Shown: in pieces, positions 1-64,000 of the stretch
Position numbering within the stretch: position 1 is the first letter of the stretch
Layout: each line of letters opens with the position of its first letter
Source: Cellulomonas sp. KRMCY2
Lineage (GTDB): Bacteria; Actinomycetota; Actinomycetes; Actinomycetales; Cellulomonadaceae
Direction: 5' to 3'
Length of the DNA: 64,000 nt
Assembly (NCBI RefSeq): GCF_000526515.1
Contig: NZ_JAGF01000001.1
Location: 3,348,001-3,412,000, forward strand
Notes under the pieces: model-generated
What the model was told of the DNA's origin: nothing
Databases searched by the model: none
What the model saw: only the letters and a program-made list of their open reading frames with translations
Made by a program: the position numbers and the translations under genes

Positions 1-1
1 C

Positions 2-1075
2 GTGTGCACGCGCGTCTCCGAGGAGTTCGGGCTCATCCACTCGTTCGTGTCCGACATGTCGACCGGCTACTCCGGGAACATGGGATTCCCGCTGCCGGCG
101 AACTGGGCCTTCGACCAGATCCACACGATCTCCGTGCCGTACAACGGCGGCTCCGTGGCGATCGACCGCAACGTCTGGTACCGCTCCGACTCGCCACAGC
201 ACGTCGGTGGCGCGGACATGGGTGTCGATACGATCTACGGGACGTCCGACGTCAACGGGCCCTTCATCGAGTGGATCTCGTTCGTGGAGAACCGGGCAGT
301 CCAGTACCACGCGGACCACCCCAACTCCGCGAGCCCTCGCGTGTTGGCCCTCCAGTACGCACGGGTGGCCGAGGGCCGGTACCAGGGGATCGCCTATGAC
401 AACATCGCAGGCGGGGTGGACTCGGGCTGGGTCTCCTACGTTGAGGGGCAGATCGCCGATGCCGGGATCACGCCGGTCCTGACCATCATCGACCCGTGGA
501 CCGGTGCGGGCATCACGTTTGACCACATGGCGTACACGATGCAGTCCGTACTCGCTCACGGGATGCCGGTCAAGCCGGCACCGAACCGGGGCGACATCGG
601 CGGGTGGGGTGGAGACCTCATCACGATCCTGCACGACTACCTGAGCGACAATCGCGGATACGAGAACTCGGAGGCCTACGGCGCCGCTCTCATCGGATCG
701 TCGATGCTGTCCAGCTCCTTCTCCCAGGATGACCTTCTGGCAGACGTCGACGGCTACAACCTCGCCTTCGCAATGATCGACGACTCGAATCTGGACCTCC
801 TGACCGTCACCGCAGGCTCCTACCAGTCGGGAGGCACGGGACCCTTCCGCACACGCCGCCGCTTCACCGAGTTCTACGACAGCCGGTTCGGATCCTCTGC
901 CGAGGTCGACGCGAGCGGCAAGCAGCTGTTCCGGGACACCGGGGATCCGACCCTCTCGGTCGTCAGGGCCGGGATCCTGATGCCGCATGTCCTGGGCGAC
1001 ATCAGCGACGCGACCATCGAGGACGTCGTCAACGGGTTCCAGGACGTGATCGACCGCCGTCGGTCCGTCGAGTAA
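2..1075 (+). CDS. Unrecognised protein, 5' end cut by window edge
   Basis: Open frame from the first bases of the window to a TAA, at least 357 codons. The first in-frame start is a GTG at base 2, so the gene very probably begins upstream. I do not recognise the family. The visible part has no clear membrane segment and is rich in Gly, Ser, Asp and aromatic residues; around residues 190-210 it carries a Gly/Trp-rich stretch (GDIGGWGGDL) followed by a mixed helical C-terminus. Base composition matches the neighbours. It converges on the next gene with a 7-bp gap and lies on the accessory side of the integrase, so it may be cargo of an integrated element. Function unknown. Confidence 0.6.
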   Translation: MCTRVSEEFGLIHSFVSDMSTGYSGNMGFPLPANWAFDQIHTISVPYNGGSVAIDRNVWYRSDSPQHVGGADMGVDTIYGTSDVNGPFIEWISFVENRAVQYHADHPNSASPRVLALQYARVAEGRYQGIAYDNIAGGVDSGWVSYVEGQIADAGITPVLTIIDPWTGAGITFDHMAYTMQSVLAHGMPVKPAPNRGDIGGWGGDLITILHDYLSDNRGYENSEAYGAALIGSSMLSSSFSQDDLLADVDGYNLAFAMIDDSNLDLLTVTAGSYQSGGTGPFRTRRRFTEFYDSRFGSSAEVDASGKQLFRDTGDPTLSVVRAGILMPHVLGDISDATIEDVVNGFQDVIDRRRSVE

Positions 1076-1082
1076 GGCTGAC

Positions 1083-1496
1083 CTAGCGACGGAACGAGTG
1101 AAGGAGCTCGACTGCCTGGGCGTTCAGGAACCAGATCGCGACGACTGCAACGGCGGTAACGAACAGCGGATACGTCCAGTACCGACGTCGCCCGGCGAGC
1201 CAGCCGGACGCCGTGACGAGCACCGCCAATACGAGTGCGGTGAGTGTCACGGCGTCCGTGGTTTCGACGATCTGTCGCCGGGCATCCCTAAGCGCGGCGT
1301 TGTCTGCGGCCGACTCGAGCGTCCGCACGTCGAGGTCGCGCATCATCCGAATGAAGGTCCAGTGGGCCTCGTGCCCGACGAGGATGATTACGGTGGGCAC
1401 GAGCATGAGTGCCCCGATCAGCCGTGGGCGCTGTCGGCCCGTGCTGCCCGCGGTCGTGAGGGTTGGGGTGGCGTCCGCCCCCTGGGAGGTGCTCAT
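1083..1496 (-). CDS. Small membrane protein of unknown function
   Basis: A 137-residue protein with hydrophobic segments near residues 25-42, 83-100 and 108-128, so probably three membrane spans, with a soluble loop of about 40 residues (roughly 43-82) rich in Asp, Arg and Ala between the first two. No catalytic motif or known family is visible. Its start overlaps the stop of the upstream regulator gene by 4 bp (ATGA), so the two are probably cotranscribed and translationally coupled. This pairing suggests a regulator with a membrane partner, but that is inference. Confidence 0.6.
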   Translation of the reverse strand: MSTSQGADATPTLTTAGSTGRQRPRLIGALMLVPTVIILVGHEAHWTFIRMMRDLDVRTLESAADNAALRDARRQIVETTDAVTLTALVLAVLVTASGWLAGRRRYWTYPLFVTAVAVVAIWFLNAQAVELLHSFRR

Positions 1497-2182
1497 GGTC
1501 TCGACCGTACGGTGCGTACAGCAGAAGCTGGTGTAGGCCTCGTGGGAGGTGTGTGACGGCCACCCTCAAGGGCCTGTGCTCCCCACCGCTGCAGGTCGTC
1601 GTGCGTGCCGATCAGCGGTGTGAAGTCGCGCGTGGTCGCGAGCACCCGCCTGACCAGCTCTGGGTCGTCCGCTCGTTGCTGGGGCAGCAGGAAGTGGACG
1701 GGATTGCCCGACCACGCTTGCACGCGTTCGGCGAGCCGAGCTAGCCGGTCACGCAAGGCGTCGTCGGTGTCTTTCGGCAAGGCTTCGAGAAGGAGGAGGT
1801 CAAAGGGAGCGTCCGGACGCCGCGTGCCGTGGCCGCTCGTGCGGAGCCCGGCGAACAGCGGGGGTTGGGGCCACAGGGCGAGATCCTCGCGTAGTTGACG
1901 CTGGAAGCGCTCGCCCACGTCCGAGAGGCGAATGACCGCCTCGGCGGCGACGTGGTCGCGGTTGAGGCGGTAGACGTGATGCTGCCCGTCCTCGGCCCGG
2001 CGGTGCACGATTCCCTGTGCTGTGAGGCGTTTGAGTGTGCGTCGGATGCCCTCGCGTGAGTAGTCGCCGATCGCGCTCTGGATCTCGGTCACCGTCATGG
2101 GGCATGTGCTGGTTGCCAGCGCAGCGAGCACAGGGCCATCGAGAGTCGGGGTCACGGTCTCCAGTGGGTTCTGGAGCCTCAT
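1493..2182 (-). CDS. Winged-helix regulator with C-terminal nucleotidyltransferase-like region
   Basis: A 229-residue protein. Residues 15-80 look like an ArsR/MarR-type winged helix: a helix pair around ITEIQSAIGDYSREGIRRTL and a wing reading VHRRAEDGQHHVYRLNRDHV. The rest (about 125-200) has the pattern of proteins pairing a winged helix with a nucleotidyltransferase-like fold (FDLLLLEALPKDTDDALRDR), but no intact metal-binding GS...DxD motif is visible, so catalysis is unlikely. It heads a two-gene unit with the downstream membrane protein (4-bp overlap). It probably acts as a DNA-binding regulator of its own cluster; the ligand is unknown. Confidence 0.6.
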   Translation of the reverse strand: MRLQNPLETVTPTLDGPVLAALATSTCPMTVTEIQSAIGDYSREGIRRTLKRLTAQGIVHRRAEDGQHHVYRLNRDHVAAEAVIRLSDVGERFQRQLREDLALWPQPPLFAGLRTSGHGTRRPDAPFDLLLLEALPKDTDDALRDRLARLAERVQAWSGNPVHFLLPQQRADDPELVRRVLATTRDFTPLIGTHDDLQRWGAQALEGGRHTPPTRPTPASAVRTVRSRP

Positions 2183-2746
2183 GCCACGGGCCTTGCGTCA
2201 ACTTCCGGGTCGCAAGTGTCATGCGCGACGTCTAGACAGGTGTTCATCTGCTCGCCCCCTCGCCAGTGCCCCCCGGACTGGCGACGCTGACGCTAGCCCA
2301 ACGCTGGGACGTACTGGCGGACACGCCGGGAAGATCACCCGAGCGGCGTAGCGGCGCTCACCACTCGTCGCCCGCGTTCAGGGCGCGAGCTTGTTGGCTC
2401 GATCACCGACGCGCAGACCGACCCGACCCTTCGCGCGGGCCGCGCCCATGCCTTCCGTCATCTGCCCGCCGATGATCTCCGCGCTCGAGCTCGGCAAACG
2501 CGGCCCTCATCGTTGTCGACGACGGCTGAAGTTGCTGGCCGACCAGCAGTTCCCCGCGACGGCGGCCGGGTATCGGTCGCTGCTGAACTGGCGGCAGGGT
2601 TGGGGGCAGGTACTCGCTGTCGGGGGCGGACCGCTTCATCCGCGACGTCGTTGGCCAACAACCAGTCCGGCCGGTGCGAATCGGCTTGTCAGGCTGATCG
2701 TCATTGCGGTTCTGGCCGACTGTTCGACCCGTTGCCTTGATCATCG
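2183..2746. other. 564-bp stretch without a supported gene
   Basis: Open frames exist on both strands, but none has a plausible ribosome binding site, recognisable protein motif or sensible composition; their translations are Arg/Pro/Thr-rich as expected of random high-GC frames. The stretch separates the regulator pair from the M48-like gene and may be decayed element DNA. No tRNA, terminator hairpin or inverted repeat stands out. Confidence 0.5.
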
Positions 2747-3601
2747 TCAGTGGATAGCCAGGCCCAACGCCGGGCGCCCCGTGCCGGACGGGCATAACGC
2801 TCGAAGGCGTGCCCTCGTGGTGTCGGTTCTCGGGCCCGTGCGCAGGAACGCGACGAGGTCGTCACCGAGGCCGGCACACGCCACGCCTCCGTCGCCGGCC
2901 CGGACGAGCAGGACGTGCCACCGGCGCTCCCAAACCGGCAGCGCGTAGCTGAACACGCCGATCGCGGCGATCGTGACCGCGAGCCCCACTTGCCCAACCT
3001 GGACCGCCTGCACGACGGCGACGGCCACGACGACGGCTCGCAGCCGCCACGCGGCCTGGGTGAAGGGCAGCCGCCGTCCCCAGCTGCTGACGCCGCGGAC
3101 GGTTGCCTGGATCGCTCGCCACGGCGCCGACGCGAAACCGATGAGCAGGTCCGCGCGCGTTAGCCCTTCGCGGACCAGGACGGCTGAGTGCGCGACGAGC
3201 GCAGCCGCCTGACGGCTCGGCAGATCGCCGAGAGCGACGGCCTCGATCAGCCCCGTGGACACGACGACGGTCCGTCGACCGGCGCCGGTCGCCCCGATCA
3301 CCCGACACCGCTTCACACGGAGTTCCACCAGCGGCGGCCCCAGCCCGACCCGACACAACTGGGTCAGCACTGCCGCCAGCCCTTCGAGCTCGGCCGGCCG
3401 CGGCCGACGGGCGCCCAGCACGACCCTCGCTGCGGACCCTTCCCATGCGCTGCGGCCAGCGGCCGCGACGAGAGCGGCCAACACCACCGCCGCGCCCGCT
3501 GCAGTCGGCGCCGGTACGGCCGCGAGCGTGAGCGCGACCACGACAACGCTGACCACCACCCCAGGCCCGACCGCCAGGGCCTTCACCACCCATACCGGCA
3601 T
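2747..3601 (-). CDS. Membrane protein resembling an M48 peptidase without the zinc motif
   Basis: ATG at 3601 is chosen because GGAGGTGG lies 5-12 bases upstream of it; this gives 284 residues. An N-terminal hydrophobic pair (about 10-55) is followed by a soluble part with a segment typical of M48 peptidases just before the active site (VVVSTGLIEAV). Where M48 enzymes carry HExxH this protein reads VAHSAVLV, so one His remains and the metalloprotease site is lost. Another hydrophobic region lies at about 190-225. I recall proteins of this kind near transfer genes of actinobacterial mobile elements, in line with the integrase that diverges from it 228 bp away. It is probably a non-catalytic membrane protein; its role is unknown. 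Confidence 0.5.
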   Translation of the reverse strand: MPVWVVKALAVGPGVVVSVVVVALTLAAVPAPTAAGAAVVLAALVAAAGRSAWEGSAARVVLGARRPRPAELEGLAAVLTQLCRVGLGPPLVELRVKRCRVIGATGAGRRTVVVSTGLIEAVALGDLPSRQAAALVAHSAVLVREGLTRADLLIGFASAPWRAIQATVRGVSSWGRRLPFTQAAWRLRAVVVAVAVVQAVQVGQVGLAVTIAAIGVFSYALPVWERRWHVLLVRAGDGGVACAGLGDDLVAFLRTGPRTDTTRARLRALCPSGTGRPALGLAIH

Positions 3602-3829
3602 CGTCGCCACCTCCACTCGCACTAGTGCGAGACGACGCCCATCGACACCAGCTGACCCCCACGCGCCGTCGGCCGGCCTTCGGCCGGTGAGGGAACTGTC
3701 CTCCGAGCCACCCACATGAACGTGCCCGAGGCTTCTCCCGCGACCGGTCGGCTCAGGGCGCCTGGCATCTGACAGCGCCTTCGTATGCTCTCAAGTTCTC
3801 CAGTGCCGCAACGGGTGGGGAGGCCAACG

Positions 3830-4975
3830 ATGGCCAGCATCAAGAAGCGCCCTGACGGGGTGTGGCGAGCCCGATACCGCGACGGGGCGGGCCACGAGCA
3901 CGCCAAGCACTTCCCGCGCAAAGCCGACGCGCAGCGGTGGCTGGACGAGGTGACGACGGCGGTGGTGACGGGTACCTACGTGGACCCGAAGACGGCACGC
4001 ACGACGGTGGAGGACTGGTGCATCTCGTGGCTCGCCGGCTACGGCACTCGGCGCGCCTCGACGGTCCGTCAGGGACGCGTGCACGTGGCGAGGATCGTCG
4101 CGGAGTTCGGACCCATGCGACTCGGGGACGTGCGCCCCTCCCACGTGAAGGCGTGGACGGCCAAGCTCAAGGCCGAGGGCGCGGCCGACTCCTACGTCTA
4201 CGCCCTGCCCGCCCGCCTCGCGCAGATCATGGCCGACGCGGTTCACGACGGCGTGATCCCGCGCTCGCCCTGCTCGCGGCGTACGTCGCCGGGTGCCGGC
4301 CAGCAACGGCCTTACGTCGCGACGGAGACCCAGCTGTGGGCGCTCGTCGACACCGTTCCGGAGAACCTCCGGCCGGCGGTCTTGCTTGCCGCGTTCGCCG
4401 GCCTGCGTGTCGCTGAGGTCTGTGGGCTCCGGGTCACGGACGTCGACTTCATGCGAGGCGTGATCAGCCCGGCAGTGCAGTACCCGGAGGAGCCGCTCAA
4501 GACGGCGATCAGCCGGACCTCGGTGCCGATCCCGCAGTCGCTGGCGCTGGCGCTCGCGGACGGCGCTGGCGGGCGCAGGTGGATCGTCGAGACGAGCGTG
4601 GGGGAGCAGGTCGGCCCGTGGCAGCTCGATCGGGCGGTCCGCGCGGCACGAGCCTCCCTCAAGGCGAGGGCAGAGGAAGCGGAGCAGCAGCCGAAGGCGA
4701 AGCCCGCAGACATCGAGGCGGCACGGGCTCGGGCACTGCCTGAGGGCTTCCGGTTCCATGACCTCAGGCACTTCTACGCCTCATTGCTGATCGCCTCCGG
4801 CGCGGACGTGAAGGTCGTCCAGGCGCGGCTTCGGCACGCGTCCGCGAAGACGACCCTCGACACCAACGCCCACCTGTGGCCGGACACAGAAGAGTCCACA
4901 CGCGCCGCCGTCGGAGCAGCAATGGCGGCGCGTGCGGACTCTCTGCGGACTAGCGTCCGGGAAGTCGAGCGTTAG
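3830..4975 (+). CDS. Tyrosine recombinase (integrase), catalytic Tyr replaced by Asn
   Basis: A 381-residue phage/ICE-type integrase; start set at the ATG giving MASIKKRPDGVW, the usual Arm-binding domain opening. Arm-type domain at about 1-55, SAM-like core-binding domain at about 65-150, catalytic domain at about 165-370. Arg193 (GLRVAE), the Lys near PLKTAISR, His310 and Arg313 (HDLRH) and His336 (LRHAS) are present. The tyrosine nucleophile, expected ten residues after His336, is Asn346 (codon AAC, 4865-4867) in the context TLDTNAHLWP, where relatives read TLDTYGHLWP. Full length is otherwise kept. Without Tyr the strand-cleavage step cannot occur, so the enzyme should be dead. It converges on glnA with a 23-bp gap. 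Confidence 0.85.
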   Translation: MASIKKRPDGVWRARYRDGAGHEHAKHFPRKADAQRWLDEVTTAVVTGTYVDPKTARTTVEDWCISWLAGYGTRRASTVRQGRVHVARIVAEFGPMRLGDVRPSHVKAWTAKLKAEGAADSYVYALPARLAQIMADAVHDGVIPRSPCSRRTSPGAGQQRPYVATETQLWALVDTVPENLRPAVLLAAFAGLRVAEVCGLRVTDVDFMRGVISPAVQYPEEPLKTAISRTSVPIPQSLALALADGAGGRRWIVETSVGEQVGPWQLDRAVRAARASLKARAEEAEQQPKAKPADIEAARARALPEGFRFHDLRHFYASLLIASGADVKVVQARLRHASAKTTLDTNAHLWPDTEESTRAAVGAAMAARADSLRTSVREVER

Positions 4976-4998
4976 TGCAGGTCAAAGCACTACGGCGA

Positions 4999-6423
4999 TC
5001 AGCAGTCGTAGTAGAGCTCGAACTCGTGCGGGTGCGGGCGCAGCCGGATCGGGTCGATCTCGTTGGCGCGCTTGAATTCGATCCACGTCTCGATCAGGTC
5101 GGGCGTGAAGACGTTGCCCTCGGTGAGGTAGTCGTGGTCGGCCTCGAGCGCGTCCAGGACCTCACCGAGCGAGCCGGGGACCTGCTGGATGGAGGCGTGC
5201 TCCTCCGGCGGCAGCTCGTAGAGGTCCTTGTCGACTGGCTCCGGCGGCTCGATCTTGTTCTTGATGCCGTCGAGGCCGGCCATCAGCATGGCGGCGAAGG
5301 CCAGGTACGGGTTGGACGACGGGTCCGGGACGCGGAACTCGATGCGCTTGGCCTTCGGGTTCGAGCCGGTGACGGGCACCCGGATGCAGGCGGAGCGGTT
5401 GCGCGCCGAGTACACCAGGTTGACCGGCGCCTCGAAGCCGGGGACCAGGCGGTGGTAGCTGTTCACCGTCGGGTTGGTGAACGCCAGCAGCGACGGCGCG
5501 TGCTTGAGCAGACCGCCGACGTACCAGCGCGCCATGTCGGACAGCCCGCCGTAGCCCTTCTCGTCGTAGAACAGCGGCACGCCGTTCTTCCAGAGCGACT
5601 GGTGGACGTGCATGCCTGAGCCGTTGTCGCCGAACAGCGGCTTCGGCATGAAGGTCGCGGTGCGGCCGGCCGCGTGCACGACGCTCTTGACGACGTACTT
5701 GAAGAGCATCACCTTGTCGGCCGACTTGGCCAGGCTGTCGAAGCGGTAGTTGATCTCCGCCTGGCCGGCAGTGCCGACCTCGTGGTGCGAGCGCTCGACC
5801 TCGAGGCCCAGCTTGTCGAGCTCGAGGCAGATCTGGTCGCGCAGGTCGGCGAAGTGGTCGACCGGGGGGACCGGGAAGTAGCCGCCCTTGTAGGGCGTCT
5901 TGTGACCGAGGTTGCCACCGTCCTCCTTGCGGCCGGTGTTCCAGGCCGCCTCGATGGAGTCGATGTGGTAGTAGCTCTCGGACTGGCTCGTGAAGAACCG
6001 GATGTCGTCGAAGATGTAGAACTCGGCCTCGGGGGCGAAGAAGGCGGTGTCGGCTATGCCTGTCGACTTCAGGTACGCCTCGGCCTTGGCAGCGATCTGG
6101 CGCGGGTCACGGCTGTACGGCTCGTCGGTGTACGGGTCGACGATCGACATGTTGACGTTGAGCGTCTTCTCGACGCGGAACGGGTCGAGGTAGGCCGTGC
6201 TGATGTCGGCGAGGAGCTTCATGTCGGACTCGTGGATGGCCTGGAAGCCACGGATCGAGGACCCGTCGAACATCTGACCCTCGGTGAAGAAGGCGGCGTC
6301 CACGGTGGCTGCCGGCACGTTGAAGTGCTGCATCACCCCGGGCAGGTCACAGAACCGGACGTCGACGAACTTGACGCCCTCCTCCTTGATGAAGGCGATG
6401 ACGTCTTCGGCGGAACTGAACAT
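4999..6423 (-). CDS. glnA: Type I glutamine synthetase
   Basis: A 474-residue enzyme that makes glutamine from glutamate, ammonia and ATP in the cytoplasm. Beta-grasp N-domain ([13 protein letters not shown]) at about 15-100, catalytic domain after it with [20 protein letters not shown] (ATP/glutamate site) and NRSACIRVP. The Tyr in DLYELPPEE near residue 400 is the adenylylation site of type I-beta enzymes, so control by GlnE is expected. The C-terminus [11 protein letters not shown] is complete. The upstream region carries a GlnR-type box (6490-6527). In M. tuberculosis glnA1 (Rv2220) is likewise followed by the RDD, DUF4191, lipA and lipB genes, as here. Confidence 0.97.
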
Positions 6424-6489
6424 CCGGTGATCTCCTTGATCTCGCGTGCGCGACTGGACGCTGCATCGGTCCGACGGTAGGACGCCGTC

Positions 6490-6527
6490 GTTTCCCGTCG
6501 GTGTACCTCGTGTTTCGGCTGCGTTAC
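6490..6527 (-). promoter_or_regulatory. GlnR-type operator upstream of glnA
   Basis: Read on the minus strand the site is GTAAC-n6-GAAAC-n6-TACAC-n6-GAAAC, about 67 bp upstream of the glnA start. The actinobacterial GlnR consensus is gTnAC-n6-GaAAC repeated with 6-nt spacing, so three half-sites match well, one (TACAC) is weak and every spacer is right. It is therefore likely that GlnR adjusts glnA transcription to nitrogen supply. Confidence 0.7.
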
Positions 6528-6583
6528 CTCCGTCGCTGCGATCCGCGCACCGAGCCCTGTCGGGCCGTGGCTAGGCTTGCCGG

Positions 6584-7087
6584 ATGGGTTCACGACGGGA
6601 GGACCTGGGGTCCTGGCTGGAGGGTACTCCCGGTGACCGGCAGGCCGGTGCGGTGTCTCGACTCGGTCTGCCGAGCGACGGATCGGGCTCGCTCGCGCCA
6701 CTCTGGCGCCGTCTGGCCGGGGTGGGTGTGGACTGGGCGTTGAGCCTTGCGGTGAGCGCCGCCTTCTTCCCGGCCGGCGACGAACCGTTGCTGCCGCTGC
6801 TTGCCGGTGACCCGATGGCGACGTTGGCCGTCTTCGGCGTCTCGACGCTGGTGCTCGTGTCGCTCCTCGGTCACACCGTCGGTCAGCGGATCGCCGGGCT
6901 CCTGGTGGTCCGGCTGCGCGATGTCGTCGGGAAGCCGCAGGACGTGTCGGTGGTGCGCCCGCCGGGCCTCGTCGCCGGGTTCGTGCGCACCGCCCTGCTG
7001 TGCATGGTTGTGCCCGCGGTGGTCTGGGACGGCGCAGGCCGTGGCATGCACGACGTCGCCGCGGGGACGGTCATCGTCCGGCGGTGA
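6584..7087 (+). CDS. RDD family membrane protein
   Basis: A 167-residue protein with the RDD signature: Arg in LWRRLAGVGVDWALSL (about 43-58) with the conserved Asp of the first helix, a second helix near residues 80-100, the GHTVGQRIAGLLVVRL segment at about 101-116, and a last helix near 135-150 before a DVAAGTVIVRR tail typical of the family. RDD proteins sit in the membrane; most have no assigned role, though some act in Na+/H+ exchange. It converges with the DUF4191 gene (22-bp gap). M. tuberculosis has the equivalent gene (Rv2219A) in the same place beside glnA1. Confidence 0.85.
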   Translation: MGSRREDLGSWLEGTPGDRQAGAVSRLGLPSDGSGSLAPLWRRLAGVGVDWALSLAVSAAFFPAGDEPLLPLLAGDPMATLAVFGVSTLVLVSLLGHTVGQRIAGLLVVRLRDVVGKPQDVSVVRPPGLVAGFVRTALLCMVVPAVVWDGAGRGMHDVAAGTVIVRR

Positions 7088-7109
7088 GGTCCGCGCCGGG
7101 AGTGGCGTG

Positions 7110-7841
7110 CTAGCGCCCGCGCATCCCCTTGCGGTCGGGGCGCACGCGGTAGGGGTCGACGCCCTTGGGGATGGGCAGCTTCGCGCCACCGAGGGAGCGC
7201 AGGCGCTTGGTGACCTCTTCGGCCTCCTGCTTGGTCAGGGTCGACTTGAGCCGCTGGACCGCGCGCGGGAGCTTCCGCAACGGCACCTGGCCCTCGCCGT
7301 TGCCGGCCTGGATCAGGGTGATCGGCACGTTCGGCAGGATTCGGGTGATCTTCTTGCGCTCGAGGTCGAGCAGGCGCGGGATGCGACCGGCAGGTCCCTC
7401 GCCGACCAGGACGACGCCGGCCCGCCCGACGCCTCGGAACACCAGGTCCTGGTTGCGGGGGTCCATGGCGACGGGCTCCTCGGGGAAGTCCCAGCCGCGG
7501 CGGATCGTGCGCAGCGCCGACAACGCCGCGCCGGGCTGGCCCTCGATCTGGCGGTAGGCAGCCGTCTCGGCCCGCCTGGCGAGGATGAACATCGCGGCGA
7601 GGACCGCGAACGGCAGGCCGACGACGATCAGGTAGACGACCTGGTTGACCGCGAAGCCGATGACCAGCGCGACGGCCATGACGCCGACGAAGGACGCGAG
7701 CAGCCACCACGTGACGGCGGGGTCGGCCTTGCGGGTCATCTGGTACGCGGACCAGACCTGGTGGTACCACCGGGTCTTGCGGACCTTGGGTGCCTTGCCG
7801 CTGGGCGCAGGGGAGGGTTCGGCAGAACGCTGACGGGCCAT
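7110..7841 (-). CDS. DUF4191 membrane protein
   Basis: A 243-residue actinobacterial protein of the DUF4191 family. The N-terminus is basic (KVRKTRWYHQVWSAYQMTRK), followed by two membrane helices (about 45-65 and 70-90) and a soluble C-terminal part rich in Arg and Lys that ends in a basic tail (VRPDRKGMRGR). No enzyme motif is visible. It lies downstream of lipA on the same strand with a 99-bp gap, the same place as Rv2219 in M. tuberculosis. Function unknown; the conserved link to lipA hints at a shared process without proving one. Confidence 0.85.
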   Translation of the reverse strand: MARQRSAEPSPAPSGKAPKVRKTRWYHQVWSAYQMTRKADPAVTWWLLASFVGVMAVALVIGFAVNQVVYLIVVGLPFAVLAAMFILARRAETAAYRQIEGQPGAALSALRTIRRGWDFPEEPVAMDPRNQDLVFRGVGRAGVVLVGEGPAGRIPRLLDLERKKITRILPNVPITLIQAGNGEGQVPLRKLPRAVQRLKSTLTKQEAEEVTKRLRSLGGAKLPIPKGVDPYRVRPDRKGMRGR

Positions 7842-7940
7842 GGGGCAGAAGTCTAGTGGGCGCCGGGAGTGCCGACGTGGACCCTGTGCGAGTGGGCGAC
7901 CGGGCAGAACCGACCGGTCGCGAGAGGTTGGCGGCGCCGC

Positions 7941-8942
7941 TCAGCGGGCCAGCAGGCTCGACGCCTCCTGGCGGGCCGTACGCTCCTCGCCGAGATGGGC
8001 GAGCTCCGCGGGGATGGCCTGGCCGCGTCGACGCATCGCCTGGCCCCAGAGCCGACCCGCCCGGTACGAGGACCGCACGAGCGGGCCGGACATGACCCCG
8101 AGGAAGCCGATCCGCACGGCCTCGTCGGAGAGTGCGACGAACTCCTCCGGGCGGACCCAGCGATCCACCGGGTGGTGCCGCACCGACGGGCGCAGGTACT
8201 GGGTGATGGTGATCAGCTCGCAGCCGGAGTCGTGCAGGGCGTGCAGGGCCTCGATGACCTCGTCGTAGGTCTCACCCATGCCGAGGATTAGGTTCGACTT
8301 GGTGACGAGGCCGGCGTCGCGGGCCGCGGTGATCACCGAGAGCGAGCGGTCGTAGCGGAACCCGGGCCGGATCTGCTTGAAGATCCGCGGCACGGTCTCG
8401 AGGTTGTGCGCGAGGACCTCGGGTCGCGACGAGAAGACCTCGGTGAGCAGCTCGGGCACCGCGTTGAAGTCCGGGATGAGCAGCTCGACGCCGGTGCCCG
8501 GGTTGAGCGCATGGATCCGGCGCACGGTCTCGGCGTAGAGCCATGCCCCGCCGTCCGGCAGGTCGTCCCGGGCGACGCCGGTGACGGTCGAGTACTTCAG
8601 ACCCATGGCCTGCACGGACTCGGCGACCCGCCGCGGCTCGTCGGCGTCGAAGTCGGCCGGCTTGCCGGTGTCGATCTGGCAGAAGTCGCAGCGTCGGGTG
8701 CACTGGTCGCCGCCGATGAGGAAGGTCGCCTCGCGGTCCTCCCAGCACTCGAAGATGTTGGGGCAGCCGGCCTCCTCGCACACGGTGTGCAGACCCTCGC
8801 GCTTCACGAGGTTCTTCAGCTCGGTGTACTCAGGCCCCATCGTCGCCCTGGTCTTGATCCACTCGGGCTTCTTCTCGATCGGTGTCGTTGCGTTGCGGGC
8901 CTCGACCCGCAGCATCCGGCGTCCCTCGGGTGCGATCGTCAC
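7941..8942 (-). CDS. lipA: Lipoyl synthase
   Basis: A 333-residue radical SAM enzyme that inserts two sulfurs into octanoyl groups bound to lipoyl domains. The auxiliary 4Fe-4S cluster ligands are [12 protein letters not shown] (CX4CX5C) and the radical SAM cluster ligands are CTRRCDFC (CX3CX2C). The C-terminal RSSYRAG motif, whose Ser binds the auxiliary cluster, is present. The start is a GTG at 8942. lipB lies 4 bp upstream, so octanoyl transfer and sulfur insertion are expressed together. Likely targets are the E2 encoded at 16053 and other lipoylated proteins. Confidence 0.97.
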
Positions 8943-8946
8943 CGGG

Positions 8947-9639
8947 TCAGCCTACGACAGTCGTCCGATGACCTCGCGCGGCGAGGACGGGTGCCAGCCG
9001 CGCGGTCAGGTGCTCCCGCAGGACGGGCTCGGCGTCACCGATCGTGACGTCGCGGCCGAGCTCGGCGGACAGCGACGTCACGTCGGCGTCCGGCAGCCCG
9101 CACGGCACGATCCGGCTGAATGCGACCAGGTCCGGGTCGCAGTTCAGGGCCACGCCGTGCATGGTGACGCCCTTGGCCACCCGCACCCCGATCGCAGCCA
9201 CCTTGCGGTCCCGGCGATCGCCGGTGCCCGGCGCGTCGGCATGGCACCACACGCCGGACCGGCCGTCGACCCGGACGGTCGGCAGCCCGAGGGCGGCGCA
9301 GGTGTCGATCACGCCGTGCTCGAGGGCCCGGACGTACGCCACGACGTCGACGGGTGCGGCGAGCCGCACGATCGGGTACGCGACGAGCTGACCGGGACCG
9401 TGCCAGGTGATCTTGCCCCCGCGGTCGACGTCGATCACGGGCGTCCCGTCGGCGGGACGGTCCCAGGCCGCGGTGCGCCGCCCGGCGGTGTAGACGTCGG
9501 TGTGCTCGACGAGCAGCACGGTGTCCGGCCGCAGGCCGTCGACGACCTCGGCGTGCACCTGGCGCTGCAGCGCCCAGGCCTCGGTGTAGTCGACCTGCCG
9601 GACGCCCAGGTCGAGACTCACGAACTCCACCCCCGGCAC
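8947..9639 (-). CDS. lipB: Octanoyltransferase
   Basis: A 230-residue LipB that moves octanoate from octanoyl-ACP to lipoyl domains. Seen: [14 protein letters not shown], the [17 protein letters not shown] motif region (about 80-98), the active-site Cys in [11 protein letters not shown] and a conserved Lys in KVAAIGVRV. The start is uncertain: the ATG at 9639 or a GTG three codons later giving VEFVSLDLG, the more usual opening. Only 1 bp separates it from the upstream MarR gene and 4 bp from lipA, so MarR-lipB-lipA may be one transcript. Confidence 0.95.
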
Positions 9640-9640
9640 G

Positions 9641-10213
9641 CTACCCGTGGTCCGCGCCGTGGTCCGCGTCGCTGCCGCCGGGCGGCGCCGCGAAGGGATG
9701 GTCCAGCGCGTCGGTGAGCCCGGCGTCGGAGGCGTGCGGACGCTGGGCGAGCATGACCGTGAGCAGCCCGCGCAGCTGCTCGACCTGGTCGGGGTCCAGC
9801 CCGCGGATGCTCATCTCCTCGGCCACCTGCGGGTCGCCCGCCTCGAACAGTGCGGCGCGACCCGATGCGGTGAGCACGACGTCGTGCCGGCGCCTGTCAT
9901 GGGCGTGCGGCAGGCGGTCGACGTAGGCCGAGCGTTCGAGCCGTGCGACGATGCGGCTCATGGTCTGCTCGGTCACGCCGGAGGCCTGCGCGAGCTCATG
10001 CTGGGAGCGGGGTCCGCGAAGCAGGAGGAAGAGCACCGGGAGACTCGCGTGGTTGAGGTCCCAGCCGCTCAGGTGCGCGTTCCAGTCCCGCTCGATCCGC
10101 CGGGCGGCCGCCGAGATGAGCCGCCCGGTCGGCCACTGGTTGAACCGTGCGACCGGGTCTGCGCCGGGTGCGGCCGGTCCTGACGCGGCTGGTTCTGACA
10201 CTGCGGGGAACAT
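9641..10213 (-). CDS. MarR family transcriptional regulator
   Basis: A 190-residue winged-helix protein. The core (about 25-160) contains the recognition-helix area [20 protein letters not shown] and a wing with the MarR-typical [17 protein letters not shown]- and C-terminal tails are low complexity. It is transcribed away from an MMPL exporter gene with about 70 bp between the start codons; a palindrome at 10289-10306 fits a MarR operator. It probably represses the exporter until a drug-like or lipid-like ligand binds. It also abuts lipB on the same strand, so its level could be tied to lipoate synthesis. Confidence 0.9.
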
Positions 10214-10224
10214 CCCTCCGTCAT

Positions 10225-10273
10225 CCGGAGTTGCGCGAGAAGGTCGAGCGAAGGCCGGAGTTGTGCGAGAAGG
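10225..10273. repeat. Two 19-bp direct repeats between marR and the MMPL gene
   Basis: CCGGAGTTGYGCGAGAAGG occurs at 10225-10243 and 10255-10273, exactly 30 bp apart with one mismatch. The second copy supplies the probable ribosome binding site (GAGAAGG) of the exporter. The spacing could reflect a small duplication or a repeated regulator contact on one face of the helix. Confidence 0.6.
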
Positions 10274-10284
10274 CTAGCCCGGTC

Positions 10285-12534
10285 ATGATACTCAGCATGC
10301 TTAGTAATGGAACCGGCCGACGTCTCGGTGCGCTGCGTGGCCTCGGCGTCCTGGCCCTGCTGCTGGTGTGGCTCGCGGTGGCCGGTCTCGGCGGGAGCTC
10401 GATGGGCAAGCTCTCCGAGGTCCAGGAGAACTCCGCCGCGTCGTTCCTGCCGCAAGGCGCGGAGTCCACCCGCGCGGCCGAGGCACAGCGTGCTTTCAGT
10501 GACGATGCCGTGCTGCCTGCGATCGTCGTGGTCGAGGGGGACGGCGCCCTGACGCCCGACCAGCTCGTTGCGGTGCAGGCGTTCGCCGCCGCGGTGCCGG
10601 CGATCGAGCTCGGGCCGGGCACGACGATCGGCGACCTGCTGCTCGCTCCTGCCGTCGCCGTCCCGTCCGAGGACGGGACGGCTGCCCTGATCACGCTGTC
10701 GCTCGATGCCGATGCGGCGAGTGAGCAGATCGGTGAGGAGCGCGTCGTCAACCAGGTGGTCGCCGAGCTTCGCGCCGCGACCGCAGGCGATCTCGCCGAC
10801 GCGGGGCTGCAGGCCTGGGTGACCGGACCGGCCGGCGCGATCGCCGACCTGGTCGAGGCCTTCGGCGGCATCGACGGTCTGCTGCTGCTCGTCGCGCTCT
10901 CGGTCGTCTTCGTGATCCTGATCATCGTCTACCGTTCGCCGAGCCTGCCCTTCGCGGTCCTGCTCACCTCGCTGTTCGGTCTGGCCGGAGCGGCGTTCGT
11001 CGTCTACGAGCTGGCCAAGGCCGACGTCCTGGTGCTCAACGGGCAGAGCCAGGGGATCCTGTTCATCCTCGTCGTCGGAGCCGCGACCGACTACTCGCTG
11101 CTGATCGTCGCGCGCTACCGCGAAGAGCTGCGCCGGGTGGAGTCGCCGTACACCGCGATGCGACGTGCCCTGCGGGCATCGATCGAGCCGGTCGCGGCCA
11201 GCGCGGGGACGGTTATCGCCGGCCTGCTCTGCCTGCTGCTCTCGGACCTGTCGTCGAACTCGAGCCTCGGCCCCGTCGCGGCGATCGGGATCGCCGGCGC
11301 CTTCCTGGCGGCCACGACGCTGCTGCCCGCCCTGCTCCTGATCACCGGGCGGCGCTCCCGCCTGGTCTTCTGGCCGCGCGTCCCGCACGTGGTCGAGGCC
11401 CCGGTCGCCGCTGACGGCGGGTCGCGGGCCGCCCGCGCACGCGGCGACGGCGAGCCCCTCGAGCACCTCGAGGCCCGCTCCGGGCTGTGGGGCCGGGTGT
11501 CCGGGCTGATCGGCCGTCGGCCGCGCCTGGTCTGGGTCGGCACTGCCGTCGCCCTGCTGGGTGCCTCGGCCTGGTTGCCGACCCTGCAGGCCGACGGCAC
11601 GGGTGAGAGCGACATCTTCCTCACCGCGGTCGAGTCGGTCGCGGGCGAGGAGGTCCTCGCGGCCCACTTCGACGCGGGCCAGGTCCAGCCGGTCACGGTG
11701 ATCGCCGCCGAGGCGGACCTGGACGCGGTGGTGGCCGCCGCGACCGCCGTCGACGGTGTCCGGTCCGCCGACCCGGTGACCGAGCGGGCCCCCGGCCCGC
11801 CCGGGGCTCCCGCCGACCCGGACGCCCCGGTGCTCGTCGTCGACGGGTCGGTGCGCATCGACGTCGTCACCGACGCCGGCTCGGAGACCCAGGAGGCCGT
11901 CGACGTGGTCCGCGACGTACGGACCGCCGTGCACGCCGTGGCCCAGGACGCCCTGGTCGGTGGTGCCGCCGCCGAACGGCTCGACACCCAGCTGACGAGC
12001 ACGCGCGACCTGACGGTGATCGTCCCGGCCGTGCTGCTCGTGATCCTGCTGGTCCTGATCGTCCTGCTCCGGGCGATCGTCGCGCCGCTGATCATCGTCC
12101 TGGCGAACCTGCTGTCCTTCGGAGCGACGATCGGCATCGGGGCCCTCGTGTTCAACCACGTCCTCGGCTTCCCGGGCGCGGACGCGACGGTGCCGCTGTA
12201 CGCCTTCGTCTTCCTGGTGGCCCTCGGTATCGACTACTCGATCTTCCTGATGACCCGCGTCCGGGAGGAGTCCCTGGTGCACGGCACGCGCGAGGGGGTG
12301 CGACGGGGGCTCTCGGTCACCGGTGGGGTGATCACGAGCGCCGGCGTCGTCCTCGCCGCGACCTTCGGTGCCCTGGCGGTGCTCCCGCTGCTCTTCCTCG
12401 TCCAGCTCGCGTTCCTGGTGGCGCTCGGCGTGCTGATCGACACGCTCGTCGTGCGCACCCTGCTGGTCCCTGGTCTCATCCACGACCTCGGTCGGGCATC
12501 CTGGTGGCCATGGGCAACGAGGATCAGGGACTGA
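10285..12534 (+). CDS. MMPL/RND family exporter
   Basis: About 749 residues; an in-frame ATG lies at 10285 and another at 10297, and GAGAAGG at 10267-10273 favours the first. One N-terminal helix, a periplasmic domain (about 30-195), five helices (about 200-385), a cytoplasmic linker, then the same plan again: helix near 465, second periplasmic domain and five C-terminal helices. The family motifs GAATDYSLLIVARYREEL and LGIDYSIFLMTRVREE carry the paired Asp-Tyr residues of proton-driven MMPL proteins. It probably exports a lipid or toxic compound using the proton gradient. The divergent MarR gene and the palindrome over the start suggest inducible expression. The 3' end overlaps the next gene by about 25 bp. 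Confidence 0.93.
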   Translation: MILSMLSNGTGRRLGALRGLGVLALLLVWLAVAGLGGSSMGKLSEVQENSAASFLPQGAESTRAAEAQRAFSDDAVLPAIVVVEGDGALTPDQLVAVQAFAAAVPAIELGPGTTIGDLLLAPAVAVPSEDGTAALITLSLDADAASEQIGEERVVNQVVAELRAATAGDLADAGLQAWVTGPAGAIADLVEAFGGIDGLLLLVALSVVFVILIIVYRSPSLPFAVLLTSLFGLAGAAFVVYELAKADVLVLNGQSQGILFILVVGAATDYSLLIVARYREELRRVESPYTAMRRALRASIEPVAASAGTVIAGLLCLLLSDLSSNSSLGPVAAIGIAGAFLAATTLLPALLLITGRRSRLVFWPRVPHVVEAPVAADGGSRAARARGDGEPLEHLEARSGLWGRVSGLIGRRPRLVWVGTAVALLGASAWLPTLQADGTGESDIFLTAVESVAGEEVLAAHFDAGQVQPVTVIAAEADLDAVVAAATAVDGVRSADPVTERAPGPPGAPADPDAPVLVVDGSVRIDVVTDAGSETQEAVDVVRDVRTAVHAVAQDALVGGAAAERLDTQLTSTRDLTVIVPAVLLVILLVLIVLLRAIVAPLIIVLANLLSFGATIGIGALVFNHVLGFPGADATVPLYAFVFLVALGIDYSIFLMTRVREESLVHGTREGVRRGLSVTGGVITSAGVVLAATFGALAVLPLLFLVQLAFLVALGVLIDTLVVRTLLVPGLIHDLGRASWWPWATRIRD
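10289..10306. promoter_or_regulatory. Palindromic MarR-type operator over the MMPL start
   Basis: TACTCAGCATGCTTAGTA is an 18-bp inverted repeat (one mismatched pair) whose size and AT-rich ends suit a MarR dimer. It lies directly after the first candidate start codon and contains the second, so bound repressor would block transcription of the exporter. Confidence 0.6.
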
Positions 12535-13546
12535 CACTGCGGTTCGGCGTCATCGGCTACGGCGACTCGGGCCGGGGCATCCACGCGCGGCTGCTGCGCG
12601 AGGCGGGGCACACCGTGACCGATGTGGTCACACGCGACGGTGCGCGGGCGGCAGCGGCGCACGCCGACTGGCCCGGGGTGCACGTGCACGACGACGTGGC
12701 CGGCCTCCTGGGTCGCGCCGCGGACGTGGACGCCGTGGTCGTCGCGACACCCAGCGGCCGGCACGTGGAGCACGCCATGGCGGTCGTGGCGGCCGGGGTG
12801 CCGGTCGTCGTCGACAAGCCGCTCGCCCTCGACGCCGACGGCGCGTCGACGATCGTGGCCGCGGCGCAGGCCGCAGCGGTCCCGCTGACCGTCTTCCAGA
12901 ACCGGCGGTGGGACAGCGAGCAGCTGACCCTCCTCGGCCTCCTCGCGTCCGGTGCGCTCGGTCGGGTCCACCGGTTCGAGCGTCGATGGGAGCGTTGGCG
13001 CCCGGTGCCCAAGAACCGGTGGAAGGAGAACGCCGTCGGGCAGGGCGGCGGGCTGCTGCTCGACCTCGGTGCGCACCTGGTGGACTCCGCGACCCAGCTC
13101 TTCGGGCCGGTCGCCTCGGTCTACGCCGAGATCCGTGCCCTGACCACACCGGCCGAGGACGACGTCTTCCTCGCCCTCGAGCACGTCAGCGGTACGACGA
13201 GCCACCTGTGGGCGGGCAGCCTCGTCGGCGCCCCGGACCGCGCACCCGGGTGCTCGGCAGCGCGGGTGCCTACCTCGTGACCTCGTTCGAGGGCGAGCCG
13301 ACCCCGTTCGAGGCCATGACCGGCGGGCCGGGCACCGAGGGGCTGCTGGTCCGGGGCGACCAGGTCGAGCCCGTCGAGCGCGCGCCGGGCAGCCATGCCG
13401 ACTTCTACCGGGCGGTCGGCAGGTGGCTGGCTGCGGGCGGCCCGGTCCCGGTCGACCCGTGGGATGCCGTCCGGACCGCGGCCGTGCTCGACGCCGCGCG
13501 CCGCAGCGTCCGCGACGGACGACGGGAGCCGGTCGCCCACCACTGA
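12510..13546 (+). pseudogene. Gfo/Idh/MocA oxidoreductase with a 1-base frameshift
   Basis: The first 242 or so codons encode a typical NAD(P)-binding Gfo/Idh/MocA enzyme: Rossmann motif GVIGYGDSGRGIHARLL, cofactor-binding VVVDKPLALDADGA and the GGGLLLDLGAHLVD stretch of the substrate domain. Near 13231-13234 (CCCC) the frame is lost; the remaining domain continues in the +2 frame (TRVLGSAGAYLVTSFEGEP to the stop at 13546). One C added to the run would restore a protein of about 345 residues, the normal length. Either a true inactivating deletion or a sequencing error in a C run. It overlaps the end of the exporter gene. The start could also be a GTG at 12504. Sugar or inositol substrate unknown. 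Confidence 0.75.
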
Positions 13547-13624
13547 GTCGGTCGGGCGGCGTGCACTGCCCGCCGGGCCTGTGGACAACCCGTTCGGGGG
13601 TCGCCGGGATGGTGGCATGGTCCG

Positions 13625-15076
13625 GTGACCGGTCCCGTGCTGCCCGAAGGTCTCGATGCCGCGCTCGCACGCGCAGGGTTCGGGCCCGTCCGCCTGCTCG
13701 GCTCGGCACCCGGCAGCGCCCGGTGGGTCACGCACAGCTCCGACGGGATCCGGTGGGTGGTCACCATCGTCGGCCCGGTGTCCGCCCGGCGTGCCGCCGA
13801 CGTCCGTGACCGGCTCAGGCGCCTGAGCACGATCGATCACCCGCATCTTGCCCGCGTCGGACCGTTGCTCGAGCTCGGCCGGGGTGGCCTGGCGGTGCTG
13901 CACCAGGAGGTGCCGGGCACCGACCTGGCCACGGTGCGTGCCGGACGGGGTCCGTGGGCGGCCGGCGAGGTCGTCACCGTGGTGGTGCCGCTCGCCGAGG
14001 CGCTGGCGGCCCTGCACGCCGCCGGTCTGGCGCACGGGGACGTCGCCGCGGCGAACGTCGTGCTCGCGCCGGACGGGCGCGCGGTCCTGGTCGACCTCAC
14101 CTGCGGCGACGACCCGGACGAGCGGGGGACACCGGGCGTGGCGGCTCCGGAGCGGTCCCGGGGCGCGCGACCCGCGGGCGACGTGCACGCGCTCGCCCGA
14201 CTGGGGCTCCAGCTGCTCGCCCGGCCGACAGGTCGAGCACCGCAGGACGACGACCTGCGGTCGTCGGACGACCTCGACGACGCCGGTCGGGCACGGCTGG
14301 TCGCGTCGCTGACGGCGGCGACCGCCCTCGACCCGGACGATCGGCCCGATGCTGCCGGGCTGGCCGCAGCCGTCTACGCGACCTGCCGCCCGGTACCGGT
14401 AGACCTGCCGGACCCCGCTGTGCTGGCCCGGCTGGCGGTCCGGCGGGCCGCCGTCGGCCCCGGCGACGACCTGACCCAGCGCGTCCCGCCCCGTCCGGCC
14501 CGTGGCGCGCGGGGCAGGCACCGGCGGCGCGGTCGGCGTGGACTCGTCACAGCGGGCGGTGCCGCGCTGGTGATGGCCACCTGCGCCGCAGTCGTCGTTC
14601 TGGCGGGCCTCGACCCCACGGCGACCGGGGGATCGGACGGGCCTGAGCGGACGACCGACCCGGTGGCTGCCGCGATGCGCCTGACCGTCGACCGGGCCGA
14701 GGCGCTCGTCGACCAGGACGTGGCGTCGCTCGCGGCGGTGACCGTGCCCGGCTCGCCTGCGCGCGCGGCCGACCTGACGACCCTGCGTCGCCTGCGGGCG
14801 GCGGGTGTGCCCGGTGGACCGGTGCGTCTGGAGGTCGGGTCGGTGGCGTTGCTGCCGGTCGGACGCCAGGACGTCGGACGTGGCGTCGGTCACGCCCTCG
14901 GGTGTGCTCGGGTCCGGATCGTCGTGCACGTCACGACCGGGTCGGTCGTCGGCGGCCCGCCGGCCGGGACCGGTGCGGACCAGGCGGACCAGGCGGGTGT
15001 CGTCCTGGTCCTGCGGCGCGCGCAGGACGGCTGGCGGGTCAGCGAGGTCGGTGCGACCCGTTCGTCCGACCCGTGA
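13625..15076 (+). CDS. Membrane-anchored pseudokinase
   Basis: A 483-residue protein. Residues 10-265 have the layout of a Hanks-type kinase: catalytic-loop equivalent HGDVAAANVVL (relatives: HRDxxxxN) and DLT in place of DFG. The N-lobe Lys of the VAIK motif is missing (WVVTIVGP). This predicts a fold that cannot do normal phosphotransfer. A basic stretch (GRHRRRGRRG) leads into one membrane helix at about 305-325, then an extracytoplasmic domain of about 150 residues ending near VVLVLRRAQDGWRVSEV, similar to small stress or cargo-binding folds. The 3' end overlaps the convergent TIGR01777 gene by 38 bp. Partner unknown; it may sense or scaffold rather than phosphorylate. Confidence 0.75.
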   Translation: MTGPVLPEGLDAALARAGFGPVRLLGSAPGSARWVTHSSDGIRWVVTIVGPVSARRAADVRDRLRRLSTIDHPHLARVGPLLELGRGGLAVLHQEVPGTDLATVRAGRGPWAAGEVVTVVVPLAEALAALHAAGLAHGDVAAANVVLAPDGRAVLVDLTCGDDPDERGTPGVAAPERSRGARPAGDVHALARLGLQLLARPTGRAPQDDDLRSSDDLDDAGRARLVASLTAATALDPDDRPDAAGLAAAVYATCRPVPVDLPDPAVLARLAVRRAAVGPGDDLTQRVPPRPARGARGRHRRRGRRGLVTAGGAALVMATCAAVVVLAGLDPTATGGSDGPERTTDPVAAAMRLTVDRAEALVDQDVASLAAVTVPGSPARAADLTTLRRLRAAGVPGGPVRLEVGSVALLPVGRQDVGRGVGHALGCARVRIVVHVTTGSVVGGPPAGTGADQADQAGVVLVLRRAQDGWRVSEVGATRSSDP

Positions 15077-15962
15077 GCCAGGCGGCGGCCCCGGCGAGGT
15101 CGGGGTGCACGTGCTCGTACCCGCTCGCGGTGAGCACGGTGGGCAGCGCGTGCTGGGAGGACAGCACGTCGTCGGCGAAGTCGCCGATGGCGACCTTGAG
15201 GGCGATCCGCGGGACACGCAGGACGCTCGGCCGGTGCAGCTCGCGCGCGACGGCGGCGACCACGTCGGACTGGCGCGCGGGCGAGGGCGCCGTGAGGTTC
15301 ACCGGACCTCGGACGTCCGCGGTCAGCAGGTGCTCGATGGCCCCGACCTGGTCGGCGAGCGTGATCCAGCTCCACACGTTGCGACCGCTGCCGAGCGGGC
15401 CGCCGACGCCGAGCCGGAGCAGGGGCAGGAGCCGGCCGAACGACCCGCCGTCGCGGGCCATCACGATGCCGGTCCGCAGGTGGGCCACCCGGACACCGGC
15501 ATGCTCTGCCGTCGCGGTCGCGGCCTCCCACGCCTGCACGACGTCGGGCAGGAACCCGACACCCGGCGAGGACGCCTCCGTGAGGATCTCGTCACCGCGA
15601 TCGCCGTAGTAGCCGACGGCCGAGCCCTGGAGCAGGACCGCCGGTGCGCCGGCGGAGCCCGCGAGGTCAGCGAGCGTCCGTGCGATCAGGGCCGTCGGAC
15701 CCGTGCGGGACTGGAGGATCTCCTGCCGGTACCGCGGTGTCCAGCGGTGGTCGCCGAGGCCGACCCCGCCGAGGTTCACCACGGCGTCGACGCCGCGCAG
15801 GTCCTCGGGAGCGAGCCGGCCCGCGGCCGGGTCCCACCCGATCTCGCGGGACGACGTCGGCTCGTGGCGGACCAGTCGTCGGGTGTGGTGGCCACGACGG
15901 GCCAGGTGCTCGACGAGGGCCGTGCCGATCAGACCGTGCGAACCCGCGATGACGACGTGCAT
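15039..15962 (-). CDS. TIGR01777 family NAD(P)-binding protein
   Basis: A 307-residue SDR/epimerase-type protein. N-terminal Rossmann motif GSHGLIGTALVEHLARRGH, the family-typical VVNLGGVGL, LLQGSAVGYYGDRGDE (the Tyr of the SDR active site is here, without the usual YxxxK pair) and a C-terminal VLRVPRIALKVAIGDFADDVL. The reaction is not known for bacterial members. In M. tuberculosis the same gene (Rv2216) lies between dlaT and lipB; here it follows the E2 gene but is parted from lipB by the MarR-MMPL block. A strong terminator lies just upstream, so it has its own promoter. Its 3' end overlaps the pseudokinase gene. Confidence 0.88.
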   Translation of the reverse strand: MHVVIAGSHGLIGTALVEHLARRGHHTRRLVRHEPTSSREIGWDPAAGRLAPEDLRGVDAVVNLGGVGLGDHRWTPRYRQEILQSRTGPTALIARTLADLAGSAGAPAVLLQGSAVGYYGDRGDEILTEASSPGVGFLPDVVQAWEAATATAEHAGVRVAHLRTGIVMARDGGSFGRLLPLLRLGVGGPLGSGRNVWSWITLADQVGAIEHLLTADVRGPVNLTAPSPARQSDVVAAVARELHRPSVLRVPRIALKVAIGDFADDVLSSQHALPTVLTASGYEHVHPDLAGAAAWLTGRTNGSHRPR

Positions 15963-15996
15963 GCGGCTCAGCGTAGGTCAGCCGGGAGGTGCATCT

Positions 15997-16040
15997 CATG
16001 ACGCAGGCCCGGACAACCTTCGGTCCGGGCCTGCGTCATG
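15997..16040 (-). terminator. Strong hairpin downstream of the E2 gene
   Basis: Arms of 18 nt, perfectly complementary (15997-16014 with 16023-16040), closing an 8-nt loop AACCTTCG, 13 bp past the E2 stop. No clear U run follows, as is common in actinobacteria. Confidence 0.8.
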
Positions 16041-16052
16041 GTGTCGACGTCG

Positions 16053-17906
16053 TCAGACGCCGACCTCCGACTCGAAGTCCGCGTCCTCGATGCGCCGCTT
16101 GACGGCCATGAGGTACCGCGACGCATCCGCCCCGTCCACCAGTCGGTGGTCGTAGGACAGCGCCAGGTAGCACATCGACCGGATGGCGATGTACTCGCCA
16201 CCGTCCTCGTCCGTCGCGACGACCGGGCGCTTGACGATGCCGCCGGTGCCGAGGATGGCTGAGGTCCCGCCCGGCACGATCGGGGTGTCGAACAGGGCGC
16301 CACCCGAGCCCGTGTTCGTCACCGTGAAGGTCGCTCCGCTGAGCTCGTCCGGCGTCACCTTGTTCGCGCGGGTGCGCTCGGCGAGGTCGGCGATCTTGCG
16401 TGCGATGCCGGCCAGGTTGAGGTCACCGGCGCTGCGGATGACGGGCACGACGAGACCACGGTCGGTGTCCACCGCGATGCCGACGTTCTCCTCGCCGTGG
16501 TACGTGATCTGGTTCCCGTCGAGGAAGCCGTTGACCTTGGGGTGGGCCTTGAGCGCCTCGGTCGCCGCCAGGACGAAGAACGGCAGGTACGTGAGGTTGA
16601 CGCCTTCACGAGCCCGGAAGTCGTTCTTCGCCCGGGCCCGCAGCCGCGCGACCTTGGTCACGTCGACCTCGACGATGGTGGTCAGCTGAGCCATGGAGTG
16701 GAGCGACTCGACCATCCGCGTGGCGATGACCTGGCGGAGGCGGCTCGCCTTCTCCGTCGTGCCGCGCAGCGGGGACACGGACGTCGCTGCTGCTGCCGGC
16801 CGGGGTGCGCTCGGTACAGCCGGGGGTGCGGCGGGCGCCGCTGCGGCCGCAGCAGCCTGAGCCTGCTCCTGCGCGGCTCGCGCCGCACGCTCCTGCTCGG
16901 CCTTGGCGGCCGCGTCCAGGACGTCCTCCTTGCGGATGCGTCCGCCGACGCCGGTACCGACGAGGGCCGCGAGATCGACCCCCTTCTCGGCTGCGAGCTT
17001 GCGCACCAACGGGGTCAGGTAGCCGCCCGCACCACCGGATGCCGTCGGCTGTGCCGATGCCACCGGCGTCGGTGCCTGCTGAGGCTCGGTCCGAGCCTCA
17101 GGCTGCGGCGCGACTGCCGGCGCGGTGGCGACCTCATCGCCGGCGCCGGTGTCGGACCGCTCCGGCTCGGCGACGGCTGCGGGCTCGACGGGCGCGGACT
17201 CGGGGGTCGACTCCGGTGCCGACGGCGCGGGTGCCCCGCCGGACGCACCGATCCGGGCCAGCGCGGTGCCCACCTCGACGGTCTCGTCCTCGGCGACCAG
17301 GATCTCGGTCAGCGTCCCCGCGAAGGGGGAGGGGATCTCGGTGTCGACCTTGTCGGTCGAGACCTCCAGCAGCGGCTCGTCCAGGGCGACCTCGTCGCCG
17401 ACCTGCTTGAGCCATCGGGTCACGGTGCCCTCGGTCACGCTCTCGCCGAGCGCCGGCATCGTGACGTCCTGGCTCGGGCCGCCCGATGGCGCTGCGGGCG
17501 CCGCTGCGGGCGCTGCGGGCGCCTGCTCCTGGGTGGCCGCGGGCTGCGCCCAGGTCTCCTGGGGCGCGCTCTCGGGCACCTCGTCCGGGGCCTGGTCGGC
17601 AGCGGGAGCCTCGGCGGCAGGGGGCGCCTGCTCGGCGGACGGCTGCTCACCTGCATCGGCGGCCTGATCGGCCGAGCCGATCGTGGCCAGCGCGGTGCCC
17701 ACCTCGACGGTCTCGTCCTCGGCGACCAGGATCTCGGTCAGCGTCCCCGCGAAGGGGGAGGGGATCTCGGTGTCGACCTTGTCGGTCGAGACCTCCAGCA
17801 GCGGCTCGTCCAGGGCGACCTCGTCGCCGACCTGCTTGAGCCATCGGGTCACGGTGCCCTCGGTCACGCTCTCGCCGAGCGCCGGCATCAGCACGGAGTC
17901 AGTCAT
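16053..17906 (-). CDS. sucB: Dihydrolipoamide acyltransferase (E2) with two lipoyl domains
   Basis: A 617-residue E2 subunit of a 2-oxoacid dehydrogenase complex. Lipoyl domain 1 at about 2-78 (Lys43 in STDKVDTE) and lipoyl domain 2 at about 147-221 (Lys186), each followed by Ala/Pro-rich linkers; peripheral subunit-binding domain at about 300-335 ([20 protein letters not shown]); catalytic domain from about 385 with the active-site DHRLVDG near the C-terminus. By family naming it is the succinyltransferase, but in actinobacteria this protein often serves pyruvate dehydrogenase (DlaT in M. tuberculosis), so substrate is uncertain. lpd lies 24 bp upstream. The two lipoyl domains are identical at DNA level over 205 bp. 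Confidence 0.93.
17256..17889. repeat. Perfect 205-bp direct repeat encoding the two lipoyl domains
   Basis: Bases 17256-17460 and 17685-17889 match at every position, including synonymous sites, with a period of 429 bp (143 codons). This indicates recent duplication or ongoing gene conversion. Recombination between them would give a one-lipoyl protein in frame. Confidence 0.9.
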
Positions 17907-17930
17907 GACCTCGCGTCTCCTTCGATCGGG

Positions 17931-19313
17931 TCAGTTGTGGGCGTGCAGGGGCTTGCCGGCGAGGGCCAGGAAGGCCTCACCGAGTGCCTCGTTCTGGGTG
18001 GGGTGCGCATGCACGAGGGACGCGACGTCCTCCGGGTAGGCCTCCCAGTTGACGATGAGCTGGCCTTCGCCGATGAGCTCGCCGACGCGGGCGCCGATCA
18101 TGTGGACGCCCAGCACCGGGCCGTCCTTCTGGCGCACTAGCTTGACGAACCCGGCCGTCGCCAGGATCTGGCTCTTGCCGTTGCCGCCCAGGTTGTACTC
18201 GATCGTCTCGACGGCATCGTCACCGTAGAGCTCCTTCGCCTTGGCCTCGGTCAGACCGACGGAGCCGACCTCCGGCTCGGAGTAGGTCACCCGGGGGATG
18301 CCCGACTCGACGATCACCGGCGGGTTGAGGCCCGCGATCTGCTCGGCGACGAAGATGCCCTGGGCGAAGCCGCGGTGCGCGAGCTGGAGGCCCGGCACGA
18401 TGTCGCCGACGGCGTAAATGTTCCCGACGCCGGTGTGCAGGCGCTCGTCGGTCAGGACGAACCCCCGGTCGAGGCGGACACCCTGCTCCGCATAGCCGAG
18501 GCCGTCGGTCCGTGGGCCGCGGCCGACCGCGACGAGCAACAGCTCGGCGTCGAACGTCGTGCCGTTCTCGAGCGCGACGTGGACACCGGCGTCGTCCTGG
18601 GTCACGCCCTGGAAGCGCACTCCGGTGGAGAACGCGATGCCGCGCTTGCGGAAGGCGCGCTCGAAGGCCTTGCTCACTGCCTCGTCCTCGTTCGGGACCA
18701 GGTGCGGCAGCGCCTCGACGATCGTGACGTCGACGCCGAAGGACCTCCAGACGCTGGCGAACTCCGAGCCGATCACGCCGCCACCGAGCACGATCGCGGA
18801 GGCCGGCACGTGGTCGAGGCTCAGGGCGCCGTCCGAGGTGATGACCCGGCCGCCGATCTCCAGGCCCGGCAGCGAGCGGGCGTACGAGCCGGTCGCCAGG
18901 ACGATGTTTCGCCCGGTGTACCGCTGGCCGTCCACCTCGACGGTGTCCGCCGCGACGAGCGTGCCGTAGCCCGCGACGAACGTGATGCCGTGCGCCTTCA
19001 CCAAACCCTGCAGGCCCTTGTAGAGACGGCCGACGACGCCCTCCTTGTAGGCGTTGACACCGGCCATGTCGATGCCCTCGAGCACCGCCTTGACGCCGAA
19101 CCGCTCGCTCTCGCGAGCCGAGTCGGCGACCTCGGCCGCGTGCAGCAGGGCCTTGGTCGGGATGCAGCCGTTGTGCAGGCACGTCCCGCCCAGCTTGTCC
19201 GCCTCGATCAGGGCGACGGTCAGGCCGAGCTCGGTGGCGCGCAGGGCCGTGGCGTAGCCGCCGCTCCCTCCGCCCAGGACGACGATGTCGTAGACGGTGG
19301 GGCTGTCAGCCAC
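17931..19313 (-). CDS. lpdA: Dihydrolipoyl dehydrogenase (E3)
   Basis: A 460-residue flavoprotein that reoxidises dihydrolipoamide with NAD+. FAD-binding GGGSGGYATALRATELG near the N-terminus, redox-active cysteines in GGTCLHNGCIPTK, NAD-binding VLGGGVIGSEFASVW at about 178-192, second FAD motif YAVGDIVPG, and the C-terminal His-Glu pair (HAHPTQNEAL). Start at the ATG at 19313. It precedes the E2 gene with a 24-bp gap, so E3 and E2 are made together; the nearby lipB and lipA supply the lipoyl groups. Confidence 0.96.
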   Translation of the reverse strand: MADSPTVYDIVVLGGGSGGYATALRATELGLTVALIEADKLGGTCLHNGCIPTKALLHAAEVADSARESERFGVKAVLEGIDMAGVNAYKEGVVGRLYKGLQGLVKAHGITFVAGYGTLVAADTVEVDGQRYTGRNIVLATGSYARSLPGLEIGGRVITSDGALSLDHVPASAIVLGGGVIGSEFASVWRSFGVDVTIVEALPHLVPNEDEAVSKAFERAFRKRGIAFSTGVRFQGVTQDDAGVHVALENGTTFDAELLLVAVGRGPRTDGLGYAEQGVRLDRGFVLTDERLHTGVGNIYAVGDIVPGLQLAHRGFAQGIFVAEQIAGLNPPVIVESGIPRVTYSEPEVGSVGLTEAKAKELYGDDAVETIEYNLGGNGKSQILATAGFVKLVRQKDGPVLGVHMIGARVGELIGEGQLIVNWEAYPEDVASLVHAHPTQNEALGEAFLALAGKPLHAHN

Positions 19314-19458
19314 GATGCGCTCTCCTCGGGACGTGATCGGCGGGGTGCTCGGGCCATCTTGTCATCACCTGCGCGCGGGCGGGAACCGGAACTCGGGGCG
19401 GCGCCTGTGATGCCGGCGACATTCATCCTATGTCTCGTCCGACCCTTACGCTCTGGGG

Positions 19459-19785
19459 ATGGCTCTGTTCGGTAGACGACGCGCCCCGCACGGCGCGGAG
19501 GGTTCGGGGCGGCACGCCCAGCAGACGACGCTCGCGCACCTGACCGAGTTCGCCCGCTCGCGGGTGGGTGTCGAGGCCTACATCGAGCCGGTCACCAACG
19601 TGACCCAGACGACTGTCGTGCTGATCGCGATGACGGGGGAGTGGACCCGGCGCAAGGTCCCCGACCCGCGCACGGCGCGGGACATCGCCCGGCAGCTGGA
19701 GATCCCGGTCTACGACGTCCAGCTCACCGGCTACCCGTCGCGCATGCGCGAGTGGAACGCCCGGCAGCGTCCACGCTCGTCCTGA
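19459..19785 (+). CDS. Conserved actinobacterial protein of unknown function
   Basis: A 108-residue soluble protein with a basic, low-complexity N-terminus (about 1-25) and a compact domain after it: EAYIEPVTNVTQTTVVLIA, then EWTRRKVPDPRTARDIA and the tail IPVYDVQLTGYPSRMREWN. No membrane segment or catalytic motif is visible. It diverges from lpd with 145 bp between starts and converges on the aminopeptidase gene with a 5-bp gap. Proteins of this kind recur beside lpd and sucB in actinobacteria as far as I recall; function unknown. Confidence 0.75.
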   Translation: MALFGRRRAPHGAEGSGRHAQQTTLAHLTEFARSRVGVEAYIEPVTNVTQTTVVLIAMTGEWTRRKVPDPRTARDIARQLEIPVYDVQLTGYPSRMREWNARQRPRSS

Positions 19786-19790
19786 GCGAC

Positions 19791-21260
19791 TCAGGACTCG
19801 AGCAGCGCCAGCAGCGTCCGGACACCGACGCCGGTGCCACCCACCGGGGTGTACCCGTGCGCAGAACCCTCGTTGAACGCCGGCCCGGCGATGTCCAGGT
19901 GCGCCCACGGCGTCGACCCGACGAACTCCCGCAGGAACAGGCCGGCGACCAGCATCCCGCCGAACCGCTCGCCGATGTTCGCGAGGTCGGCGACCTGCGA
20001 CTTCAGGCTCGCGCGCAGCTCGGACGGCAGGGGCATCGGCCAGAACTGCTCGCCGGCCGTGTCCGCCGCCGCGACGACTGCGGCACGGACCTCGTCGGTG
20101 CCCATCACCGCGGACACGCGTGCACCGAGCGCCACCAGCTGGGCGCCGGTGAGGGTCGCGATGTCGACGACCGTGTCCGGCTTCTCCTCGCACGCCGCGA
20201 CGAGGCCGTCGGCCAGGACCAGGCGGCCCTCGGCGTCGGTGTTGAGCACCTCGACAGTCGTCCCGCCGCGCTGGGTGATCACGTCGGACGGTCGTTGGGC
20301 GGTGCCCGACGGCATGTTCTCGGCGAGGCAGAGCCATCCGGTCACCTTGACCGGCAGCTCGAGGGCAGCGGCGGCCAGGACGGTGTGCAGCACGGCGGCG
20401 GCGCCGGCCATGTCGGACTTCATCGCCTCCATGCCCTTCGCCGGCTTGATCGACAGACCGCCGGAGTCGAACGTGATGCCCTTGCCGACCAGTGCGACGG
20501 ATCGGCTCGGTCGCGCGGGCGACCAGACGACCTTGACCAGCCGGGGAGGTCGGGACGATCCCTGGCCGACGGCGACCAGCCCGCCGTAGCCGCCGGCCAC
20601 GAGCGCCTTCTCGTCGAGCACCGTGACCTTGACCTTGGTGCCGCGGGTCGCAGCCCGTGCGGCGTCGGCGAAGGCGGCAGGGAAGAGGTCGATCGGCGCG
20701 GTGTTGACCAGGTCGCGGACCCCGTGCACGGCCGCGGCGACGACGGCAGCGCGCTCGACGGCGCGCTTGGCGGTGTTGTCCCTCGCCCGCGCGGTGATCA
20801 GCTCGATCCGTTCGGCGGGTGCCGCCCCGTCCTTGGCCTCGCGGTAGCGCGTGAAGGCGTACGCGCCGAGGAGCGCGCCCTCGGCGACGGCGGCGACCTC
20901 GGCCGTGTCGTGCGCGGGCAGTGCCAGGCCGATGGACCCGACGCCGGTCAGCTGGCGGGTCGCGGCGCCGGCCGCGCGGCGCAGCACCTCGTGCGACAGG
21001 GGTGCCACCTGCTCGCCGACGCCCACGAGAGCCAGGACGGGAGCGCTGACGGCCCCGCTCGTCGGCATCCGCAGGACGGCGTCGGCCTCGCCGGTCAGAC
21101 CGAGCGCCCGGGCGGCCGAGGTCACCTGACTGCGCAGCTCCTTGGGCAGCGCGTCGTCGTCGAGCAGGGTGATCCCCGACGACGAGGAGGCGACGGCGAC
21201 GACGAGGACGTCGACGGCCAGGCGGGCGGGGTGCTTGAGGGTCAGGCTCAGCGAAGGCAC
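19791..21260 (-). CDS. pepA: Leucyl aminopeptidase (M17)
   Basis: A 489-residue cytosolic metallopeptidase that removes N-terminal residues from peptides. The N-domain is variable; the catalytic domain carries the two-metal site in VGKGITFDSGGLSIKPAKGM (Lys and Asp) and the family signature NTDAEGRLVLADGL (Asp and Glu ligands). Length matches the family. In M. tuberculosis pepB (Rv2213) also sits near the E2 gene. The gene has no close partner on its strand and ends 5 bp from a convergent gene. Confidence 0.95.
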   Translation of the reverse strand: MPSLSLTLKHPARLAVDVLVVAVASSSSGITLLDDDALPKELRSQVTSAARALGLTGEADAVLRMPTSGAVSAPVLALVGVGEQVAPLSHEVLRRAAGAATRQLTGVGSIGLALPAHDTAEVAAVAEGALLGAYAFTRYREAKDGAAPAERIELITARARDNTAKRAVERAAVVAAAVHGVRDLVNTAPIDLFPAAFADAARAATRGTKVKVTVLDEKALVAGGYGGLVAVGQGSSRPPRLVKVVWSPARPSRSVALVGKGITFDSGGLSIKPAKGMEAMKSDMAGAAAVLHTVLAAAALELPVKVTGWLCLAENMPSGTAQRPSDVITQRGGTTVEVLNTDAEGRLVLADGLVAACEEKPDTVVDIATLTGAQLVALGARVSAVMGTDEVRAAVVAAADTAGEQFWPMPLPSELRASLKSQVADLANIGERFGGMLVAGLFLREFVGSTPWAHLDIAGPAFNEGSAHGYTPVGGTGVGVRTLLALLES

Positions 21261-21314
21261 CCGTCGATGCTAGCCCCGCCCGACCAGGACCTTTCGCGCC
21301 GTATCCTCGTCGCC

Positions 21315-21674
21315 GTGTGGTTCCCCCTCGCCCTTGTCGTCGCCGTGCTCGCGCTGCTCCTTGCCGGGTGGGCCACCGTGCGGACGATCCGGGACCAGCC
21401 CGTGGTGCTGCGTCAGCTGTGGGGTGCGGCCGTGGTCGAGGCCGCCCTGCTGATCGAGGTCGTGATCGCGGTCGTGCTCGCCGTGAACGGCACGACGCCG
21501 GCCGACGTCCCGACCTTCTGGGGCTACCTGGTGACCACCCTGGTCATCCTGCCGGTCGCCGCGGCGTGGGCGTTCGCCGAGCGGACGAGGTGGAGCTCGG
21601 TCGTCCTGCTCGTCGCCGCCCTGACTGTCGCCTTCCTGCAGTACCGCCTGCTCCAGGTCTGGGCCGGCGCATGA
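21315..21674 (+). CDS. Small membrane protein
   Basis: GTG start at 21315 gives 119 residues with four hydrophobic helices (about 3-20, 38-58, 66-86 and 93-112) joined by short loops. No catalytic motif. Its stop overlaps the start of the next gene (ATGA), so the two membrane proteins are coupled. The pair lies upstream of pyrD on the same strand, without a known link to pyrimidine synthesis. Confidence 0.7.
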   Translation: MWFPLALVVAVLALLLAGWATVRTIRDQPVVLRQLWGAAVVEAALLIEVVIAVVLAVNGTTPADVPTFWGYLVTTLVILPVAAAWAFAERTRWSSVVLLVAALTVAFLQYRLLQVWAGA

Positions 21675-22096
21675 GCGCGGACCGCACGAGCCTGAGCACG
21701 GCGAGCGGACCAGGGCGCGTCCTGGTGGCGGTGTACGGCGTGCTGGCGGTCGCCGCGACGGCCCGCTCGGCGGTGCAGATCGTGCGCGATCTCGACGAGG
21801 CGCCGTTGGCCTACCTGCTCTCGGCGGTGGCCGCGGCGGTCTACGTCCTGGCGACGGTCGCGCTGGCCAAGGGCACCGGGGGCTGGCGCGCGACGGCGTG
21901 GTCCGCGGTGAGCCTCGAGCTGACCGGCGTGCTCGTCGTCGGCGCCCTGTCCGTGGGTGCTCCCGAGCTGTTCGCCGACGCGACCGTGTGGTCGGGCTTC
22001 GGCTCCGGCTACGGCTACGTGCCCCTCGTCCTGCCGGCGCTCGGCCTGCTGTGGCTGTGGCGAACTCGGCCACGCTGGGCCGTCGACTCCCGATAG
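21671..22096 (+). CDS. Small membrane protein, paired with the upstream gene
   Basis: A 141-residue protein with four predicted helices (about 15-32, 48-68, 78-100 and 115-132) and a basic tail (LWRTRPRWAVDSR). No recognised motif. It overlaps the preceding gene by 4 bp and is followed by pyrD after 10 bp, so the three genes probably form a transcript. Similarity in size and layout to the upstream gene suggests that the two products may act together in the membrane. Confidence 0.7.
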   Translation: MSADRTSLSTASGPGRVLVAVYGVLAVAATARSAVQIVRDLDEAPLAYLLSAVAAAVYVLATVALAKGTGGWRATAWSAVSLELTGVLVVGALSVGAPELFADATVWSGFGSGYGYVPLVLPALGLLWLWRTRPRWAVDSR

Positions 22097-22106
22097 GTTG
22101 ACGGGC

Positions 22107-23147
22107 GTGTACCGACTCCTCTTCAACCAGGTCTTCGTCCGGCTCGACCCCGAGCGGGCGCACGAGATCGCCTTCACCGGCATCCGGTTCGCCGCCGCGA
22201 CGCCCGTCCTCGGAGCGGTGATCCGCAGGTTCCTCGCACCGCGGGGCACCTCGCCCGTGCAGGTCTTCGGCCGTGACGTCGCCGCGCCGTTCGGGCTGGC
22301 CGCGGGCTTCGACAAGAACGGCGTCGGGGTGCGCGGGCTGACGATGCTCGGTTTCTCCTACGTCGAGGTCGGCACCGTCACCGCGCACGCGCAGCCGGGC
22401 AACGAGCCGCCGCGCCTGTGGCGCGTGCTGGACCAGCGCGCCGTGCGCAACCGGATGGGCTTCAACAACGAGGGCGCTGCGGCCGTGGCGTCCCGGCTGC
22501 GGCGGCTGCGCCGCAACCCGTCCGGCCGGCGGCTCGTCGTCGGCGTGAACATCGGCAAGAGCAAGATCACCCCCGTGCAGGAGGCGGCCGCCGACTATGC
22601 GACGAGCACGTGGCTGCTCGCTCCGCTGGCCGACTACCTCGTGGTCAACGTCTCCTCGCCGAACACACCCGGCCTGCGCTCGCTGCAGGCCGTCGCCGAG
22701 CTCCGGCCGATCCTGGTCGCCGTGCAGGAGGCCGCCGACTCGGTGACCGAGCCGGGCAGCCTCCCGATCCTCGTCAAGATCGCCCCCGACCTGCCCGACG
22801 AGGACGTCGACGCGGTCGCCGACCTCGTCGCGGAGCTCGGTCTCGCCGGCGTCGTCGCGGTGAACACCACGATCGCGCACGACCTGGGCGAGGGGGGACT
22901 GTCCGGTCCGCCGCTGCTGCCCCGGGGCCTCGAGGTGGTCACCCGGCTGCGCGCCCGCCTCGGCGCCGGGCCGACGATCATCGGTGGCGGTGGCATCACG
23001 ACCGCCGACGACGCACGCGCGTACCTGCGTGCGGGCGCCGACCTCGTGCAGGGCTACACGGGCTTCATCTATGAGGGCCCGTTCTGGGCCTCGCGGGTCA
23101 ACCGTGAGCTCGAGCGCTCCGGACGCCGGGCCACGGTGCCTGCGTGA
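22107..23147 (+). CDS. pyrD: Dihydroorotate dehydrogenase (quinone), class 2
   Basis: A 346-residue FMN enzyme (GTG start) that oxidises dihydroorotate to orotate and passes electrons to menaquinone. The N-terminal amphipathic segment (YRLLFNQVFVRLDPERAHEI) typical of membrane-bound class 2 enzymes is present. Catalytic Ser lies in NVSSPNTPGLRSLQ; FMN contacts include GLAAGFDKNG, VNTTIAH and IIGGGGI near the C-terminus. The last bases overlap the following small gene. Gene order with two small membrane proteins suggests cotranscription. Confidence 0.95.
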   Translation: MYRLLFNQVFVRLDPERAHEIAFTGIRFAAATPVLGAVIRRFLAPRGTSPVQVFGRDVAAPFGLAAGFDKNGVGVRGLTMLGFSYVEVGTVTAHAQPGNEPPRLWRVLDQRAVRNRMGFNNEGAAAVASRLRRLRRNPSGRRLVVGVNIGKSKITPVQEAAADYATSTWLLAPLADYLVVNVSSPNTPGLRSLQAVAELRPILVAVQEAADSVTEPGSLPILVKIAPDLPDEDVDAVADLVAELGLAGVVAVNTTIAHDLGEGGLSGPPLLPRGLEVVTRLRARLGAGPTIIGGGGITTADDARAYLRAGADLVQGYTGFIYEGPFWASRVNRELERSGRRATVPA

Positions 23148-23356
23148 TGGCCCGCACCAGCTGGGACTGGCAGTTCCTCGACGCCGAGGAGCACCTGCTC
23201 GACCGCCCGCTGAGCCCGGCGTTCACCACCAGGTTCGACGCCGAGGCGTGGCTGGGCGAGCACTGGCAGAGCCTCGCCGCCCAGGGGGTCGCCACTGCGC
23301 GGCTCACCCAGCAGGGGCAGCTGATCGGCGTGCCGGTGCCGCTGGTCCGCTCCTGA
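23147..23356 (+). CDS. Small conserved actinobacterial protein
   Basis: ATG at 23147 (a GTG also exists at 23144) gives 69 residues with no membrane segment. The sequence is acidic and rich in Trp: WDWQFLDAEEHLL, FDAEAWLGEHWQSLAAQGV, VTARLTQQGQLIGVP-like end. It overlaps the pyrD stop by one base, so it is translationally coupled. Similar small proteins of about 70 residues are widespread in high-GC actinobacteria; function unknown. Confidence 0.75.
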   Translation: MARTSWDWQFLDAEEHLLDRPLSPAFTTRFDAEAWLGEHWQSLAAQGVATARLTQQGQLIGVPVPLVRS

Positions 23357-23361
23357 TCGGC

Positions 23362-24049
23362 GTGGCCCGTCGGATCCCGCAGCTGGCCGTCGGCCTGGTG
23401 CTCTACGCCGCGTCGGTGGCGGCCCTGGTGCACTCCGGTCTCGGCAACATGCCCTGGGACGTGCTGAGCCAGGGCGTCGCGCGGCAGGTGGGCTGGAGCC
23501 TCGGCACCGCGACCCTCGTCCTGAGCGTCGTGGTGCTGCTGTGCTGGGTCCCGCTGCGACAGCGACCGGGCGCCGGCACCGTCGCGAACGTGCTGGTGAT
23601 CGGTCTGCTCATCGACCCGTTCATGGCGCTGCTCGCCCTCACTGCCCGCCCCGCTGCCACTCTGGGCCGCGGTCGCGCTCGTCTCGGGCGGCATCGCCCT
23701 CAACGGGCTGGCGACGGCGCTGTACATCGGGGCGCGGATGGGCCCTGGGCCGCGGGACGGGCTGATGACGGGCCTGGTGGCCCGCACCGGCGGGTCCGTG
23801 CGGGCGATCCGGGCGGCCATCGAGGTCACGGTGGTCCTCGGCGGCTGGCTCCTCGGCGGCACCGTCGGGTTCGGCACCCTGGCCTACGCGCTGGCCATCG
23901 GCCCGCTCGCGCACACCCTGATGCCGCGGTTCGCGGCGCCCCCGACGGGCGGCGCGAACCGCGGCCCGGACACCGACGAGGCGGTCGAGCTGCTCGTCGG
24001 GTCCGGGGCCGAGGGGTCCGCGGCCGAGGTACCTGCGGCGGAGGGCTGA
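23362..24049 (+). pseudogene. YczE/YyaS/YitT-type membrane protein with a frameshift
   Basis: From a GTG at 23362 the frame encodes the start of a YczE-like multi-spanning protein (VGLVLYAASVAALVHSGLG, then NMPWDVLSQGVARQVG). Near 23620-23642 it changes: homologous sequence continues one base later (LPAPLPLWAAVALVSGGIAL, then MGPGPRDGLMTGLVAR, a family hallmark) to the stop at 24049. Removing one base in that interval would give about 228 residues, the usual size. Could be a real lesion or a sequencing error. The family is poorly characterised; some members affect lipopeptide production. It converges with the aldo/keto reductase gene. Confidence 0.75.
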
Positions 24050-24079
24050 ACCGAGCGGGTGTGCTGCTCGCGCAGCGCG

Positions 24080-25093
24080 TCAGGCGGGGCGGCCCGCCGG
24101 CGCCTGCTCGGCCGTCCTTGCGGGGTCGGTCTCGGTGACGCCTGCGAGCAGCGACTCGATCTGCGCCATGACCACCGGCGGCAGGGTCACCCCGGAGGCC
24201 TTGGCGTTCTCCGCGACCTGCTCGGGGCGGGAGGCACCGATGATCGCAGCGGCGACGTTGTCGTTCTGCAGCACCCAGGCGACGGCCAGCTGGGCCATCG
24301 ACAGGCCGAGGTCCGCCGCGACGGGGACGAGCCCCTGGACCGCCGTGAGCACGTCGTCGCGCAGGAAGCCGCCGATCATCCGGGCGCCGCCCTTGTCGTC
24401 GGTCGCGCGGCTCCCGGAGGGCAGGTTCTCGCCGGGCGCGTACTTGCCGGTCAGCACGCCCTGGGCCACCGGCGACCAGACGATCTGCGAGACGCCGAGT
24501 GCACGCGAGGTCGGGACGACCTCGTCCTCGATGACGCGCCAGAGCATCGAGTACTGCGGCTGGTTGGAGATCAGCTGGAAGCCCAGCTCGGTCGCGAGAG
24601 CGTGCCCGGCCTCGATCTGGTCGGCCGTCCACTCCGAGACGCCGATGTACAGCGCCTTGCCCTGCCGCACGACGTCGGCGAAGGCCTGCATCGTCTCGAC
24701 GAGCGGCGTCTCGGTGTCGAACCGGTGCGCCTGGTAGACGTCGACGTAGTCCGTGCGCAGGCGCCGCAGCGAGCCGTGGATCGACTCCATGATGTGCTTG
24801 CGGGACAGTCCGACGTCGTTCGGCCCCTTCGGGCCGGTCGGGAAGTACACCTTCGTCAGGATCTCCAGCGACGCACGTCGCTGACCGGCGAGCGCGTCCC
24901 CCAGGACGGTCTCGGCGGCCGTGTTGGCGTAGACGTCAGCGGTGTCGAAGGTGGTGATGCCCACGTCGAGGGCGGCATGCACGCACGCGGTGGCGGCCTC
25001 GTTCTCGACCTGCGAGCCGTGGGTGAGCCAGTTGCCGTAGGCGATCTCGGAGACCTTGAGACCGCTGTTGCCGAGGTATCGATGGTTGACCAT
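24080..25093 (-). CDS. Aldo/keto reductase
   Basis: A 337-residue NADPH-dependent oxidoreductase with a TIM-barrel fold, close in pattern to the voltage-channel beta-subunit/YghZ group. The catalytic tetrad is visible: Asp and Tyr in FDTADVYANTAAE, Lys in ILTKVYFP, His in VYQAHRFD. Cofactor-binding residues lie in the C-terminal segment AIIGASRPEQVAENA. The C-terminus has a short Ala/Pro-rich tail. Substrate cannot be told from sequence; carbonyl or aldehyde reduction is usual. It stands alone, with DUF3043 9 bp downstream of its start side on the same strand. Confidence 0.9.
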   Translation of the reverse strand: MVNHRYLGNSGLKVSEIAYGNWLTHGSQVENEAATACVHAALDVGITTFDTADVYANTAAETVLGDALAGQRRASLEILTKVYFPTGPKGPNDVGLSRKHIMESIHGSLRRLRTDYVDVYQAHRFDTETPLVETMQAFADVVRQGKALYIGVSEWTADQIEAGHALATELGFQLISNQPQYSMLWRVIEDEVVPTSRALGVSQIVWSPVAQGVLTGKYAPGENLPSGSRATDDKGGARMIGGFLRDDVLTAVQGLVPVAADLGLSMAQLAVAWVLQNDNVAAAIIGASRPEQVAENAKASGVTLPPVVMAQIESLLAGVTETDPARTAEQAPAGRPA

Positions 25094-25102
25094 CGCCCCA
25101 GC

Positions 25103-25684
25103 CTACGAGGGGAACTCGCCGCGCTTCACCTGCGGCTTGGGCAGCCTGGTCCGGCGCATCTGGAACGCGCGCAGGACGCCGTACATGAGCGAGCCGCGCG
25201 GGACCTTGTCGCCGAACCGTGCCTCGAGCTTGCGCTTGAGGAGGCGGCGCAGGATGAGGGCATCGATCACCACGGCCGCGACGATCAGGTACAGCAGAGC
25301 GATGACGATGATGCCGGCCGTGACGTTGCCGCTGGTCAGCAGGGTCGCGAAGACCACCCCGAGCGAGACCGGCAGGAAGTACTCGCCGAGGCTCCGGCGG
25401 GCGTCGACGAAGTCGCGGATCCAGCGCTTGACCGGGCCCTTGTCGCGGATCGGCAGGTAGCGCTCGTCACCGGTCTGCATCGCCTGGTACTCGCGGTCGC
25501 GCGTCTCCTTGGCGGTCGCACGCTGGGCGCGCGCCGCCTGCTTGCGATCGACCGCACCGAGCGGGTGCCGGCGGGCAGCCTCCGACTCCTTGCGCTTGGG
25601 CGTGGCGTGCCCCTTGCCTGACACCGCAGCCGGGGGAACCTCGGCGGGCGTGGCGGGGGAGTCGGACCGGTTTCGGGAGAACAC
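25103..25684 (-). CDS. DUF3043 membrane protein
   Basis: GTG at 25684 gives 193 residues. N-terminal half is hydrophilic and strongly basic (HATPKRKESEAARR, KETRDREYQAMQTGD), followed by RDFVDARRSLGEYFLPVSL, which is typical of DUF3043, two membrane helices (about 105-125 and 130-150) and a basic C-terminus (RRLLKRKLEARFGDKVPRG). No enzyme motif. Found in most actinobacteria; function unknown. The start lies only 40 bp from the divergent M20 peptidase start, with a probable -10 box six bases upstream. Confidence 0.85.
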   Translation of the reverse strand: MFSRNRSDSPATPAEVPPAAVSGKGHATPKRKESEAARRHPLGAVDRKQAARAQRATAKETRDREYQAMQTGDERYLPIRDKGPVKRWIRDFVDARRSLGEYFLPVSLGVVFATLLTSGNVTAGIIVIALLYLIVAAVVIDALILRRLLKRKLEARFGDKVPRGSLMYGVLRAFQMRRTRLPKPQVKRGEFPS

Positions 25685-25724
25685 GTGCTCAGGGTAGTCG
25701 AGCACGCGGGTAGCGTAGGACGAC
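25685..25724. promoter_or_regulatory. 40-bp divergent promoter spacer, probably leaderless both ways
   Basis: Minus strand: TACCCT (25691-25696) ends 6 nt before the DUF3043 GTG. Plus strand: TAGCGT (25711-25716) ends 8 nt before the M20 GTG. Neither start has a Shine-Dalgarno match, so both messages may begin at or next to the start codon. A 7-bp dyad, CGTGCTC with GAGCACG (25684-25706), spans the spacer. Confidence 0.5.
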
Positions 25725-27122
25725 GTGACCGACGAGCCGCGCCCGCAGACCCCTCCTCCCGCAACGACGTCCGTGGGCGAGCTGCGCCGCCGTGTCGCGG
25801 CCGCCTTCCCGGCACTGCGCAGCGATCTCGAGGCGCTCGTGCGCATCCCGAGCGTCTCGAACCCGGCGTTCGACCAGGCGCACCTCGCCGCGAGTGCCGC
25901 CGCTGTCGCCGACCTCCTGCGCGGCGTCGGCATGGCGCAGGTCCAGGTCCTGACCGCGACGAACCCCGACGGCCTGGTCAGCCGGCCCGCCGTCGTGGCC
26001 CGGCGGCCTGCGCCGGCCGGCGCACCGACCGTCCTGCTCTACGCGCACCACGACGTCCAGCCGCCCGGCGCGGCCGATGCGTGGCAGACCGACCCGTACG
26101 AGCCGACCGAGCGTGGCGGGCGGCTCTACGGCCGGGGCGCGGCCGACGACAAAGCGGGCGTCATCGCCCACGTCGGTGCCCTGCGGGTGCTCGGCGACGA
26201 GCTCGGCGTCGGCGTCACCGTGTTCGTCGAGGGCGAGGAGGAGGTCGGCTCGCCCACCTTCGTCGCCTTCCTCACCGAGCACCGCGACCTGCTCGCGGCC
26301 GATGTCATCGTCGTGGCGGACTCGGCGAACTGGAAGGTCGGGGTCCCGGGGCTGACGACGAGCCTGCGAGGGCTCGTGGACTGCGACGTCGAGGTCGCGG
26401 TGCTCGAGCACGCGGTCCACTCGGGCATGTTCGGCGGCCCGATCCTGGACGCACCGACGCTGCTCGCCCGGCTGATCGCCACGCTCCACGACGACGCGGG
26501 CGACGTCGCCGTGCAGGGTCTCGTCACCGCACCGGAACCGACCGTCGACTATGACGAGGCCGACTTCCGCGCCGACGCGGCGGTCCTTCCCGGGGTGCGG
26601 CTCGCCGGTACCGGAACGCTCACCGGACGGCTCTGGACGAAGCCGGCGCTGTCGGTGATCGGCTTCGACGCGACGAGCGTCGCGCACGCGTCGAACACGA
26701 TCGCGCCGACCGCCACGGCGAAGCTCTCGCTGCGGATCCCGCCCGGGCAGGACCCTGACGCCGCCGCGGACGCGCTGCGCACGCACCTGGAGACGCACGC
26801 CCCGTTCGGTGCGCGGGTGACCGTGCGCGACGGCGACCGCGGCAAGGCCTTCCAGGCGCCGGCGGACTCGGCTGCGATGCGGACGGCGCGCGGTGCCTTC
26901 GCCGACGCGTGGGGCACCGAGCCCGTCGACATCGGTCTCGGCGGGTCGATCCCGTTCATCGCCGACCTGCTCGACGTGTTCCCCGACGCCGCGATCCTGG
27001 TGACCGGCGTCGAGGACCCTGACTCGCGGGCGCACAGCGGCAACGAGTCGGTCCACCTGGGCGAGCTCGAGAAGGTCGTGCTCGCGGAGGTGCTCCTGCT
27101 GAGCAGGCTCGCGACCTCCTGA
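25725..27122 (+). CDS. M20 family dipeptidase/metallopeptidase
   Basis: A 465-residue cytoplasmic zinc peptidase of the M20 family (dipeptidase-like). The metal and catalytic residues are all there: His-x-Asp in YAHHDVQPPG, the bridging Asp in GRGAADDKAGV, catalytic Glu and ligand in VEGEEEVGS, and the C-terminal ligand in HSGNESVHLGEL. The dimerisation domain lies at about 200-340 (HAVHSGMFGGPILDAP carries its conserved His). GTG start with no ribosome binding site. It probably cleaves small peptides. Ends next to an 18-bp tandem repeat. Confidence 0.92.
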   Translation: MTDEPRPQTPPPATTSVGELRRRVAAAFPALRSDLEALVRIPSVSNPAFDQAHLAASAAAVADLLRGVGMAQVQVLTATNPDGLVSRPAVVARRPAPAGAPTVLLYAHHDVQPPGAADAWQTDPYEPTERGGRLYGRGAADDKAGVIAHVGALRVLGDELGVGVTVFVEGEEEVGSPTFVAFLTEHRDLLAADVIVVADSANWKVGVPGLTTSLRGLVDCDVEVAVLEHAVHSGMFGGPILDAPTLLARLIATLHDDAGDVAVQGLVTAPEPTVDYDEADFRADAAVLPGVRLAGTGTLTGRLWTKPALSVIGFDATSVAHASNTIAPTATAKLSLRIPPGQDPDAAADALRTHLETHAPFGARVTVRDGDRGKAFQAPADSAAMRTARGAFADAWGTEPVDIGLGGSIPFIADLLDVFPDAAILVTGVEDPDSRAHSGNESVHLGELEKVVLAEVLLLSRLATS

Positions 27123-27123
27123 G

Positions 27124-27176
27124 CGGACCGTCCGATCACCCGGACCGTCCGATCACACCGGACCGTCCGATCACAC
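27124..27176. repeat. Three tandem 17-18-bp units between convergent genes
   Basis: CGGACCGTCCGATCACAC-type units at 27124-27140, 27141-27158 and 27159-27176 fill the whole gap between the M20 and DJ-1/PfpI genes; the last unit holds the DJ-1/PfpI stop. Each unit contains the small dyad CGGAC-C-GTCCG. Confidence 0.8.
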
Positions 27177-27770
27177 CGGAGGGGCCGGGTCGTACTGGAT
27201 CCCGCGCCGGACCGCGCGCGCCTCCTCGACGGAGTCGAGCCGGGCGACCAGGTGCAGAGCCATGTCGATCCCGGCCGAGACCCCGGCAGACGTCACGACG
27301 TCGCCGTCGTCGACGAACCGCGCCTCGGTGTCTGCGAGCACGCTGCGATCGATCATCGCGAGCTCGTCGAAGGCGTTCCAGTGGGTCGTCGCCGGGCGGC
27401 CGGCGAGCAGACCTGCCGCCGCGAGCACCAGCGCCCCGGTGCACACCGACGCGATCAGGGGCGTCTGCACGCGCATCGTGCGGACCCAGTCGAGGTGCTC
27501 GCTGTCCCGCGTCAGCGGTCGGGTGCCCCGACCGCCCGGGTAGACGAGCACATGCAGCGGACCGACGTCCTGGGTCGAGCGCTCCGGGACCAGGCGCAGA
27601 CCCTTGGCGCAGCGCACGCCGGCGCCGTCGGCGGAGAAGGTGACCACCTCGGGGCGGAGCGCCGAGTGACCCGCCCACCAGGTCAGGACCTCGTAGGGAC
27701 CGACGATGTCGAGCTCCTCGGCGTCGTCGAACACGAAGATGCCCACCCGGAGCGGTCGCTGGGTCCCCAC
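27171..27770 (-). CDS. DJ-1/PfpI family protein
   Basis: GTG at 27770 gives 199 residues of the class I amidotransferase-like fold. Seen: RVGIFVFDDAEELDIVGPYE at the N-terminus, nucleophile elbow ASVCTGALVLAAAGLLAGR with the reactive Cys, and TTHWNAFDELAM, a pattern shared with the N-terminal domain of GlxA-type regulators. No DNA-binding domain follows, so it is the stand-alone form. Possible roles are isonitrile hydratase-like or glyoxal/stress chemistry. It follows nadA after 13 bp on the same strand and is probably cotranscribed with it. Confidence 0.85.
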   Translation of the reverse strand: MGTQRPLRVGIFVFDDAEELDIVGPYEVLTWWAGHSALRPEVVTFSADGAGVRCAKGLRLVPERSTQDVGPLHVLVYPGGRGTRPLTRDSEHLDWVRTMRVQTPLIASVCTGALVLAAAGLLAGRPATTHWNAFDELAMIDRSVLADTEARFVDDGDVVTSAGVSAGIDMALHLVARLDSVEEARAVRRGIQYDPAPPV

Positions 27771-27783
27771 CTCGAACGCCTCC

Positions 27784-28992
27784 TCACACCGCCGGCAGCG
27801 CCAGCATCTGGTCGAGGGCCGCGCGCGCCCAGCGGGCGTCGTCGGCATCCACGACGATCCGGTTGACGGTCCGTCCGTCGACGAGCGACTCCATGGTCCA
27901 CACCAGGTGCGGCAGGTCGATGCGGTTCATCGTCGAGCAGAAGCACACCGTCGAGTCGAGGTAGTGCACGTTCAGCTCCGGGTGGGCCGCAGCGAGCCGG
28001 CGCACGAGGTTCAGCTCGGTCCCGATCGCCCAGGACGAGCCAGGCTCGGCCGCATCGAGCGCGCGCACGATGTACTCGGTCGAGCCGACCAGGTCGGCGG
28101 CCGTGACCACCTCGTGGGTGCACTCGGGGTGCACCAGGACGTTGACCCCGGGGATGGCGGCGCGCACGTCGGCGACGTTGCGGGCCGAGAACCGGCCGTG
28201 CACCGAGCAGTGCCCTCGCCACAGGATCACGCGGGCCTCGTCGAGCTCACGTTCGGTCAGGCCGCCGCCGGGCCGGCGCGGGTCGAACACGACGCAGTCG
28301 TCGAGCGAGAGGCCGAGCTGCAGGACGGCGGTGTTGCGGCCCAGGTGCTGGTCGGGCATGAAGAGCACCTTGCCGCTGCCGTCCAGGCCGCCCATCCGGT
28401 CGAAGGCCCAGCGGAGAGCGACCTGGGCGTTGGACGAGGTGCAGACCGTGCCGCCGTGCCGCCCCGTGAACGCCTTGATCGCCGCGGTGGAGTTCATGTA
28501 GGTGACCGGGACGGTCTGCTCGGCGACCCCGGCGTCGGCCAGCGTGTCCCAGGCCTCCTCGACCTGTCCGATCGCGGCCATGTCGGCCATCGAGCACCCC
28601 GCGGCGAGGTCGGGCAGGAGCACCGCCTGGTCGTCGGCCGTCAGGATGTCCGCGGACTCGGCCATGAAGTGCACGCCGCAGAAGATGACGTGCGAGGCGT
28701 CCGGGCGCGCGGCAGCCTCGCGCGCGAGCTTGAAGGAGTCCCCGGTCACGTCGGCGAAGGCGATGACCTCGTCGCGCTGGTAGTGGTGGCCGAGCACGAA
28801 GACCTGGTCGCCCAGGGTGGCTCGGGCCGCGCGGGCCCGCTCGACGAGATCCGGGTCGCTCGCGGCGGGGAGGTCGCCGACGCACTCGACCCCACGCTCC
28901 GAGGCGAGGTCCGACCGCCGGCCGAGGAGCAGCAGCGCGGGGGACGGCGACGGCTCGGCGAACTCAGGTGCGGCTGACGGCATGGTGCTCAC
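27784..28992 (-). CDS. nadA: Quinolinate synthase A
   Basis: A 402-residue 4Fe-4S enzyme (GTG start) that condenses iminoaspartate with dihydroxyacetone phosphate to quinolinate, in de novo NAD synthesis. The three cluster cysteines are in FCGVHFMAESADIL, VCTSSNAQVALRWA and VCFCSTMNRIDLPHL; substrate-binding HHYQRDEVIAFAD and HPECTHEVV are present. nadB and nadC are not in the window, whereas M. tuberculosis keeps nadA-nadB-nadC together, so either they lie elsewhere or the iminoaspartate comes from another source. The divergent glycerate kinase gene starts about 150 bp away. Confidence 0.95.
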   Translation of the reverse strand: MSTMPSAAPEFAEPSPSPALLLLGRRSDLASERGVECVGDLPAASDPDLVERARAARATLGDQVFVLGHHYQRDEVIAFADVTGDSFKLAREAAARPDASHVIFCGVHFMAESADILTADDQAVLLPDLAAGCSMADMAAIGQVEEAWDTLADAGVAEQTVPVTYMNSTAAIKAFTGRHGGTVCTSSNAQVALRWAFDRMGGLDGSGKVLFMPDQHLGRNTAVLQLGLSLDDCVVFDPRRPGGGLTERELDEARVILWRGHCSVHGRFSARNVADVRAAIPGVNVLVHPECTHEVVTAADLVGSTEYIVRALDAAEPGSSWAIGTELNLVRRLAAAHPELNVHYLDSTVCFCSTMNRIDLPHLVWTMESLVDGRTVNRIVVDADDARWARAALDQMLALPAV

Positions 28993-29144
28993 GCGCCCAT
29001 GTTCCCACAAGCCGCATTCGGGACCTCGGCCGCGCCGCGCCCCGCGCGGAGACCCGCTCTCGGAGCAGGTGGGCCCGGCTCGTCCCGCGTGCGGAGCCTC
29101 GTCCGCGGACGTCGACAGTGCTCGGCAGAGGGCAGGATGACGTC

Positions 29145-30398
29145 GTGCGCATCCTCGTTGCCCCTGACTGCTTCACCGGGACCCTCACCGCCCGCCAGGC
29201 CGCCGACGCGATCGCGGACGGCTGGTCGCGGGGTGCGCCGCACGACGACGTGACGGTGCTCCCGTTGGCGGACGGCGGCCCCGGTTTCGTCGAGACGGTG
29301 CACGCGGGCCTCGGTGGGGAGCTCGTCCCGATCACGGTCGGTGGACCGCTCGGTGAGCCGACGGCCGCGCTCGTGCTGCTCGTGGACGGTCCGTCCGGGC
29401 GGGCCGCCTACCTCGAGTCGGCACATGCGGTGGGGCTGCACCTGGTGCCGGCCGCCCGGCGCGACCCCACCCGGACGACCTCGATCGGCGTCGGCGAGCT
29501 GCTGCGCGCGGCGCTCGACCTCGGCGCACGGCGGGTCGTCGTCGGGCTGGGCGGCTCGGCGACCAACGACGCCGGCGCCGGGATGCTCGCCGGTCTCGGG
29601 GTGGGCGGCCTGATCCTGCGCGGCGGTGGTGGCGGTCTCGGCGGCGTCCGGCTCGAGGACCTCGCCGGTCTCGCCGAGCTGCGACGCGAGCTCGCCGGTG
29701 TGGACCTCGTGATCGCGACCGACGTCGACGTCCCGCTCCTCGGCCTGCACGGCGCCAGTGCCGGGTTCGCGGCGCAGAAGGGTGCCACCGCCGAGCAGGC
29801 CCAGGAGCTCGAGCGCGCACTCGGCAGCTTCGCGCAGGTCGTGGGCCAGGCCGTCGCCGCCGACGGGACGCGACGGGACCTGCTGGCCGCGCCGGCCCGT
29901 CCCGCGTCGACCAGCGGTGCGCTGATCGGCTCGCCGCTGGCCCCCGAGCACGGCGGGCACCACCACCACGGCGCCGCAGGGGGCGACCGGACCCTGGCGC
30001 AGCTCCCCGGCGGCGGCGCCGCCGGTGGCCTCGGCTTCGGTCTGGCGGTCCTCGGCGGCCGGGTACTGCCCGGCGCGCAGGTGGTCGCCGAGTCCGTCGG
30101 CCTGGCCGAGCACGTCGCCCGGTCCGACATCGTCGTGACCGGGGAAGGCGCGCTGGACTGGCAGTCCCTGCACGGCAAGGTGGTGTCGGCGGTCGCGGCG
30201 CAGGGCGTCGCACACGGGATCCCGGTGGTCGTCGTCGCCGGGCAGGTGCTGATCGGCCGGCGGGAGTGGTCCGCGGCCGGGATCGCTGCTGCCTACGCCG
30301 TCGCCGAACGACCGGATCAGGTCGCAGCCGCACAGAGGGATCCGGTCGCCACGCTCGCCGCGCGGGCCGAACGGGTGGCTCGGACCTGGTCCCGATGA
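29145..30398 (+). CDS. Glycerate kinase
   Basis: GTG at 29145 gives 417 residues of the GckA/GlxK type that phosphorylates glycerate with ATP. Family pattern: N-terminal ILVAPDCFTGTLTARQAADA, VTVLPLADGGPGFVET, VVVGLGGSATNDAGAGML, FAAQKGATAEQAQELE, and DIVVTGEGALDWQSLHGKV near the C-terminus. A His-rich insertion (EHGGHHHHGAAGG, about 265-278) precedes LPGGGAAGGLGFGL and is not usual for the family. It lies near the ErpA-like gene, as Rv2205c does near Rv2204c in M. tuberculosis. No pathway partner is adjacent. Confidence 0.88.
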   Translation: MRILVAPDCFTGTLTARQAADAIADGWSRGAPHDDVTVLPLADGGPGFVETVHAGLGGELVPITVGGPLGEPTAALVLLVDGPSGRAAYLESAHAVGLHLVPAARRDPTRTTSIGVGELLRAALDLGARRVVVGLGGSATNDAGAGMLAGLGVGGLILRGGGGGLGGVRLEDLAGLAELRRELAGVDLVIATDVDVPLLGLHGASAGFAAQKGATAEQAQELERALGSFAQVVGQAVAADGTRRDLLAAPARPASTSGALIGSPLAPEHGGHHHHGAAGGDRTLAQLPGGGAAGGLGFGLAVLGGRVLPGAQVVAESVGLAEHVARSDIVVTGEGALDWQSLHGKVVSAVAAQGVAHGIPVVVVAGQVLIGRREWSAAGIAAAYAVAERPDQVAAAQRDPVATLAARAERVARTWSR

Positions 30399-30510
30399 CC
30401 CGGTCGGGGTGACGACGTACCCTTGACGGGAACACGCGTCGCGCGCGCCTTGTTGGCGCTGTCGAGAGCATCCAGAACCTGAGCAGCACCCGAGATCCCG
30501 CGGAGAGACC

Positions 30511-30861
30511 ATGAGCGAGACCACCGAGACCGCTACCCACGGCGTCGAGCTGAGCGACGTCGCCGCAGGCAAGGTGCGCGCCCTGCTGGAGCAGGAGGGC
30601 CGTGACGACCTGCGACTGCGGGTCGCCGTGCAGCCTGGCGGCTGCTCGGGCCTGATCTACCAGCTGTACTTCGACGAGCGTGTGCTCGACGGCGACGCGA
30701 TCCGCAGCTACGACGGCGTCGAGGTGGTCGTCGACCGGATGAGCGTCCCGTACCTCGACGGCGCCACGATCGACTTCGCGGACACGATCGAGAAGCAGGG
30801 CTTCACGATCGACAACCCGAACGCCGGCAGCTCGTGCGCGTGCGGCGGGTCGTTCGCCTGA
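30511..30861 (+). CDS. erpA: ErpA/HesB-type iron-sulfur insertion protein
   Basis: A 116-residue A-type carrier that hands Fe-S clusters to apo-proteins. The three conserved cysteines are visible: GGCSGLIY (about 47-54) and the C-terminal SSCACGGSF pair. The start is ATG at 30511 with GGAGAG upstream. A possible -10 box TACCCT (30418-30423) would give a leader of about 80 nt. Targets in this window could include LipA, NadA and the Rieske protein. A bidirectional hairpin follows at 30880. Confidence 0.93.
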   Translation: MSETTETATHGVELSDVAAGKVRALLEQEGRDDLRLRVAVQPGGCSGLIYQLYFDERVLDGDAIRSYDGVEVVVDRMSVPYLDGATIDFADTIEKQGFTIDNPNAGSSCACGGSFA

Positions 30862-30879
30862 TCGGCTGATGCTCGACGC

Positions 30880-30908
30880 AGGGCCGGTGCCGTGACGGCA
30901 CCGGCCCT
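30880..30908. terminator. Bidirectional hairpin between erpA and tusA-like gene
   Basis: 13-bp perfect stem (30880-30892 with 30896-30908), loop TGA, centred between two convergent genes, 18 bp past the erpA stop. Confidence 0.8.
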
Positions 30909-30934
30909 TCGTGTCGTCCGTCGAGGCCGATCGC

Positions 30935-31246
30935 TCAGCCTGCGGGCGAGGCGATGCGGATCGTCGTGGCGAACGCCTCGACGGGGGCCGGCGGCGTGCC
31001 CGGTGCGCGATCGGCCGATCCACCGTCGGGCTGCAGGTCGGCCGGCTCGGTGTCGACCGCGACCGTGCCGATCAGTGCGTGCCCACGCATGCGGGCCCAC
31101 GCCGGCAGGTCGTGACGGGCCGCCGGATCCGTCCACAGGATCGTGACGAGCGAGCCGGGGGGCGCGCCACGGGCCGCCGCAGCGGCCCGGATCACCGGCA
31201 GCGGGCAGCGCAGGCCACGAGCGTCGACGACGGTCTCCGCGGTCAC
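30935..31246 (-). CDS. TusA/SirA-type sulfur carrier protein
   Basis: GTG at 31246 gives 103 residues. The CPxP motif with the sulfur-accepting Cys (DARGLRCPLPVIRAA) sits in the usual place near the N-terminus, followed by the beta-alpha core (GSLVTILWTDPAARHDLPAWAR). About 40 extra residues after the core are Pro/Asp-rich. It overlaps the preceding gene by 4 bp (GTGA), a cysteine-desulfurase homologue lacking the PLP lysine. TusA normally takes persulfide sulfur from such an enzyme; here the true donor is unclear. Function: probable sulfur relay. Confidence 0.85.
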   Translation of the reverse strand: MTAETVVDARGLRCPLPVIRAAAAARGAPPGSLVTILWTDPAARHDLPAWARMRGHALIGTVAVDTEPADLQPDGGSADRAPGTPPAPVEAFATTIRIASPAG

Positions 31247-32385
31247 AGGCCCACCGCACCGATCATCCGCCGGACGTGCGCGACGGCGTCGGGCAGGGCT
31301 GCGCAGAAGCGGTCCACGTCGTCCTGGGTGGTCTCGCGGGGCAGTGCCAGCCGGACGTTGCCGTGGGTCAGCACGCCCATGGCGGCAAGCACGTGGCTCG
31401 GTTCGAGGGTGCTCGACGTGCAGGCGGACCCCGAGCCCACGGCGAACCCGCGGCGGTCGAGCTCGGTGACGAGCGCCTCCCCGTCGACGTACAGGCAGGA
31501 GAAGGTCACGACGTGCGGCAGCCGTGCGTCCGGGTCGCCGACGACCTCGACGTCGGGGACCTCGGCGGCAACCCGCGCACGCACCTGGGCCACCATGGCC
31601 CGGCGCCGGGTGTCGGCCGCCTGGCGGTCGGCCAGCACCGCCTGCAGTGCGGCGGCCGCGCCGAACGCGGCCGGGACGCTCACCCCGCCCGGGAACCACG
31701 CGTCGTCGTCCGGCGGGCCCACCGGGGCGGTCCGCACGCGCGAGCGGACGGCGAGCACCGCGACGCCTGCCGGTCCGCCCCAGTCGCCCGGGTCCGCCGC
31801 GAGCAGGTCCCAGGCCTGACCGACCTCGACGTGGCCGACCCCGGCGCCGGCGTCGACCAGGAGCGGGACGCCGGCGGCCAGGGCCGCCTCGTGGGCACTC
31901 TCGAGCGGCTGGAGCGTGCCCACCTCAGGGTTGGCGTGCTGCAGGGCCGCGATCGCGACGCCGGGTTCTGCCACGGCACGCGTCCATCCCGTCAGGTCGA
32001 CCCGGCCGGTGCGGTCGACCGGGACCACCTCGGTGCCGTCCGGGGCGACGAACCGGGCGGCGGACAGCACGGCGGCGCGTTCGACCGCCGACACGACGGC
32101 TCGCGAGCCGACGCGCCGACGGCCACGGGCGACGCCCTGCACTGCCGCGTGCAGGCTCGCGGTGTGACTCGGGGCCAGGTGCACCTCTTCGGTGCGGCAC
32201 CCGAGCGCGTCGGCGAAGACCTGGCGGGCGTTGTCGAGGAGCAGCTGCGCCCGGCGGCCCTCGGCGTGCAGCCGGCGCGGATCCGCCCAGCCCTCGGCCA
32301 GAGCGGCGTCGTAGGCCGTGCGACCGGCCGGGTGCACGGGAGCGCGGCCACCTGCGTCGAGGAAGGTGCGGTGCGGTGCGTCCAC
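31243..32385 (-). CDS. Cysteine-desulfurase-fold protein with no lysine
   Basis: GTG at 32385 gives 380 residues that align along their length with class V aminotransferase cysteine desulfurases: QHANPEVGTLQPL (about 149-161), cofactor Asp178 in LLVDAGAGVGHVEV, and GSGSACTSSTLEPSHVLAAM with the persulfide Cys322. At the place of the PLP-binding Lys (relatives read SAHKFGGPKG) it has DPGDWGGPAG with Asp201, and the PLP-stacking His near residue 102 is replaced (AVERAAV). There is no Lys anywhere in the protein, so a Schiff base with PLP is impossible. It is coupled by a 4-bp overlap to the TusA-like gene, so it may bind or relay sulfur without doing desulfurase chemistry. Confidence 0.85.
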   Translation of the reverse strand: MDAPHRTFLDAGGRAPVHPAGRTAYDAALAEGWADPRRLHAEGRRAQLLLDNARQVFADALGCRTEEVHLAPSHTASLHAAVQGVARGRRRVGSRAVVSAVERAAVLSAARFVAPDGTEVVPVDRTGRVDLTGWTRAVAEPGVAIAALQHANPEVGTLQPLESAHEAALAAGVPLLVDAGAGVGHVEVGQAWDLLAADPGDWGGPAGVAVLAVRSRVRTAPVGPPDDDAWFPGGVSVPAAFGAAAALQAVLADRQAADTRRRAMVAQVRARVAAEVPDVEVVGDPDARLPHVVTFSCLYVDGEALVTELDRRGFAVGSGSACTSSTLEPSHVLAAMGVLTHGNVRLALPRETTQDDVDRFCAALPDAVAHVRRMIGAVGL

Positions 32386-32483
32386 GTCGCCACGGTAGCG
32401 GCCACGACGGAACGAGCACGCATGACGTCGAGCGCGCGCTACGCTGGTGCCCACCAGAGGACCAAAGTCCCAGGTGGGCGCAC

Positions 32484-32501
32484 CGCCGCACCGGTGCGGC
32501 G
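32484..32501. promoter_or_regulatory. Perfect 18-bp palindrome in the ctaC leader
   Basis: CGCCGCACCGGTGCGGCG lies 30 bp before the ctaC start and about 40 bp after a -10-like TACGCT (32440-32445). It could be an operator or form a hairpin in the leader RNA. Confidence 0.45.
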
Positions 32502-32530
32502 AACCGGGCGCGTGACATGAGAGGGCACTC

Positions 32531-33409
32531 TTGGACGTGCAGAACCCCCGTCGACGCCGAACAGGCGTCGTCAGGCTCTCGGCTCTTGCCGTGCTGGTCA
32601 CCCTCGCCATGAGCGGCTGCTCCGCGCAGGTCCAGCGTGGCTTCCTCCCGGGATACGACGACGGACAGGTCACCAACCAGACCGAGCGGATCACCAGCCT
32701 GTGGACCGGTTCGTGGATCGCCGCGCTGATCATCGGCGCGCTCACCTGGGGCCTGATCATCTGGTGCGTCGCGGTCTACCGGAAGCGCAAGGACGACGAC
32801 ACGCTGCCGGTGCAGCTGCGGTACCACGTGCCGCTCGAGGTCATGTACGTGATCCTGCCGATCCTGATGATCGGTGTCCTGTACTTCTTCACCGAGCGTG
32901 ACATGTCGGCGATCGAGGACGTCAGCGCCGAGCCGGACCTGACGGTCCAGGTGATCGGCAAGCAGTGGAGCTGGGACTTCAACTACCTCGACGACGACGT
33001 CTGGTCCAGCGGGGTGCACGTGGACGACGTCGCCACCGTGGACTCCACGACGCTGCCGACGCTCTACCTGCCGGTCGACGAGCGGGTCGAGATCGTCCTG
33101 GACTCGCGTGACGTCATCCACTCGTTCTGGGTGCCGGCCTTCCTGTACAAGAAGGACATCATCCCGGGGCGCACCAACGTCTTCCAGATCGTCCCCACCC
33201 GCGAGGGCGTGTACGCCGGCAAGTGCGCCGAGCTCTGCGGTGAGCACCACTCCGGGATGCTCTTCAACGTGGCAGTCGTCTCCCGGGAGGAGTACGACGC
33301 CCAGATGCAGGAGCTGCGCGACGCCGGTCAGACCGGCGAGCTGGGCAGCGACCTCGACCGCGGGCTGTACCGCGGCGACGACACCGCGAACCCGGCAGGG
33401 GAGGGCTGA
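32531..33409 (+). CDS. ctaC: Cytochrome c oxidase subunit II
   Basis: About 292 residues; start TTG at 32531 or GTG at 32537. The signal peptide ends in a lipobox (LAMSGC), so the mature protein is probably a lipoprotein. Two membrane helices (about 60-85 and 100-122) are followed by the cupredoxin domain with the CuA site [12 protein letters not shown] and upstream conserved His ([11 protein letters not shown]). It passes electrons from cytochrome c domains of QcrC to subunit I. The stop overlaps the ctaD start by one base. The C-terminus is acidic and short. Confidence 0.96.
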
Positions 33410-35151
33410 TGGCCACGCACGCCGATCTGGTGCCGGGTCTTGCCCCGCAGCGGCAGACCCACGGTGCCACGGTGATCAAGTGGATCACCTCCACCGACCA
33501 CAAGACGATCGGGTACATGTACCTGATCACGTCGTTCATCTTCTTCTGCATCGCAGGGGTCATGGCGCTGGTCATCCGCGCCGAGCTGTTCGAGCCCGGC
33601 ATCCAGATCGTGCAGAGCAAGGAGCAGTACAACCAGCTCTTCACGATGCACGGCACGATCATGCTGCTGCTCTTCGCGACGCCGCTGTTCGCCGGGTTCG
33701 CCAACGTCATCATGCCGCTGCAGATCGGCGCGCCGGACGTCGCCTTCCCGCGGCTGAACATGTTCGCCTACTGGCTCTACCTGTTCGGCGGCCTGATCGC
33801 CGTCGCGGGCTTCTTCACGCCGCAGGGCGCAGCGTCGTTCGGCTGGTTCGGCTATGCGCCGTTGTCGAGCACCACCTACTCGCCGGGGCTCGGTGGGGAC
33901 CTGTGGGTGTTCGGGCTGGCCCTCGGTGGGTTCGGCACGATCCTCGGCGCGGTCAACTTCATCACCACGATCATCACGATGCGCGCGCCCGGCATGACGA
34001 TGTTCCGGATGCCGATCTTCACCTGGAACACGCTCGTCACGAGCATGCTCATCCTCATGGCGTTCCCGCCGCTCGCCGCCGCGCTGCTGGCGCTGGGGGC
34101 GGACCGACGGCTCGGTGCCCAGGTCTTCAACCCGGAGAACGGCGGCGCCATCCTGTGGCAGCACCTCTTCTGGTTCTTCGGGCACCCCGAGGTCTACATC
34201 ATCGCGTTGCCGTTCTTCGGCATCGTCAGTGAGATCCTGCCGGTCTTCAGCCGCAAGCCGATCTTCGGCTACAAGGGTCTGATCTACGCGACGATCGCGA
34301 TCGCGGCGCTCTCGGTGACCGTCTGGGCGCACCACATGTACGCGACCGGCGCCGTGCTGCTGCCGTTCTTCGCCCTGATGACGATGCTCATCGCGGTGCC
34401 GACAGGTGTGAAGTTCTTCAACTGGATCGCCACGATGTGGCGCGGCAAGCTCACCTTCGAGACGCCGATGCTGTGGACCATCGGCTTCCTGGTGACCTTT
34501 CTGTTCGGTGGTCTGACCGGGGTCATCCTGGCGTCGCCGCCGCTGGACTTCCACGTGACCGACACCTACTTCGTCGTGGCGCACTTCCACTACGTGGTGT
34601 TCGGCACCGTGGTGTTCGCGATGTTCGCCGGGTTCTACTTCTGGTGGCCGAAGTTCACCGGCAAGATGCTCGACGAGCGGCTCGGCAAGGTGCACTTCTG
34701 GATGCTGTTCTTCGGGTTCCACACGACGTTCCTCATCCAGCACTGGCTCGGTGTGATCGGCATGCCCCGGCGGTACCCGGACTACATGCCGGAGGACGGC
34801 TTCACCTGGATGAACCAGGTCTCGACAGTGGGTTCGGTCCTGCTCGCGGCATCGACCCTGCCGTTCCTGTGGAACGTCTACACGACCTCGCGCAACGCGC
34901 CCAAGGTGGCCGTCGACGACCCGTGGGGCTACGGCAACTCCCTCGAGTGGGCCACCAGCTGCCCGCCACCGCGGCACAACTTCACGTCGCTGCCGCGGAT
35001 CCGCTCCGAGCGGCCCGCCTTCGACCTGCACCACCCTGAGGTCGCCGCGATGGACCACGTGGAGCCGGACGCCGGGGTCCTCATCTCGCACGGCGGTCAC
35101 CCGCCGGACGGTCACGTCGTCGACGGCGACCCGCAGGAGGGTCAACGATGA
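33409..35151 (+). CDS. ctaD: Cytochrome c oxidase subunit I
   Basis: A 580-residue membrane protein with 12 expected helices that reduces oxygen to water and pumps protons. Haem a ligand in [11 protein letters not shown], the CuB His with its cross-linked Tyr in [10 protein letters not shown], the CuB His pair in WAHHMYATG, and the haem ligand pair in [10 protein letters not shown]. The C-terminal 60 residues form a hydrophilic tail (ending [12 protein letters not shown]) common in actinobacterial forms. Overlaps ctaC (1 bp) and ctaF (4 bp), so the three subunits are translated together. It works in the bcc-aa3 supercomplex with the qcr products. Confidence 0.97.
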
Positions 35152-35546
35152 AGATCGAGTCCAGGCTGTTCCTCTTCCTCGCGCCCTTCTTCCTCGTGAT
35201 CGGCATCGTCTACGCCCTGTGGAGCGGTGGCGAGGCGGTCGGCACCGGCGCCCTGCTCCTGACGGCGGGGCTCGTCGGCATGATCGGCTTCTACCTCAGC
35301 ATGGTCGCCCGGCGGATCGACGCCCGCCCCGAGGACGATCAGCTCGGCGAGATCGAGCACGGCGCCGGCGAGCAGGGCGTGTACAGCCCGTGGAGCTGGT
35401 GGCCGTTGATCCTGGCTGCCGGCGCGGCGATCTCCTTCGCCTCGCTGGCGATCGGCTGGTGGCTCCTGGCGATCGGTGCGGTCGTCGGCGTCATCGGCCT
35501 GATCGGCTGGGCCTTCGAGTTCTCCCGCGGGCAGCACGCGCACTGA
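35148..35546 (+). CDS. ctaF: Cytochrome c oxidase subunit IV (actinobacterial type)
   Basis: A 132-residue protein with four membrane helices (about 5-25, 34-55, 82-100 and 103-123) and a short loop rich in Asp/Glu ([20 protein letters not shown]) between pairs, the pattern of actinobacterial CtaF. It starts inside the end of ctaD (ATGA overlap). Small stabilising subunit of the aa3 oxidase. A weak hairpin lies after the stop. Confidence 0.93.
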
Positions 35547-35568
35547 CCCGGCACGCGGTCCCGACCAC

Positions 35569-35594
35569 GGGCCGAACCGGTCGGACCGGCCCGG
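35569..35594. terminator. Possible hairpin after ctaF
   Basis: CGGGCCG (35569-35575) can pair with CGGCCCG (35588-35594) around a 12-nt loop between convergent genes. Short stem and no U run. Confidence 0.35.
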
Positions 35595-35603
35595 ATCCCG
35601 GCG

Positions 35604-36065
35604 CTACACCTCGTCGGCGATGCGCAGGACGGCGGTCACGACGTCCTCGAGCGGCTGTGTCGTGCGGATCTCGTGGGTCGAGATGCGCCGGAGCAACGGC
35701 TCGACGTCGGCGAGGTCGTCCAGCACCCGCCGCCGGTCCTCGGCCGTCCGGCCGTAGGGGTTGGTCGTCCGTTCGGTGAGCCGGGACAGGATCACGTCCG
35801 CGGGCGCGCTGAGCAGAACGATCGCGTCGAAGAGGTCGTGCAGGACCGCCTGGTTCTCCTCGCAGCCGGCGACGAAGAGCAGATCGGCGTGGCTGCCGGT
35901 GAGGAGCTCGCGCACGGCGGCGATGCGCCACTGCTGCCGCCCTCCGGGGACCGGCTCGCACCACCCGTCGTCGGTGTCGACCGCATCATGGCCACGTGCG
36001 ACCAGCTCACGCACCACGCTGGACTTGCCGGTGCCGGACATGCCGGTCAGCAGGATCCGCCTCAT
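35604..36065 (-). CDS. P-loop nucleotide kinase-like ATPase
   Basis: A 153-residue protein with the Walker A motif LLTGMSGTGKSS at the N-terminus and a general resemblance to gluconate, shikimate and adenylate-type kinases: VARGHDAVDTDDGW after the P-loop, LLFVAGCEENQ, and a lid-like RLTERTTNPYGRTAEDR. No clear substrate motif. A hairpin between its start and the sodA stop shows that it is a separate transcript. Likely a small-molecule kinase; substrate unknown. Confidence 0.85.
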   Translation of the reverse strand: MRRILLTGMSGTGKSSVVRELVARGHDAVDTDDGWCEPVPGGRQQWRIAAVRELLTGSHADLLFVAGCEENQAVLHDLFDAIVLLSAPADVILSRLTERTTNPYGRTAEDRRRVLDDLADVEPLLRRISTHEIRTTQPLEDVVTAVLRIADEV

Positions 36066-36078
36066 CGGCGTGATCCTA

Positions 36079-36120
36079 CGGGCGAGGCCCGGCTCCCTGG
36101 TGGGAGCCGGGCCTCGCCCG
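36079..36120 (-). terminator. Strong hairpin downstream of sodA
   Basis: Perfect 19-bp stem (36079-36097 with 36102-36120) around loop TGGT, about 30 bp past the sodA stop. Confidence 0.85.
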
Positions 36121-36149
36121 GGAGTCGACCGGGTCAGGTGGTGACCGGG

Positions 36150-36776
36150 TCAGGACGGGACGATGAGTCCCGCGGTCTGCGTGCGTGCGCGGTCGAGCCG
36201 CGCGGCCGCATCAGCCCAGTTCACGATGTTCCACCACGCCTTGATGTAGTCGGCCTTGACGTTGACGTAGTCGAGGTAGAAGGCGTGCTCCCACATGTCC
36301 AGCAGGACGATCGGGACGATCCCCAGGGGGATGTTGCCCTGCTGGTCGTAGAGCTGGAAGATGGCGAGCCGCTCGCCGAGCGAGTCCCACGCGAGGATTG
36401 CCCAGCCGGAACCCTGGACGCCCGCAGCGGTCGCTGCGAAGTGCTTCTGGAAGGCGTCGAAGGACCCGAAGGCGTCGTCGATCGCCGCCGCCAGCTCACC
36501 GATCGGGCGGTCGCCACCGTCGGGTGACAGGTTCTGCCAGAACGCCGAGTGGTTGACGTGCCCACCGAGGTTGAACGCCAGGTTCTTCTCGTGCAGGTTC
36601 ACGGCAGCGAAGTCGCCGGACTCGCGGGCCGCCGCGAGCTTCTCCAGGGCCGTGTTGGCCCCCGTCACGTACGCGGCGTGGTGCTTGTCGTGGTGCAGCT
36701 CCATGATGCGCCCGGAGATGTGCGGCTCGAGGGCGGCGTAGTCGTAGGGAAGGTCAGGAAGGGTGTAGTCAGCCAC
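36150..36776 (-). CDS. sodA: Superoxide dismutase (Fe/Mn type)
   Basis: GTG at 36776 is preferred because GGAGG lies 8 nt upstream; 208 residues. Metal ligands: His in [13 protein letters not shown], His in [10 protein letters not shown], and Asp/His in [13 protein letters not shown]. Gly and Gln positions ([12 protein letters not shown]) do not settle Fe against Mn. Removes superoxide in the cytoplasm. It sits next to qcrB, so the defence lies beside a main source of superoxide. A 17-bp dyad lies about 20 bp before the start. Confidence 0.95.
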
Positions 36777-36795
36777 GGATGGCACCTCCGGTCAG

Positions 36796-36812
36796 GTCGC
36801 ACGGCGTGCGAC
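36796..36812. promoter_or_regulatory. 17-bp dyad upstream of sodA
   Basis: GTCGCACG-G-CGTGCGAC, arms of 8 bp with perfect symmetry, ends 20 bp before the sodA start. It suits a dimeric regulator; the protein is unknown. Confidence 0.5.
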
Positions 36813-36887
36813 GGCTCGGTTTCACTCAGACCCGCGGTGGCGCCATGGTTCGCGGCGCCGCCGTTGATCCTCCACTCTGGTGGTTCG

Positions 36888-38678
36888 TCAGCGATCCCGC
36901 ACGGCGGCGGCTCCGGCAGGTGCATCACCCGATGCACCGCCGTCCGCCGACCGGGTGTCCTCGATCGCGTTGTCAGTGCTCCTTCCGGTGCTGCCCTGTC
37001 CGGTGCTGCCCTGTCCGGTGCTGCCCTGTCCGGCGGTGACCTGGGCGGGGCCGTCGTGGCCGGCCGGCAGGGAGTCGTGCCCGCCGTGCGAACCGGCGGC
37101 GGCGAGCTCTGCCGGGGTGACCGGCTCGACCCGGTTCCCGTAGAAGAGGTGCGAGACCCGGGCGCGCAGCGCGTCCCGGCGGTAGCCCTTGCGACGCACA
37201 CCGCGCTCGTCCTGGGCCGGCAGGATCGCGATCGGCCGACGCGGCTCGTGGTGCACCCGCACCCACCGCTCGTTCTCGTCCAGCGGCTTGTGCACCTCGA
37301 CGTACTCACCGTCGGCGAAGCGGACGATCCGGCCGGTCTCGTGCCCGTGCAGGACGAGATCGCGGTCCTTGCGCTGCAGGCCGAGGCAGACTCGTCTGGT
37401 GAACCAGAACGCCCCGAACGGCACGACCAGGATGAGCGTCCGGAAGATGTTCGTGATGTCGTTGATCGACAGTGCGAAGTGGGTGGCGATCAGGTCGTTC
37501 GAGCCGGCCAGGATCAGGACGAAGAACGTGCTCAGGATCGAGACGCCCGTGGCCGTGCGGACCGGGGCGTTGCGCGGCCGGTCGAGCACGTGGTGCTCGC
37601 GCTTGTCGCCGGTCGCGAAGGCTTCGATGAACGGGTAGAGGGCGAGGGACATGAACAGGATCCCCGGCACCACCATCGCCGGGATCAGCACGTTCAGCGA
37701 GAGCGTGTAGCCGCCGATGACGACCTCGGGCTGGCCTGGCATGAGGCGCAGCGCTCCCTCGAGGAAGAGCATGTACCAGTCCGGCTGGGCCCCTGCGGAG
37801 ACCGGCGACGGGTCGTAGGGCCCGTAGTTCCAGACCGGGTTGATCGTCATCGTCGCGCCCATGAGCGCCAGCACGCCGAAGACGATGAAGAAGAAGCCGC
37901 CGGCCTTGGCCACGTACACCGGGAACAGCGGGAAGCCGACGACGTTGCGGTCGGTGCGACCCGGTCCGGCGTAGTGCGTGTGCTTGTGCAGCACGACGAA
38001 GAACAGGTGCAGCCCGACCATCGCCAGGATCAGTCCCGGGATGAGCAGGATGTGCATCGTGAACAGCCTGGGGATGATCTGGTCGCCCGGGAACTCCCCG
38101 CCGAAGATGAAGTACGACACGTAGCTGCCGATGATCGGGATCGACCTGACCACGCCGTCGGTGATCCGCAGACCGTTGCCCGAGAGCACGTCGTCAGGCA
38201 GCGAGTAGCCCGTGAACCCTGCGGCGAGACCGAGGATCATCATCACGAAGCCGACGAGCCAGTTCACCTCACGCGGCTTGCGGAACGCACCGGTGAAGAA
38301 GACCCGCATCATGTGCGTGACGATCGCGGCCATGAACAGCAGGGCCGCCCAGTGGTGGATCTGCCGCATGAGCAGTCCGCCGGTGACCTCGAAGGACAGG
38401 TGCAGGGTCGAGGCGAACGCCTCGGACATCTCCACGCCCTGCATCGTCGCCAGCGGTCCGTCGTACGTCACGAGGCCCATGCTCGGCACGAAGAACATGG
38501 TCAGGAATACGCCTGTGATCAGCAGGACCACGAAGGAGTACAGAGCGATCTCGCCCAGCAGGAAGGACCAGTGGTCCGGGAAGATCTTCCGGGCGAAGCT
38601 CTTGACGGCCAGCCCGATGCCGGTCCGCTGGTCGAGGTAGTCGGCTGTCCCGCCGGCGGCGCGCTGCGCGGTGCTCAC
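36888..38678 (-). CDS. qcrB: Cytochrome b subunit of the bcc complex
   Basis: GTG at 38678 gives 596 residues. Eight or nine helices; haem b ligands in the helix pairs around MRQIHHWAALLF/VTHMMRV and TMHILLIPG/GLHLFFVVLH, and the Qo-site motif PDWYM (actinobacterial variant of PEWY). The C-terminal 150 residues are hydrophilic, as in other actinobacteria, and end with a low-complexity tail of three GQGST units and Ala/Gly/Asp-rich sequence. Oxidises menaquinol. Overlaps qcrA by 4 bp. sodA lies downstream. Confidence 0.96.
   Translation of the reverse strand: MSTAQRAAGGTADYLDQRTGIGLAVKSFARKIFPDHWSFLLGEIALYSFVVLLITGVFLTMFFVPSMGLVTYDGPLATMQGVEMSEAFASTLHLSFEVTGGLLMRQIHHWAALLFMAAIVTHMMRVFFTGAFRKPREVNWLVGFVMMILGLAAGFTGYSLPDDVLSGNGLRITDGVVRSIPIIGSYVSYFIFGGEFPGDQIIPRLFTMHILLIPGLILAMVGLHLFFVVLHKHTHYAGPGRTDRNVVGFPLFPVYVAKAGGFFFIVFGVLALMGATMTINPVWNYGPYDPSPVSAGAQPDWYMLFLEGALRLMPGQPEVVIGGYTLSLNVLIPAMVVPGILFMSLALYPFIEAFATGDKREHHVLDRPRNAPVRTATGVSILSTFFVLILAGSNDLIATHFALSINDITNIFRTLILVVPFGAFWFTRRVCLGLQRKDRDLVLHGHETGRIVRFADGEYVEVHKPLDENERWVRVHHEPRRPIAILPAQDERGVRRKGYRRDALRARVSHLFYGNRVEPVTPAELAAAGSHGGHDSLPAGHDGPAQVTAGQGSTGQGSTGQGSTGRSTDNAIEDTRSADGGASGDAPAGAAAVRDR
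36985..37029. repeat. Three tandem 15-bp units in the qcrB 3' end
   Basis: CCGGTGCTGCCCTGT three times without mismatch, encoding a G-Q-G-S-T repeat in the cytoplasmic tail. Copy number can change without shifting frame. Confidence 0.85.
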
Positions 38679-39706
38679 TTGAGGCGCTCCCAGTAGCTCG
38701 GGCCGATCGGTTCGTCGAAGTCGTCCTGCGCGATGAGGTAGCCCTCGTCGTTGACCGTGATCGGCAGCTGCGGCAGGGCGCGCTTGGCAGGCCCGAAGAC
38801 CACCCGCGCACCGTCCGCGATGTCGAAGGTGGACTGGTGGCAGGGGCACAGCAGGTGGTGGGTCTGCTGCTCGTACAGCGCCACCGGGCACCCGACGTGG
38901 GTGCAGATCTTCGAGTAGGCGACGATGCCCTCGTAGGACCATCCGGCCCGCTCGGGGGACTCCTTGAGCACGGCGGGATCGAGGCGGACCATGAGCACGA
39001 CGGCCTTGGCCTTCTCCTCGATCCAGTGCTCCTCGTCGCGCAGCCCCTCGGGGATGACGTGGAAGACGGAGCCGATCGTGACGTCGGAGGCCTTGATGGG
39101 CGTACCGGACGGGTCCCGGGCGAGGCGTCGGCCCGGCTCCCAGATGGTGTGCCGGAACTTCGAGACGTTCCAGTCCCCGCCGACCTGACCGATCAGGGGG
39201 ACGGCGATGGTCAGCGGCGCCAGGACGACGGCCGACAGGACCGCGCCCTTGAGCAGGCCCCGACGTCCGATGCCGGAGTCCGCGGCACCCTCGGCCAGGA
39301 CGTCCAGCGCGGCGGCCCGGGTCGTCGCGTCGCTGCGCTGCGGGTGCCGGTCCTCGGTCGCCTCGTGGTCGGACATCAGCGACTTGGCCCAGTGCACGGC
39401 GGCGGCGCCGATCCCGAACATGCCGACGAACAGGCCGAGGCCGAGCAGCAGGTTCGACAGTCGGATGCTCTCGACCGTCTCACCCGGTGGCACGGCGAAG
39501 TACGCGACGAGGAAGCCGACGGTGCCGAGGACCGAGAGGCCGAAGAGGGCGACGACCTGGCGCTCCGACCGCTTGGCCGCGGCCGGGTCCGTGTCTCCCA
39601 TGCGTGCCTTGTGGACCGGCAGGCCGGGGTTTTCGAAGCGCTCGGGGACCTGCGTCGCCGCGGCGGTGTGGACGACGACGTCCGAGGACGGGTTCTCGTT
39701 GCTCAT
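38675..39706 (-). CDS. qcrA: Rieske iron-sulfur subunit of the bcc complex
   Basis: ATG at 39706 gives 343 residues. Three membrane helices in the first 200 residues (two near 55-115 and one near 160-185), as in actinobacterial QcrA, then the Rieske domain with the 2Fe-2S ligands CTHVGC and CPCHQSTFD. RRGLLKGAVL before the third helix resembles a twin-arginine signal, in line with Tat insertion of the folded domain. Takes electrons from menaquinol to QcrC. Overlaps qcrC and qcrB by 4 bp each. Confidence 0.96.
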   Translation of the reverse strand: MSNENPSSDVVVHTAAATQVPERFENPGLPVHKARMGDTDPAAAKRSERQVVALFGLSVLGTVGFLVAYFAVPPGETVESIRLSNLLLGLGLFVGMFGIGAAAVHWAKSLMSDHEATEDRHPQRSDATTRAAALDVLAEGAADSGIGRRGLLKGAVLSAVVLAPLTIAVPLIGQVGGDWNVSKFRHTIWEPGRRLARDPSGTPIKASDVTIGSVFHVIPEGLRDEEHWIEEKAKAVVLMVRLDPAVLKESPERAGWSYEGIVAYSKICTHVGCPVALYEQQTHHLLCPCHQSTFDIADGARVVFGPAKRALPQLPITVNDEGYLIAQDDFDEPIGPSYWERLK

Positions 39707-40482
39707 GAGGACTTCGCTCCGATCCACACGGCGCACGCGATCAGCAGGCCCATCCCGACCACCCAGACCCACAGGCCTTCGGCGACCGGGCCGACGGACC
39801 CGAGGTCGGTCCCACCGGGGGAGCCGGCCTTCTGCTCCTCGAGGTAGGCGATGACGTCCTGCTTGTCGTCCGCGGAGAGGTTGGTCTCGTTGAAGACCGG
39901 CATCGACTGCGGCCCGGTCAGCATGGCCTCGTAGATCTGGGTCGGGGTGCTGTTGGTCAGGGTGGGCGCGTACTTGCCCTCGGACAGCGGCCCACCCTTG
40001 CCGACCGCGCCGTGGCACATCGCGCAGTTCGTGCGGAACAGGGCCATGCCGTTGGCGGCGTCGCCGCCGGCCGGGTCGACCTGGGCTGCCGACGGGACGG
40101 CCGGTCCGGGGGCGAGGGAGGCCACGTAGGCCGCGAGCTGGCTGATCTGCGCGGCGTCGAACTGCGGGGGCTTGGCAGCGGCCTGCGGGCCGTTCGCCTG
40201 CATCGGCATCCGACCCGTCGAGACCTGGAAGTCGACAGCCGCGGCTCCGACCCCGACCAGCGACGGGATCCCGTCGCGGCCCTCGGCGCTCGGGCCGTGG
40301 CACGTCGCGCAGTTCGCCGTGAACAGCGCCTTGCCCATCTCGACGTCACCCTGGCTCGGCGCAGCCGCGCTGGCGGCACTCGGCGCGAACGCGGCATACA
40401 GCGCGCCGGTGGCGAGCAGCGCCAGGAGCAGCAGCACGACCGGAGCCTGCCGGTGGTGCCGGCGAGCGGCGATTGCCTTCAC
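39703..40482 (-). CDS. qcrC: Dihaem cytochrome c subunit of the bcc complex
   Basis: A 259-residue protein with an N-terminal membrane signal (APVVLLLLALLATGALYAAF), two cytochrome c domains with the haem-binding motifs CATCHG (Cys58) and CAMCHG, distal Met residues near RMPMQAN and SMPVFNE, and a C-terminal anchor helix (LWVWVVGMGLLIACAVW). With two haems it replaces soluble cytochrome c and links the bc complex with the aa3 oxidase. First of three overlapping genes after ctaE. Confidence 0.96.
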   Translation of the reverse strand: MKAIAARRHHRQAPVVLLLLALLATGALYAAFAPSAASAAAPSQGDVEMGKALFTANCATCHGPSAEGRDGIPSLVGVGAAAVDFQVSTGRMPMQANGPQAAAKPPQFDAAQISQLAAYVASLAPGPAVPSAAQVDPAGGDAANGMALFRTNCAMCHGAVGKGGPLSEGKYAPTLTNSTPTQIYEAMLTGPQSMPVFNETNLSADDKQDVIAYLEEQKAGSPGGTDLGSVGPVAEGLWVWVVGMGLLIACAVWIGAKSS

Positions 40483-40558
40483 GGAGCAGACCCCTTCTCG
40501 TTCCTGACGGCCGCCCGGACGGTGGACGTCAGTGCGGTGCCGGCCGGGCGGGAGGCGG

Positions 40559-41197
40559 TCATCGGATCAGGTAGATCGCACCGAAGAGCGCGATCCACAC
40601 GACATCGACGAAGTGCCAGTAGTACGACGTGACGATGGCGGTCGTCGCCTCGTGGTGCCCGAACCGCTTGGCGGTGAACGAGCGGCCCATCAGGATGAGG
40701 AAGGCGATGAGGCCGCCGAGGACGTGCAGCCCGTGGAAGCCGGTCGTCAGGTAGAAGACCGAGCCGTAGGGGCTCGAGGAGATCGTCAGGCCCTCGGAGA
40801 TGAGCTCGGAGTACTCGAAGATCTGGCCGCCGATGAAGGCCGAGCCCATCACGTACGTCAGGGTGATCCACTCGTTCATGCCCCACCGGTTGACCTGGAG
40901 CAGGCTGCCGGTGCGGCGCGGCTGGAACCGTTCGGCCGCCCAGACGCCCATCTGGCAGGTGATCGAGCTGAGCACCAGGACGATCGTGTTGATCGTCGCG
41001 AAGGTGAGGTTCAGCTTCGCGGTCTCCTGGGGCCAGAGCTCGGGGACGGTGGAGCGGATCGTGAAGTACATGGCGAACAGGCCGGCGAAGAACATGAGCT
41101 CGCTGGCCAGCCACACGATCGTGCCGACCGACACGGGGTTCGGGCGGTTGACGCTCAGGGCGGGGTGCTTGATGGACGCGGCCGTTGCGGTTGACAC
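40559..41197 (-). CDS. ctaE: Cytochrome c oxidase subunit III
   Basis: GTG at 41197 gives 212 residues with five helices: [56 protein letters not shown], the conserved [17 protein letters not shown] and the last ending [18 protein letters not shown]. Glu in ASELMFF is the conserved subunit III Glu. Heads ctaE-qcrC-qcrA-qcrB (76 bp to qcrC). The start has no Shine-Dalgarno but has CATAAT 7 nt upstream, so a leaderless message is possible. Confidence 0.95.
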
Positions 41198-41424
41198 CCG
41201 GTCATTATGGCCGATGAGTGGGCCGCATGGGTCCAAAGGCCTAGGTGCGTACGCAACAACTTGATCTCGTCGGCCGTGCCACCTCCCGGACGTCGTGCAG
41301 CCATCGGCCGCGGGACCCCCGGCGGCGTCGCCGGATCGGTCCGGGCGCCGGTCCGTGCCAAGATGCGTGGTGGTGCCGCAACGACCGTGGCGCGGTCCGG
41401 ACACGCGAGGACGAGTGAGGCGAG

Positions 41425-41871
41425 ATGGCTGCGACCGACGAGCACGACGACTGGGCCGCCGCAGAGGGCACCGACCGGCAGAAGACCTTCCGGATCCTGC
41501 TCTACAGCGACCACGTCGAGGCTCGTGAGTCGGTGATGCTCGCTGTCGGGCACCGGCTCGGCAAGGACCTCCCGCCGATCGAGTGGGTCGAGGTCGCGAC
41601 GGCAGCCGCCGCGATCACCACGATCGACGCCGGCGGGCTGGATCTCCTGGTCCTCGACGGCGAGGCCGGCAAGGTCGGTGGGCTGGGCCTGTGCCGCCAG
41701 GTCAAGGACGAGATCTTCCGGTGCCCGCCGGTCCTGGTCCTGATCGGACGTCAGCAGGATTCCTGGCTGGCCTCGTGGTCGAACGCGGATGCGGTCGTGA
41801 CGCGGCCCTTCGACCCGATCGTCCTGCAGCAGTCCGTCGCCGGGCTGCTCGTCGGCACCGCAGCGGCCTGA
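41425..41871 (+). CDS. Receiver-like protein with altered acidic pocket
   Basis: A 148-residue single-domain protein with the response-regulator receiver layout: [15 protein letters not shown] at the first strand (SD in place of the usual DD), [14 protein letters not shown] with the phosphoacceptor-like Asp, and VVTRPFDP where receivers have KP (Lys replaced by Arg). The pocket is thus incomplete and phosphorylation is doubtful. No output domain. It diverges from ctaE (about 230 bp) and is followed by trpD after 2 bp. Similar stand-alone proteins occur at this place in other actinobacteria; role unknown. Confidence 0.7.
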
Positions 41872-41873
41872 CC

Positions 41874-42929
41874 GTGGCGGCTGAGACGTCCCCGACCTGG
41901 CCGCGGCTCCTGACGAGTCTGCTCGCCGGCCACGACCTGAGCACCGACGAGGTGCGCTGGGCGATGGGTCAGGTGATGGACGGCGAGGCGACCCCGGTCC
42001 AGCTCGCCGGCTTCCTGGTCGCGCTGCGCGCCAAGGGCGAGACGATCGACGAGCTGACCGGCCTGGTCCAGGAGATGCTGTCCCGCGCCCACCGGTTCGA
42101 GGTGCCCGGCCGTGCGCTCGACATCGTCGGCACCGGCGGCGACCTGATGCACACGGTCAACATCTCCACGATGGCCGCGTTGGTGGTGGCCGGCACCGGG
42201 GTCCGCATCGTCAAGCACGGCGGGCGGGCCGCGTCGTCCTCCAGCGGTACCGCGGACGTGCTCGAGGCACTGGGCCTGCGCCTGGACCACCCGCCGGAGC
42301 GGGTCGCCCAGCTCGCCCAGGAGGTCGGCATCACGTTCTGCTTCGCGCAGGTCTTCCACCCGGCGATGCGCCATGCCGCCGCGGCGCGTCGTGACCTCGG
42401 CGTCCCCACCGCGTTCAACGTCCTCGGGCCGCTGACGAACCCGGCCCAGCCGGCTGCGGCGGCGATGGGGGTCGCCGACGCCCGGATGGCGGGCCTGATG
42501 GCCGGTGTCCTCGCGGGGCGCGGGACGTCGGCGCTCGTCTTCCGCGGGCACGGCGGCCTCGACGAGCTCGCGGCGACGGGTCCCGCCGACATCTGGTGGG
42601 TGCACGACGGTGCCGTCACGACGCACGTGCTGGACGCGGTCGCCGATCTGGGGCTGACGCCGATCACGGTCGAGGACCTGCGCGGCGGTGAGCCGGCAGC
42701 GAACGCCGAGGTGGTGCGCCGGCTGCTCGCAGGTGAGCGCGGCCCGGTGCGCGAGACGGTCCTGCTCAACGCCGCGGCCGGGCTCGTGGCCGACGGCACG
42801 CTCGGCGGGACGGGTACCGGGACGCTCGTCGAGCGGCTCCGGGCCGGACTCGTGCTCGCCGAGGCGGCTGTCGACGACGGTCGCGCCGCCGCAGTGCTCG
42901 ACCGGTGGATCCGCGCCTCGCAGGCGTGA
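41874..42929 (+). CDS. trpD: Anthranilate phosphoribosyltransferase
   Basis: GTG at 41874 gives 351 residues. Catalyses the second step of tryptophan synthesis, joining anthranilate with PRPP. Signature [16 protein letters not shown] (PRPP site), [21 protein letters not shown], and [13 protein letters not shown]. Sits 2 bp after the receiver-like gene, away from other trp genes, as also in M. tuberculosis (Rv2192c beside the ctaE-qcr genes). Converges with the AsnC-domain gene with a 4-bp gap. Confidence 0.96.
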
Positions 42930-42933
42930 GGTC

Positions 42934-43215
42934 TCAGCCCTCCAGGCCGAGGTCGAAGGCCTGGTCGAGGTCCTTCGAGGAGTACTCACGGAACGCGATG
43001 AACGTCTGCGTCCGCAGGATGCCGTCGACCTTGCTCAGGTGGTCGGCGATGACGTCGGCGAGCTGTTCGTGCTCGCGCACCCGGACCATCGCGATGAGAT
43101 CGACCTCGCCGGTCACCGAGTAGACCTCCGTCACCCCGTCGATCTCGGCGACAGCCGCAGCGATCTCGGGGATGCGAGCCGGGTCGGCGTCGATGTGGAC
43201 GATGGCGGTGATCAT
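42934..43215 (-). CDS. Stand-alone Lrp/AsnC ligand-binding domain protein
   Basis: A 93-residue protein that is only the RAM (ligand-binding, oligomerising) domain of Lrp/AsnC regulators: MITAIVHIDADPARIPEIA, VYSVTGEVDLIAMVRV and GILRTQTFIAFREYS. No DNA-binding domain, and no upstream codons to supply one. Such proteins can bind amino acids and form octamers. The start has a GAGAGGG-type ribosome binding site. It lies 32 bp downstream of the exonuclease gene on the same strand. Role unknown. Confidence 0.88.
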   Translation of the reverse strand: MITAIVHIDADPARIPEIAAAVAEIDGVTEVYSVTGEVDLIAMVRVREHEQLADVIADHLSKVDGILRTQTFIAFREYSSKDLDQAFDLGLEG

Positions 43216-43247
43216 GACAGCCCTCTCGGTCGATGCAGGTGTGCCCA

Positions 43248-45056
43248 TCATGCCGCGCTGTCCCGGCCGGCGTCGGCGTCGGGCGCGACGACGGCGGCCA
43301 CCGCCGCCGCTGTCGCGCCCGGGTGGCGGTAGGACTCGGCCCCACGGACCGGGCACGCCCAGCCCTCCGCGACCTCGATGAGCCGGACGCCGGGCTCGTC
43401 CAGCCAGCCGAGCACCAGGTCGGACTCCTCCGGGTGGGCGCTCGTGGCGGGCAGGCACGGCGGGTCGACATGCTCCGCGGTGGCCAGCAGTGCGGCGAGC
43501 GCCGCACGAGGGTCGGACCCGGGCGGCGTCGTCGCCGTCGCGCCGAGGCGTCCGTAGCGGACCACGACGAGCTCCCAGCCGCCGTCGTCGGCCCGGCGGG
43601 CAGCGGCGATCTGAGGGTGCGCCGCCAGCCGCCGGGAGCGTTGGGCACGCGCGGCGCCCCGGAGGAACGCGGCGAGCTGGTCCCGCCAGGCTGCCGCCTC
43701 CTCGAAGCGCTCGGCCCTGGTCAGGGTGGCGATCCGCTCGGCGTGCGCCTGCACGACGAACGTGGGGTCGTCGAGCATCGCAGCCCGCACCTGCGCGACG
43801 ACCTGGGCGTAGTGGTCGTCGGACTCTCCGCCCGTGCACGGCGCCCCGCACCGACCCATGCCGGCCAGGGCGCACGGGCTGGCGCCGGCGGCCGGGACGC
43901 GGGGGAGCCTGGTCGCGCACTGCCGGACGGTGAACGCGGCCTGCAGCGCCTCGATCGCCTGCTGCGCCGCCGCCCGGCCGGTGAACGGGCCGATGTGCGC
44001 CTCCGCCTCCCCGGGCCGCGGGCCACCGTCCGCCCGGACCTCGCGCACGATCGAGAGCCGCGGGTAGGCCTCGGCGGTCAGCCGCACCCAGGGCAGCCGC
44101 TCCGGGAAGCGGGACCGCCGGTTGTAGCGTGGCGAGTGCTCGGCGATCAGCCGCAGCTCGCGCACGCGCGCCTCCAGGACGGTGCCGCACACGATCGGGA
44201 CGACCTGCTCCGCCAGGCCGACCATCTCGTTCATCCGGCTCCGGTGCTCGGCGGCGGTGAAATAGCTGCGGACCCGGGTGCGGATCGACGTCGCCGTCCC
44301 GACGTAGAGGACCTCGCTGCGTGCGTCGCGGAACTGGTAGACCCCCGGTGCGTCGGGCAGGCCGTCGGCGAGGTACCGCTTCCGGCGCCGGGCCGCGGGG
44401 ACCGGGTCGCACGCCGTCGCGAGGTCCTCGAGGTGCGTGACCCCCAGCGGGCCGAGGCGGGCGAGCAGGGCGTGCAGGACGTCGACGGTCGCACGCGCGT
44501 CGGAGAGCGCGCGGTGGTTGGGCGTCACAGTGGTCCGGAAGAACGCTGCGAGCGTCCCGAGCTTGTGGTTCGGGACCTCGTCGCGGGTCACCGCGCGCCG
44601 CGCGAGGGCGACGGTGTCCAGCACCTGGTTCCCGGGCCACGGGTAGCCGTGCTCGGCGGCTGCCGCCTTGAGGAAGCCGATGTCGAAGCTCGCGTTGTGG
44701 GCCACCAGGACGGCGCCCCGCGAGAACTCCAGGAAGGTCGGCAGGACCTCCTCGATACGTGGCTGCCCACGGACCATCGACGTGGTGATCCCGGTCAGGG
44801 TGGCGATGAACGCGGGCACCGGGCCACCCGGGTCGACGAGGGTCTGGAGCTCACCGAGGACTTCGCCGCCGCGCACCTTGACGGCGCCGATCTCGGTGAT
44901 CGCCGAGCCGCCCGGAGTCCCGCCGGTGGTCTCGAGGTCCACCACGACGAACGTGACCTCGGACAGCGGGGTGCCGATGTCCTCGAGGGTCGGCTGCACG
45001 CCGTGAGCGGTCGGCGGCCCGGTCAGGAGACCACCGGAGGGTCCGGCGCGGTGCAT
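43248..45056 (-). CDS. DEDDh exonuclease fused to GIY-YIG/UvrC-like domains
   Basis: A 602-residue protein. N-terminal DnaQ-type 3'-5' exonuclease (about 30-190) with all motifs: VVDLETTG (ExoI), HNASFDIGFL (ExoII), HRALSDARATV (ExoIII, DEDDh type). Next a GIY-YIG domain (about 230-310: PGVYQFRDARSEVLYVGTA) as in the UvrC N-terminus, then a Cys-rich patch (CALAGMGRCGAPC) and a UVR-like helix pair (RAERFEEAAAWRDQLAAF). It lacks the UvrC C-terminal nuclease. M. tuberculosis Rv2191 has the same design beside trpD. Probably acts in DNA repair, trimming ends after incision. Start may be a few codons downstream of 45056. Confidence 0.9.
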   Translation of the reverse strand: MHRAGPSGGLLTGPPTAHGVQPTLEDIGTPLSEVTFVVVDLETTGGTPGGSAITEIGAVKVRGGEVLGELQTLVDPGGPVPAFIATLTGITTSMVRGQPRIEEVLPTFLEFSRGAVLVAHNASFDIGFLKAAAAEHGYPWPGNQVLDTVALARRAVTRDEVPNHKLGTLAAFFRTTVTPNHRALSDARATVDVLHALLARLGPLGVTHLEDLATACDPVPAARRRKRYLADGLPDAPGVYQFRDARSEVLYVGTATSIRTRVRSYFTAAEHRSRMNEMVGLAEQVVPIVCGTVLEARVRELRLIAEHSPRYNRRSRFPERLPWVRLTAEAYPRLSIVREVRADGGPRPGEAEAHIGPFTGRAAAQQAIEALQAAFTVRQCATRLPRVPAAGASPCALAGMGRCGAPCTGGESDDHYAQVVAQVRAAMLDDPTFVVQAHAERIATLTRAERFEEAAAWRDQLAAFLRGAARAQRSRRLAAHPQIAAARRADDGGWELVVVRYGRLGATATTPPGSDPRAALAALLATAEHVDPPCLPATSAHPEESDLVLGWLDEPGVRLIEVAEGWACPVRGAESYRHPGATAAAVAAVVAPDADAGRDSAA

Positions 45057-45179
45057 GGGACAGACGCTAGGTCATGGCGCCGACAGCGCTGCGCCGACAC
45101 CCCTGGGCCTGACGTGCGGGAGCCCCGGCGGTGGCCGCTCGCCCGGCGTGTGTCAGTGCTGCCGCCTAACGTGCCAGGC

Positions 45180-45419
45180 ATGATCATCGACTGCGGAAGC
45201 TGTACGGTGCGCGGCGACGCGTGCTCGGACTGCGTGGTGACCTTCATGGCCATCCCGGTGCGCCAGGTACGCCAGGTCGGCCGGTCGGGTGGCCGGCCGA
45301 GCGAGGCGGCTGCCCGGGCCGCCCCCGGCATGGACCTCGACGACGCGGAGCGGGATGCGATCGAGGTCCTGGCCCGGTCCGGCCTCGTGCCACCCCTGCG
45401 CATGGCGCGGGCCGTCTGA
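45180..45419 (+). CDS. Small CxxC protein
   Basis: A 79-residue protein (ATG at 45180). Near the N-terminus it has CGSCTVRGDACSDC (CxxC-x6-CxxC), a likely zinc site or redox pair, followed by a hydrophobic strand (VVTFMAIPVRQV) and an acidic helix (MDLDDAERDAIEVLARSGL). Similar short proteins are conserved in actinobacteria; function unknown. It diverges from the exonuclease gene and ends before a hairpin facing the acyl-CoA ligase gene. Confidence 0.8.
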   Translation: MIIDCGSCTVRGDACSDCVVTFMAIPVRQVRQVGRSGGRPSEAAARAAPGMDLDDAERDAIEVLARSGLVPPLRMARAV

Positions 45420-45448
45420 GGTGCGGGCCACGGGACGGCGTGACACGC

Positions 45449-45480
45449 CTCGGGCCGGCGACCGAGGTCGCCGGCCCGAG
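45449..45480. terminator. Hairpin between convergent genes
   Basis: Perfect 14-bp stem (45449-45462 with 45467-45480), loop CGAG, 29 bp after the CxxC-protein stop and 20 bp from the end of the acyl-CoA ligase gene. Probably serves both. Confidence 0.75.
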
Positions 45481-45500
45481 ACCGATCCGTCAGGGGGCCG

Positions 45501-47318
45501 TCAGCCGGCCACCTTCTGCGGGGCGTCGGCGTACAGCGCCTCGATGTCCTCGGCGAAGTCGGTGAGCACCTTCGACCGCTTGACCTTCAGCGACGGGGTC
45601 AGGTAGTCGTTCTCGACCGTGAAGTCGGTCACCAGGATCGTGAACTTGCGGATCGACTCGGCACGCGACACCGCCTTGTTGGTGCGCCCGACCGCCCGAT
45701 CGAGCGCGGCCCGGACGTCCGGGTTCGCAGCGGCGGTCGTGACGTCCATGTCCGGCAGGCCGTGCGTGGCCAACCAGCCGGAGAGCGCCTCGGCATCGAG
45801 CGTCACCAGAGCACCGATGAACGGCTTCTGGTCGCCGACGACGACGACCTGGCTCACCAGAGGGTGGCCACGCAGGCGGTCCTCGAGCACGGCCGGGGCG
45901 ACGTTCTTGCCGCCCGCGGTGACGATGATCTCCTTCTTGCGGCCGGTGATCCGCAGGCAGCCGTCCTCGTCCATCGAGCCGAGGTCACCGGTGCGGAACC
46001 AGCCGTCCTCGAAGGCCTCCGCCGTCGCCTCGGGGTTGCCGTGGTACCCGCGGAAGACGTGCGGGCCCTTGACGAGGACCTCGCCGTCCGGTGCGATCCT
46101 CGCGGCCGTCCCGGCGATCGGCGGTCCCACGGTGCCGATCTTCGTCAGGGTCGGCAGGTTCACCGTCGTGGGCGCCGTGGTCTCGGTCAGGCCGTAGCCC
46201 TCGAGGACCTTGAGGCCGAGCCCACGGTAGAAGTGGCCGAGCCGCTCGCCGAGCGGGGCCCCGCCCGAGATCGCCCACTGCGCGTCCCCGCCGAGCGCGT
46301 GGCGGATCTTGTGGAGCACCAGGATGTCGGCGACCTTGTGCTGGAGCCGGAGCCACGGGCTGGGCCCGTGCGGGTGGTCCAGCGCGCGGGAGTACACGAT
46401 CGCGGTCTTGGCCGCCCGCTGGAAGATGGCCCGCTTGCCGCCGGCCGCGGCCTTCTGCTCGGAGGAGTTGTAGACCTTCTCGAACACACGGGGCACCGAG
46501 AGGATGAAGGTCGGCTTGAAGGTGCCGAGGTCGGCGAGCAGGTTCTTGGTGTCCGGCGCGTGGCCGATGATCGCGCCGGCCGGGACGACCAGCACCTCGA
46601 TGAACCGCGCGAAGACGTGTGCCAGGGGCATGAACAGCAGCGTGCGCGACCCGGGCGGGCAGACGACCCCGAGGCTGGCCACCGCGTTGCGGGACAGCAC
46701 GACGAAGTTGCCGTGGGTCAGCTCCGCACCCTTCGGCCGGCCGGTCGTGCCCGAGGTGTAGATGACCGTCGCGACGTCGTCGAGCCCGGCCAGGGCGCGG
46801 CGGCGAGCGATCTCCTCGTCCGGCACCTGTGCCCCGGCCGCGTTCAGGGTGTCGATCGCGCCGTCGTCCAGGCGTAGGACGGTGCTCAGCGCGGGGGTGC
46901 TGCCGCGGACCTCGGCGACCGTCGCGGCGAGGTGCTCGGTCTCCACGACGAGCAGCCGGACGTCGGCGTCCGACAGGATCCACTGGACCTGCTCGGTCGA
47001 CGACGTCTCGTACAGCGGGATCGTCACGGCGCCGGCGGCCCAGATGGCGAAGTCGAGCAGGGTCCACTCGTATCGGGTCCTGCTCATGATGCCGACGTGG
47101 TCGCCCGGCTCGATGCCCAGGGCGACGAGCCCCTTGGCCACGGCCACGACCTCGGCGTCGAACTCGCGTGCGGAGATCGGGATCCAGGGTCCGTCGGCGG
47201 TCGTCTTGTGCTCGGCGAACGTCGCGTCGGGCCAACGGGCGACGCGACCGGCGAGAAGCGAGCTGAGGTTCTCCCAGGGGGCGACCTCGACGAGCGACGG
47301 GCTGTGGAACTCGTCCAT
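45501..47318 (-). CDS. Long-chain acyl-CoA ligase
   Basis: ATG at 47318 gives 605 residues of the ANL superfamily, close in length and pattern to M. tuberculosis FadD15 (Rv2187c). AMP-binding P-loop VIYTSGTTGRPKGAELTH, core motif LEGYGLTETTAP, GWFRTGDLG with the ribose-binding Asp, and ITGRKKEIIVTAGGKNV hinge; C-terminal Lys in LTPSLKVKRSKV is the adenylation lysine. Activates fatty acids to acyl-CoA at the membrane surface. Single gene, divergent from the glucokinase (185 bp between starts). Confidence 0.93.
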   Translation of the reverse strand: MDEFHSPSLVEVAPWENLSSLLAGRVARWPDATFAEHKTTADGPWIPISAREFDAEVVAVAKGLVALGIEPGDHVGIMSRTRYEWTLLDFAIWAAGAVTIPLYETSSTEQVQWILSDADVRLLVVETEHLAATVAEVRGSTPALSTVLRLDDGAIDTLNAAGAQVPDEEIARRRALAGLDDVATVIYTSGTTGRPKGAELTHGNFVVLSRNAVASLGVVCPPGSRTLLFMPLAHVFARFIEVLVVPAGAIIGHAPDTKNLLADLGTFKPTFILSVPRVFEKVYNSSEQKAAAGGKRAIFQRAAKTAIVYSRALDHPHGPSPWLRLQHKVADILVLHKIRHALGGDAQWAISGGAPLGERLGHFYRGLGLKVLEGYGLTETTAPTTVNLPTLTKIGTVGPPIAGTAARIAPDGEVLVKGPHVFRGYHGNPEATAEAFEDGWFRTGDLGSMDEDGCLRITGRKKEIIVTAGGKNVAPAVLEDRLRGHPLVSQVVVVGDQKPFIGALVTLDAEALSGWLATHGLPDMDVTTAAANPDVRAALDRAVGRTNKAVSRAESIRKFTILVTDFTVENDYLTPSLKVKRSKVLTDFAEDIEALYADAPQKVAG

Positions 47319-47503
47319 GCTGACTCCAGTGGCAGACGGATGGTGGATAGACCTTACAGAGTTCAACTGTCCAGACCTAGACGTGGACCGTCCGCGGCGA
47401 CCCGTCCAGTCCGATCGTCCCGACGCCGACGGTGCGGACTTGGGTAGCCTTCGCTCCGACGAGTCCTCGCCGGACGGGGCATTCATCTCGAGCAAGGACG
47501 GCC

Positions 47504-48448
47504 ATGTACGCGATCGGTGTAGACATCGGCGGCACGAAGATCGCCGCCGGTGTCGTCGACGAGGACGGCAACATCCTCGCCAAGGCGAAGCGCAAGACGG
47601 TCGCCGGTGACGCGGCCGAGATCGACCGCGCGGTCGCCGATCTGTACATCGAGCTCGCCGAGGGCAGGGACGTCAGCGCCCTGGGGGTCGCGGCCGCGGG
47701 GTTCATCAGCTCCGACCGGTCCACCGCGCTGTTCGGCGCGAACATCGCATGGCGGGACTACCCGCTGCGCGAGCGCGTCGCGGCGCTGATCGACCACGAC
47801 GTCCACATCGTGGTCGAGAACGACGCCAACGCCGCCGGCTGGGCCGAGTTCCGGTTCGGCGTCGGGCGCGACGTCCAGGACATGCTCCTGCTCACCGTCG
47901 GCACCGGCCTCGGCGGCGCGGTCGTCGTCGGGGGGAACCTGGTCCGCGGTGCCTGGGGGGTCGCCGCGGAGGTGGGCCACATCCGCGTCGTGCCGGACGG
48001 CGAGCTGTGCGGCTGCGGCTTGAAGGGGTGCTGGGAGCGGTACGCCTCGGGCAGCGCGCTGGTCCGCGAGGCACGGCTGGCGGCCGCGACCCAGCCCGAC
48101 CGGGCGGCGCGTCTGCTCGAGCTGGCGGGCGGGGTCGTCGAGAAGGTGACCGGTCCGTCAGTGACCAAGGCCGCCAAGGAGGGCGACCCGCTCGCCATCG
48201 AGCTCCTCGCGCAGCTGGGGGCCTGGATCGGCGCGGGCTCCGCATCGGTCGCGGCCCTGCTCGACCCGGCCCTCGTGGTCATCGGCGGGGGAGTGGGCGC
48301 CGCAGGCGACCTGCTGCTCGAGCCGGCCAGGGCGGCGTTCCTCGCCCAGCTCTCGGGTCGCGGGTTCCGGCCGGAGGCCAGGATCGAGCTCGCGGCGATG
48401 GGCAACGACGCCGGGATCGTCGGCGCGGCGGACCTGGCCCGGTCGTAG
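47504..48448 (+). CDS. glk: ROK family glucokinase
   Basis: A 314-residue ROK kinase. ATP-binding MYAIGVDIGGTKIAAGVVD at the N-terminus, catalytic Asp in VVENDANAAGWAEF, LLLTVGTGLGGAVV, the ROK zinc motif CGCGLKGCWERYASG, and VIGGGVGAAGDLL. Phosphorylates glucose with ATP; ROK motifs do not exclude another sugar. Diverges from the acyl-CoA ligase. The stop codon lies in the first unit of a 16-bp tandem repeat. Confidence 0.92.
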   Translation: MYAIGVDIGGTKIAAGVVDEDGNILAKAKRKTVAGDAAEIDRAVADLYIELAEGRDVSALGVAAAGFISSDRSTALFGANIAWRDYPLRERVAALIDHDVHIVVENDANAAGWAEFRFGVGRDVQDMLLLTVGTGLGGAVVVGGNLVRGAWGVAAEVGHIRVVPDGELCGCGLKGCWERYASGSALVREARLAAATQPDRAARLLELAGGVVEKVTGPSVTKAAKEGDPLAIELLAQLGAWIGAGSASVAALLDPALVVIGGGVGAAGDLLLEPARAAFLAQLSGRGFRPEARIELAAMGNDAGIVGAADLARS

Positions 48449-48488
48449 CACGCGCCGGTCGCAGCACGCGCCGGTCGTAGCACGCGCC
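48441..48488. repeat. Three tandem 16-bp units across the glucokinase stop
   Basis: GGTCGTAGCACGCGCC at 48441-48456, 48457-48472 (one change) and 48473-48488. The first unit holds the TAG stop of the glucokinase gene; the array faces a convergent gene 44 bp on. Confidence 0.85.
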
Positions 48489-48531
48489 GGCCGGCGAGCA
48501 CCCGGGCTCCGCGGTGGCGCGGGCCACGCCG

Positions 48532-49050
48532 TCAGACGACGGCGCCCGTCCCCTGGTCGTCGTCGCGGTCGTGCGGCATCCGCCACAGCAGCAGCCCGAC
48601 CCCGGCCAGGAACGCCACGCCGGCCACCTCGAGCACCAACGACGGGACGTCGCGCCACACTACGGCGATCACCATGATCAGGATCGGTACCCCGACGACG
48701 GCGCCCCACGCCATGGTCAGCAACGGGTCGCCGCCGAGCACGGGGCCGGGATCGGGCGGTTCGAAGTGGTCCTCGGCCTCCTCGGCCTCCTCGACCGCCG
48801 GGTCGACGGACCAGGACCGGGGGTCGGCGGCCGACAGCGCGGGGCGCACGGTGCGGGCATCGGGGCCCGGGGTGCGGTCGGGGCTCGCCGCAGGGGGTGC
48901 CGGCTCGGGGTCGTCGGCGTCGGACGGGAGGGCGTCGGGCGGGATCGGGTCCATCCCGCTGAGGCGCGCGACGATGTCGAGCCACTGCGCCTCGTCGTCC
49001 TGGGACGGGTCTGCGCCAGGCTCCTCGGCGTCGTGCGGACGTGCAGCCAT
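48532..49050 (-). CDS. Membrane protein with acidic N-terminal half
   Basis: ATG at 49050 gives 172 residues. The first 115 residues are hydrophilic, Asp/Glu/Pro-rich and probably disordered (AEEPGADPSQDDEAQWLDIV begins an amphipathic segment); two membrane helices follow (TMAWGAVVGVPILIMVIAVVW and LVLEVAGVAFLAGVGLLLW) with a short Asp/Arg-rich tail. No recognised family motif, but the layout recurs in actinobacteria. It diverges from the acyltransferase gene, 66 bp between starts. Function unknown. Confidence 0.7.
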   Translation of the reverse strand: MAARPHDAEEPGADPSQDDEAQWLDIVARLSGMDPIPPDALPSDADDPEPAPPAASPDRTPGPDARTVRPALSAADPRSWSVDPAVEEAEEAEDHFEPPDPGPVLGGDPLLTMAWGAVVGVPILIMVIAVVWRDVPSLVLEVAGVAFLAGVGLLLWRMPHDRDDDQGTGAVV

Positions 49051-49116
49051 GCAGAGCACTCTAGAGTCGGACTGTCGTTGCGCGGACTGCGCGAACGCCG
49101 CAGCGGAGGTGACGGG

Positions 49117-49917
49117 TTGTTCTACTGGGTGATGAAGCGGGTCGTCGCGGGTCCGCTCCTGCACGGGATGTTCCGCCCGACGGTGCGCGGCCTGGAGAAC
49201 GTCCCGACGGAGGGCGGAGCCATCCTGGCGAGCAACCACCTCGCGGTGATCGACTCGTTCATCCTTGCGCTGGTGATCTCGCGCAAGATCCGGTTCATCG
49301 GCAAGGCCGAGTACTTCACCGGCACCGGGCTCAAGGGCCGCCTCAAAGCGGGCTTCTTCCGCGGGGTCGGGACGATCCCGGTCGACCGCGGGGGCGGCAA
49401 GGCGAGCGAGGCGGCACTGCGCACGGGCCTGGGTGTCCTGAACTCGGGCAACCTGTTCGGCATCTACCCGGAGGGCACGCGCAGCCCTGACGGACGCCTC
49501 TACCGGGGCAAGACGGGGATCGCGCGGCTCGCCCTGGAGTCGGGCGTCCCGGTGATCCCGGTCGCGATGGTCGACACCAACATCGCCCAGCCGATCGGCC
49601 GGGTCATGCCCAAGCCGATGCGGATCGGCATCGCCATCGGCGAGCCCCTGGACTTCAGCCGCTACAAGGGCATGGAGAACGACAGGTTCATCCTGCGCTC
49701 CGTCACGGACGAGATCATGTATGCGTTGATGAGCCTGTCCGGCCAGGAGTACGTCGACACGTACGCCGCGACGGCCAAGGCCCGGATCGCCGCGGGATAC
49801 AGCCCGGATCAGGCCGTGCCGCGCGAACGGGGCCCGGAGGCTCCCGGCGGCCGGCCCGCGCCGGACGTCCATGGAACGGTCGTGCCGCAGGACGAGGGCC
49901 CCGCGCCCCTAGAATGA
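49117..49917 (+). CDS. 1-acyl-glycerol-3-phosphate acyltransferase (PlsC type)
   Basis: TTG at 49117 is chosen because GGAGG lies 7 nt before it; 266 residues. Acyltransferase motifs NHLAVID (HX4D, catalytic), GTIPVDRGGG, YPEGTRSPDG and VPVIPVAMV. Forms phosphatidic acid from lysophosphatidate, or acylates a related lipid. The last 45 residues are Pro/Gly-rich and variable. Equivalent to Rv2182c in a similar context in M. tuberculosis. The acyl-CoA ligase close by may supply substrate. Confidence 0.92.
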   Translation: MFYWVMKRVVAGPLLHGMFRPTVRGLENVPTEGGAILASNHLAVIDSFILALVISRKIRFIGKAEYFTGTGLKGRLKAGFFRGVGTIPVDRGGGKASEAALRTGLGVLNSGNLFGIYPEGTRSPDGRLYRGKTGIARLALESGVPVIPVAMVDTNIAQPIGRVMPKPMRIGIAIGEPLDFSRYKGMENDRFILRSVTDEIMYALMSLSGQEYVDTYAATAKARIAAGYSPDQAVPRERGPEAPGGRPAPDVHGTVVPQDEGPAPLE

Positions 49918-49966
49918 GGCCGCCCGCGGCGCGGGCCAACGGTCCTGTGTCTATGGAAGGTGCACC

Positions 49967-51184
49967 ATGTCGGTTCGTCGTGTCGCTCTGCTGACCGCGG
50001 GCGGTTTCGCCCCTTGCCTGTCCTCGGCTGTCGGCGGCCTGATCGAGCGGTACACGGAGATCGCGCCGGAGATCGAGATCATCGCCTACCAGCACGGGTA
50101 CCACGGCCTGCTGACCGGCACCAAGATCGTCGTCGATGCAGAGGCGCGCGCCAGGGCCGGTCTGCTGCACCGCTTCGGCGGAAGCCCGATCGGCAACTCC
50201 CGGGTCAAGCTCACCAACGCCAAGGACTGCGTCAAGCGCGGTCTGGTCGCCGAGGGCCAGGACCCGCTCCAGGTCGCGGCCGACCAGCTCAAGGCCGATG
50301 GCATCGACGTGCTGCACACCATCGGCGGCGACGACACGAACACCACCGCAGCCGACCTCGCGGCCTACCTCGAGGAGCACGGCTACCACCTCACGGTGGT
50401 CGGCCTGCCCAAGACGATCGACAACGACATCATCCCGATCAAGCAGTCGCTGGGCGCGTGGACGGCGGCCGAGCAGGGCGCGGGGTTCGCCCGCAACGTC
50501 ATCGGCGAGCACCGCTCGGGCAACCGCATGCTCATCGTGCACGAGGTCATGGGCCGGCACTGCGGCTGGTTGACCGCCGCGACCGCTGCCGAGTACCGCA
50601 GGTGGCTCGACACCCAGGAGTGGGTGCCGAGCATCGGGCTGTCGCGTGAGCGTTGGGACATCCACGCCGTCTACGTCCCGGAGATGCAGCTCGACATCGC
50701 CGCCGAGGCCGCGCGCCTGCGCACCGTCATGGACGAGGTCGGCAACGTGACCATCTTCTTGTCCGAGGGCGCCGGGATGCACGAGATCGTCGCGCAGCTC
50801 GAGGCCTCCGGCAAGGAGGTCCCGCGGGACCCCTTCGGTCACGTCAAGCTCGACACGATCAACCCCGGCAAGTGGTTCGCCGACCAGTTCGCCAAGCTCC
50901 TGGGCGCGGAGAAGACGATGGTCCAGAAGTCGGGCTACTACTCGCGCGCCGCGGCGGCGAACGCCGAGGACCTGCGTCTGATCAAGTCGATGACGGACCT
51001 CGCCGTCGAGTGCGCCCTCAAGGGCGAGGCCGGCGTGATCGGCCACGACGAGGAGGACGGCGACCGGCTCAAGGCGATCGCGTTCCCGCGGATCGCCGGC
51101 GGCAAGGCCTTCGACGTCTCTCAGCCCTGGTTCGGCGCCCTGCTGGCGGACATCGGTCAGCCGTTCGTGCCGGCGAGCAGCTGA
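49967..51184 (+). CDS. pfp: 6-phosphofructokinase, PPi-dependent type
   Basis: A 405-residue phosphofructokinase. GGDDTNTTAADL holds Asp at the position that selects pyrophosphate over ATP, and PKTIDNDI holds the matching Lys of PPi enzymes; RVALLTAGGFAPCLSSAVGG is the N-terminal motif, here with APCLSS in place of the common PGLN. Catalyses the reversible fructose-6-phosphate/fructose-1,6-bisphosphate step of glycolysis. One-base overlap with the DAHP synthase start, so the two genes are coupled. ATP use cannot be fully excluded. Confidence 0.9.
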   Translation: MSVRRVALLTAGGFAPCLSSAVGGLIERYTEIAPEIEIIAYQHGYHGLLTGTKIVVDAEARARAGLLHRFGGSPIGNSRVKLTNAKDCVKRGLVAEGQDPLQVAADQLKADGIDVLHTIGGDDTNTTAADLAAYLEEHGYHLTVVGLPKTIDNDIIPIKQSLGAWTAAEQGAGFARNVIGEHRSGNRMLIVHEVMGRHCGWLTAATAAEYRRWLDTQEWVPSIGLSRERWDIHAVYVPEMQLDIAAEAARLRTVMDEVGNVTIFLSEGAGMHEIVAQLEASGKEVPRDPFGHVKLDTINPGKWFADQFAKLLGAEKTMVQKSGYYSRAAAANAEDLRLIKSMTDLAVECALKGEAGVIGHDEEDGDRLKAIAFPRIAGGKAFDVSQPWFGALLADIGQPFVPASS

Positions 51185-52536
51185 TGAGCGTTCCGCCCGA
51201 TCCTGCCCTCGTCGCAGGCCTGGACCACTGGCGAACCCTCGACGCCCAGCAGCAGCCCCGGTGGCCCGATCCGGCCGCCGTCGAGGTGGCCACGCGGGAG
51301 CTGGCCACCTTCCCGCCGCTGGTGTTCGCCGGCGAGGCGGACGTGCTGACCGCGCGCCTCGCCGCAGCGGGCCGTGGTGAGGCCTTCGTCCTGCAGGGTG
51401 GCGACTGCGCCGAGACGTTCGCCGAGGCGACCGCGGACAACATCCGCAACAAGATCAAGACGATCCTGCAGATGGCCGTGGTGCTCACCTATGGAGCGAG
51501 CCTCCCGGTGGTCAAGATGGGCCGGATGGCGGGGCAGTACGCGAAGCCACGCAGCTCCGACGACGAGACGCGCGACGGCGTGACCCTGCCGGCCTACCGC
51601 GGCGACGCGGTCAACGGGCACCCGTTCACGCCCGAGGACCGGATCCCCGACCCGCGGCGCCTGCTCGCCGCGTACCACCGCTCGTCGGCGACCCTCAACC
51701 TCATCCGGGCGTTCACGACCGGGGGCTTCGCGGACCTGCGTCGGGTGCACGAGTGGAACCGCGGCTTCACCGCGAACCCCGCGTACTCGCGCTACGAGGA
51801 GGTCGCCGCCGAGATCGACCGGGCGATCCGGTTCATGGCCGCGTGCGGGGCCGACTTCGACGCGCTGCGGACCGTCGAGTTCTTCTCCAGCCACGAGGCG
51901 CTGCTGCTCGACTACGAGCGTGCCCTGACCAGGATCGACTCGCGTACCGGGACGGCCTACGACTGCTCGGCGCACTTCGTGTGGATCGGTGAGCGCACGC
52001 GTCGGCTCGACGGTGCGCACGTCGACTTCCTGTCCCGGGTGCGCAACCCGATCGGGGTCAAGCTCGGCCCGACGACGACGGCCGACGACGCCCTGGCGCT
52101 GATGGACAAGCTGAACCCGTCCGATCAGCCGGGCCGCCTGACCTTCATCACCCGGATGGGTGCCGAGCGGGTCCGTGACGCGCTCCCCGGGCTGGTCGAG
52201 AAGGTCACCGCCTCGGGGCGGCCGGTCACCTGGATGTGCGACCCCATGCACGGGAACACGATCACGTCGTCCAGCGGGTACAAGACCCGCCGGCTCGAGG
52301 ACGTGCTCGACGAGGTGCGCGGGTTCTTCGAGGTGCACCGGGCGATCGGGTCGGTCCCGGGCGGGCTGCACACCGAGCTGACCGGTGACGACGTCACCGA
52401 GGTGCTCGGCGGCAGCGAGGAGATCGACGACGAGGGCCTGGCGCGGCGCTACGAGACGCTCGTCGACCCGCGCCTCAACCACCAGCAGTCGCTCGAGATG
52501 GCCTTCCAGGTCGCGGCGATGATCCGCGGGAGCTGA
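51184..52536 (+). CDS. aroG: Class II DAHP synthase
   Basis: A 450-residue class II 3-deoxy-7-phosphoheptulonate synthase that opens the shikimate pathway from PEP and erythrose-4-phosphate. LQGGDCAETFAEA (metal-binding Cys), KMGRMAGQYAKPRS, EFFSSHEALLLDYE, and WMCDPMHGNT are family hallmarks. Slightly shorter at the N-terminus than M. tuberculosis AroG (Rv2178c). Follows pfp with coupled translation, linking glycolytic flow and aromatic synthesis; converges with the PASTA kinase gene. Confidence 0.95.
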   Translation: MSVPPDPALVAGLDHWRTLDAQQQPRWPDPAAVEVATRELATFPPLVFAGEADVLTARLAAAGRGEAFVLQGGDCAETFAEATADNIRNKIKTILQMAVVLTYGASLPVVKMGRMAGQYAKPRSSDDETRDGVTLPAYRGDAVNGHPFTPEDRIPDPRRLLAAYHRSSATLNLIRAFTTGGFADLRRVHEWNRGFTANPAYSRYEEVAAEIDRAIRFMAACGADFDALRTVEFFSSHEALLLDYERALTRIDSRTGTAYDCSAHFVWIGERTRRLDGAHVDFLSRVRNPIGVKLGPTTTADDALALMDKLNPSDQPGRLTFITRMGAERVRDALPGLVEKVTASGRPVTWMCDPMHGNTITSSSGYKTRRLEDVLDEVRGFFEVHRAIGSVPGGLHTELTGDDVTEVLGGSEEIDDEGLARRYETLVDPRLNHQQSLEMAFQVAAMIRGS

Positions 52537-52631
52537 CCGGCTCAGGGTCGCAGCGCGACCACGCCGTGCCCGCCGGCGTCGGCGCTCGCGCAGTCCGTCC
52601 TGGTGCCGGTGGTGGTGGCTGACCGGCTGGG

Positions 52632-54716
52632 TCAGCGGACCGTCAGTGTGATGGTGGATCCCTTGGGTACCGCCACACCCGCCACCGGGTCCTGGTTCAC
52701 GACCTGCGTGTCCCAGAAGAACGACTTCTGGGCGTCGACCTCGAACCCGAGCTCCACGAGCGTGGCGGTCGCCTGTCCCAGATCCTGGCCGACGACGTCG
52801 GGCACCAGGACGAGCGGCGGTCCCTGGGAGGTCGTGATCGAGACCGGGTCGGTCCGGTGGGCGGCCGCGCCAGGCGTCGGGTTCTGCGCCATCACGACGC
52901 CCTCCGCGTACTCCTCGCTGTAGTCGGTCAGCTCCTCGGCCACCACCAGGCCCTGGTCGGTGAGCTGCCCGATGGCCTCGTCCCGCGGAGCGCCGATCAC
53001 CGAGATGACAGTCAGCGGCGCGGGGCCGTCCGAGACGAGCAGCCGGACCTCGGCACCGACCGCGAGCTGGGTGTCGCCCTCGGCCGAGACGGTCAGCACG
53101 TGGTCCGCCGCCGTCAAGTCGTCGAAGCTGCGCTCGGGCGTCGGTACCACGAACCCGGCGGCCTCCAGCGCGGCGGTCACGTCGGCGGCGGGGAGCCCGA
53201 CCAGGCCGGCCGGCACGGTGCGCAGGTCGGGGCCCTTCGAGACGGCAAGGTCCACCGACCCGTCCTTGAGGATGCGCGCGCCCTCGCCCGGCGCGGCGTC
53301 CACCACGATGCCCTTGGCCACCTCGGGGTCGAAGACCTCGGTCGGTGCCGCGTCCAGCCCGGCGTCGGCGAGCAGCCCCTCGGCCGCCGCGAGCTCGGCG
53401 CCGACCAGCCCGGACGGAACGACCGTGTACGCCCCCGGTCCGGCAGTCAGGAACCACCAGAGGCCGCCGCCGACGAGGGCGAGCAGCGCGACGAGCGGCA
53501 GGACCACCGCGAGCACGCGCCTGCGGGGCCGCTCCGGGTCGACGTCCGGCTCGGGGTCCGGCGCCAGGCCGCTGCCGATCTGGAGCGCGATGGTGCCGCC
53601 GTAGCCGCGCTCCTGGTCGGCGGGGGTCGGCGGCGGGGGACCGCGACGCGGTCGGGGCACGGCGATCGCCGCCGTCGCGTCCGGGTCCGGCTCGTCGGTG
53701 GTGCGGGCCGCGTGTCGCGCGATGCTCGTGCGCGGCTCGTCGTCCTCCTCGAACCTGTCGTCGAACGTGTCCTCGAGCTCGTCGTCGTCCGGGTCGCCGG
53801 CCGTCGTGTTCGGCAGGGTGATCGACGGCGGGACGTCGGCGCGACGCGCGAGGGTCGGCTCGTCGAGCGCCGCCCGGGTGCGCCGCAGCAGCGCGAGGGC
53901 CGCGCTCGCGTCGGCCGGGCGCTCGTCCGGCTCGCGCGCGGCCAGGGCGCTGATCAGCTCGTCGATCTCCAGCGGCAACCAGGCCACGACGTCGGACGCC
54001 GCCGGGATGTCGTTGTGGACGTGCTGGTAGGCGATCTGGATCGGGGTCGCGCCGGTGAAGGGCTGGACGCCGGTGATCATCTCGTAGAGCAGGATCCCGA
54101 CCGCGTAGACGTCCGTCCTGGTGTCGCTCGTCCCGTGCGCGACGAGCTCGGGGGACAGGTACGCGACGGTGCCCAGCACGGTGCCCGTCGTCGTCGCGGT
54201 GACCTCGGTGACCGCGCGCGCCAGGCCGAAGTCGGCCACCTTGATCCGGCCGTCCGAGCCGAGCAGGACGTTCTCCGGCTTGATGTCGCGGTGCACCAGG
54301 CCGACCCGGTGCGCCGCGGCGAGGGCCTCGAGGATCGCCTCGACCGTGCCGAAGGCCTCCTGCAGGCTCAGCGAGCCGGACTCACCGAGGTGCCGTCGCA
54401 GGTTGGTGCCCTCGATGTACTCCATCGTCAGGTAGCTGGTCTCGCCGTCGACGCCCTGGTCGAAGACGCCGACCAGGCCGGGGTGCGTCAGCCGGGCGGC
54501 AGCCCGCGCCTCACGCCGGAACCGGGCGACGAACTCCGAGCCCGCCCCGCCCTCGGCCAGGTGCGGGTGCATGACCTTGATGGCCACCTCGCGGTCGAGG
54601 CGTCGGTCGACGGCCAGGTACACCGTCGCCATCCCGCCGCGGGCGATCCTGGACAGCACCTCGTACCGTCCGTCGACCAGACGGCCGAGGAGGGGGTCGG
54701 TGAGGGTGGCTGCCAC
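52632..54716 (-). CDS. pknL: PASTA-domain Ser/Thr kinase (PknL-like)
   Basis: A 694-residue membrane kinase. Cytoplasmic kinase domain (about 14-275) with VAIKVM, HRDIKPENVLL, DFGLARAV and the activation segment TVLGTVAYLSPE; juxtamembrane linker rich in Asp/Glu/Pro; one helix (VLAVVLPLVALLALVGGGLWW) near 405; four PASTA repeats outside, which in relatives bind peptidoglycan fragments. Name by context: class II aroG, a Rv2175c-like protein and a polyprenyl synthase surround it, as around pknL in M. tuberculosis, although that PknL lacks PASTA while the Corynebacterium one has them. Likely substrate: the Rv2175c-like protein. Confidence 0.92.
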   Translation of the reverse strand: MAATLTDPLLGRLVDGRYEVLSRIARGGMATVYLAVDRRLDREVAIKVMHPHLAEGGAGSEFVARFRREARAAARLTHPGLVGVFDQGVDGETSYLTMEYIEGTNLRRHLGESGSLSLQEAFGTVEAILEALAAAHRVGLVHRDIKPENVLLGSDGRIKVADFGLARAVTEVTATTTGTVLGTVAYLSPELVAHGTSDTRTDVYAVGILLYEMITGVQPFTGATPIQIAYQHVHNDIPAASDVVAWLPLEIDELISALAAREPDERPADASAALALLRRTRAALDEPTLARRADVPPSITLPNTTAGDPDDDELEDTFDDRFEEDDEPRTSIARHAARTTDEPDPDATAAIAVPRPRRGPPPPTPADQERGYGGTIALQIGSGLAPDPEPDVDPERPRRRVLAVVLPLVALLALVGGGLWWFLTAGPGAYTVVPSGLVGAELAAAEGLLADAGLDAAPTEVFDPEVAKGIVVDAAPGEGARILKDGSVDLAVSKGPDLRTVPAGLVGLPAADVTAALEAAGFVVPTPERSFDDLTAADHVLTVSAEGDTQLAVGAEVRLLVSDGPAPLTVISVIGAPRDEAIGQLTDQGLVVAEELTDYSEEYAEGVVMAQNPTPGAAAHRTDPVSITTSQGPPLVLVPDVVGQDLGQATATLVELGFEVDAQKSFFWDTQVVNQDPVAGVAVPKGSTITLTVR

Positions 54717-54752
54717 GGCTCGCAGTCTACGTTCGGTGGCCCCCGAAACCCG

Positions 54753-56120
54753 TCAGGAGAAGCGCGACATCAGGGTCTGGACGCTGGCGACGTAGCGCCG
54801 GGTGTCGGCGTACATGCCGTACTTCGCCACGCCGGCCTGGCCCTGGTAGTAGCCGGCGATCGCCGTCGGCAGGTCGGGGCTGGTCGCGACGAGCCGGCCG
54901 AGGATGGCCACGCCCGCGGTCACGTTGTCCCGCGGGTCGAGCAGGTTGAGGTCGCGACCGATGAGCTCGCCCGCCCACTGCCCGGACGTCGGGATGACCT
55001 GCATCGTGCCGATCGCGTTGGCGGGCGAGACCGCCGTGTGGTTGAAGCCGGACTCCTGGTAGGCGATGGCCTGCGCCAGCGCCGGGTCGACCCCCATGTC
55101 CCGGGCGGTCGTCGCCACGAGGGCCTGCATGTCCGTCCGGCTCGGCACGCCGATGGCCAGCAGGGTTGCCTTGTTCTCGTTGGCCGAGGCGACGGTCGCG
55201 GCGGGGTAGCTGCGGCCGGCGAACGTGCTGCCGACCAGCGAGGCTGTCGGCGCTGCGTTGCCGGGCACCGTCAGCACCTGGCCGATCCGGATCATCCCGT
55301 TCGCGTCGAGGTTGTTCGCGGCGATGATGGCGGCGTTGGCGGTCCCGTACCGGGTCGCGAGTGCGGAGACCGTCTCACCGCGCGCGACGGTGTGGGCGAC
55401 GGTCGAGACGGCCGGTGCGGCGACCGGGGCCGCGGTCGGCGCCGCTGCCGCTCCGGGCACTGTCAGGACCTGCCCGATCCGGATCATGGCTCTGGCGTCG
55501 AGCCCGTTGGCCGCGATGATCGCCGCGGTGGTGGTGCCGTAGCGGGTCGCCAGCCCCGAGACCGTCTCGCCGCGTGTCACGGTGTGGCCGGCTGTCGCGG
55601 CGCTCGTTGCGGCCGGTGCGGCCGGGGTCGCGGTCGCTCCGGGCACTGTCAGGACCTGCCCGATCCGGATCATGGCTCTGGCGTCGAGCCCGTTGGCCGC
55701 GATGATCGCCGCGGTGGTGGTGCCGTAGCGGGTCGCCAGCCCCGAGACCGTCTCACCGCGTGCCACCGTGTGCGACGTGGCCGCCGGCGCGGCTGCCGGC
55801 GCCGCCGGGGTGGCGACCGGTTCGGCGGTGGTCTCGGTCGGGATCGCGATCCGCTGTCCGGCGGTGATCGTGGCCCGCGCGTCGAGCCCGTTCGCGGCGA
55901 CGATCGCGGCGACGCTCGTCGAGCTGCGCAGCGCGATGTGGCTGACGGTGTCCCCTGGCTCGACCGTGTAGTCCTGGACGTCCTGCGCCTGGGCGGCGCT
56001 CGCGCCGGAGGCGACGCCCGCCATGGCGAGCACGAGCCCGACGCCGGTACCACCCACGACGCGACGGCGGCTGGTGCACGGGGGAGCGGGCAGGGCAACG
56101 ACGTGGGTCATGAGGTCCAT
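54753..56120 (-). CDS. Secreted LysM lytic transglycosylase
   Basis: Start at 56120 or 56111; about 455 residues. Signal peptide around VVGGTGVGLVLAMAGVASGA ending near ASAAQA. Four LysM domains follow (about 50-95, 105-150, 165-210 and 230-275), each opening with a HTVxRGETVS-type motif, so cell-wall binding is clear. The C-terminal SLT domain (about 320-455) has the catalytic Glu in IAYQESGFNHTAVSPANAIG and GTMQVIPTSGQW. It cleaves peptidoglycan. Next to a PASTA kinase, it may be part of growth or division control. LysM 2 and 3 are identical over 119 bp of DNA. Confidence 0.92.
   Translation of the reverse strand: MDLMTHVVALPAPPCTSRRRVVGGTGVGLVLAMAGVASGASAAQAQDVQDYTVEPGDTVSHIALRSSTSVAAIVAANGLDARATITAGQRIAIPTETTAEPVATPAAPAAAPAATSHTVARGETVSGLATRYGTTTAAIIAANGLDARAMIRIGQVLTVPGATATPAAPAATSAATAGHTVTRGETVSGLATRYGTTTAAIIAANGLDARAMIRIGQVLTVPGAAAAPTAAPVAAPAVSTVAHTVARGETVSALATRYGTANAAIIAANNLDANGMIRIGQVLTVPGNAAPTASLVGSTFAGRSYPAATVASANENKATLLAIGVPSRTDMQALVATTARDMGVDPALAQAIAYQESGFNHTAVSPANAIGTMQVIPTSGQWAGELIGRDLNLLDPRDNVTAGVAILGRLVATSPDLPTAIAGYYQGQAGVAKYGMYADTRRYVASVQTLMSRFS
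55450..55754. repeat. Perfect 119-bp direct repeat in LysM 2 and 3
   Basis: 55450-55568 and 55636-55754 are identical, period 186 bp (62 codons). Recombination would add or remove one LysM domain in frame. Confidence 0.9.
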
Positions 56121-56142
56121 CCCAGGTGACAGTGCGCCTTCG

Positions 56143-56184
56143 TGGTGCACATGTGACGAGTGGTGCAGGTGTGACTGTTGTGAC
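56143..56184. promoter_or_regulatory. Repeated TGTGAC motifs upstream of the LysM gene
   Basis: TGGTGCACATGTGAC (56143-56157) and TGGTGCAGGTGTGAC (56161-56175) are 18 bp apart with 13 of 15 bases alike; a third TGTGAC follows at 56179. They lie between divergent genes, 23-64 bp before the LysM start, and could bind a regulator. Confidence 0.45.
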
Positions 56185-56263
56185 AGAAGTGCAACCTACC
56201 TGACACGCCGCGCGGGCGAAAGGTGTAGCGGGGCGCGACCGGGTGAAGCCCTACCCTGTTCCG

Positions 56264-56659
56264 GTGACCGAACTCGACATCCTTGTGGACGAATGGCTGC
56301 CCCTTCCCGACGTCGCCGAACGCCTCGGCACCGATGTGGGCCGGGTACGCCGCCTCCTGCAGGAGAACAAGCTCATCGGCGTCCGGCACGGTGAACGGAA
56401 GATCGTCAGTGTCCCCGCCCGCTTCCTGCTCGCCACGGCTGCCGGTGGGTGGGAGGTCGTCCCCTCGCTGCAGGGGACCCTGGTGCTCCTCGCCGACGCG
56501 GGCTACACGGACGAGGAGTCGATCCGCTGGCTCTTCACCGTCGACCCGTCGCTCGAGAGCCTGGGGACCGGACCCGGCCGGCCGACGACGCCGATCGCCG
56601 CCCTGGCGGCCGGGCACAAGACCGAGGTGCGACGGCGGGCGCAGGCCCTCGCCTTCTGA
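56264..56659 (+). CDS. Rv2175c-like winged-helix DNA-binding protein
   Basis: GTG at 56264 gives 131 residues (a GTG at 56243 is possible). N-terminal helix-turn-helix: LPLPDVAERLGTDVGRVRRL and a wing KLIGVRHGERKIVSVPARF; the rest is helical (GTLVLLADAGYTDEESIRWL), as in Rv2175c of M. tuberculosis, a DNA-binding protein phosphorylated by PknL. The gene diverges from the LysM gene and converges with the polyprenyl synthase gene (14 bp). Expected job: a kinase-controlled regulator in the cytoplasm. The N-terminal Thr of the Rv2175c phosphosite may correspond to the VTELD start. Confidence 0.85.
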   Translation: MTELDILVDEWLPLPDVAERLGTDVGRVRRLLQENKLIGVRHGERKIVSVPARFLLATAAGGWEVVPSLQGTLVLLADAGYTDEESIRWLFTVDPSLESLGTGPGRPTTPIAALAAGHKTEVRRRAQALAF

Positions 56660-56673
56660 GCTCGGACCCTGGG

Positions 56674-57789
56674 TCAGGCGTGCCGGTCGACGGCAGCCCG
56701 ACCCAGGTCGACGAGCATCGAGCGGCCGGGCTCGGCCAACGGCGCGTCGGCCAGGATCGTCAGGGCCGGCTCCGCGAGCGTGCCGATCAGCTCGTCGACG
56801 GCCCGGGCGGCTCCGCTGCGCAGCACCGCTGCGCGCAGGAGGTCCACCTCGGCATCGGTCAGGTCACGGTGCCCGAGCTTCTCCGTGATCAGCGCGCGGT
56901 CCTGCGGGGAGGCCGTCCCCAGCGCGCGCGCGATCAGCACCGTGCGCTTGCCCTCCCGCAGGTCGTCGCCCGCCGGCTTCCCGGTGGTCGACGGATCCCC
57001 GAACACCCCCAGCAGGTCGTCGCGGAGCTGGAAGGCCTCGCCGAGCGGCAGACCCACCATGCGGCAGCGGGCGAGGGCCTCGTCGTCGGCGCCGGCGAGA
57101 GCGGCGCCGAGGGTCAGCGGGTGCTCGACGCTGTAGCGCGCGCTCTTGGCGCGGATCACCGCGCGGGCTCGGCGCTCGTCACCGGTGGCGTCCTGGCCCC
57201 AGGGCAGGGCCTGGGCGAGCACGTCGAGGTACTGACCGACGGTGACCTCGGTCCGCATGCGGTCGAAGACCCCGCGGGCCGCGTCCCTGACGTCCGTGGC
57301 CACGTGCTCGACGGCGGCGGCGAACTGCCGCTCGCTCGCGATCAGGGCCAGGTCGCCGAGCAGGATCGCCGCTGCGTCGCCGAAGCGTTGCGAGGGGCCG
57401 GTCCAGCCCTCGGCCACGTGCAGGTCGGCGAACCTGCGGTGCGCGGCCGGCAGACCGCGACGGGTGTCCGAGTCGTCCATGACGTCGTCGTGGAAGAGCG
57501 CTGCGGCCTGGAAGAGCTCGAGGGCGGCGCCGACGGCCAGCACCTGGGACCGTTGTGCGTGCGGGCCGTCGGCGGCCCCGCCGTGCGCACGCCAGGACCA
57601 GTAGCAGAAGGCGGCCCGGAGTCGCTTGCCGCCGCCCAGCATGTCGCGCACGGCCTCGACGAGCGGTGCGCTGTCGGGCCCGATGCCGGTCAGCTCGCCG
57701 GCGAGCACCGTCACGTGACCGGCCAGGGCGGCGTCGACGCCCGTCCGGACCTGTTCGACGTCGACCAGGGCAGCGGCAGAGGACGTCAC
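56674..57789 (-). CDS. Polyprenyl diphosphate synthase
   Basis: GTG at 57789 gives 371 residues. First Asp-rich motif in ALFHDDVMDDSDTRRG and second in FQLRDDLLGVFGDPSTTGK; GGGKRLRAAFCYW precedes them. Elongates allylic diphosphates with isopentenyl diphosphate; chain length is uncertain, but M. tuberculosis IdsA2 (Rv2173) in this place is a C15-C20 type. Feeds menaquinone or other isoprenoids. Upstream of it on the same strand, 22 bp away, lies a lipoprotein gene. Confidence 0.93.
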   Translation of the reverse strand: MTSSAAALVDVEQVRTGVDAALAGHVTVLAGELTGIGPDSAPLVEAVRDMLGGGKRLRAAFCYWSWRAHGGAADGPHAQRSQVLAVGAALELFQAAALFHDDVMDDSDTRRGLPAAHRRFADLHVAEGWTGPSQRFGDAAAILLGDLALIASERQFAAAVEHVATDVRDAARGVFDRMRTEVTVGQYLDVLAQALPWGQDATGDERRARAVIRAKSARYSVEHPLTLGAALAGADDEALARCRMVGLPLGEAFQLRDDLLGVFGDPSTTGKPAGDDLREGKRTVLIARALGTASPQDRALITEKLGHRDLTDAEVDLLRAAVLRSGAARAVDELIGTLAEPALTILADAPLAEPGRSMLVDLGRAAVDRHA

Positions 57790-57811
57790 GCGCACCACCC
57801 TAGGGCGGGTC

Positions 57812-58408
57812 TCAGGTCTGGGTGTGGACGCGGCCGCCGATCGTGACGGTGCGCGCACCGTCGACGTCCAGCACGCCGATCGAGATCAGCTCGTCACCAC
57901 CGGACCGCGTGAAGGTCGCCTCGACGGCCAGGTCGGTCATGGCGTCGACGGCCGGTACCTCGGTGAACCCGGCGACCGTGAGAGCGTCGCGGTACAGGGC
58001 CAGCAGGTCCTCGGCGGACATGACGGTCCGCAGGTTCAGCGAGACCTCCTGGACGTCCGCGTCGCCGACCGGGACCGCGGAGGTGACCAGGATGACGGCG
58101 TCGGCGGGTACCGGGAGCAGGTCGACCGGGAAGCCGGTGACCAGCTCGCCGACCTCGGAGTGGGCGTCCGGGGTCGAGGTGACCAACGGCTCCTGGGGGA
58201 CGGACTCGGCCTTCGGTGCGGCGACCGCGGGCGGCGTCGTGCGGGCGGCGGGCACCGGTGCCTGGTCGGCCGCCGGGACGGTGCCTGCGCAGCCGGCCGA
58301 CGCGAGGACCAGGGTGGCTCCGATCACTGCGGAGATCGCGGCGGAGACGGCACGCTTGCGGCCCGGACGCGACCCGCACCCGGACCTGGAGCACGCCGCC
58401 ATGGCCAT
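57812..58408 (-). CDS. Putative lipoprotein
   Basis: A 198-residue protein with a basic N-terminus (PGRKRAVSAAISAVIG), a hydrophobic core and lipobox LASAGC around residue 40, so the mature part is probably lipid-anchored outside. A Pro/Ala-rich spacer is followed by a compact domain with TGFPVDLLPVPADAVILVTS and LLALYRDALTVAGFTEVPA, resembling small cell-envelope domains. No catalytic residues. Diverges from the DUF4192 gene. Function unknown. Confidence 0.8.
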   Translation of the reverse strand: MAMAACSRSGCGSRPGRKRAVSAAISAVIGATLVLASAGCAGTVPAADQAPVPAARTTPPAVAAPKAESVPQEPLVTSTPDAHSEVGELVTGFPVDLLPVPADAVILVTSAVPVGDADVQEVSLNLRTVMSAEDLLALYRDALTVAGFTEVPAVDAMTDLAVEATFTRSGGDELISIGVLDVDGARTVTIGGRVHTQT

Positions 58409-58521
58409 GGGTCAAGGTTATCCCCGGTAACACCTGTCCACAGGCCTCGCCCCCCGGGTGAAATCCACAGGCAGACCGACCGTCGCAGCGCCGTCACCGG
58501 GCTGTGCGATCCGATGTCGTC

Positions 58522-59778
58522 ATGCAGCCCACGACGATCCGTACCGGAGAGCCCCGCGAGCTCCTGGCCCTCATCCCGTTCCAGCTCGGCTTCGAGCCCC
58601 GTGAGAGCGCCGTGGTCGTGAGCCTGCGATCGCCCCGCTCCAGGGTCGGGCTGGTCGCCCGGGTCGACCTGGCCGACCTCGCTGATCCGGACCGCGGCCC
58701 GCAGGTCGCCCGGTCGCTCGTCTCCCACCTCGTGGCCGACGGAGCGCGACGGGCTGTCCTGGTGCTCTACACGGCCGCGGACCTGCAGGACGGTCCGGGA
58801 ACGGGCCAGGGGCGGACGGCGGGCGGCGACCCGGGTGCCGACGGCGGTGCCGGGAGCGCTCAGGCCGTCGGTGCCGACGGCGGGCGGGCGCGCCTGCACC
58901 TCGCCGCGGCAGCCGAGTACTTCCTGGGTGAGGTGACCGTCTGGGTCGTGGGTCCCGGCGGGTACTTCGGCCTCGACTGCCAGGACCGTCGCTGCTGCCC
59001 ACCGGGTGGCCGGCCCCTGAGCGATCTTCAGGCCACCGAGGTGGGTGCGCGGATGGTCCTGACCGGCGCGACGGTCGCCGGCTCCCGGGCCGACCTCGGG
59101 GCGATCGCGCCGGCATCGTCGGCCGCGCGCCGGTCGGCCCGTCGGGCGGCGGCCCGGTGGACCGCGCGCGGGTGCGGCATCGACGACGGCGCTGACAGCG
59201 CCGACCTGTACCGGTGGCGCCGCGACGGCCTGGCCCTGTGGCGCTCCGAGCTCGGCCGGGCCGGATCGGACCTCGGCCCTGCACCGCACGACCAGGATGC
59301 GGTCGGCGTCGGCGCTGCACGCGGCCCGCGCATGTGGCAGCCCCCCGGCCCGGCGGTGCTGGGCAGGCTCCAGGCCGCGCTGGTCGACATCCTGGTCCGG
59401 GACGCGGTGATGCTCGGCTTCGTCGAGGGGTCCGACCGGGTCGCGGACCGGCTGATCGCCGGTGACGGCGGGCAGGACGTCGGGCGGGCGCTGGCAGCGA
59501 TCATCGATCCGGTGGCGGGCAGGCCGCCGTCGCCGGGTCGGAGCGCGGCCGCCCGGGCGGTCCTGGAGCAGGTCGTGGCGCACAGCCCGCGACGGGCCCA
59601 GGCTCCTGCGGCCACCCTGCTGGCGGTGCTGGCGTGGTGGGAGGGCGACGGTGCGCGAGCCGGTGTCCTGGTCGGTCGTGCCCTCGAGGCCGAGCCGGGG
59701 TACCGCCTGGCGGCGCTCCTCGACGAGGCCCTCGCGGTCGGCATGTCGCCCGGGTGGCTGCGTGCCGGGGTCGCCTGA
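58522..59778 (+). CDS. DUF4192 family protein
   Basis: ATG at 58522 gives 418 residues. N-terminal family pattern: IRTGEPRELLALIPFQLGF then PRESAVVVSLRSPRSRVGLVA; later RRAVLVLYTAADL and a long helical C-terminal half with HSPRRAQAPAATLLAVLAWW and EPGYRLAALLDEAL. No membrane segment. Common in actinobacteria; function unknown, sometimes found near sigA, as here. An 18-bp repeat array follows the stop. Confidence 0.87.
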   Translation: MQPTTIRTGEPRELLALIPFQLGFEPRESAVVVSLRSPRSRVGLVARVDLADLADPDRGPQVARSLVSHLVADGARRAVLVLYTAADLQDGPGTGQGRTAGGDPGADGGAGSAQAVGADGGRARLHLAAAAEYFLGEVTVWVVGPGGYFGLDCQDRRCCPPGGRPLSDLQATEVGARMVLTGATVAGSRADLGAIAPASSAARRSARRAAARWTARGCGIDDGADSADLYRWRRDGLALWRSELGRAGSDLGPAPHDQDAVGVGAARGPRMWQPPGPAVLGRLQAALVDILVRDAVMLGFVEGSDRVADRLIAGDGGQDVGRALAAIIDPVAGRPPSPGRSAAARAVLEQVVAHSPRRAQAPAATLLAVLAWWEGDGARAGVLVGRALEAEPGYRLAALLDEALAVGMSPGWLRAGVA

Positions 59779-59800
59779 CGAGCGGATGCGGGTCTGGGCG

Positions 59801-59890
59801 GCCCGCGGAACGGGTGGGGCCCGCAGCACGGGTGTGGCGTGCAGCACGGGTGTGGCCCGCGGAACGGGGGTGGCCCGCAGCACGGGTGTG
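59801..59890. repeat. Five tandem 18-bp units after the DUF4192 gene
   Basis: Units of the type GCCCGCAGCACGGGTGTG at 59801, 59819, 59837, 59855 and 59873, alternating AGCACG and GGAACG variants. No gene. Each unit can fold weakly (CCCG with CGGG). Confidence 0.85.
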
Positions 59891-59952
59891 GGTGGGCCGC
59901 GGATCGGGTAGCGTCGAGCCGAGTCCTGCGTCGCACTGCCAAGGGAGGCCCG

Positions 59953-60351
59953 ATGAGCGTGGTTGTCGGCTACGTCGCGACCCCTGAGGGCGAGGCAGCG
60001 CTCGAGGCCGCCACCGTCGAGGCTCGTCGCCGGGGTGTCCGCCTCGTCGTGATCCTGAGCGAACGAGGGCACCGGTTCGGCACGGACTCCGGCGAGATCG
60101 GCGCGCAGGCCGACGAGGTCAGTCGACGGCTCGACGAGTCCGGCCTGAGCTTCCAGGTCCGCCAGACGATGCGCGGGCGCGACGTCGCCGAGGACATCAT
60201 CAGCGCCGCGCTGAACGAGGCCGGCGAACTCATCGTGATCGGGCTGCGCCGCCGCAGCCCGGTCGGCAAGCTGATCCTCGGCTCCAACGCGCAGCGGATC
60301 CTGCTCGACGCACCGTGCCCCGTCCTGGCGGTCAAACCTCCGTCCACCTGA
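59953..60351 (+). CDS. Universal stress protein
   Basis: A 132-residue UspA-type protein (GGGAGG ribosome binding site 8 nt before the ATG). Single domain with VVVGYVATPEGEAALEAA at the N-terminus and the nucleotide-binding tail GLRRRSPVGKLILGSNAQRI then LDAPCPVLAVKP. Probably binds ATP and acts under stress or slow growth. Lies between the DUF4192 gene and the sigma factor on the same strand; TAGCGT (59909) is a possible -10. Confidence 0.9.
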   Translation: MSVVVGYVATPEGEAALEAATVEARRRGVRLVVILSERGHRFGTDSGEIGAQADEVSRRLDESGLSFQVRQTMRGRDVAEDIISAALNEAGELIVIGLRRRSPVGKLILGSNAQRILLDAPCPVLAVKPPST

Positions 60352-60465
60352 GTCGGCGGTTCGCGCACCCTCGGGTCGCACCCTCCGGTCGTCCCGATCT
60401 TCGGTCGTGGCGATCCCACAGCCCCCAGACGGCCTACCGAGGCAGCGTGGGGAACCCTCGACCGT

Positions 60466-60471
60466 TACAAT
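60466..60471 (+). promoter_or_regulatory. Candidate -10 box of sigA
   Basis: TACAAT, preceded by GT, lies 55 bp before the sigA start; no convincing -35 element is seen at the right distance. Confidence 0.4.
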
Positions 60472-60525
60472 GTGTGTCTACCCCCGGACCTTCTCTCCGA
60501 GCCTGGCGCTGCCGAAAGGTTCTCT

Positions 60526-62130
60526 GTGTCATCCCTTGCCTCACGTCCCACCCTTCCGCGCGAGTTCGAGCACGCTGCCCTGCAGGAGCTCGTCCGCATC
60601 GGGCGCACCCACGGATCCGTCGAGAGCGACGCCGTGCGCCTCGCCTGCGAGTCCGCCGACGTCGCCCCCGGCAGGCTCCGTACCGTCCTGCGAGCCCTCG
60701 GTGAGGTGGGCGTGACTGTGAACGCACCGGTGCCCCACACCGCCGTCGCCGCAACCACGCGCCGTGCCAGCACGGCCACCGCCCGCGCGCCGCAGGCCGA
60801 GACCGCCGACGCCTCGGCCGCTGCTCCGGCCAAGCGGAGCGCTCCGAAGGCTGCTGCCGCTGCCAAGGCCGCTGCTCCCAAGGCCGCTGCCGCGAAGACC
60901 GCTCCGACGTCCGCCGCCGCCAAGCCGGCTCGCGCCGCAGCTGCCAAGAAGGCGACGGCCGCCGCGCCCGCGACGGACGACGTCGACGAGGTCGAGGACA
61001 TCGAGCCCGTCGAGCCGGCCGAGGGCGAGATCGTCGTCGAGGAGATCGTCGTCGAGGACATCGTGGTGGCCGACGACGCCGAGGACACCGACGCCGAGAC
61101 CGACGCCGAGAAGGCCAAGCCCGCCGCAGCCGTGGTGGAGGAGGAGACCGAGGACGCCGGTTTCACGTACTCCGACGCCGACGACGACGATGCGCCCGCG
61201 CAGCAGGTCGTCACTGCCGGCGCGACCGCCGACCCGGTCAAGGACTACCTCAAGCAGATCGGCAAGGTCGCGCTGCTGAACGCCGAGCAGGAGGTCGACC
61301 TCGCGAAGCGGATCGAGGCCGGCCTGTTCGCCGACGAGAAGCTTGCTGCCACCACCAAGATCGACCCCAAGGGGCGGCGTGAGCTGGAGTGGATCGCGGC
61401 CGACGGCCGTCGGGCGAAGAACCACCTGCTCGAGGCGAACCTGCGGCTGGTCGTCTCGCTGGCCAAGCGGTACACCGGCCGCGGGATGCTGTTCCTCGAC
61501 CTGATCCAGGAGGGCAACCTCGGCCTGATCCGGGCGGTCGAGAAGTTCGACTACACCAAGGGCTACAAGTTCTCGACGTATGCGACGTGGTGGATCCGTC
61601 AGGCGATCACCCGCGCGATGGCCGACCAGGCGCGCACCATCCGGATCCCGGTGCACATGGTCGAGGTCATCAACAAGCTGGCCCGCGTCCAGCGCCAGAT
61701 GCTCCAGGACCTCGGCCGTGAGCCGACCCCGGAGGAGCTGGCCAAGGAGCTGGACATGACCCCCGAGAAGGTGGTCGAGGTCCAGAAGTACGGCCGCGAG
61801 CCGATCTCGCTGCACACCCCGCTCGGCGAGGACGGCGACAGCGAGTTCGGCGACCTGATCGAGGACTCCGAGGCCGTCGTCCCCGCGGACGCCGTCAGCT
61901 TCACCCTCCTGCAGGAGCAGCTGCACCAGGTCCTCGACACGCTCTCCGAGCGTGAGGCCGGCGTGGTCTCGATGCGGTTCGGGCTGACCGACGGCCAGCC
62001 CAAGACCCTCGACGAGATCGGCAAGGTCTATGGGGTCACGCGTGAGCGGATCCGTCAGATCGAGTCCAAGACGATGTCGAAGCTGCGCCACCCGAGCCGT
62101 TCCCAGGTGCTGCGCGACTACCTGGACTGA
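60526..62130 (+). CDS. sigA: Primary sigma factor (RpoD/SigA/HrdB)
   Basis: GTG at 60526 with GAAAGG upstream gives 534 residues. The first 230 residues are a low-complexity extension rich in Ala, Lys and Pro, then acidic ([20 protein letters not shown]). Region 1.2 [16 protein letters not shown]; region 2 [17 protein letters not shown] to [17 protein letters not shown] (promoter melting); region 3 around [13 protein letters not shown]; region 4 [18 protein letters not shown]. Directs RNA polymerase to housekeeping promoters. Single gene. Confidence 0.97.
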
Positions 62131-62564
62131 TGTTCCCGCTGCGCCAGCAAATCTTCGCGTCGGGTCGGCGGCCGGGGATGTCCCAGGGTCTCGCTCTAGC
62201 TCGTGAAGACTATGGCCGGTTCGCCTCGTGCCGGGTACAGCTAGGCGGTGTCAAGCACGACGTCCTCCGCCAAACCCGGCGCCGCCCCACTGCACCGACG
62301 TCGCTTGACAGGTCCCCGTGTCCGGCACCCGCCGCCGCGCTGTCAGGCGGGTACTGGGACTCGACATTGCTGCGGTTCAGCGGACGACGACGCCCCACCG
62401 CGCCGGTCGCGCACCTCCCTGCGGGGACGCGACACTTGCCCAAACGGGCGACGTCAGTGACGTCCGGCGGTCAGGTGTCTACCCCGGGTTGAGGAACCTC
62501 GATACTCTTCGAGCACCCCTGGCGATCAAGGGGTCGCGAGGATCACCGAAGCGGGGGCAGGACG
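62131..62564. other. 434-bp stretch without a supported gene
   Basis: Short open frames only, with random-looking Arg/Thr/Pro-rich translations. An imperfect inverted pair, TTGACAG near 62306 and CTGTCAG near 62339, is the only structure noticed. No clear sigA terminator or -35/-10 pair for the next gene. Confidence 0.5.
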
Positions 62565-63125
62565 ATGACACGTGAGTATCACGGCCGTGCGCGCATGGCC
62601 GCGGCAGCTATGGCCGCGGTTGTTGTGTGTGGTGCGCTGACGGCGGCCGCAACGCCCGAGGGGCCTCAGAATGACAAGCCGGTTCTGGTGGCAGAGACCG
62701 TCAACGCGGACGGCTCGACGACGTCAAAGTACAGCGATGGCTCCTCTTTCACGTTCGAGGCACCCTCGACCGGTCCGGCCGAGATCGGCCTGAACGCGGT
62801 GACCGCGTCTTCTGTGCAGTCGCGCGACTGGACGGCCACGTACTCGGTGTCCACAACCTCTCAGTACTTCCATCACGACGGTGGCCAGATCACGTTGGCG
62901 ATCGGTGCGTTCTCCGACTGTGGTGTGTCACGGACGGTGTACCTGCTGGTGGCCACCTCGTGGGGTGGCTACACCCAGACGGGCAAGAAGTCCGTCGCGT
63001 GCAGTGGCGGCACGATCACATGGGACCCTCCCGAGGGGAACAAGAAGTTCGAGATTCAGGATCCGAACACCGGCGACCAGTACTTCCCGCACGACGTCGC
63101 AGGCACCGTCTACTGGAACGACTGA
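62565..63125 (+). CDS. Small secreted protein of unknown function
   Basis: A 186-residue protein with a signal peptide (RMAAAAMAAVVVCGALTAAA, cleavage probably near residue 30). The mature part is hydrophilic, rich in Ser, Thr, Gly and aromatic residues, with only two Cys (SDCGVSRTV and KKSVACSGGT) that could form a disulfide. Beta-rich pattern, no catalytic motif, no anchor. Codon use is less GC-rich than the neighbours (for example TGTGGTGTG stretches), which suggests acquisition. A strong hairpin follows, so it is its own transcript. Confidence 0.75.
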   Translation: MTREYHGRARMAAAAMAAVVVCGALTAAATPEGPQNDKPVLVAETVNADGSTTSKYSDGSSFTFEAPSTGPAEIGLNAVTASSVQSRDWTATYSVSTTSQYFHHDGGQITLAIGAFSDCGVSRTVYLLVATSWGGYTQTGKKSVACSGGTITWDPPEGNKKFEIQDPNTGDQYFPHDVAGTVYWND

Positions 63126-63133
63126 TCACCTTG

Positions 63134-63171
63134 GGGGTTGGTGCGTGCTCTGCCGCACGCACCAACCCCCG
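63134..63171. terminator. Strong bidirectional hairpin
   Basis: Perfect 16-bp stem (63134-63149 with 63156-63171), loop TCTGCC, 8 bp past the secreted-protein stop and 5 bp before the end of the convergent membrane-protein gene. Confidence 0.85.
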
Positions 63172-63176
63172 GTTCA

Positions 63177-63842
63177 CTACGGACGCGGGCTCAGAGCTGT
63201 CCACAGCCGCTCGGACCGCCCGATGACGGCCAGCAGGCCGAACGCCACCAGGCCCCCGGCGGTGCCGACGACGGCTTGCTGCGCGAACCATGCGTCGTAC
63301 GCGATGGTTGAAGCCGCCCACGTGGCGGCGCCTGCGGCCGCCAGGCGAAGCACCAACGCCACAGCGCTCACCGTGGTGGGACCTCCTCGGCGCCGCGCGA
63401 AGCTCACGACCGCGTGCGCTGCCGCGAAGCCGGCCAGTGCCATCGTGACGACCACTCCCGGGTAGGCAGTCCCCAACCCTGTGTGATGGGTCAGGACGAT
63501 CGTGACAGCGACGACCAGGCACCCGTCGGCCACGGCCTCGAGGAGCTGCCAGCCGGCGGGCGGAGCGGCCGGATCCTCCTGCCCGGCCACTGTCCACCAG
63601 GCTCGCTTGCGCAGCTCATACGCCACGACGAGCCCCGCAAGGGGAACCGCCACCACGACGACGGCGACCAGCACCTTCGCTGCGGTGTAGAGGTCAGCAC
63701 GCAGCGCCTGTGACACGACGACCGCCCCCCCGATGATGGCCACCCTGCTCGCGAGCCAGGCCACCACGGCCAGTAAGCGTCCGCGTGCTGAACCGGCCAT
63801 GACGTGGACTCGGTCGCGGTTCTGCTGCTCTGTCACGGTCAT
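63177..63842 (-). CDS. Multi-spanning membrane protein
   Basis: A 221-residue protein with about six helices (near 22-45, 53-75, 98-118, 125-145, 155-175 and 185-205). Loops are short; a hydrophilic piece (RKRAWWTVAGQEDPAAPPAG) lies at about 78-97. No recognised motif. Its start overlaps the stop of the upstream helix-turn-helix gene by 4 bp (ATGA), so the two form a unit, possibly regulator plus membrane protein, much as in the pair at 1083-2182. Confidence 0.7.
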   Translation of the reverse strand: MTVTEQQNRDRVHVMAGSARGRLLAVVAWLASRVAIIGGAVVVSQALRADLYTAAKVLVAVVVVAVPLAGLVVAYELRKRAWWTVAGQEDPAAPPAGWQLLEAVADGCLVVAVTIVLTHHTGLGTAYPGVVVTMALAGFAAAHAVVSFARRRGGPTTVSAVALVLRLAAAGAATWAASTIAYDAWFAQQAVVGTAGGLVAFGLLAVIGRSERLWTALSPRP

Positions 63843-64000
63843 GATTCCTCCGATCGTTGGGCCACCAGCGGCCGAAGCGCCGTTGGGTCTGGCTTGCTGC
63901 GCAGACTCTTGTGCACCGCTTGCGGTGACACCCCCAGCTGTCTGGCGATCTCGCTGAGGCTTCGTTGCGCCGCCAGCTGTCCCAAGGTGCGTCGTCGCAC
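63839..64000 (-). CDS. C-terminal end of a helix-turn-helix protein, cut by window edge
   Basis: The last 53 codons of a gene that runs in from beyond base 64000. The visible part is a helix-turn-helix: RRRTLGQLAAQRSLSEIARQ followed by LGVSPQAVHKSLRSKPD, with a short tail. It could be the C-terminal domain of a SatD-like or sigma-like regulator. Overlaps the membrane protein start (ATGA), so the two are coupled. Confidence 0.7.
   Translation of the reverse strand: MRRRTLGQLAAQRSLSEIARQLGVSPQAVHKSLRSKPDPTALRPLVAQRSEES

Follow-up and report, generated by a model that had tools for sequence, protein, structure and literature searches.

Introduction

Desulfurase-like proteins without a catalytic lysine are already known in kind. 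In the IscS of A. fulgidus the lysine is replaced by an aspartate, and the protein is devoid of desulfurase activity and provides a Cys ligand to a [2Fe-2S] cluster on IscU, according to an excerpt of PMC7585200, which also names M. acetivorans IscS1 as lacking the catalytic Lys. Similarly, an excerpt of PMC12910592 lists the desulfurase-related M. tuberculosis Rv3778c, from which the PLP Lys is absent, as expressed and noncatalytic. For E. coli IscS, the available part of PMC9978102 lists Lys206, His104 and Gln183 as indispensable and speculates that the reaction of a K206A variant may continue at a very low rate.

Here we describe P0002, a desulfurase-like gene in the genome of Cellulomonas sp. 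KRMCY2, which is a single contig of 4.5 Mb. The gene lies in a window of 64,000 nucleotides (positions 3,348,001 to 3,412,000 of NZ_JAGF01000001.1), the whole stretch of DNA that was analysed, and it had been singled out by an original prediction made from the letters of the window.

Organization of the locus

The P0002 frame starts with GTG at 32385 and terminates with TGA at 31245..31243, and no Lys occurs among the encoded residues, which confirms on the minus strand the Lys-free desulfurase-like frame of the original prediction. The end of P0002 overlaps by 4 nucleotides (GTGA, 31243-31246) with P0003, which starts with GTG at 31246 and encodes a TusA-family protein that scores well above the PF01206 cut-off and, as predicted, retains the Cys of the CPxP motif (Table 1). 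P0003 misses the cut-off of the NCBIfam TusA equivalog (37.6 bits vs 78). The two genes are flanked by a convergent gene for an ErpA-like protein and by a divergent ctaC, which is followed by genes for further oxidase components.

Table 1. Features of the P0002 locus and codons of the key residues, in window coordinates
Feature	Position	Strand	Length or basis
ErpA-like Fe-S protein, convergent neighbour	30511..30861	+	NCBIfam ErpA 117.1 bits, cut-off 117
TusA-family gene P0003	30935..31246	-	103 aa; PF01206 58.6 bits, cut-off 28.6
Codon of TusA Cys14 (CPxP motif)	31205..31207	-	sequence GLRCPLP
Lys-less cysteine-desulfurase-like gene P0002	31243..32385	-	380 aa; Aminotran_5 Pfam 4.2e-29
Codon of Arg345 (IscS Arg354, substrate carboxylate), kept	31351..31353	-	118/118 Lys-less rows
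Codon of Cys322 (IscS Cys328, persulfide Cys), kept	31420..31422	-	118/118 Lys-less, 116/116 Lys-bearing rows
Codon of Asp201 (place of PLP lysine, IscS Lys206)	31783..31785	-	alignments
Codon of Asp178 (IscS Asp180, N1 of PLP), kept	31852..31854	-	117/118 Lys-less rows
Codon of Arg103 (place of PLP-stacking His, IscS His104)	32077..32079	-	alignment
Intergenic region P0002/ctaC	32386-32530		145 bp
CtaC, cytochrome aa3 oxidase subunit II, divergent neighbour	32531..33409	+	NF050117 332.3 bits, cut-off 250
COX1 gene, after ctaC	33409-35151		
Cyt_c_ox_IV gene, after COX1	35148-35546		

Predicted fold and desulfurase genes of the host genome

The AlphaFold2 model of P0002 (pLDDT 91.8) is a complete IscS fold. 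It displays the fold type I, class V aminotransferase architecture, with NFS1/IscS the nearest among the chains compared, and residues 321-327 fall below pLDDT 50, as expected for a mobile Cys loop. In NCBIfam the best NifS model gives 200.3 bits, short of the equivalog cut-off of 530.75. Elsewhere in the host genome, at 4.07 Mb, a SufS gene (552 bits, cut-off 475) adjoins one for a NifU_N protein, and two further desulfurase-like paralogues of P0002 keep the Lys. Since SufS and the two Lys-bearing paralogues are encoded in the same genome, an active desulfurase is likely available in the cell, to judge from these genes. An IscU-type scaffold gene was not found beside P0002, and the only NifU_N match of the genome is the one in the SUF locus (4.07 Mb), away from P0002 (3.38 Mb).

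Active-site residues lost and retained

The residues of P0002 were placed by alignment with paralogues retaining the His-Lys pair, and the IscS numbering was taken from the accessible part of PMC9978102. In P0002 the PLP-binding Lys206 is replaced by Asp201, the canonical VEH motif reads VER, with Arg103 at the place of the PLP-stacking His104, and Gln183 is replaced by Ala181. In contrast, Asp178, the persulfide residue Cys322 on the mobile loop and the pocket residue Arg345 are retained. The paralogue alignment thus upholds the predicted substitution of the Lys, loss of the stacking His and retention of Asp178 and Cys322. The accompanying statement that PLP chemistry is impossible is maybe slightly too strong, given the residual rate envisaged for K206A, although P0002 has lost several of the indispensable residues together and is very unlikely to carry out ordinary IscS/SufS chemistry.

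In the 118 Lys-less orthologues position 201 holds D (in 69 of them), S, A, G, T, M or E. Because the replacing residue varies, a special role for Asp201 was ruled out, and the aspartate, to which the original prediction had drawn attention, is not in itself noteworthy. Asp201 pairs with Arg103 in 65 of the 69 rows and with His103 in none, a pattern nested in the tree, and an Arg103-Asp201 salt bridge that would fill the PLP site is a lead suggested by this pairing.

The surroundings of the Lys differ markedly between the two sets of orthologues. Ser203 occurs in 115/116 Lys-bearing rows vs 7/118 Lys-less rows and His104 in 114/114 readable Lys-bearing rows vs 27/118 Lys-less rows, while His205, present in 105/116 Lys-bearing rows, is replaced mainly by A, G or R where the Lys is absent. 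Position 153 is His in 109/116 Lys-bearing rows and Gly in 64/118 Lys-less rows. The fully invariant residues of the 118 Lys-less rows (columns 8-375) are W33, N152, E154, G313, G319, C322, L333 and R345. Equating N152 with IscS Asn155, as a kept PLP ligand, was considered and dropped, as by spacing Asn155 corresponds to position 153.

The complete absence of Lys from 380 residues is less surprising given the GC content of the window (72%) and the small number of Lys in Lys-bearing orthologues (only 1-5 in total, 113 of 116 counted); 77 of the 118 Lys-less orthologues contain no Lys anywhere. What stands out instead is that the one catalytic Lys has disappeared along with further PLP ligands.

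An orthologous group divergent from ctaC

In the same-genus sample 16 of 18 genomes carry an orthologue at E below 1e-100, and in the two others the orthologue is cut by a contig end (G014) or only a paralogue is found (G009). Matches at E 1e-60 or better were obtained for 74 of 297 sampled genomes of the window's order and at 1e-45 for 212 of 394 genomes of the class; plasmid copies were not found at 1e-40. Rows were picked by similarity to P0002, with all 74 matches of the order and, beyond the order, only about 74 of roughly 206 class matches being read. The resulting 244 locus rows were reduced to 237 distinct ones by dropping 7 that were near-identical, and to 234 by dropping 3 that were not readable at both key sites. 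Fourteen loci (L001-L003 and L022-L032) representing the window itself again, paralogues or fragments (L023 and L030) were excluded, as was L058 from the counts since it ends before the Cys. The Lys is present in 116 and absent in 118 of the 234 distinct readable orthologues, a proportion that does not represent a natural frequency because rows were chosen by similarity and read only in part outside the order.

P0002 and its orthologues form a group that is spread over the Actinomycetes and oriented divergently to ctaC: in the subset of loci tested for this, 79/82 Lys-less and 104/106 Lys-bearing genes with room lie divergent to ctaC within 700 bp. The Lys is missing from every one of the 74 matching genomes of the order, its place being taken by D in 47, S in 16, T in 5, A in 4, E in 1 and G in 1, and Cys322 is retained in the 73 of 73 that are readable at this site. 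Lys-less rows were found also in other families of the class, and Lys-bearing orthologues only in other orders, at about 40-58% identity. The loss, whose conservation the original prediction proposed to check by homologue alignment, is thus conserved among relatives, and no close homologue keeps the Lys, so that the single decayed copy contemplated in the original prediction is ruled out.

Two unusual cases were observed. A Lys-bearing gene accompanied by TusA and ctaC occurs in a metagenome bin labelled Acidobacteria (L104) and clusters with an actinobacterial row in a preliminary tree; it is probably mis-binned or transferred. Another genome (G177) holds two diverged Lys-less copies (L174 and L175), and no ctaC match adjoins either of them in the sequence that was read; the Cys loop of L174 reads CGCTCG and its TusA has Asn for Cys.

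Repeated loss of the lysine and selection on the Lys-less genes

In trees rooted on the paralogues Lys is the ancestral state, and the Lys-bearing orthologues of other orders point the same way. The 60-row tree displays 3 Lys changes, 2 of which are forced by starred branches, and groups the window's clade (27 rows) with support 100/94. The 70-row tree, which includes more divergent rows, displays 7 Lys changes (bootstrap 6-7), with starred branches forcing at least 3, and the window's clade (26 rows) has support 95/87. Some long, short or similar rows were omitted from the trees, for example L188 and L174, and L244 and L249 from the 70-row tree. Rows of families f15 and f5 and part of f17 have the His and lack the Lys; the Lys can therefore vanish ahead of the His. 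An orthologue of family f51 (L225) carries Met for Lys within otherwise intact SAHMWGGP and VEHS motifs and, to judge from these motifs, is likely a recent first step of PLP-site loss.

The closest Lys-less pairs show purifying selection, with dN/dS of 0.09-0.24 in six pairs (dN up to 0.105; L018 and L090 are identical, so that two pairs count as one), and values of 0.14-0.30 were obtained for the 14 closest Lys-bearing pairs. At larger distance (dN 0.16-0.19) dN/dS rises to 0.30-0.37, and the medians, which are saturated, are 0.46 for Lys-less vs 0.38 for Lys-bearing genes. These higher values suggest that constraint may be somewhat weaker in Lys-less orthologues, subject to saturation of the large-distance values. 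The gene appears dispensable in many lineages, as 223 of 297 genomes of the order are without a match at the threshold used.

The TusA partner and a TusA-like family

Where a locus offers room of at least 600 bp, a TusA gene lies downstream of 113/115 Lys-bearing and 86/116 Lys-less genes. The predicted coupling to TusA is thus common, but it is not obligatory, since TusA is absent, within the sequence read, downstream of 30 of the 116 Lys-less genes. In a first set, the TusA Cys was present in 107/107 Lys-bearing rows, five of them assigned by eye (PCPMP or PCPRP), and by script in 63/65 Lys-less rows, the others being L060, which the script could not read, and L174. TusA is fused to the C-terminus of the desulfurase-like protein in most Streptomyces relatives read, as tails of 82-115 aa. 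In the 60-row tree all 9 TusA-lacking rows (8 changes) are Lys-less, with a probability of 0.019 by branch length, which is suggestive of a tie between the two losses; the tie is not claimed, as the Lys-bearing rows L224 and L226 also lack TusA and the independent-pairs test on the 70-row tree offers only a few pairs. Lys-less rows with and without TusA differ at seven columns (278, 295, 296, 300, 341, 368 and 376).

A PF01206 search of 29 genomes revealed that in several partner-less ones the domain is either absent or confined to a long frame resembling a reductase or to a divergent TusA-like protein. In the host genome the second TusA domain (L215, G000:C1:3674653-3674856) lies inside an 839-aa frame and not in a stand-alone TusA, and the start of this frame resembles, by eye, a FAD-dependent CoA-disulfide reductase. 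A TusA-like family termed A3 (L209:1421-1684, minus strand; L208 and L210-L214) comprises proteins about 88 aa long in which the Cys is invariant and the CPxP prolines are absent (GGDLGCARLL...TTDPVAPIDLPAWC). When A3 was searched for in 80 genomes, it turned up with an E value of 1e-25 or better in 8/9 partner-less vs 1/43 partner-keeping genomes of families f1 and f17, a grouping chosen after the data were seen. The contrast shrinks when weaker hits away from the partner are admitted (4/43 at 1e-13 and 7/43 at 1e-5). Both A3 and the partner TusA are held by 5/5 genomes searched of g50 (f15), and A3 was not found in the 7 TusA-lacking f9 genomes searched; these two observations disfavour A3 as a simple TusA replacement. 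In another genome (G003) an A3-type gene (L307:3848-4180, minus strand) overlaps by 4 nucleotides a 203-aa desulfurase-like frame (4177-4788, minus strand; MAVNHRDVIYLDHNATTP...), which is perhaps truncated.

Proposed function and alternative explanations

P0002 is probably a pseudo-desulfurase without PLP that descends from a ctaC-linked enzyme of the IscS/NifS type and uses Cys322 either to relay persulfide or as an Fe-S ligand. The ancestor, presumably like the Lys-bearing orthologues of Streptomyces, Micromonospora and Nocardioides, would have obtained sulfur from cysteine through PLP and worked with TusA. The PLP Lys and further PLP ligands would have been lost in the window's lineage and on several other occasions within the class, and with them presumably PLP itself, while selection would have continued to maintain the fold, the mobile loop with its Cys and the Arg of the pocket. 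As the Lys was lost in several lineages and the Cys was kept in all relatives read, the P0002 group probably handles sulfur or metal clusters without the usual chemistry. Cys322 would accept a persulfide from SufS or a Lys-bearing paralogue and donate it to TusA or another acceptor; alternatively, it would serve as a ligand in the assembly of an Fe-S cluster on a partner protein, the role put forward for A. fulgidus IscS. In either case a contribution to oxidase or Fe-S maturation may be envisaged. The TusA overlap and fusion favour the relay, while the A. fulgidus precedent and the TusA-less lineages favour the ligand role. A Cys-based scaffold or relay, as first suggested for P0002, thus stands as the best reading, although the idea was already known in kind from the Lys-to-Asp change of A. 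fulgidus IscS.

Each of the two roles might also be the only one. An exclusive relay, in which Cys322 would receive sulfur from SufS, a Lys-bearing paralogue or a small persulfide and hand it on to TusA, draws on the 4-nucleotide overlap, the natural fusions, the 86 adjoining TusA genes and the A3 proteins encoded elsewhere in partner-less f1 and f17 genomes, as well as on the E. coli complex, where, in the accessible part of PMC2854127, the IscS loop Cys comes within about 4 Å of the TusA Cys. It is nevertheless somewhat unlikely: family f9 has mostly lost TusA and shows no A3, yet keeps Cys322, and the A3 association is weakened by the lower-scoring hits, by the f15 genomes with both proteins and by its post hoc recognition. 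Because TusA is missing by the 30 Lys-less genes, a TusA relay would not be the whole role everywhere. An exclusive Fe-S ligand, by which Cys322 would be lent to a nascent cluster on a scaffold such as ErpA or SufU with no sulfur transfer at all, is tenable to about the same doubtful degree. It is in line with the published model for A. fulgidus IscS, which has the same Lys-to-Asp change and the same fold, with the invariance of Cys322 even in the 30 TusA-less rows and with the presence of ErpA near P0002 and in most far-enough loci of the window's family and f9. However, most Lys-less genes adjoin a TusA that has its Cys, in many other lineages ErpA is about 1-4.4 kb off or beyond the sequence read, and an IscU gene was not found nearby.

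To judge from the retained Arg345, a carboxylate may still be bound in the pocket, which forms the basis for a more specific proposal. P0002 would be a PLP-independent sulfur transferase of a kind that arose several times from cysteine desulfurases when the PLP site was lost; its Arg345/Cys322 pocket would accept sulfane sulfur directly from cysteine persulfide in free form, or from a different persulfide with a carboxylate, for transfer to TusA or the adjacent respiratory or Fe-S machinery. We regard this as speculative and distinctly unlikely. A structural scaffold or heterodimer partner that stabilises or regulates an active desulfurase subunit, with no chemistry at Cys322, would suit a genome encoding Lys-bearing desulfurases and the dimeric IscS, whose Cys loop acts across subunits in the part of PMC2854127 available, but it is improbable in that the invariance of Cys322 and Arg345 would be left unexplained while other pocket residues drift. 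Decay of a functionless gene en route to loss might account for the many genomes of the order without a match and for the loss of PLP residues and sometimes of TusA. Against it, the listed matches of the order contain no internal stops, dN/dS is low in the closest pairs and the Cys and Arg are fully conserved over long branches, which renders this explanation very improbable, a slow decay towards loss staying conceivable for single lineages. Finally, a sequencing or annotation error hiding the Lys, the other doubt raised in the original prediction, has a negligible probability, as the same loss recurs in 74/74 matching genomes of the order and in independent Actinotalea, Cellulomonas and Promicromonospora records.

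Comparison with known systems

The pseudo-desulfurase proposed here recalls A. fulgidus IscS, an archaeal protein solved with IscU (PDB 4eb5, 4eb7, 4hvk and 4r5f, the last titled as its D199K mutant). By alignment, both proteins have Asp at the Lys place and keep the Cys. In contrast, A. fulgidus IscS retains the His of VEH, which P0002 has lost, and a paired IscU scaffold gene of the A. fulgidus type was not found beside P0002. Since Lys-bearing orthologues (about 40-58% identity) surround the clade of P0002, the actinobacterial losses are very likely independent of A. fulgidus IscS, the trees comprising the ctaC-linked group and its paralogues, without A. fulgidus IscS. M. acetivorans IscS1, compared by description only, is likewise archaeal and is encoded with IscU1. 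M. tuberculosis Rv3778c, also compared by description only, is characterized in the excerpt as only distantly related to desulfurases. The position of P0002 also differs from that of Rv3778c, which we take not to adjoin ctaC (Rv2200c). E. coli IscS in complex with TusA (PDB 3lvj) shares 26% identity with P0002 in a structural alignment, and its catalytic residues are missing in P0002.

The Lys-bearing ctaC-linked desulfurases of Streptomyces, Micromonospora, Nocardioides and Kribbella are orthologues of P0002 by synteny and tree, with 50-58% identity. They share with P0002 the Cys loop and the TusA partner, which is often fused, and, unlike P0002, they keep SA[HR]KWGGP, VEHS and often Q183, and thus have the look of a working desulfurase site. 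The label cysteine desulfurase, suggested by the best family hits, is probably wrong for the Lys-less group, which bears on the reconstruction of Fe-S and tRNA-thiolation pathways. The ctaC-linked group was not recognised as described in the literature searched, which covered titles, the starts of abstracts and few subscription papers; to that extent the group is new, as are the repeated disappearance of its Lys, the erasure of its PLP site and the strictness with which it keeps the Cys. The earlier reports, as far as the literature was examined, concern single Lys-less cases, whereas here a large orthologous group lies by the aa3 oxidase genes, and its Lys-bearing and Lys-less members, found in the same genetic place, make non-persulfide roles of desulfurases directly testable.
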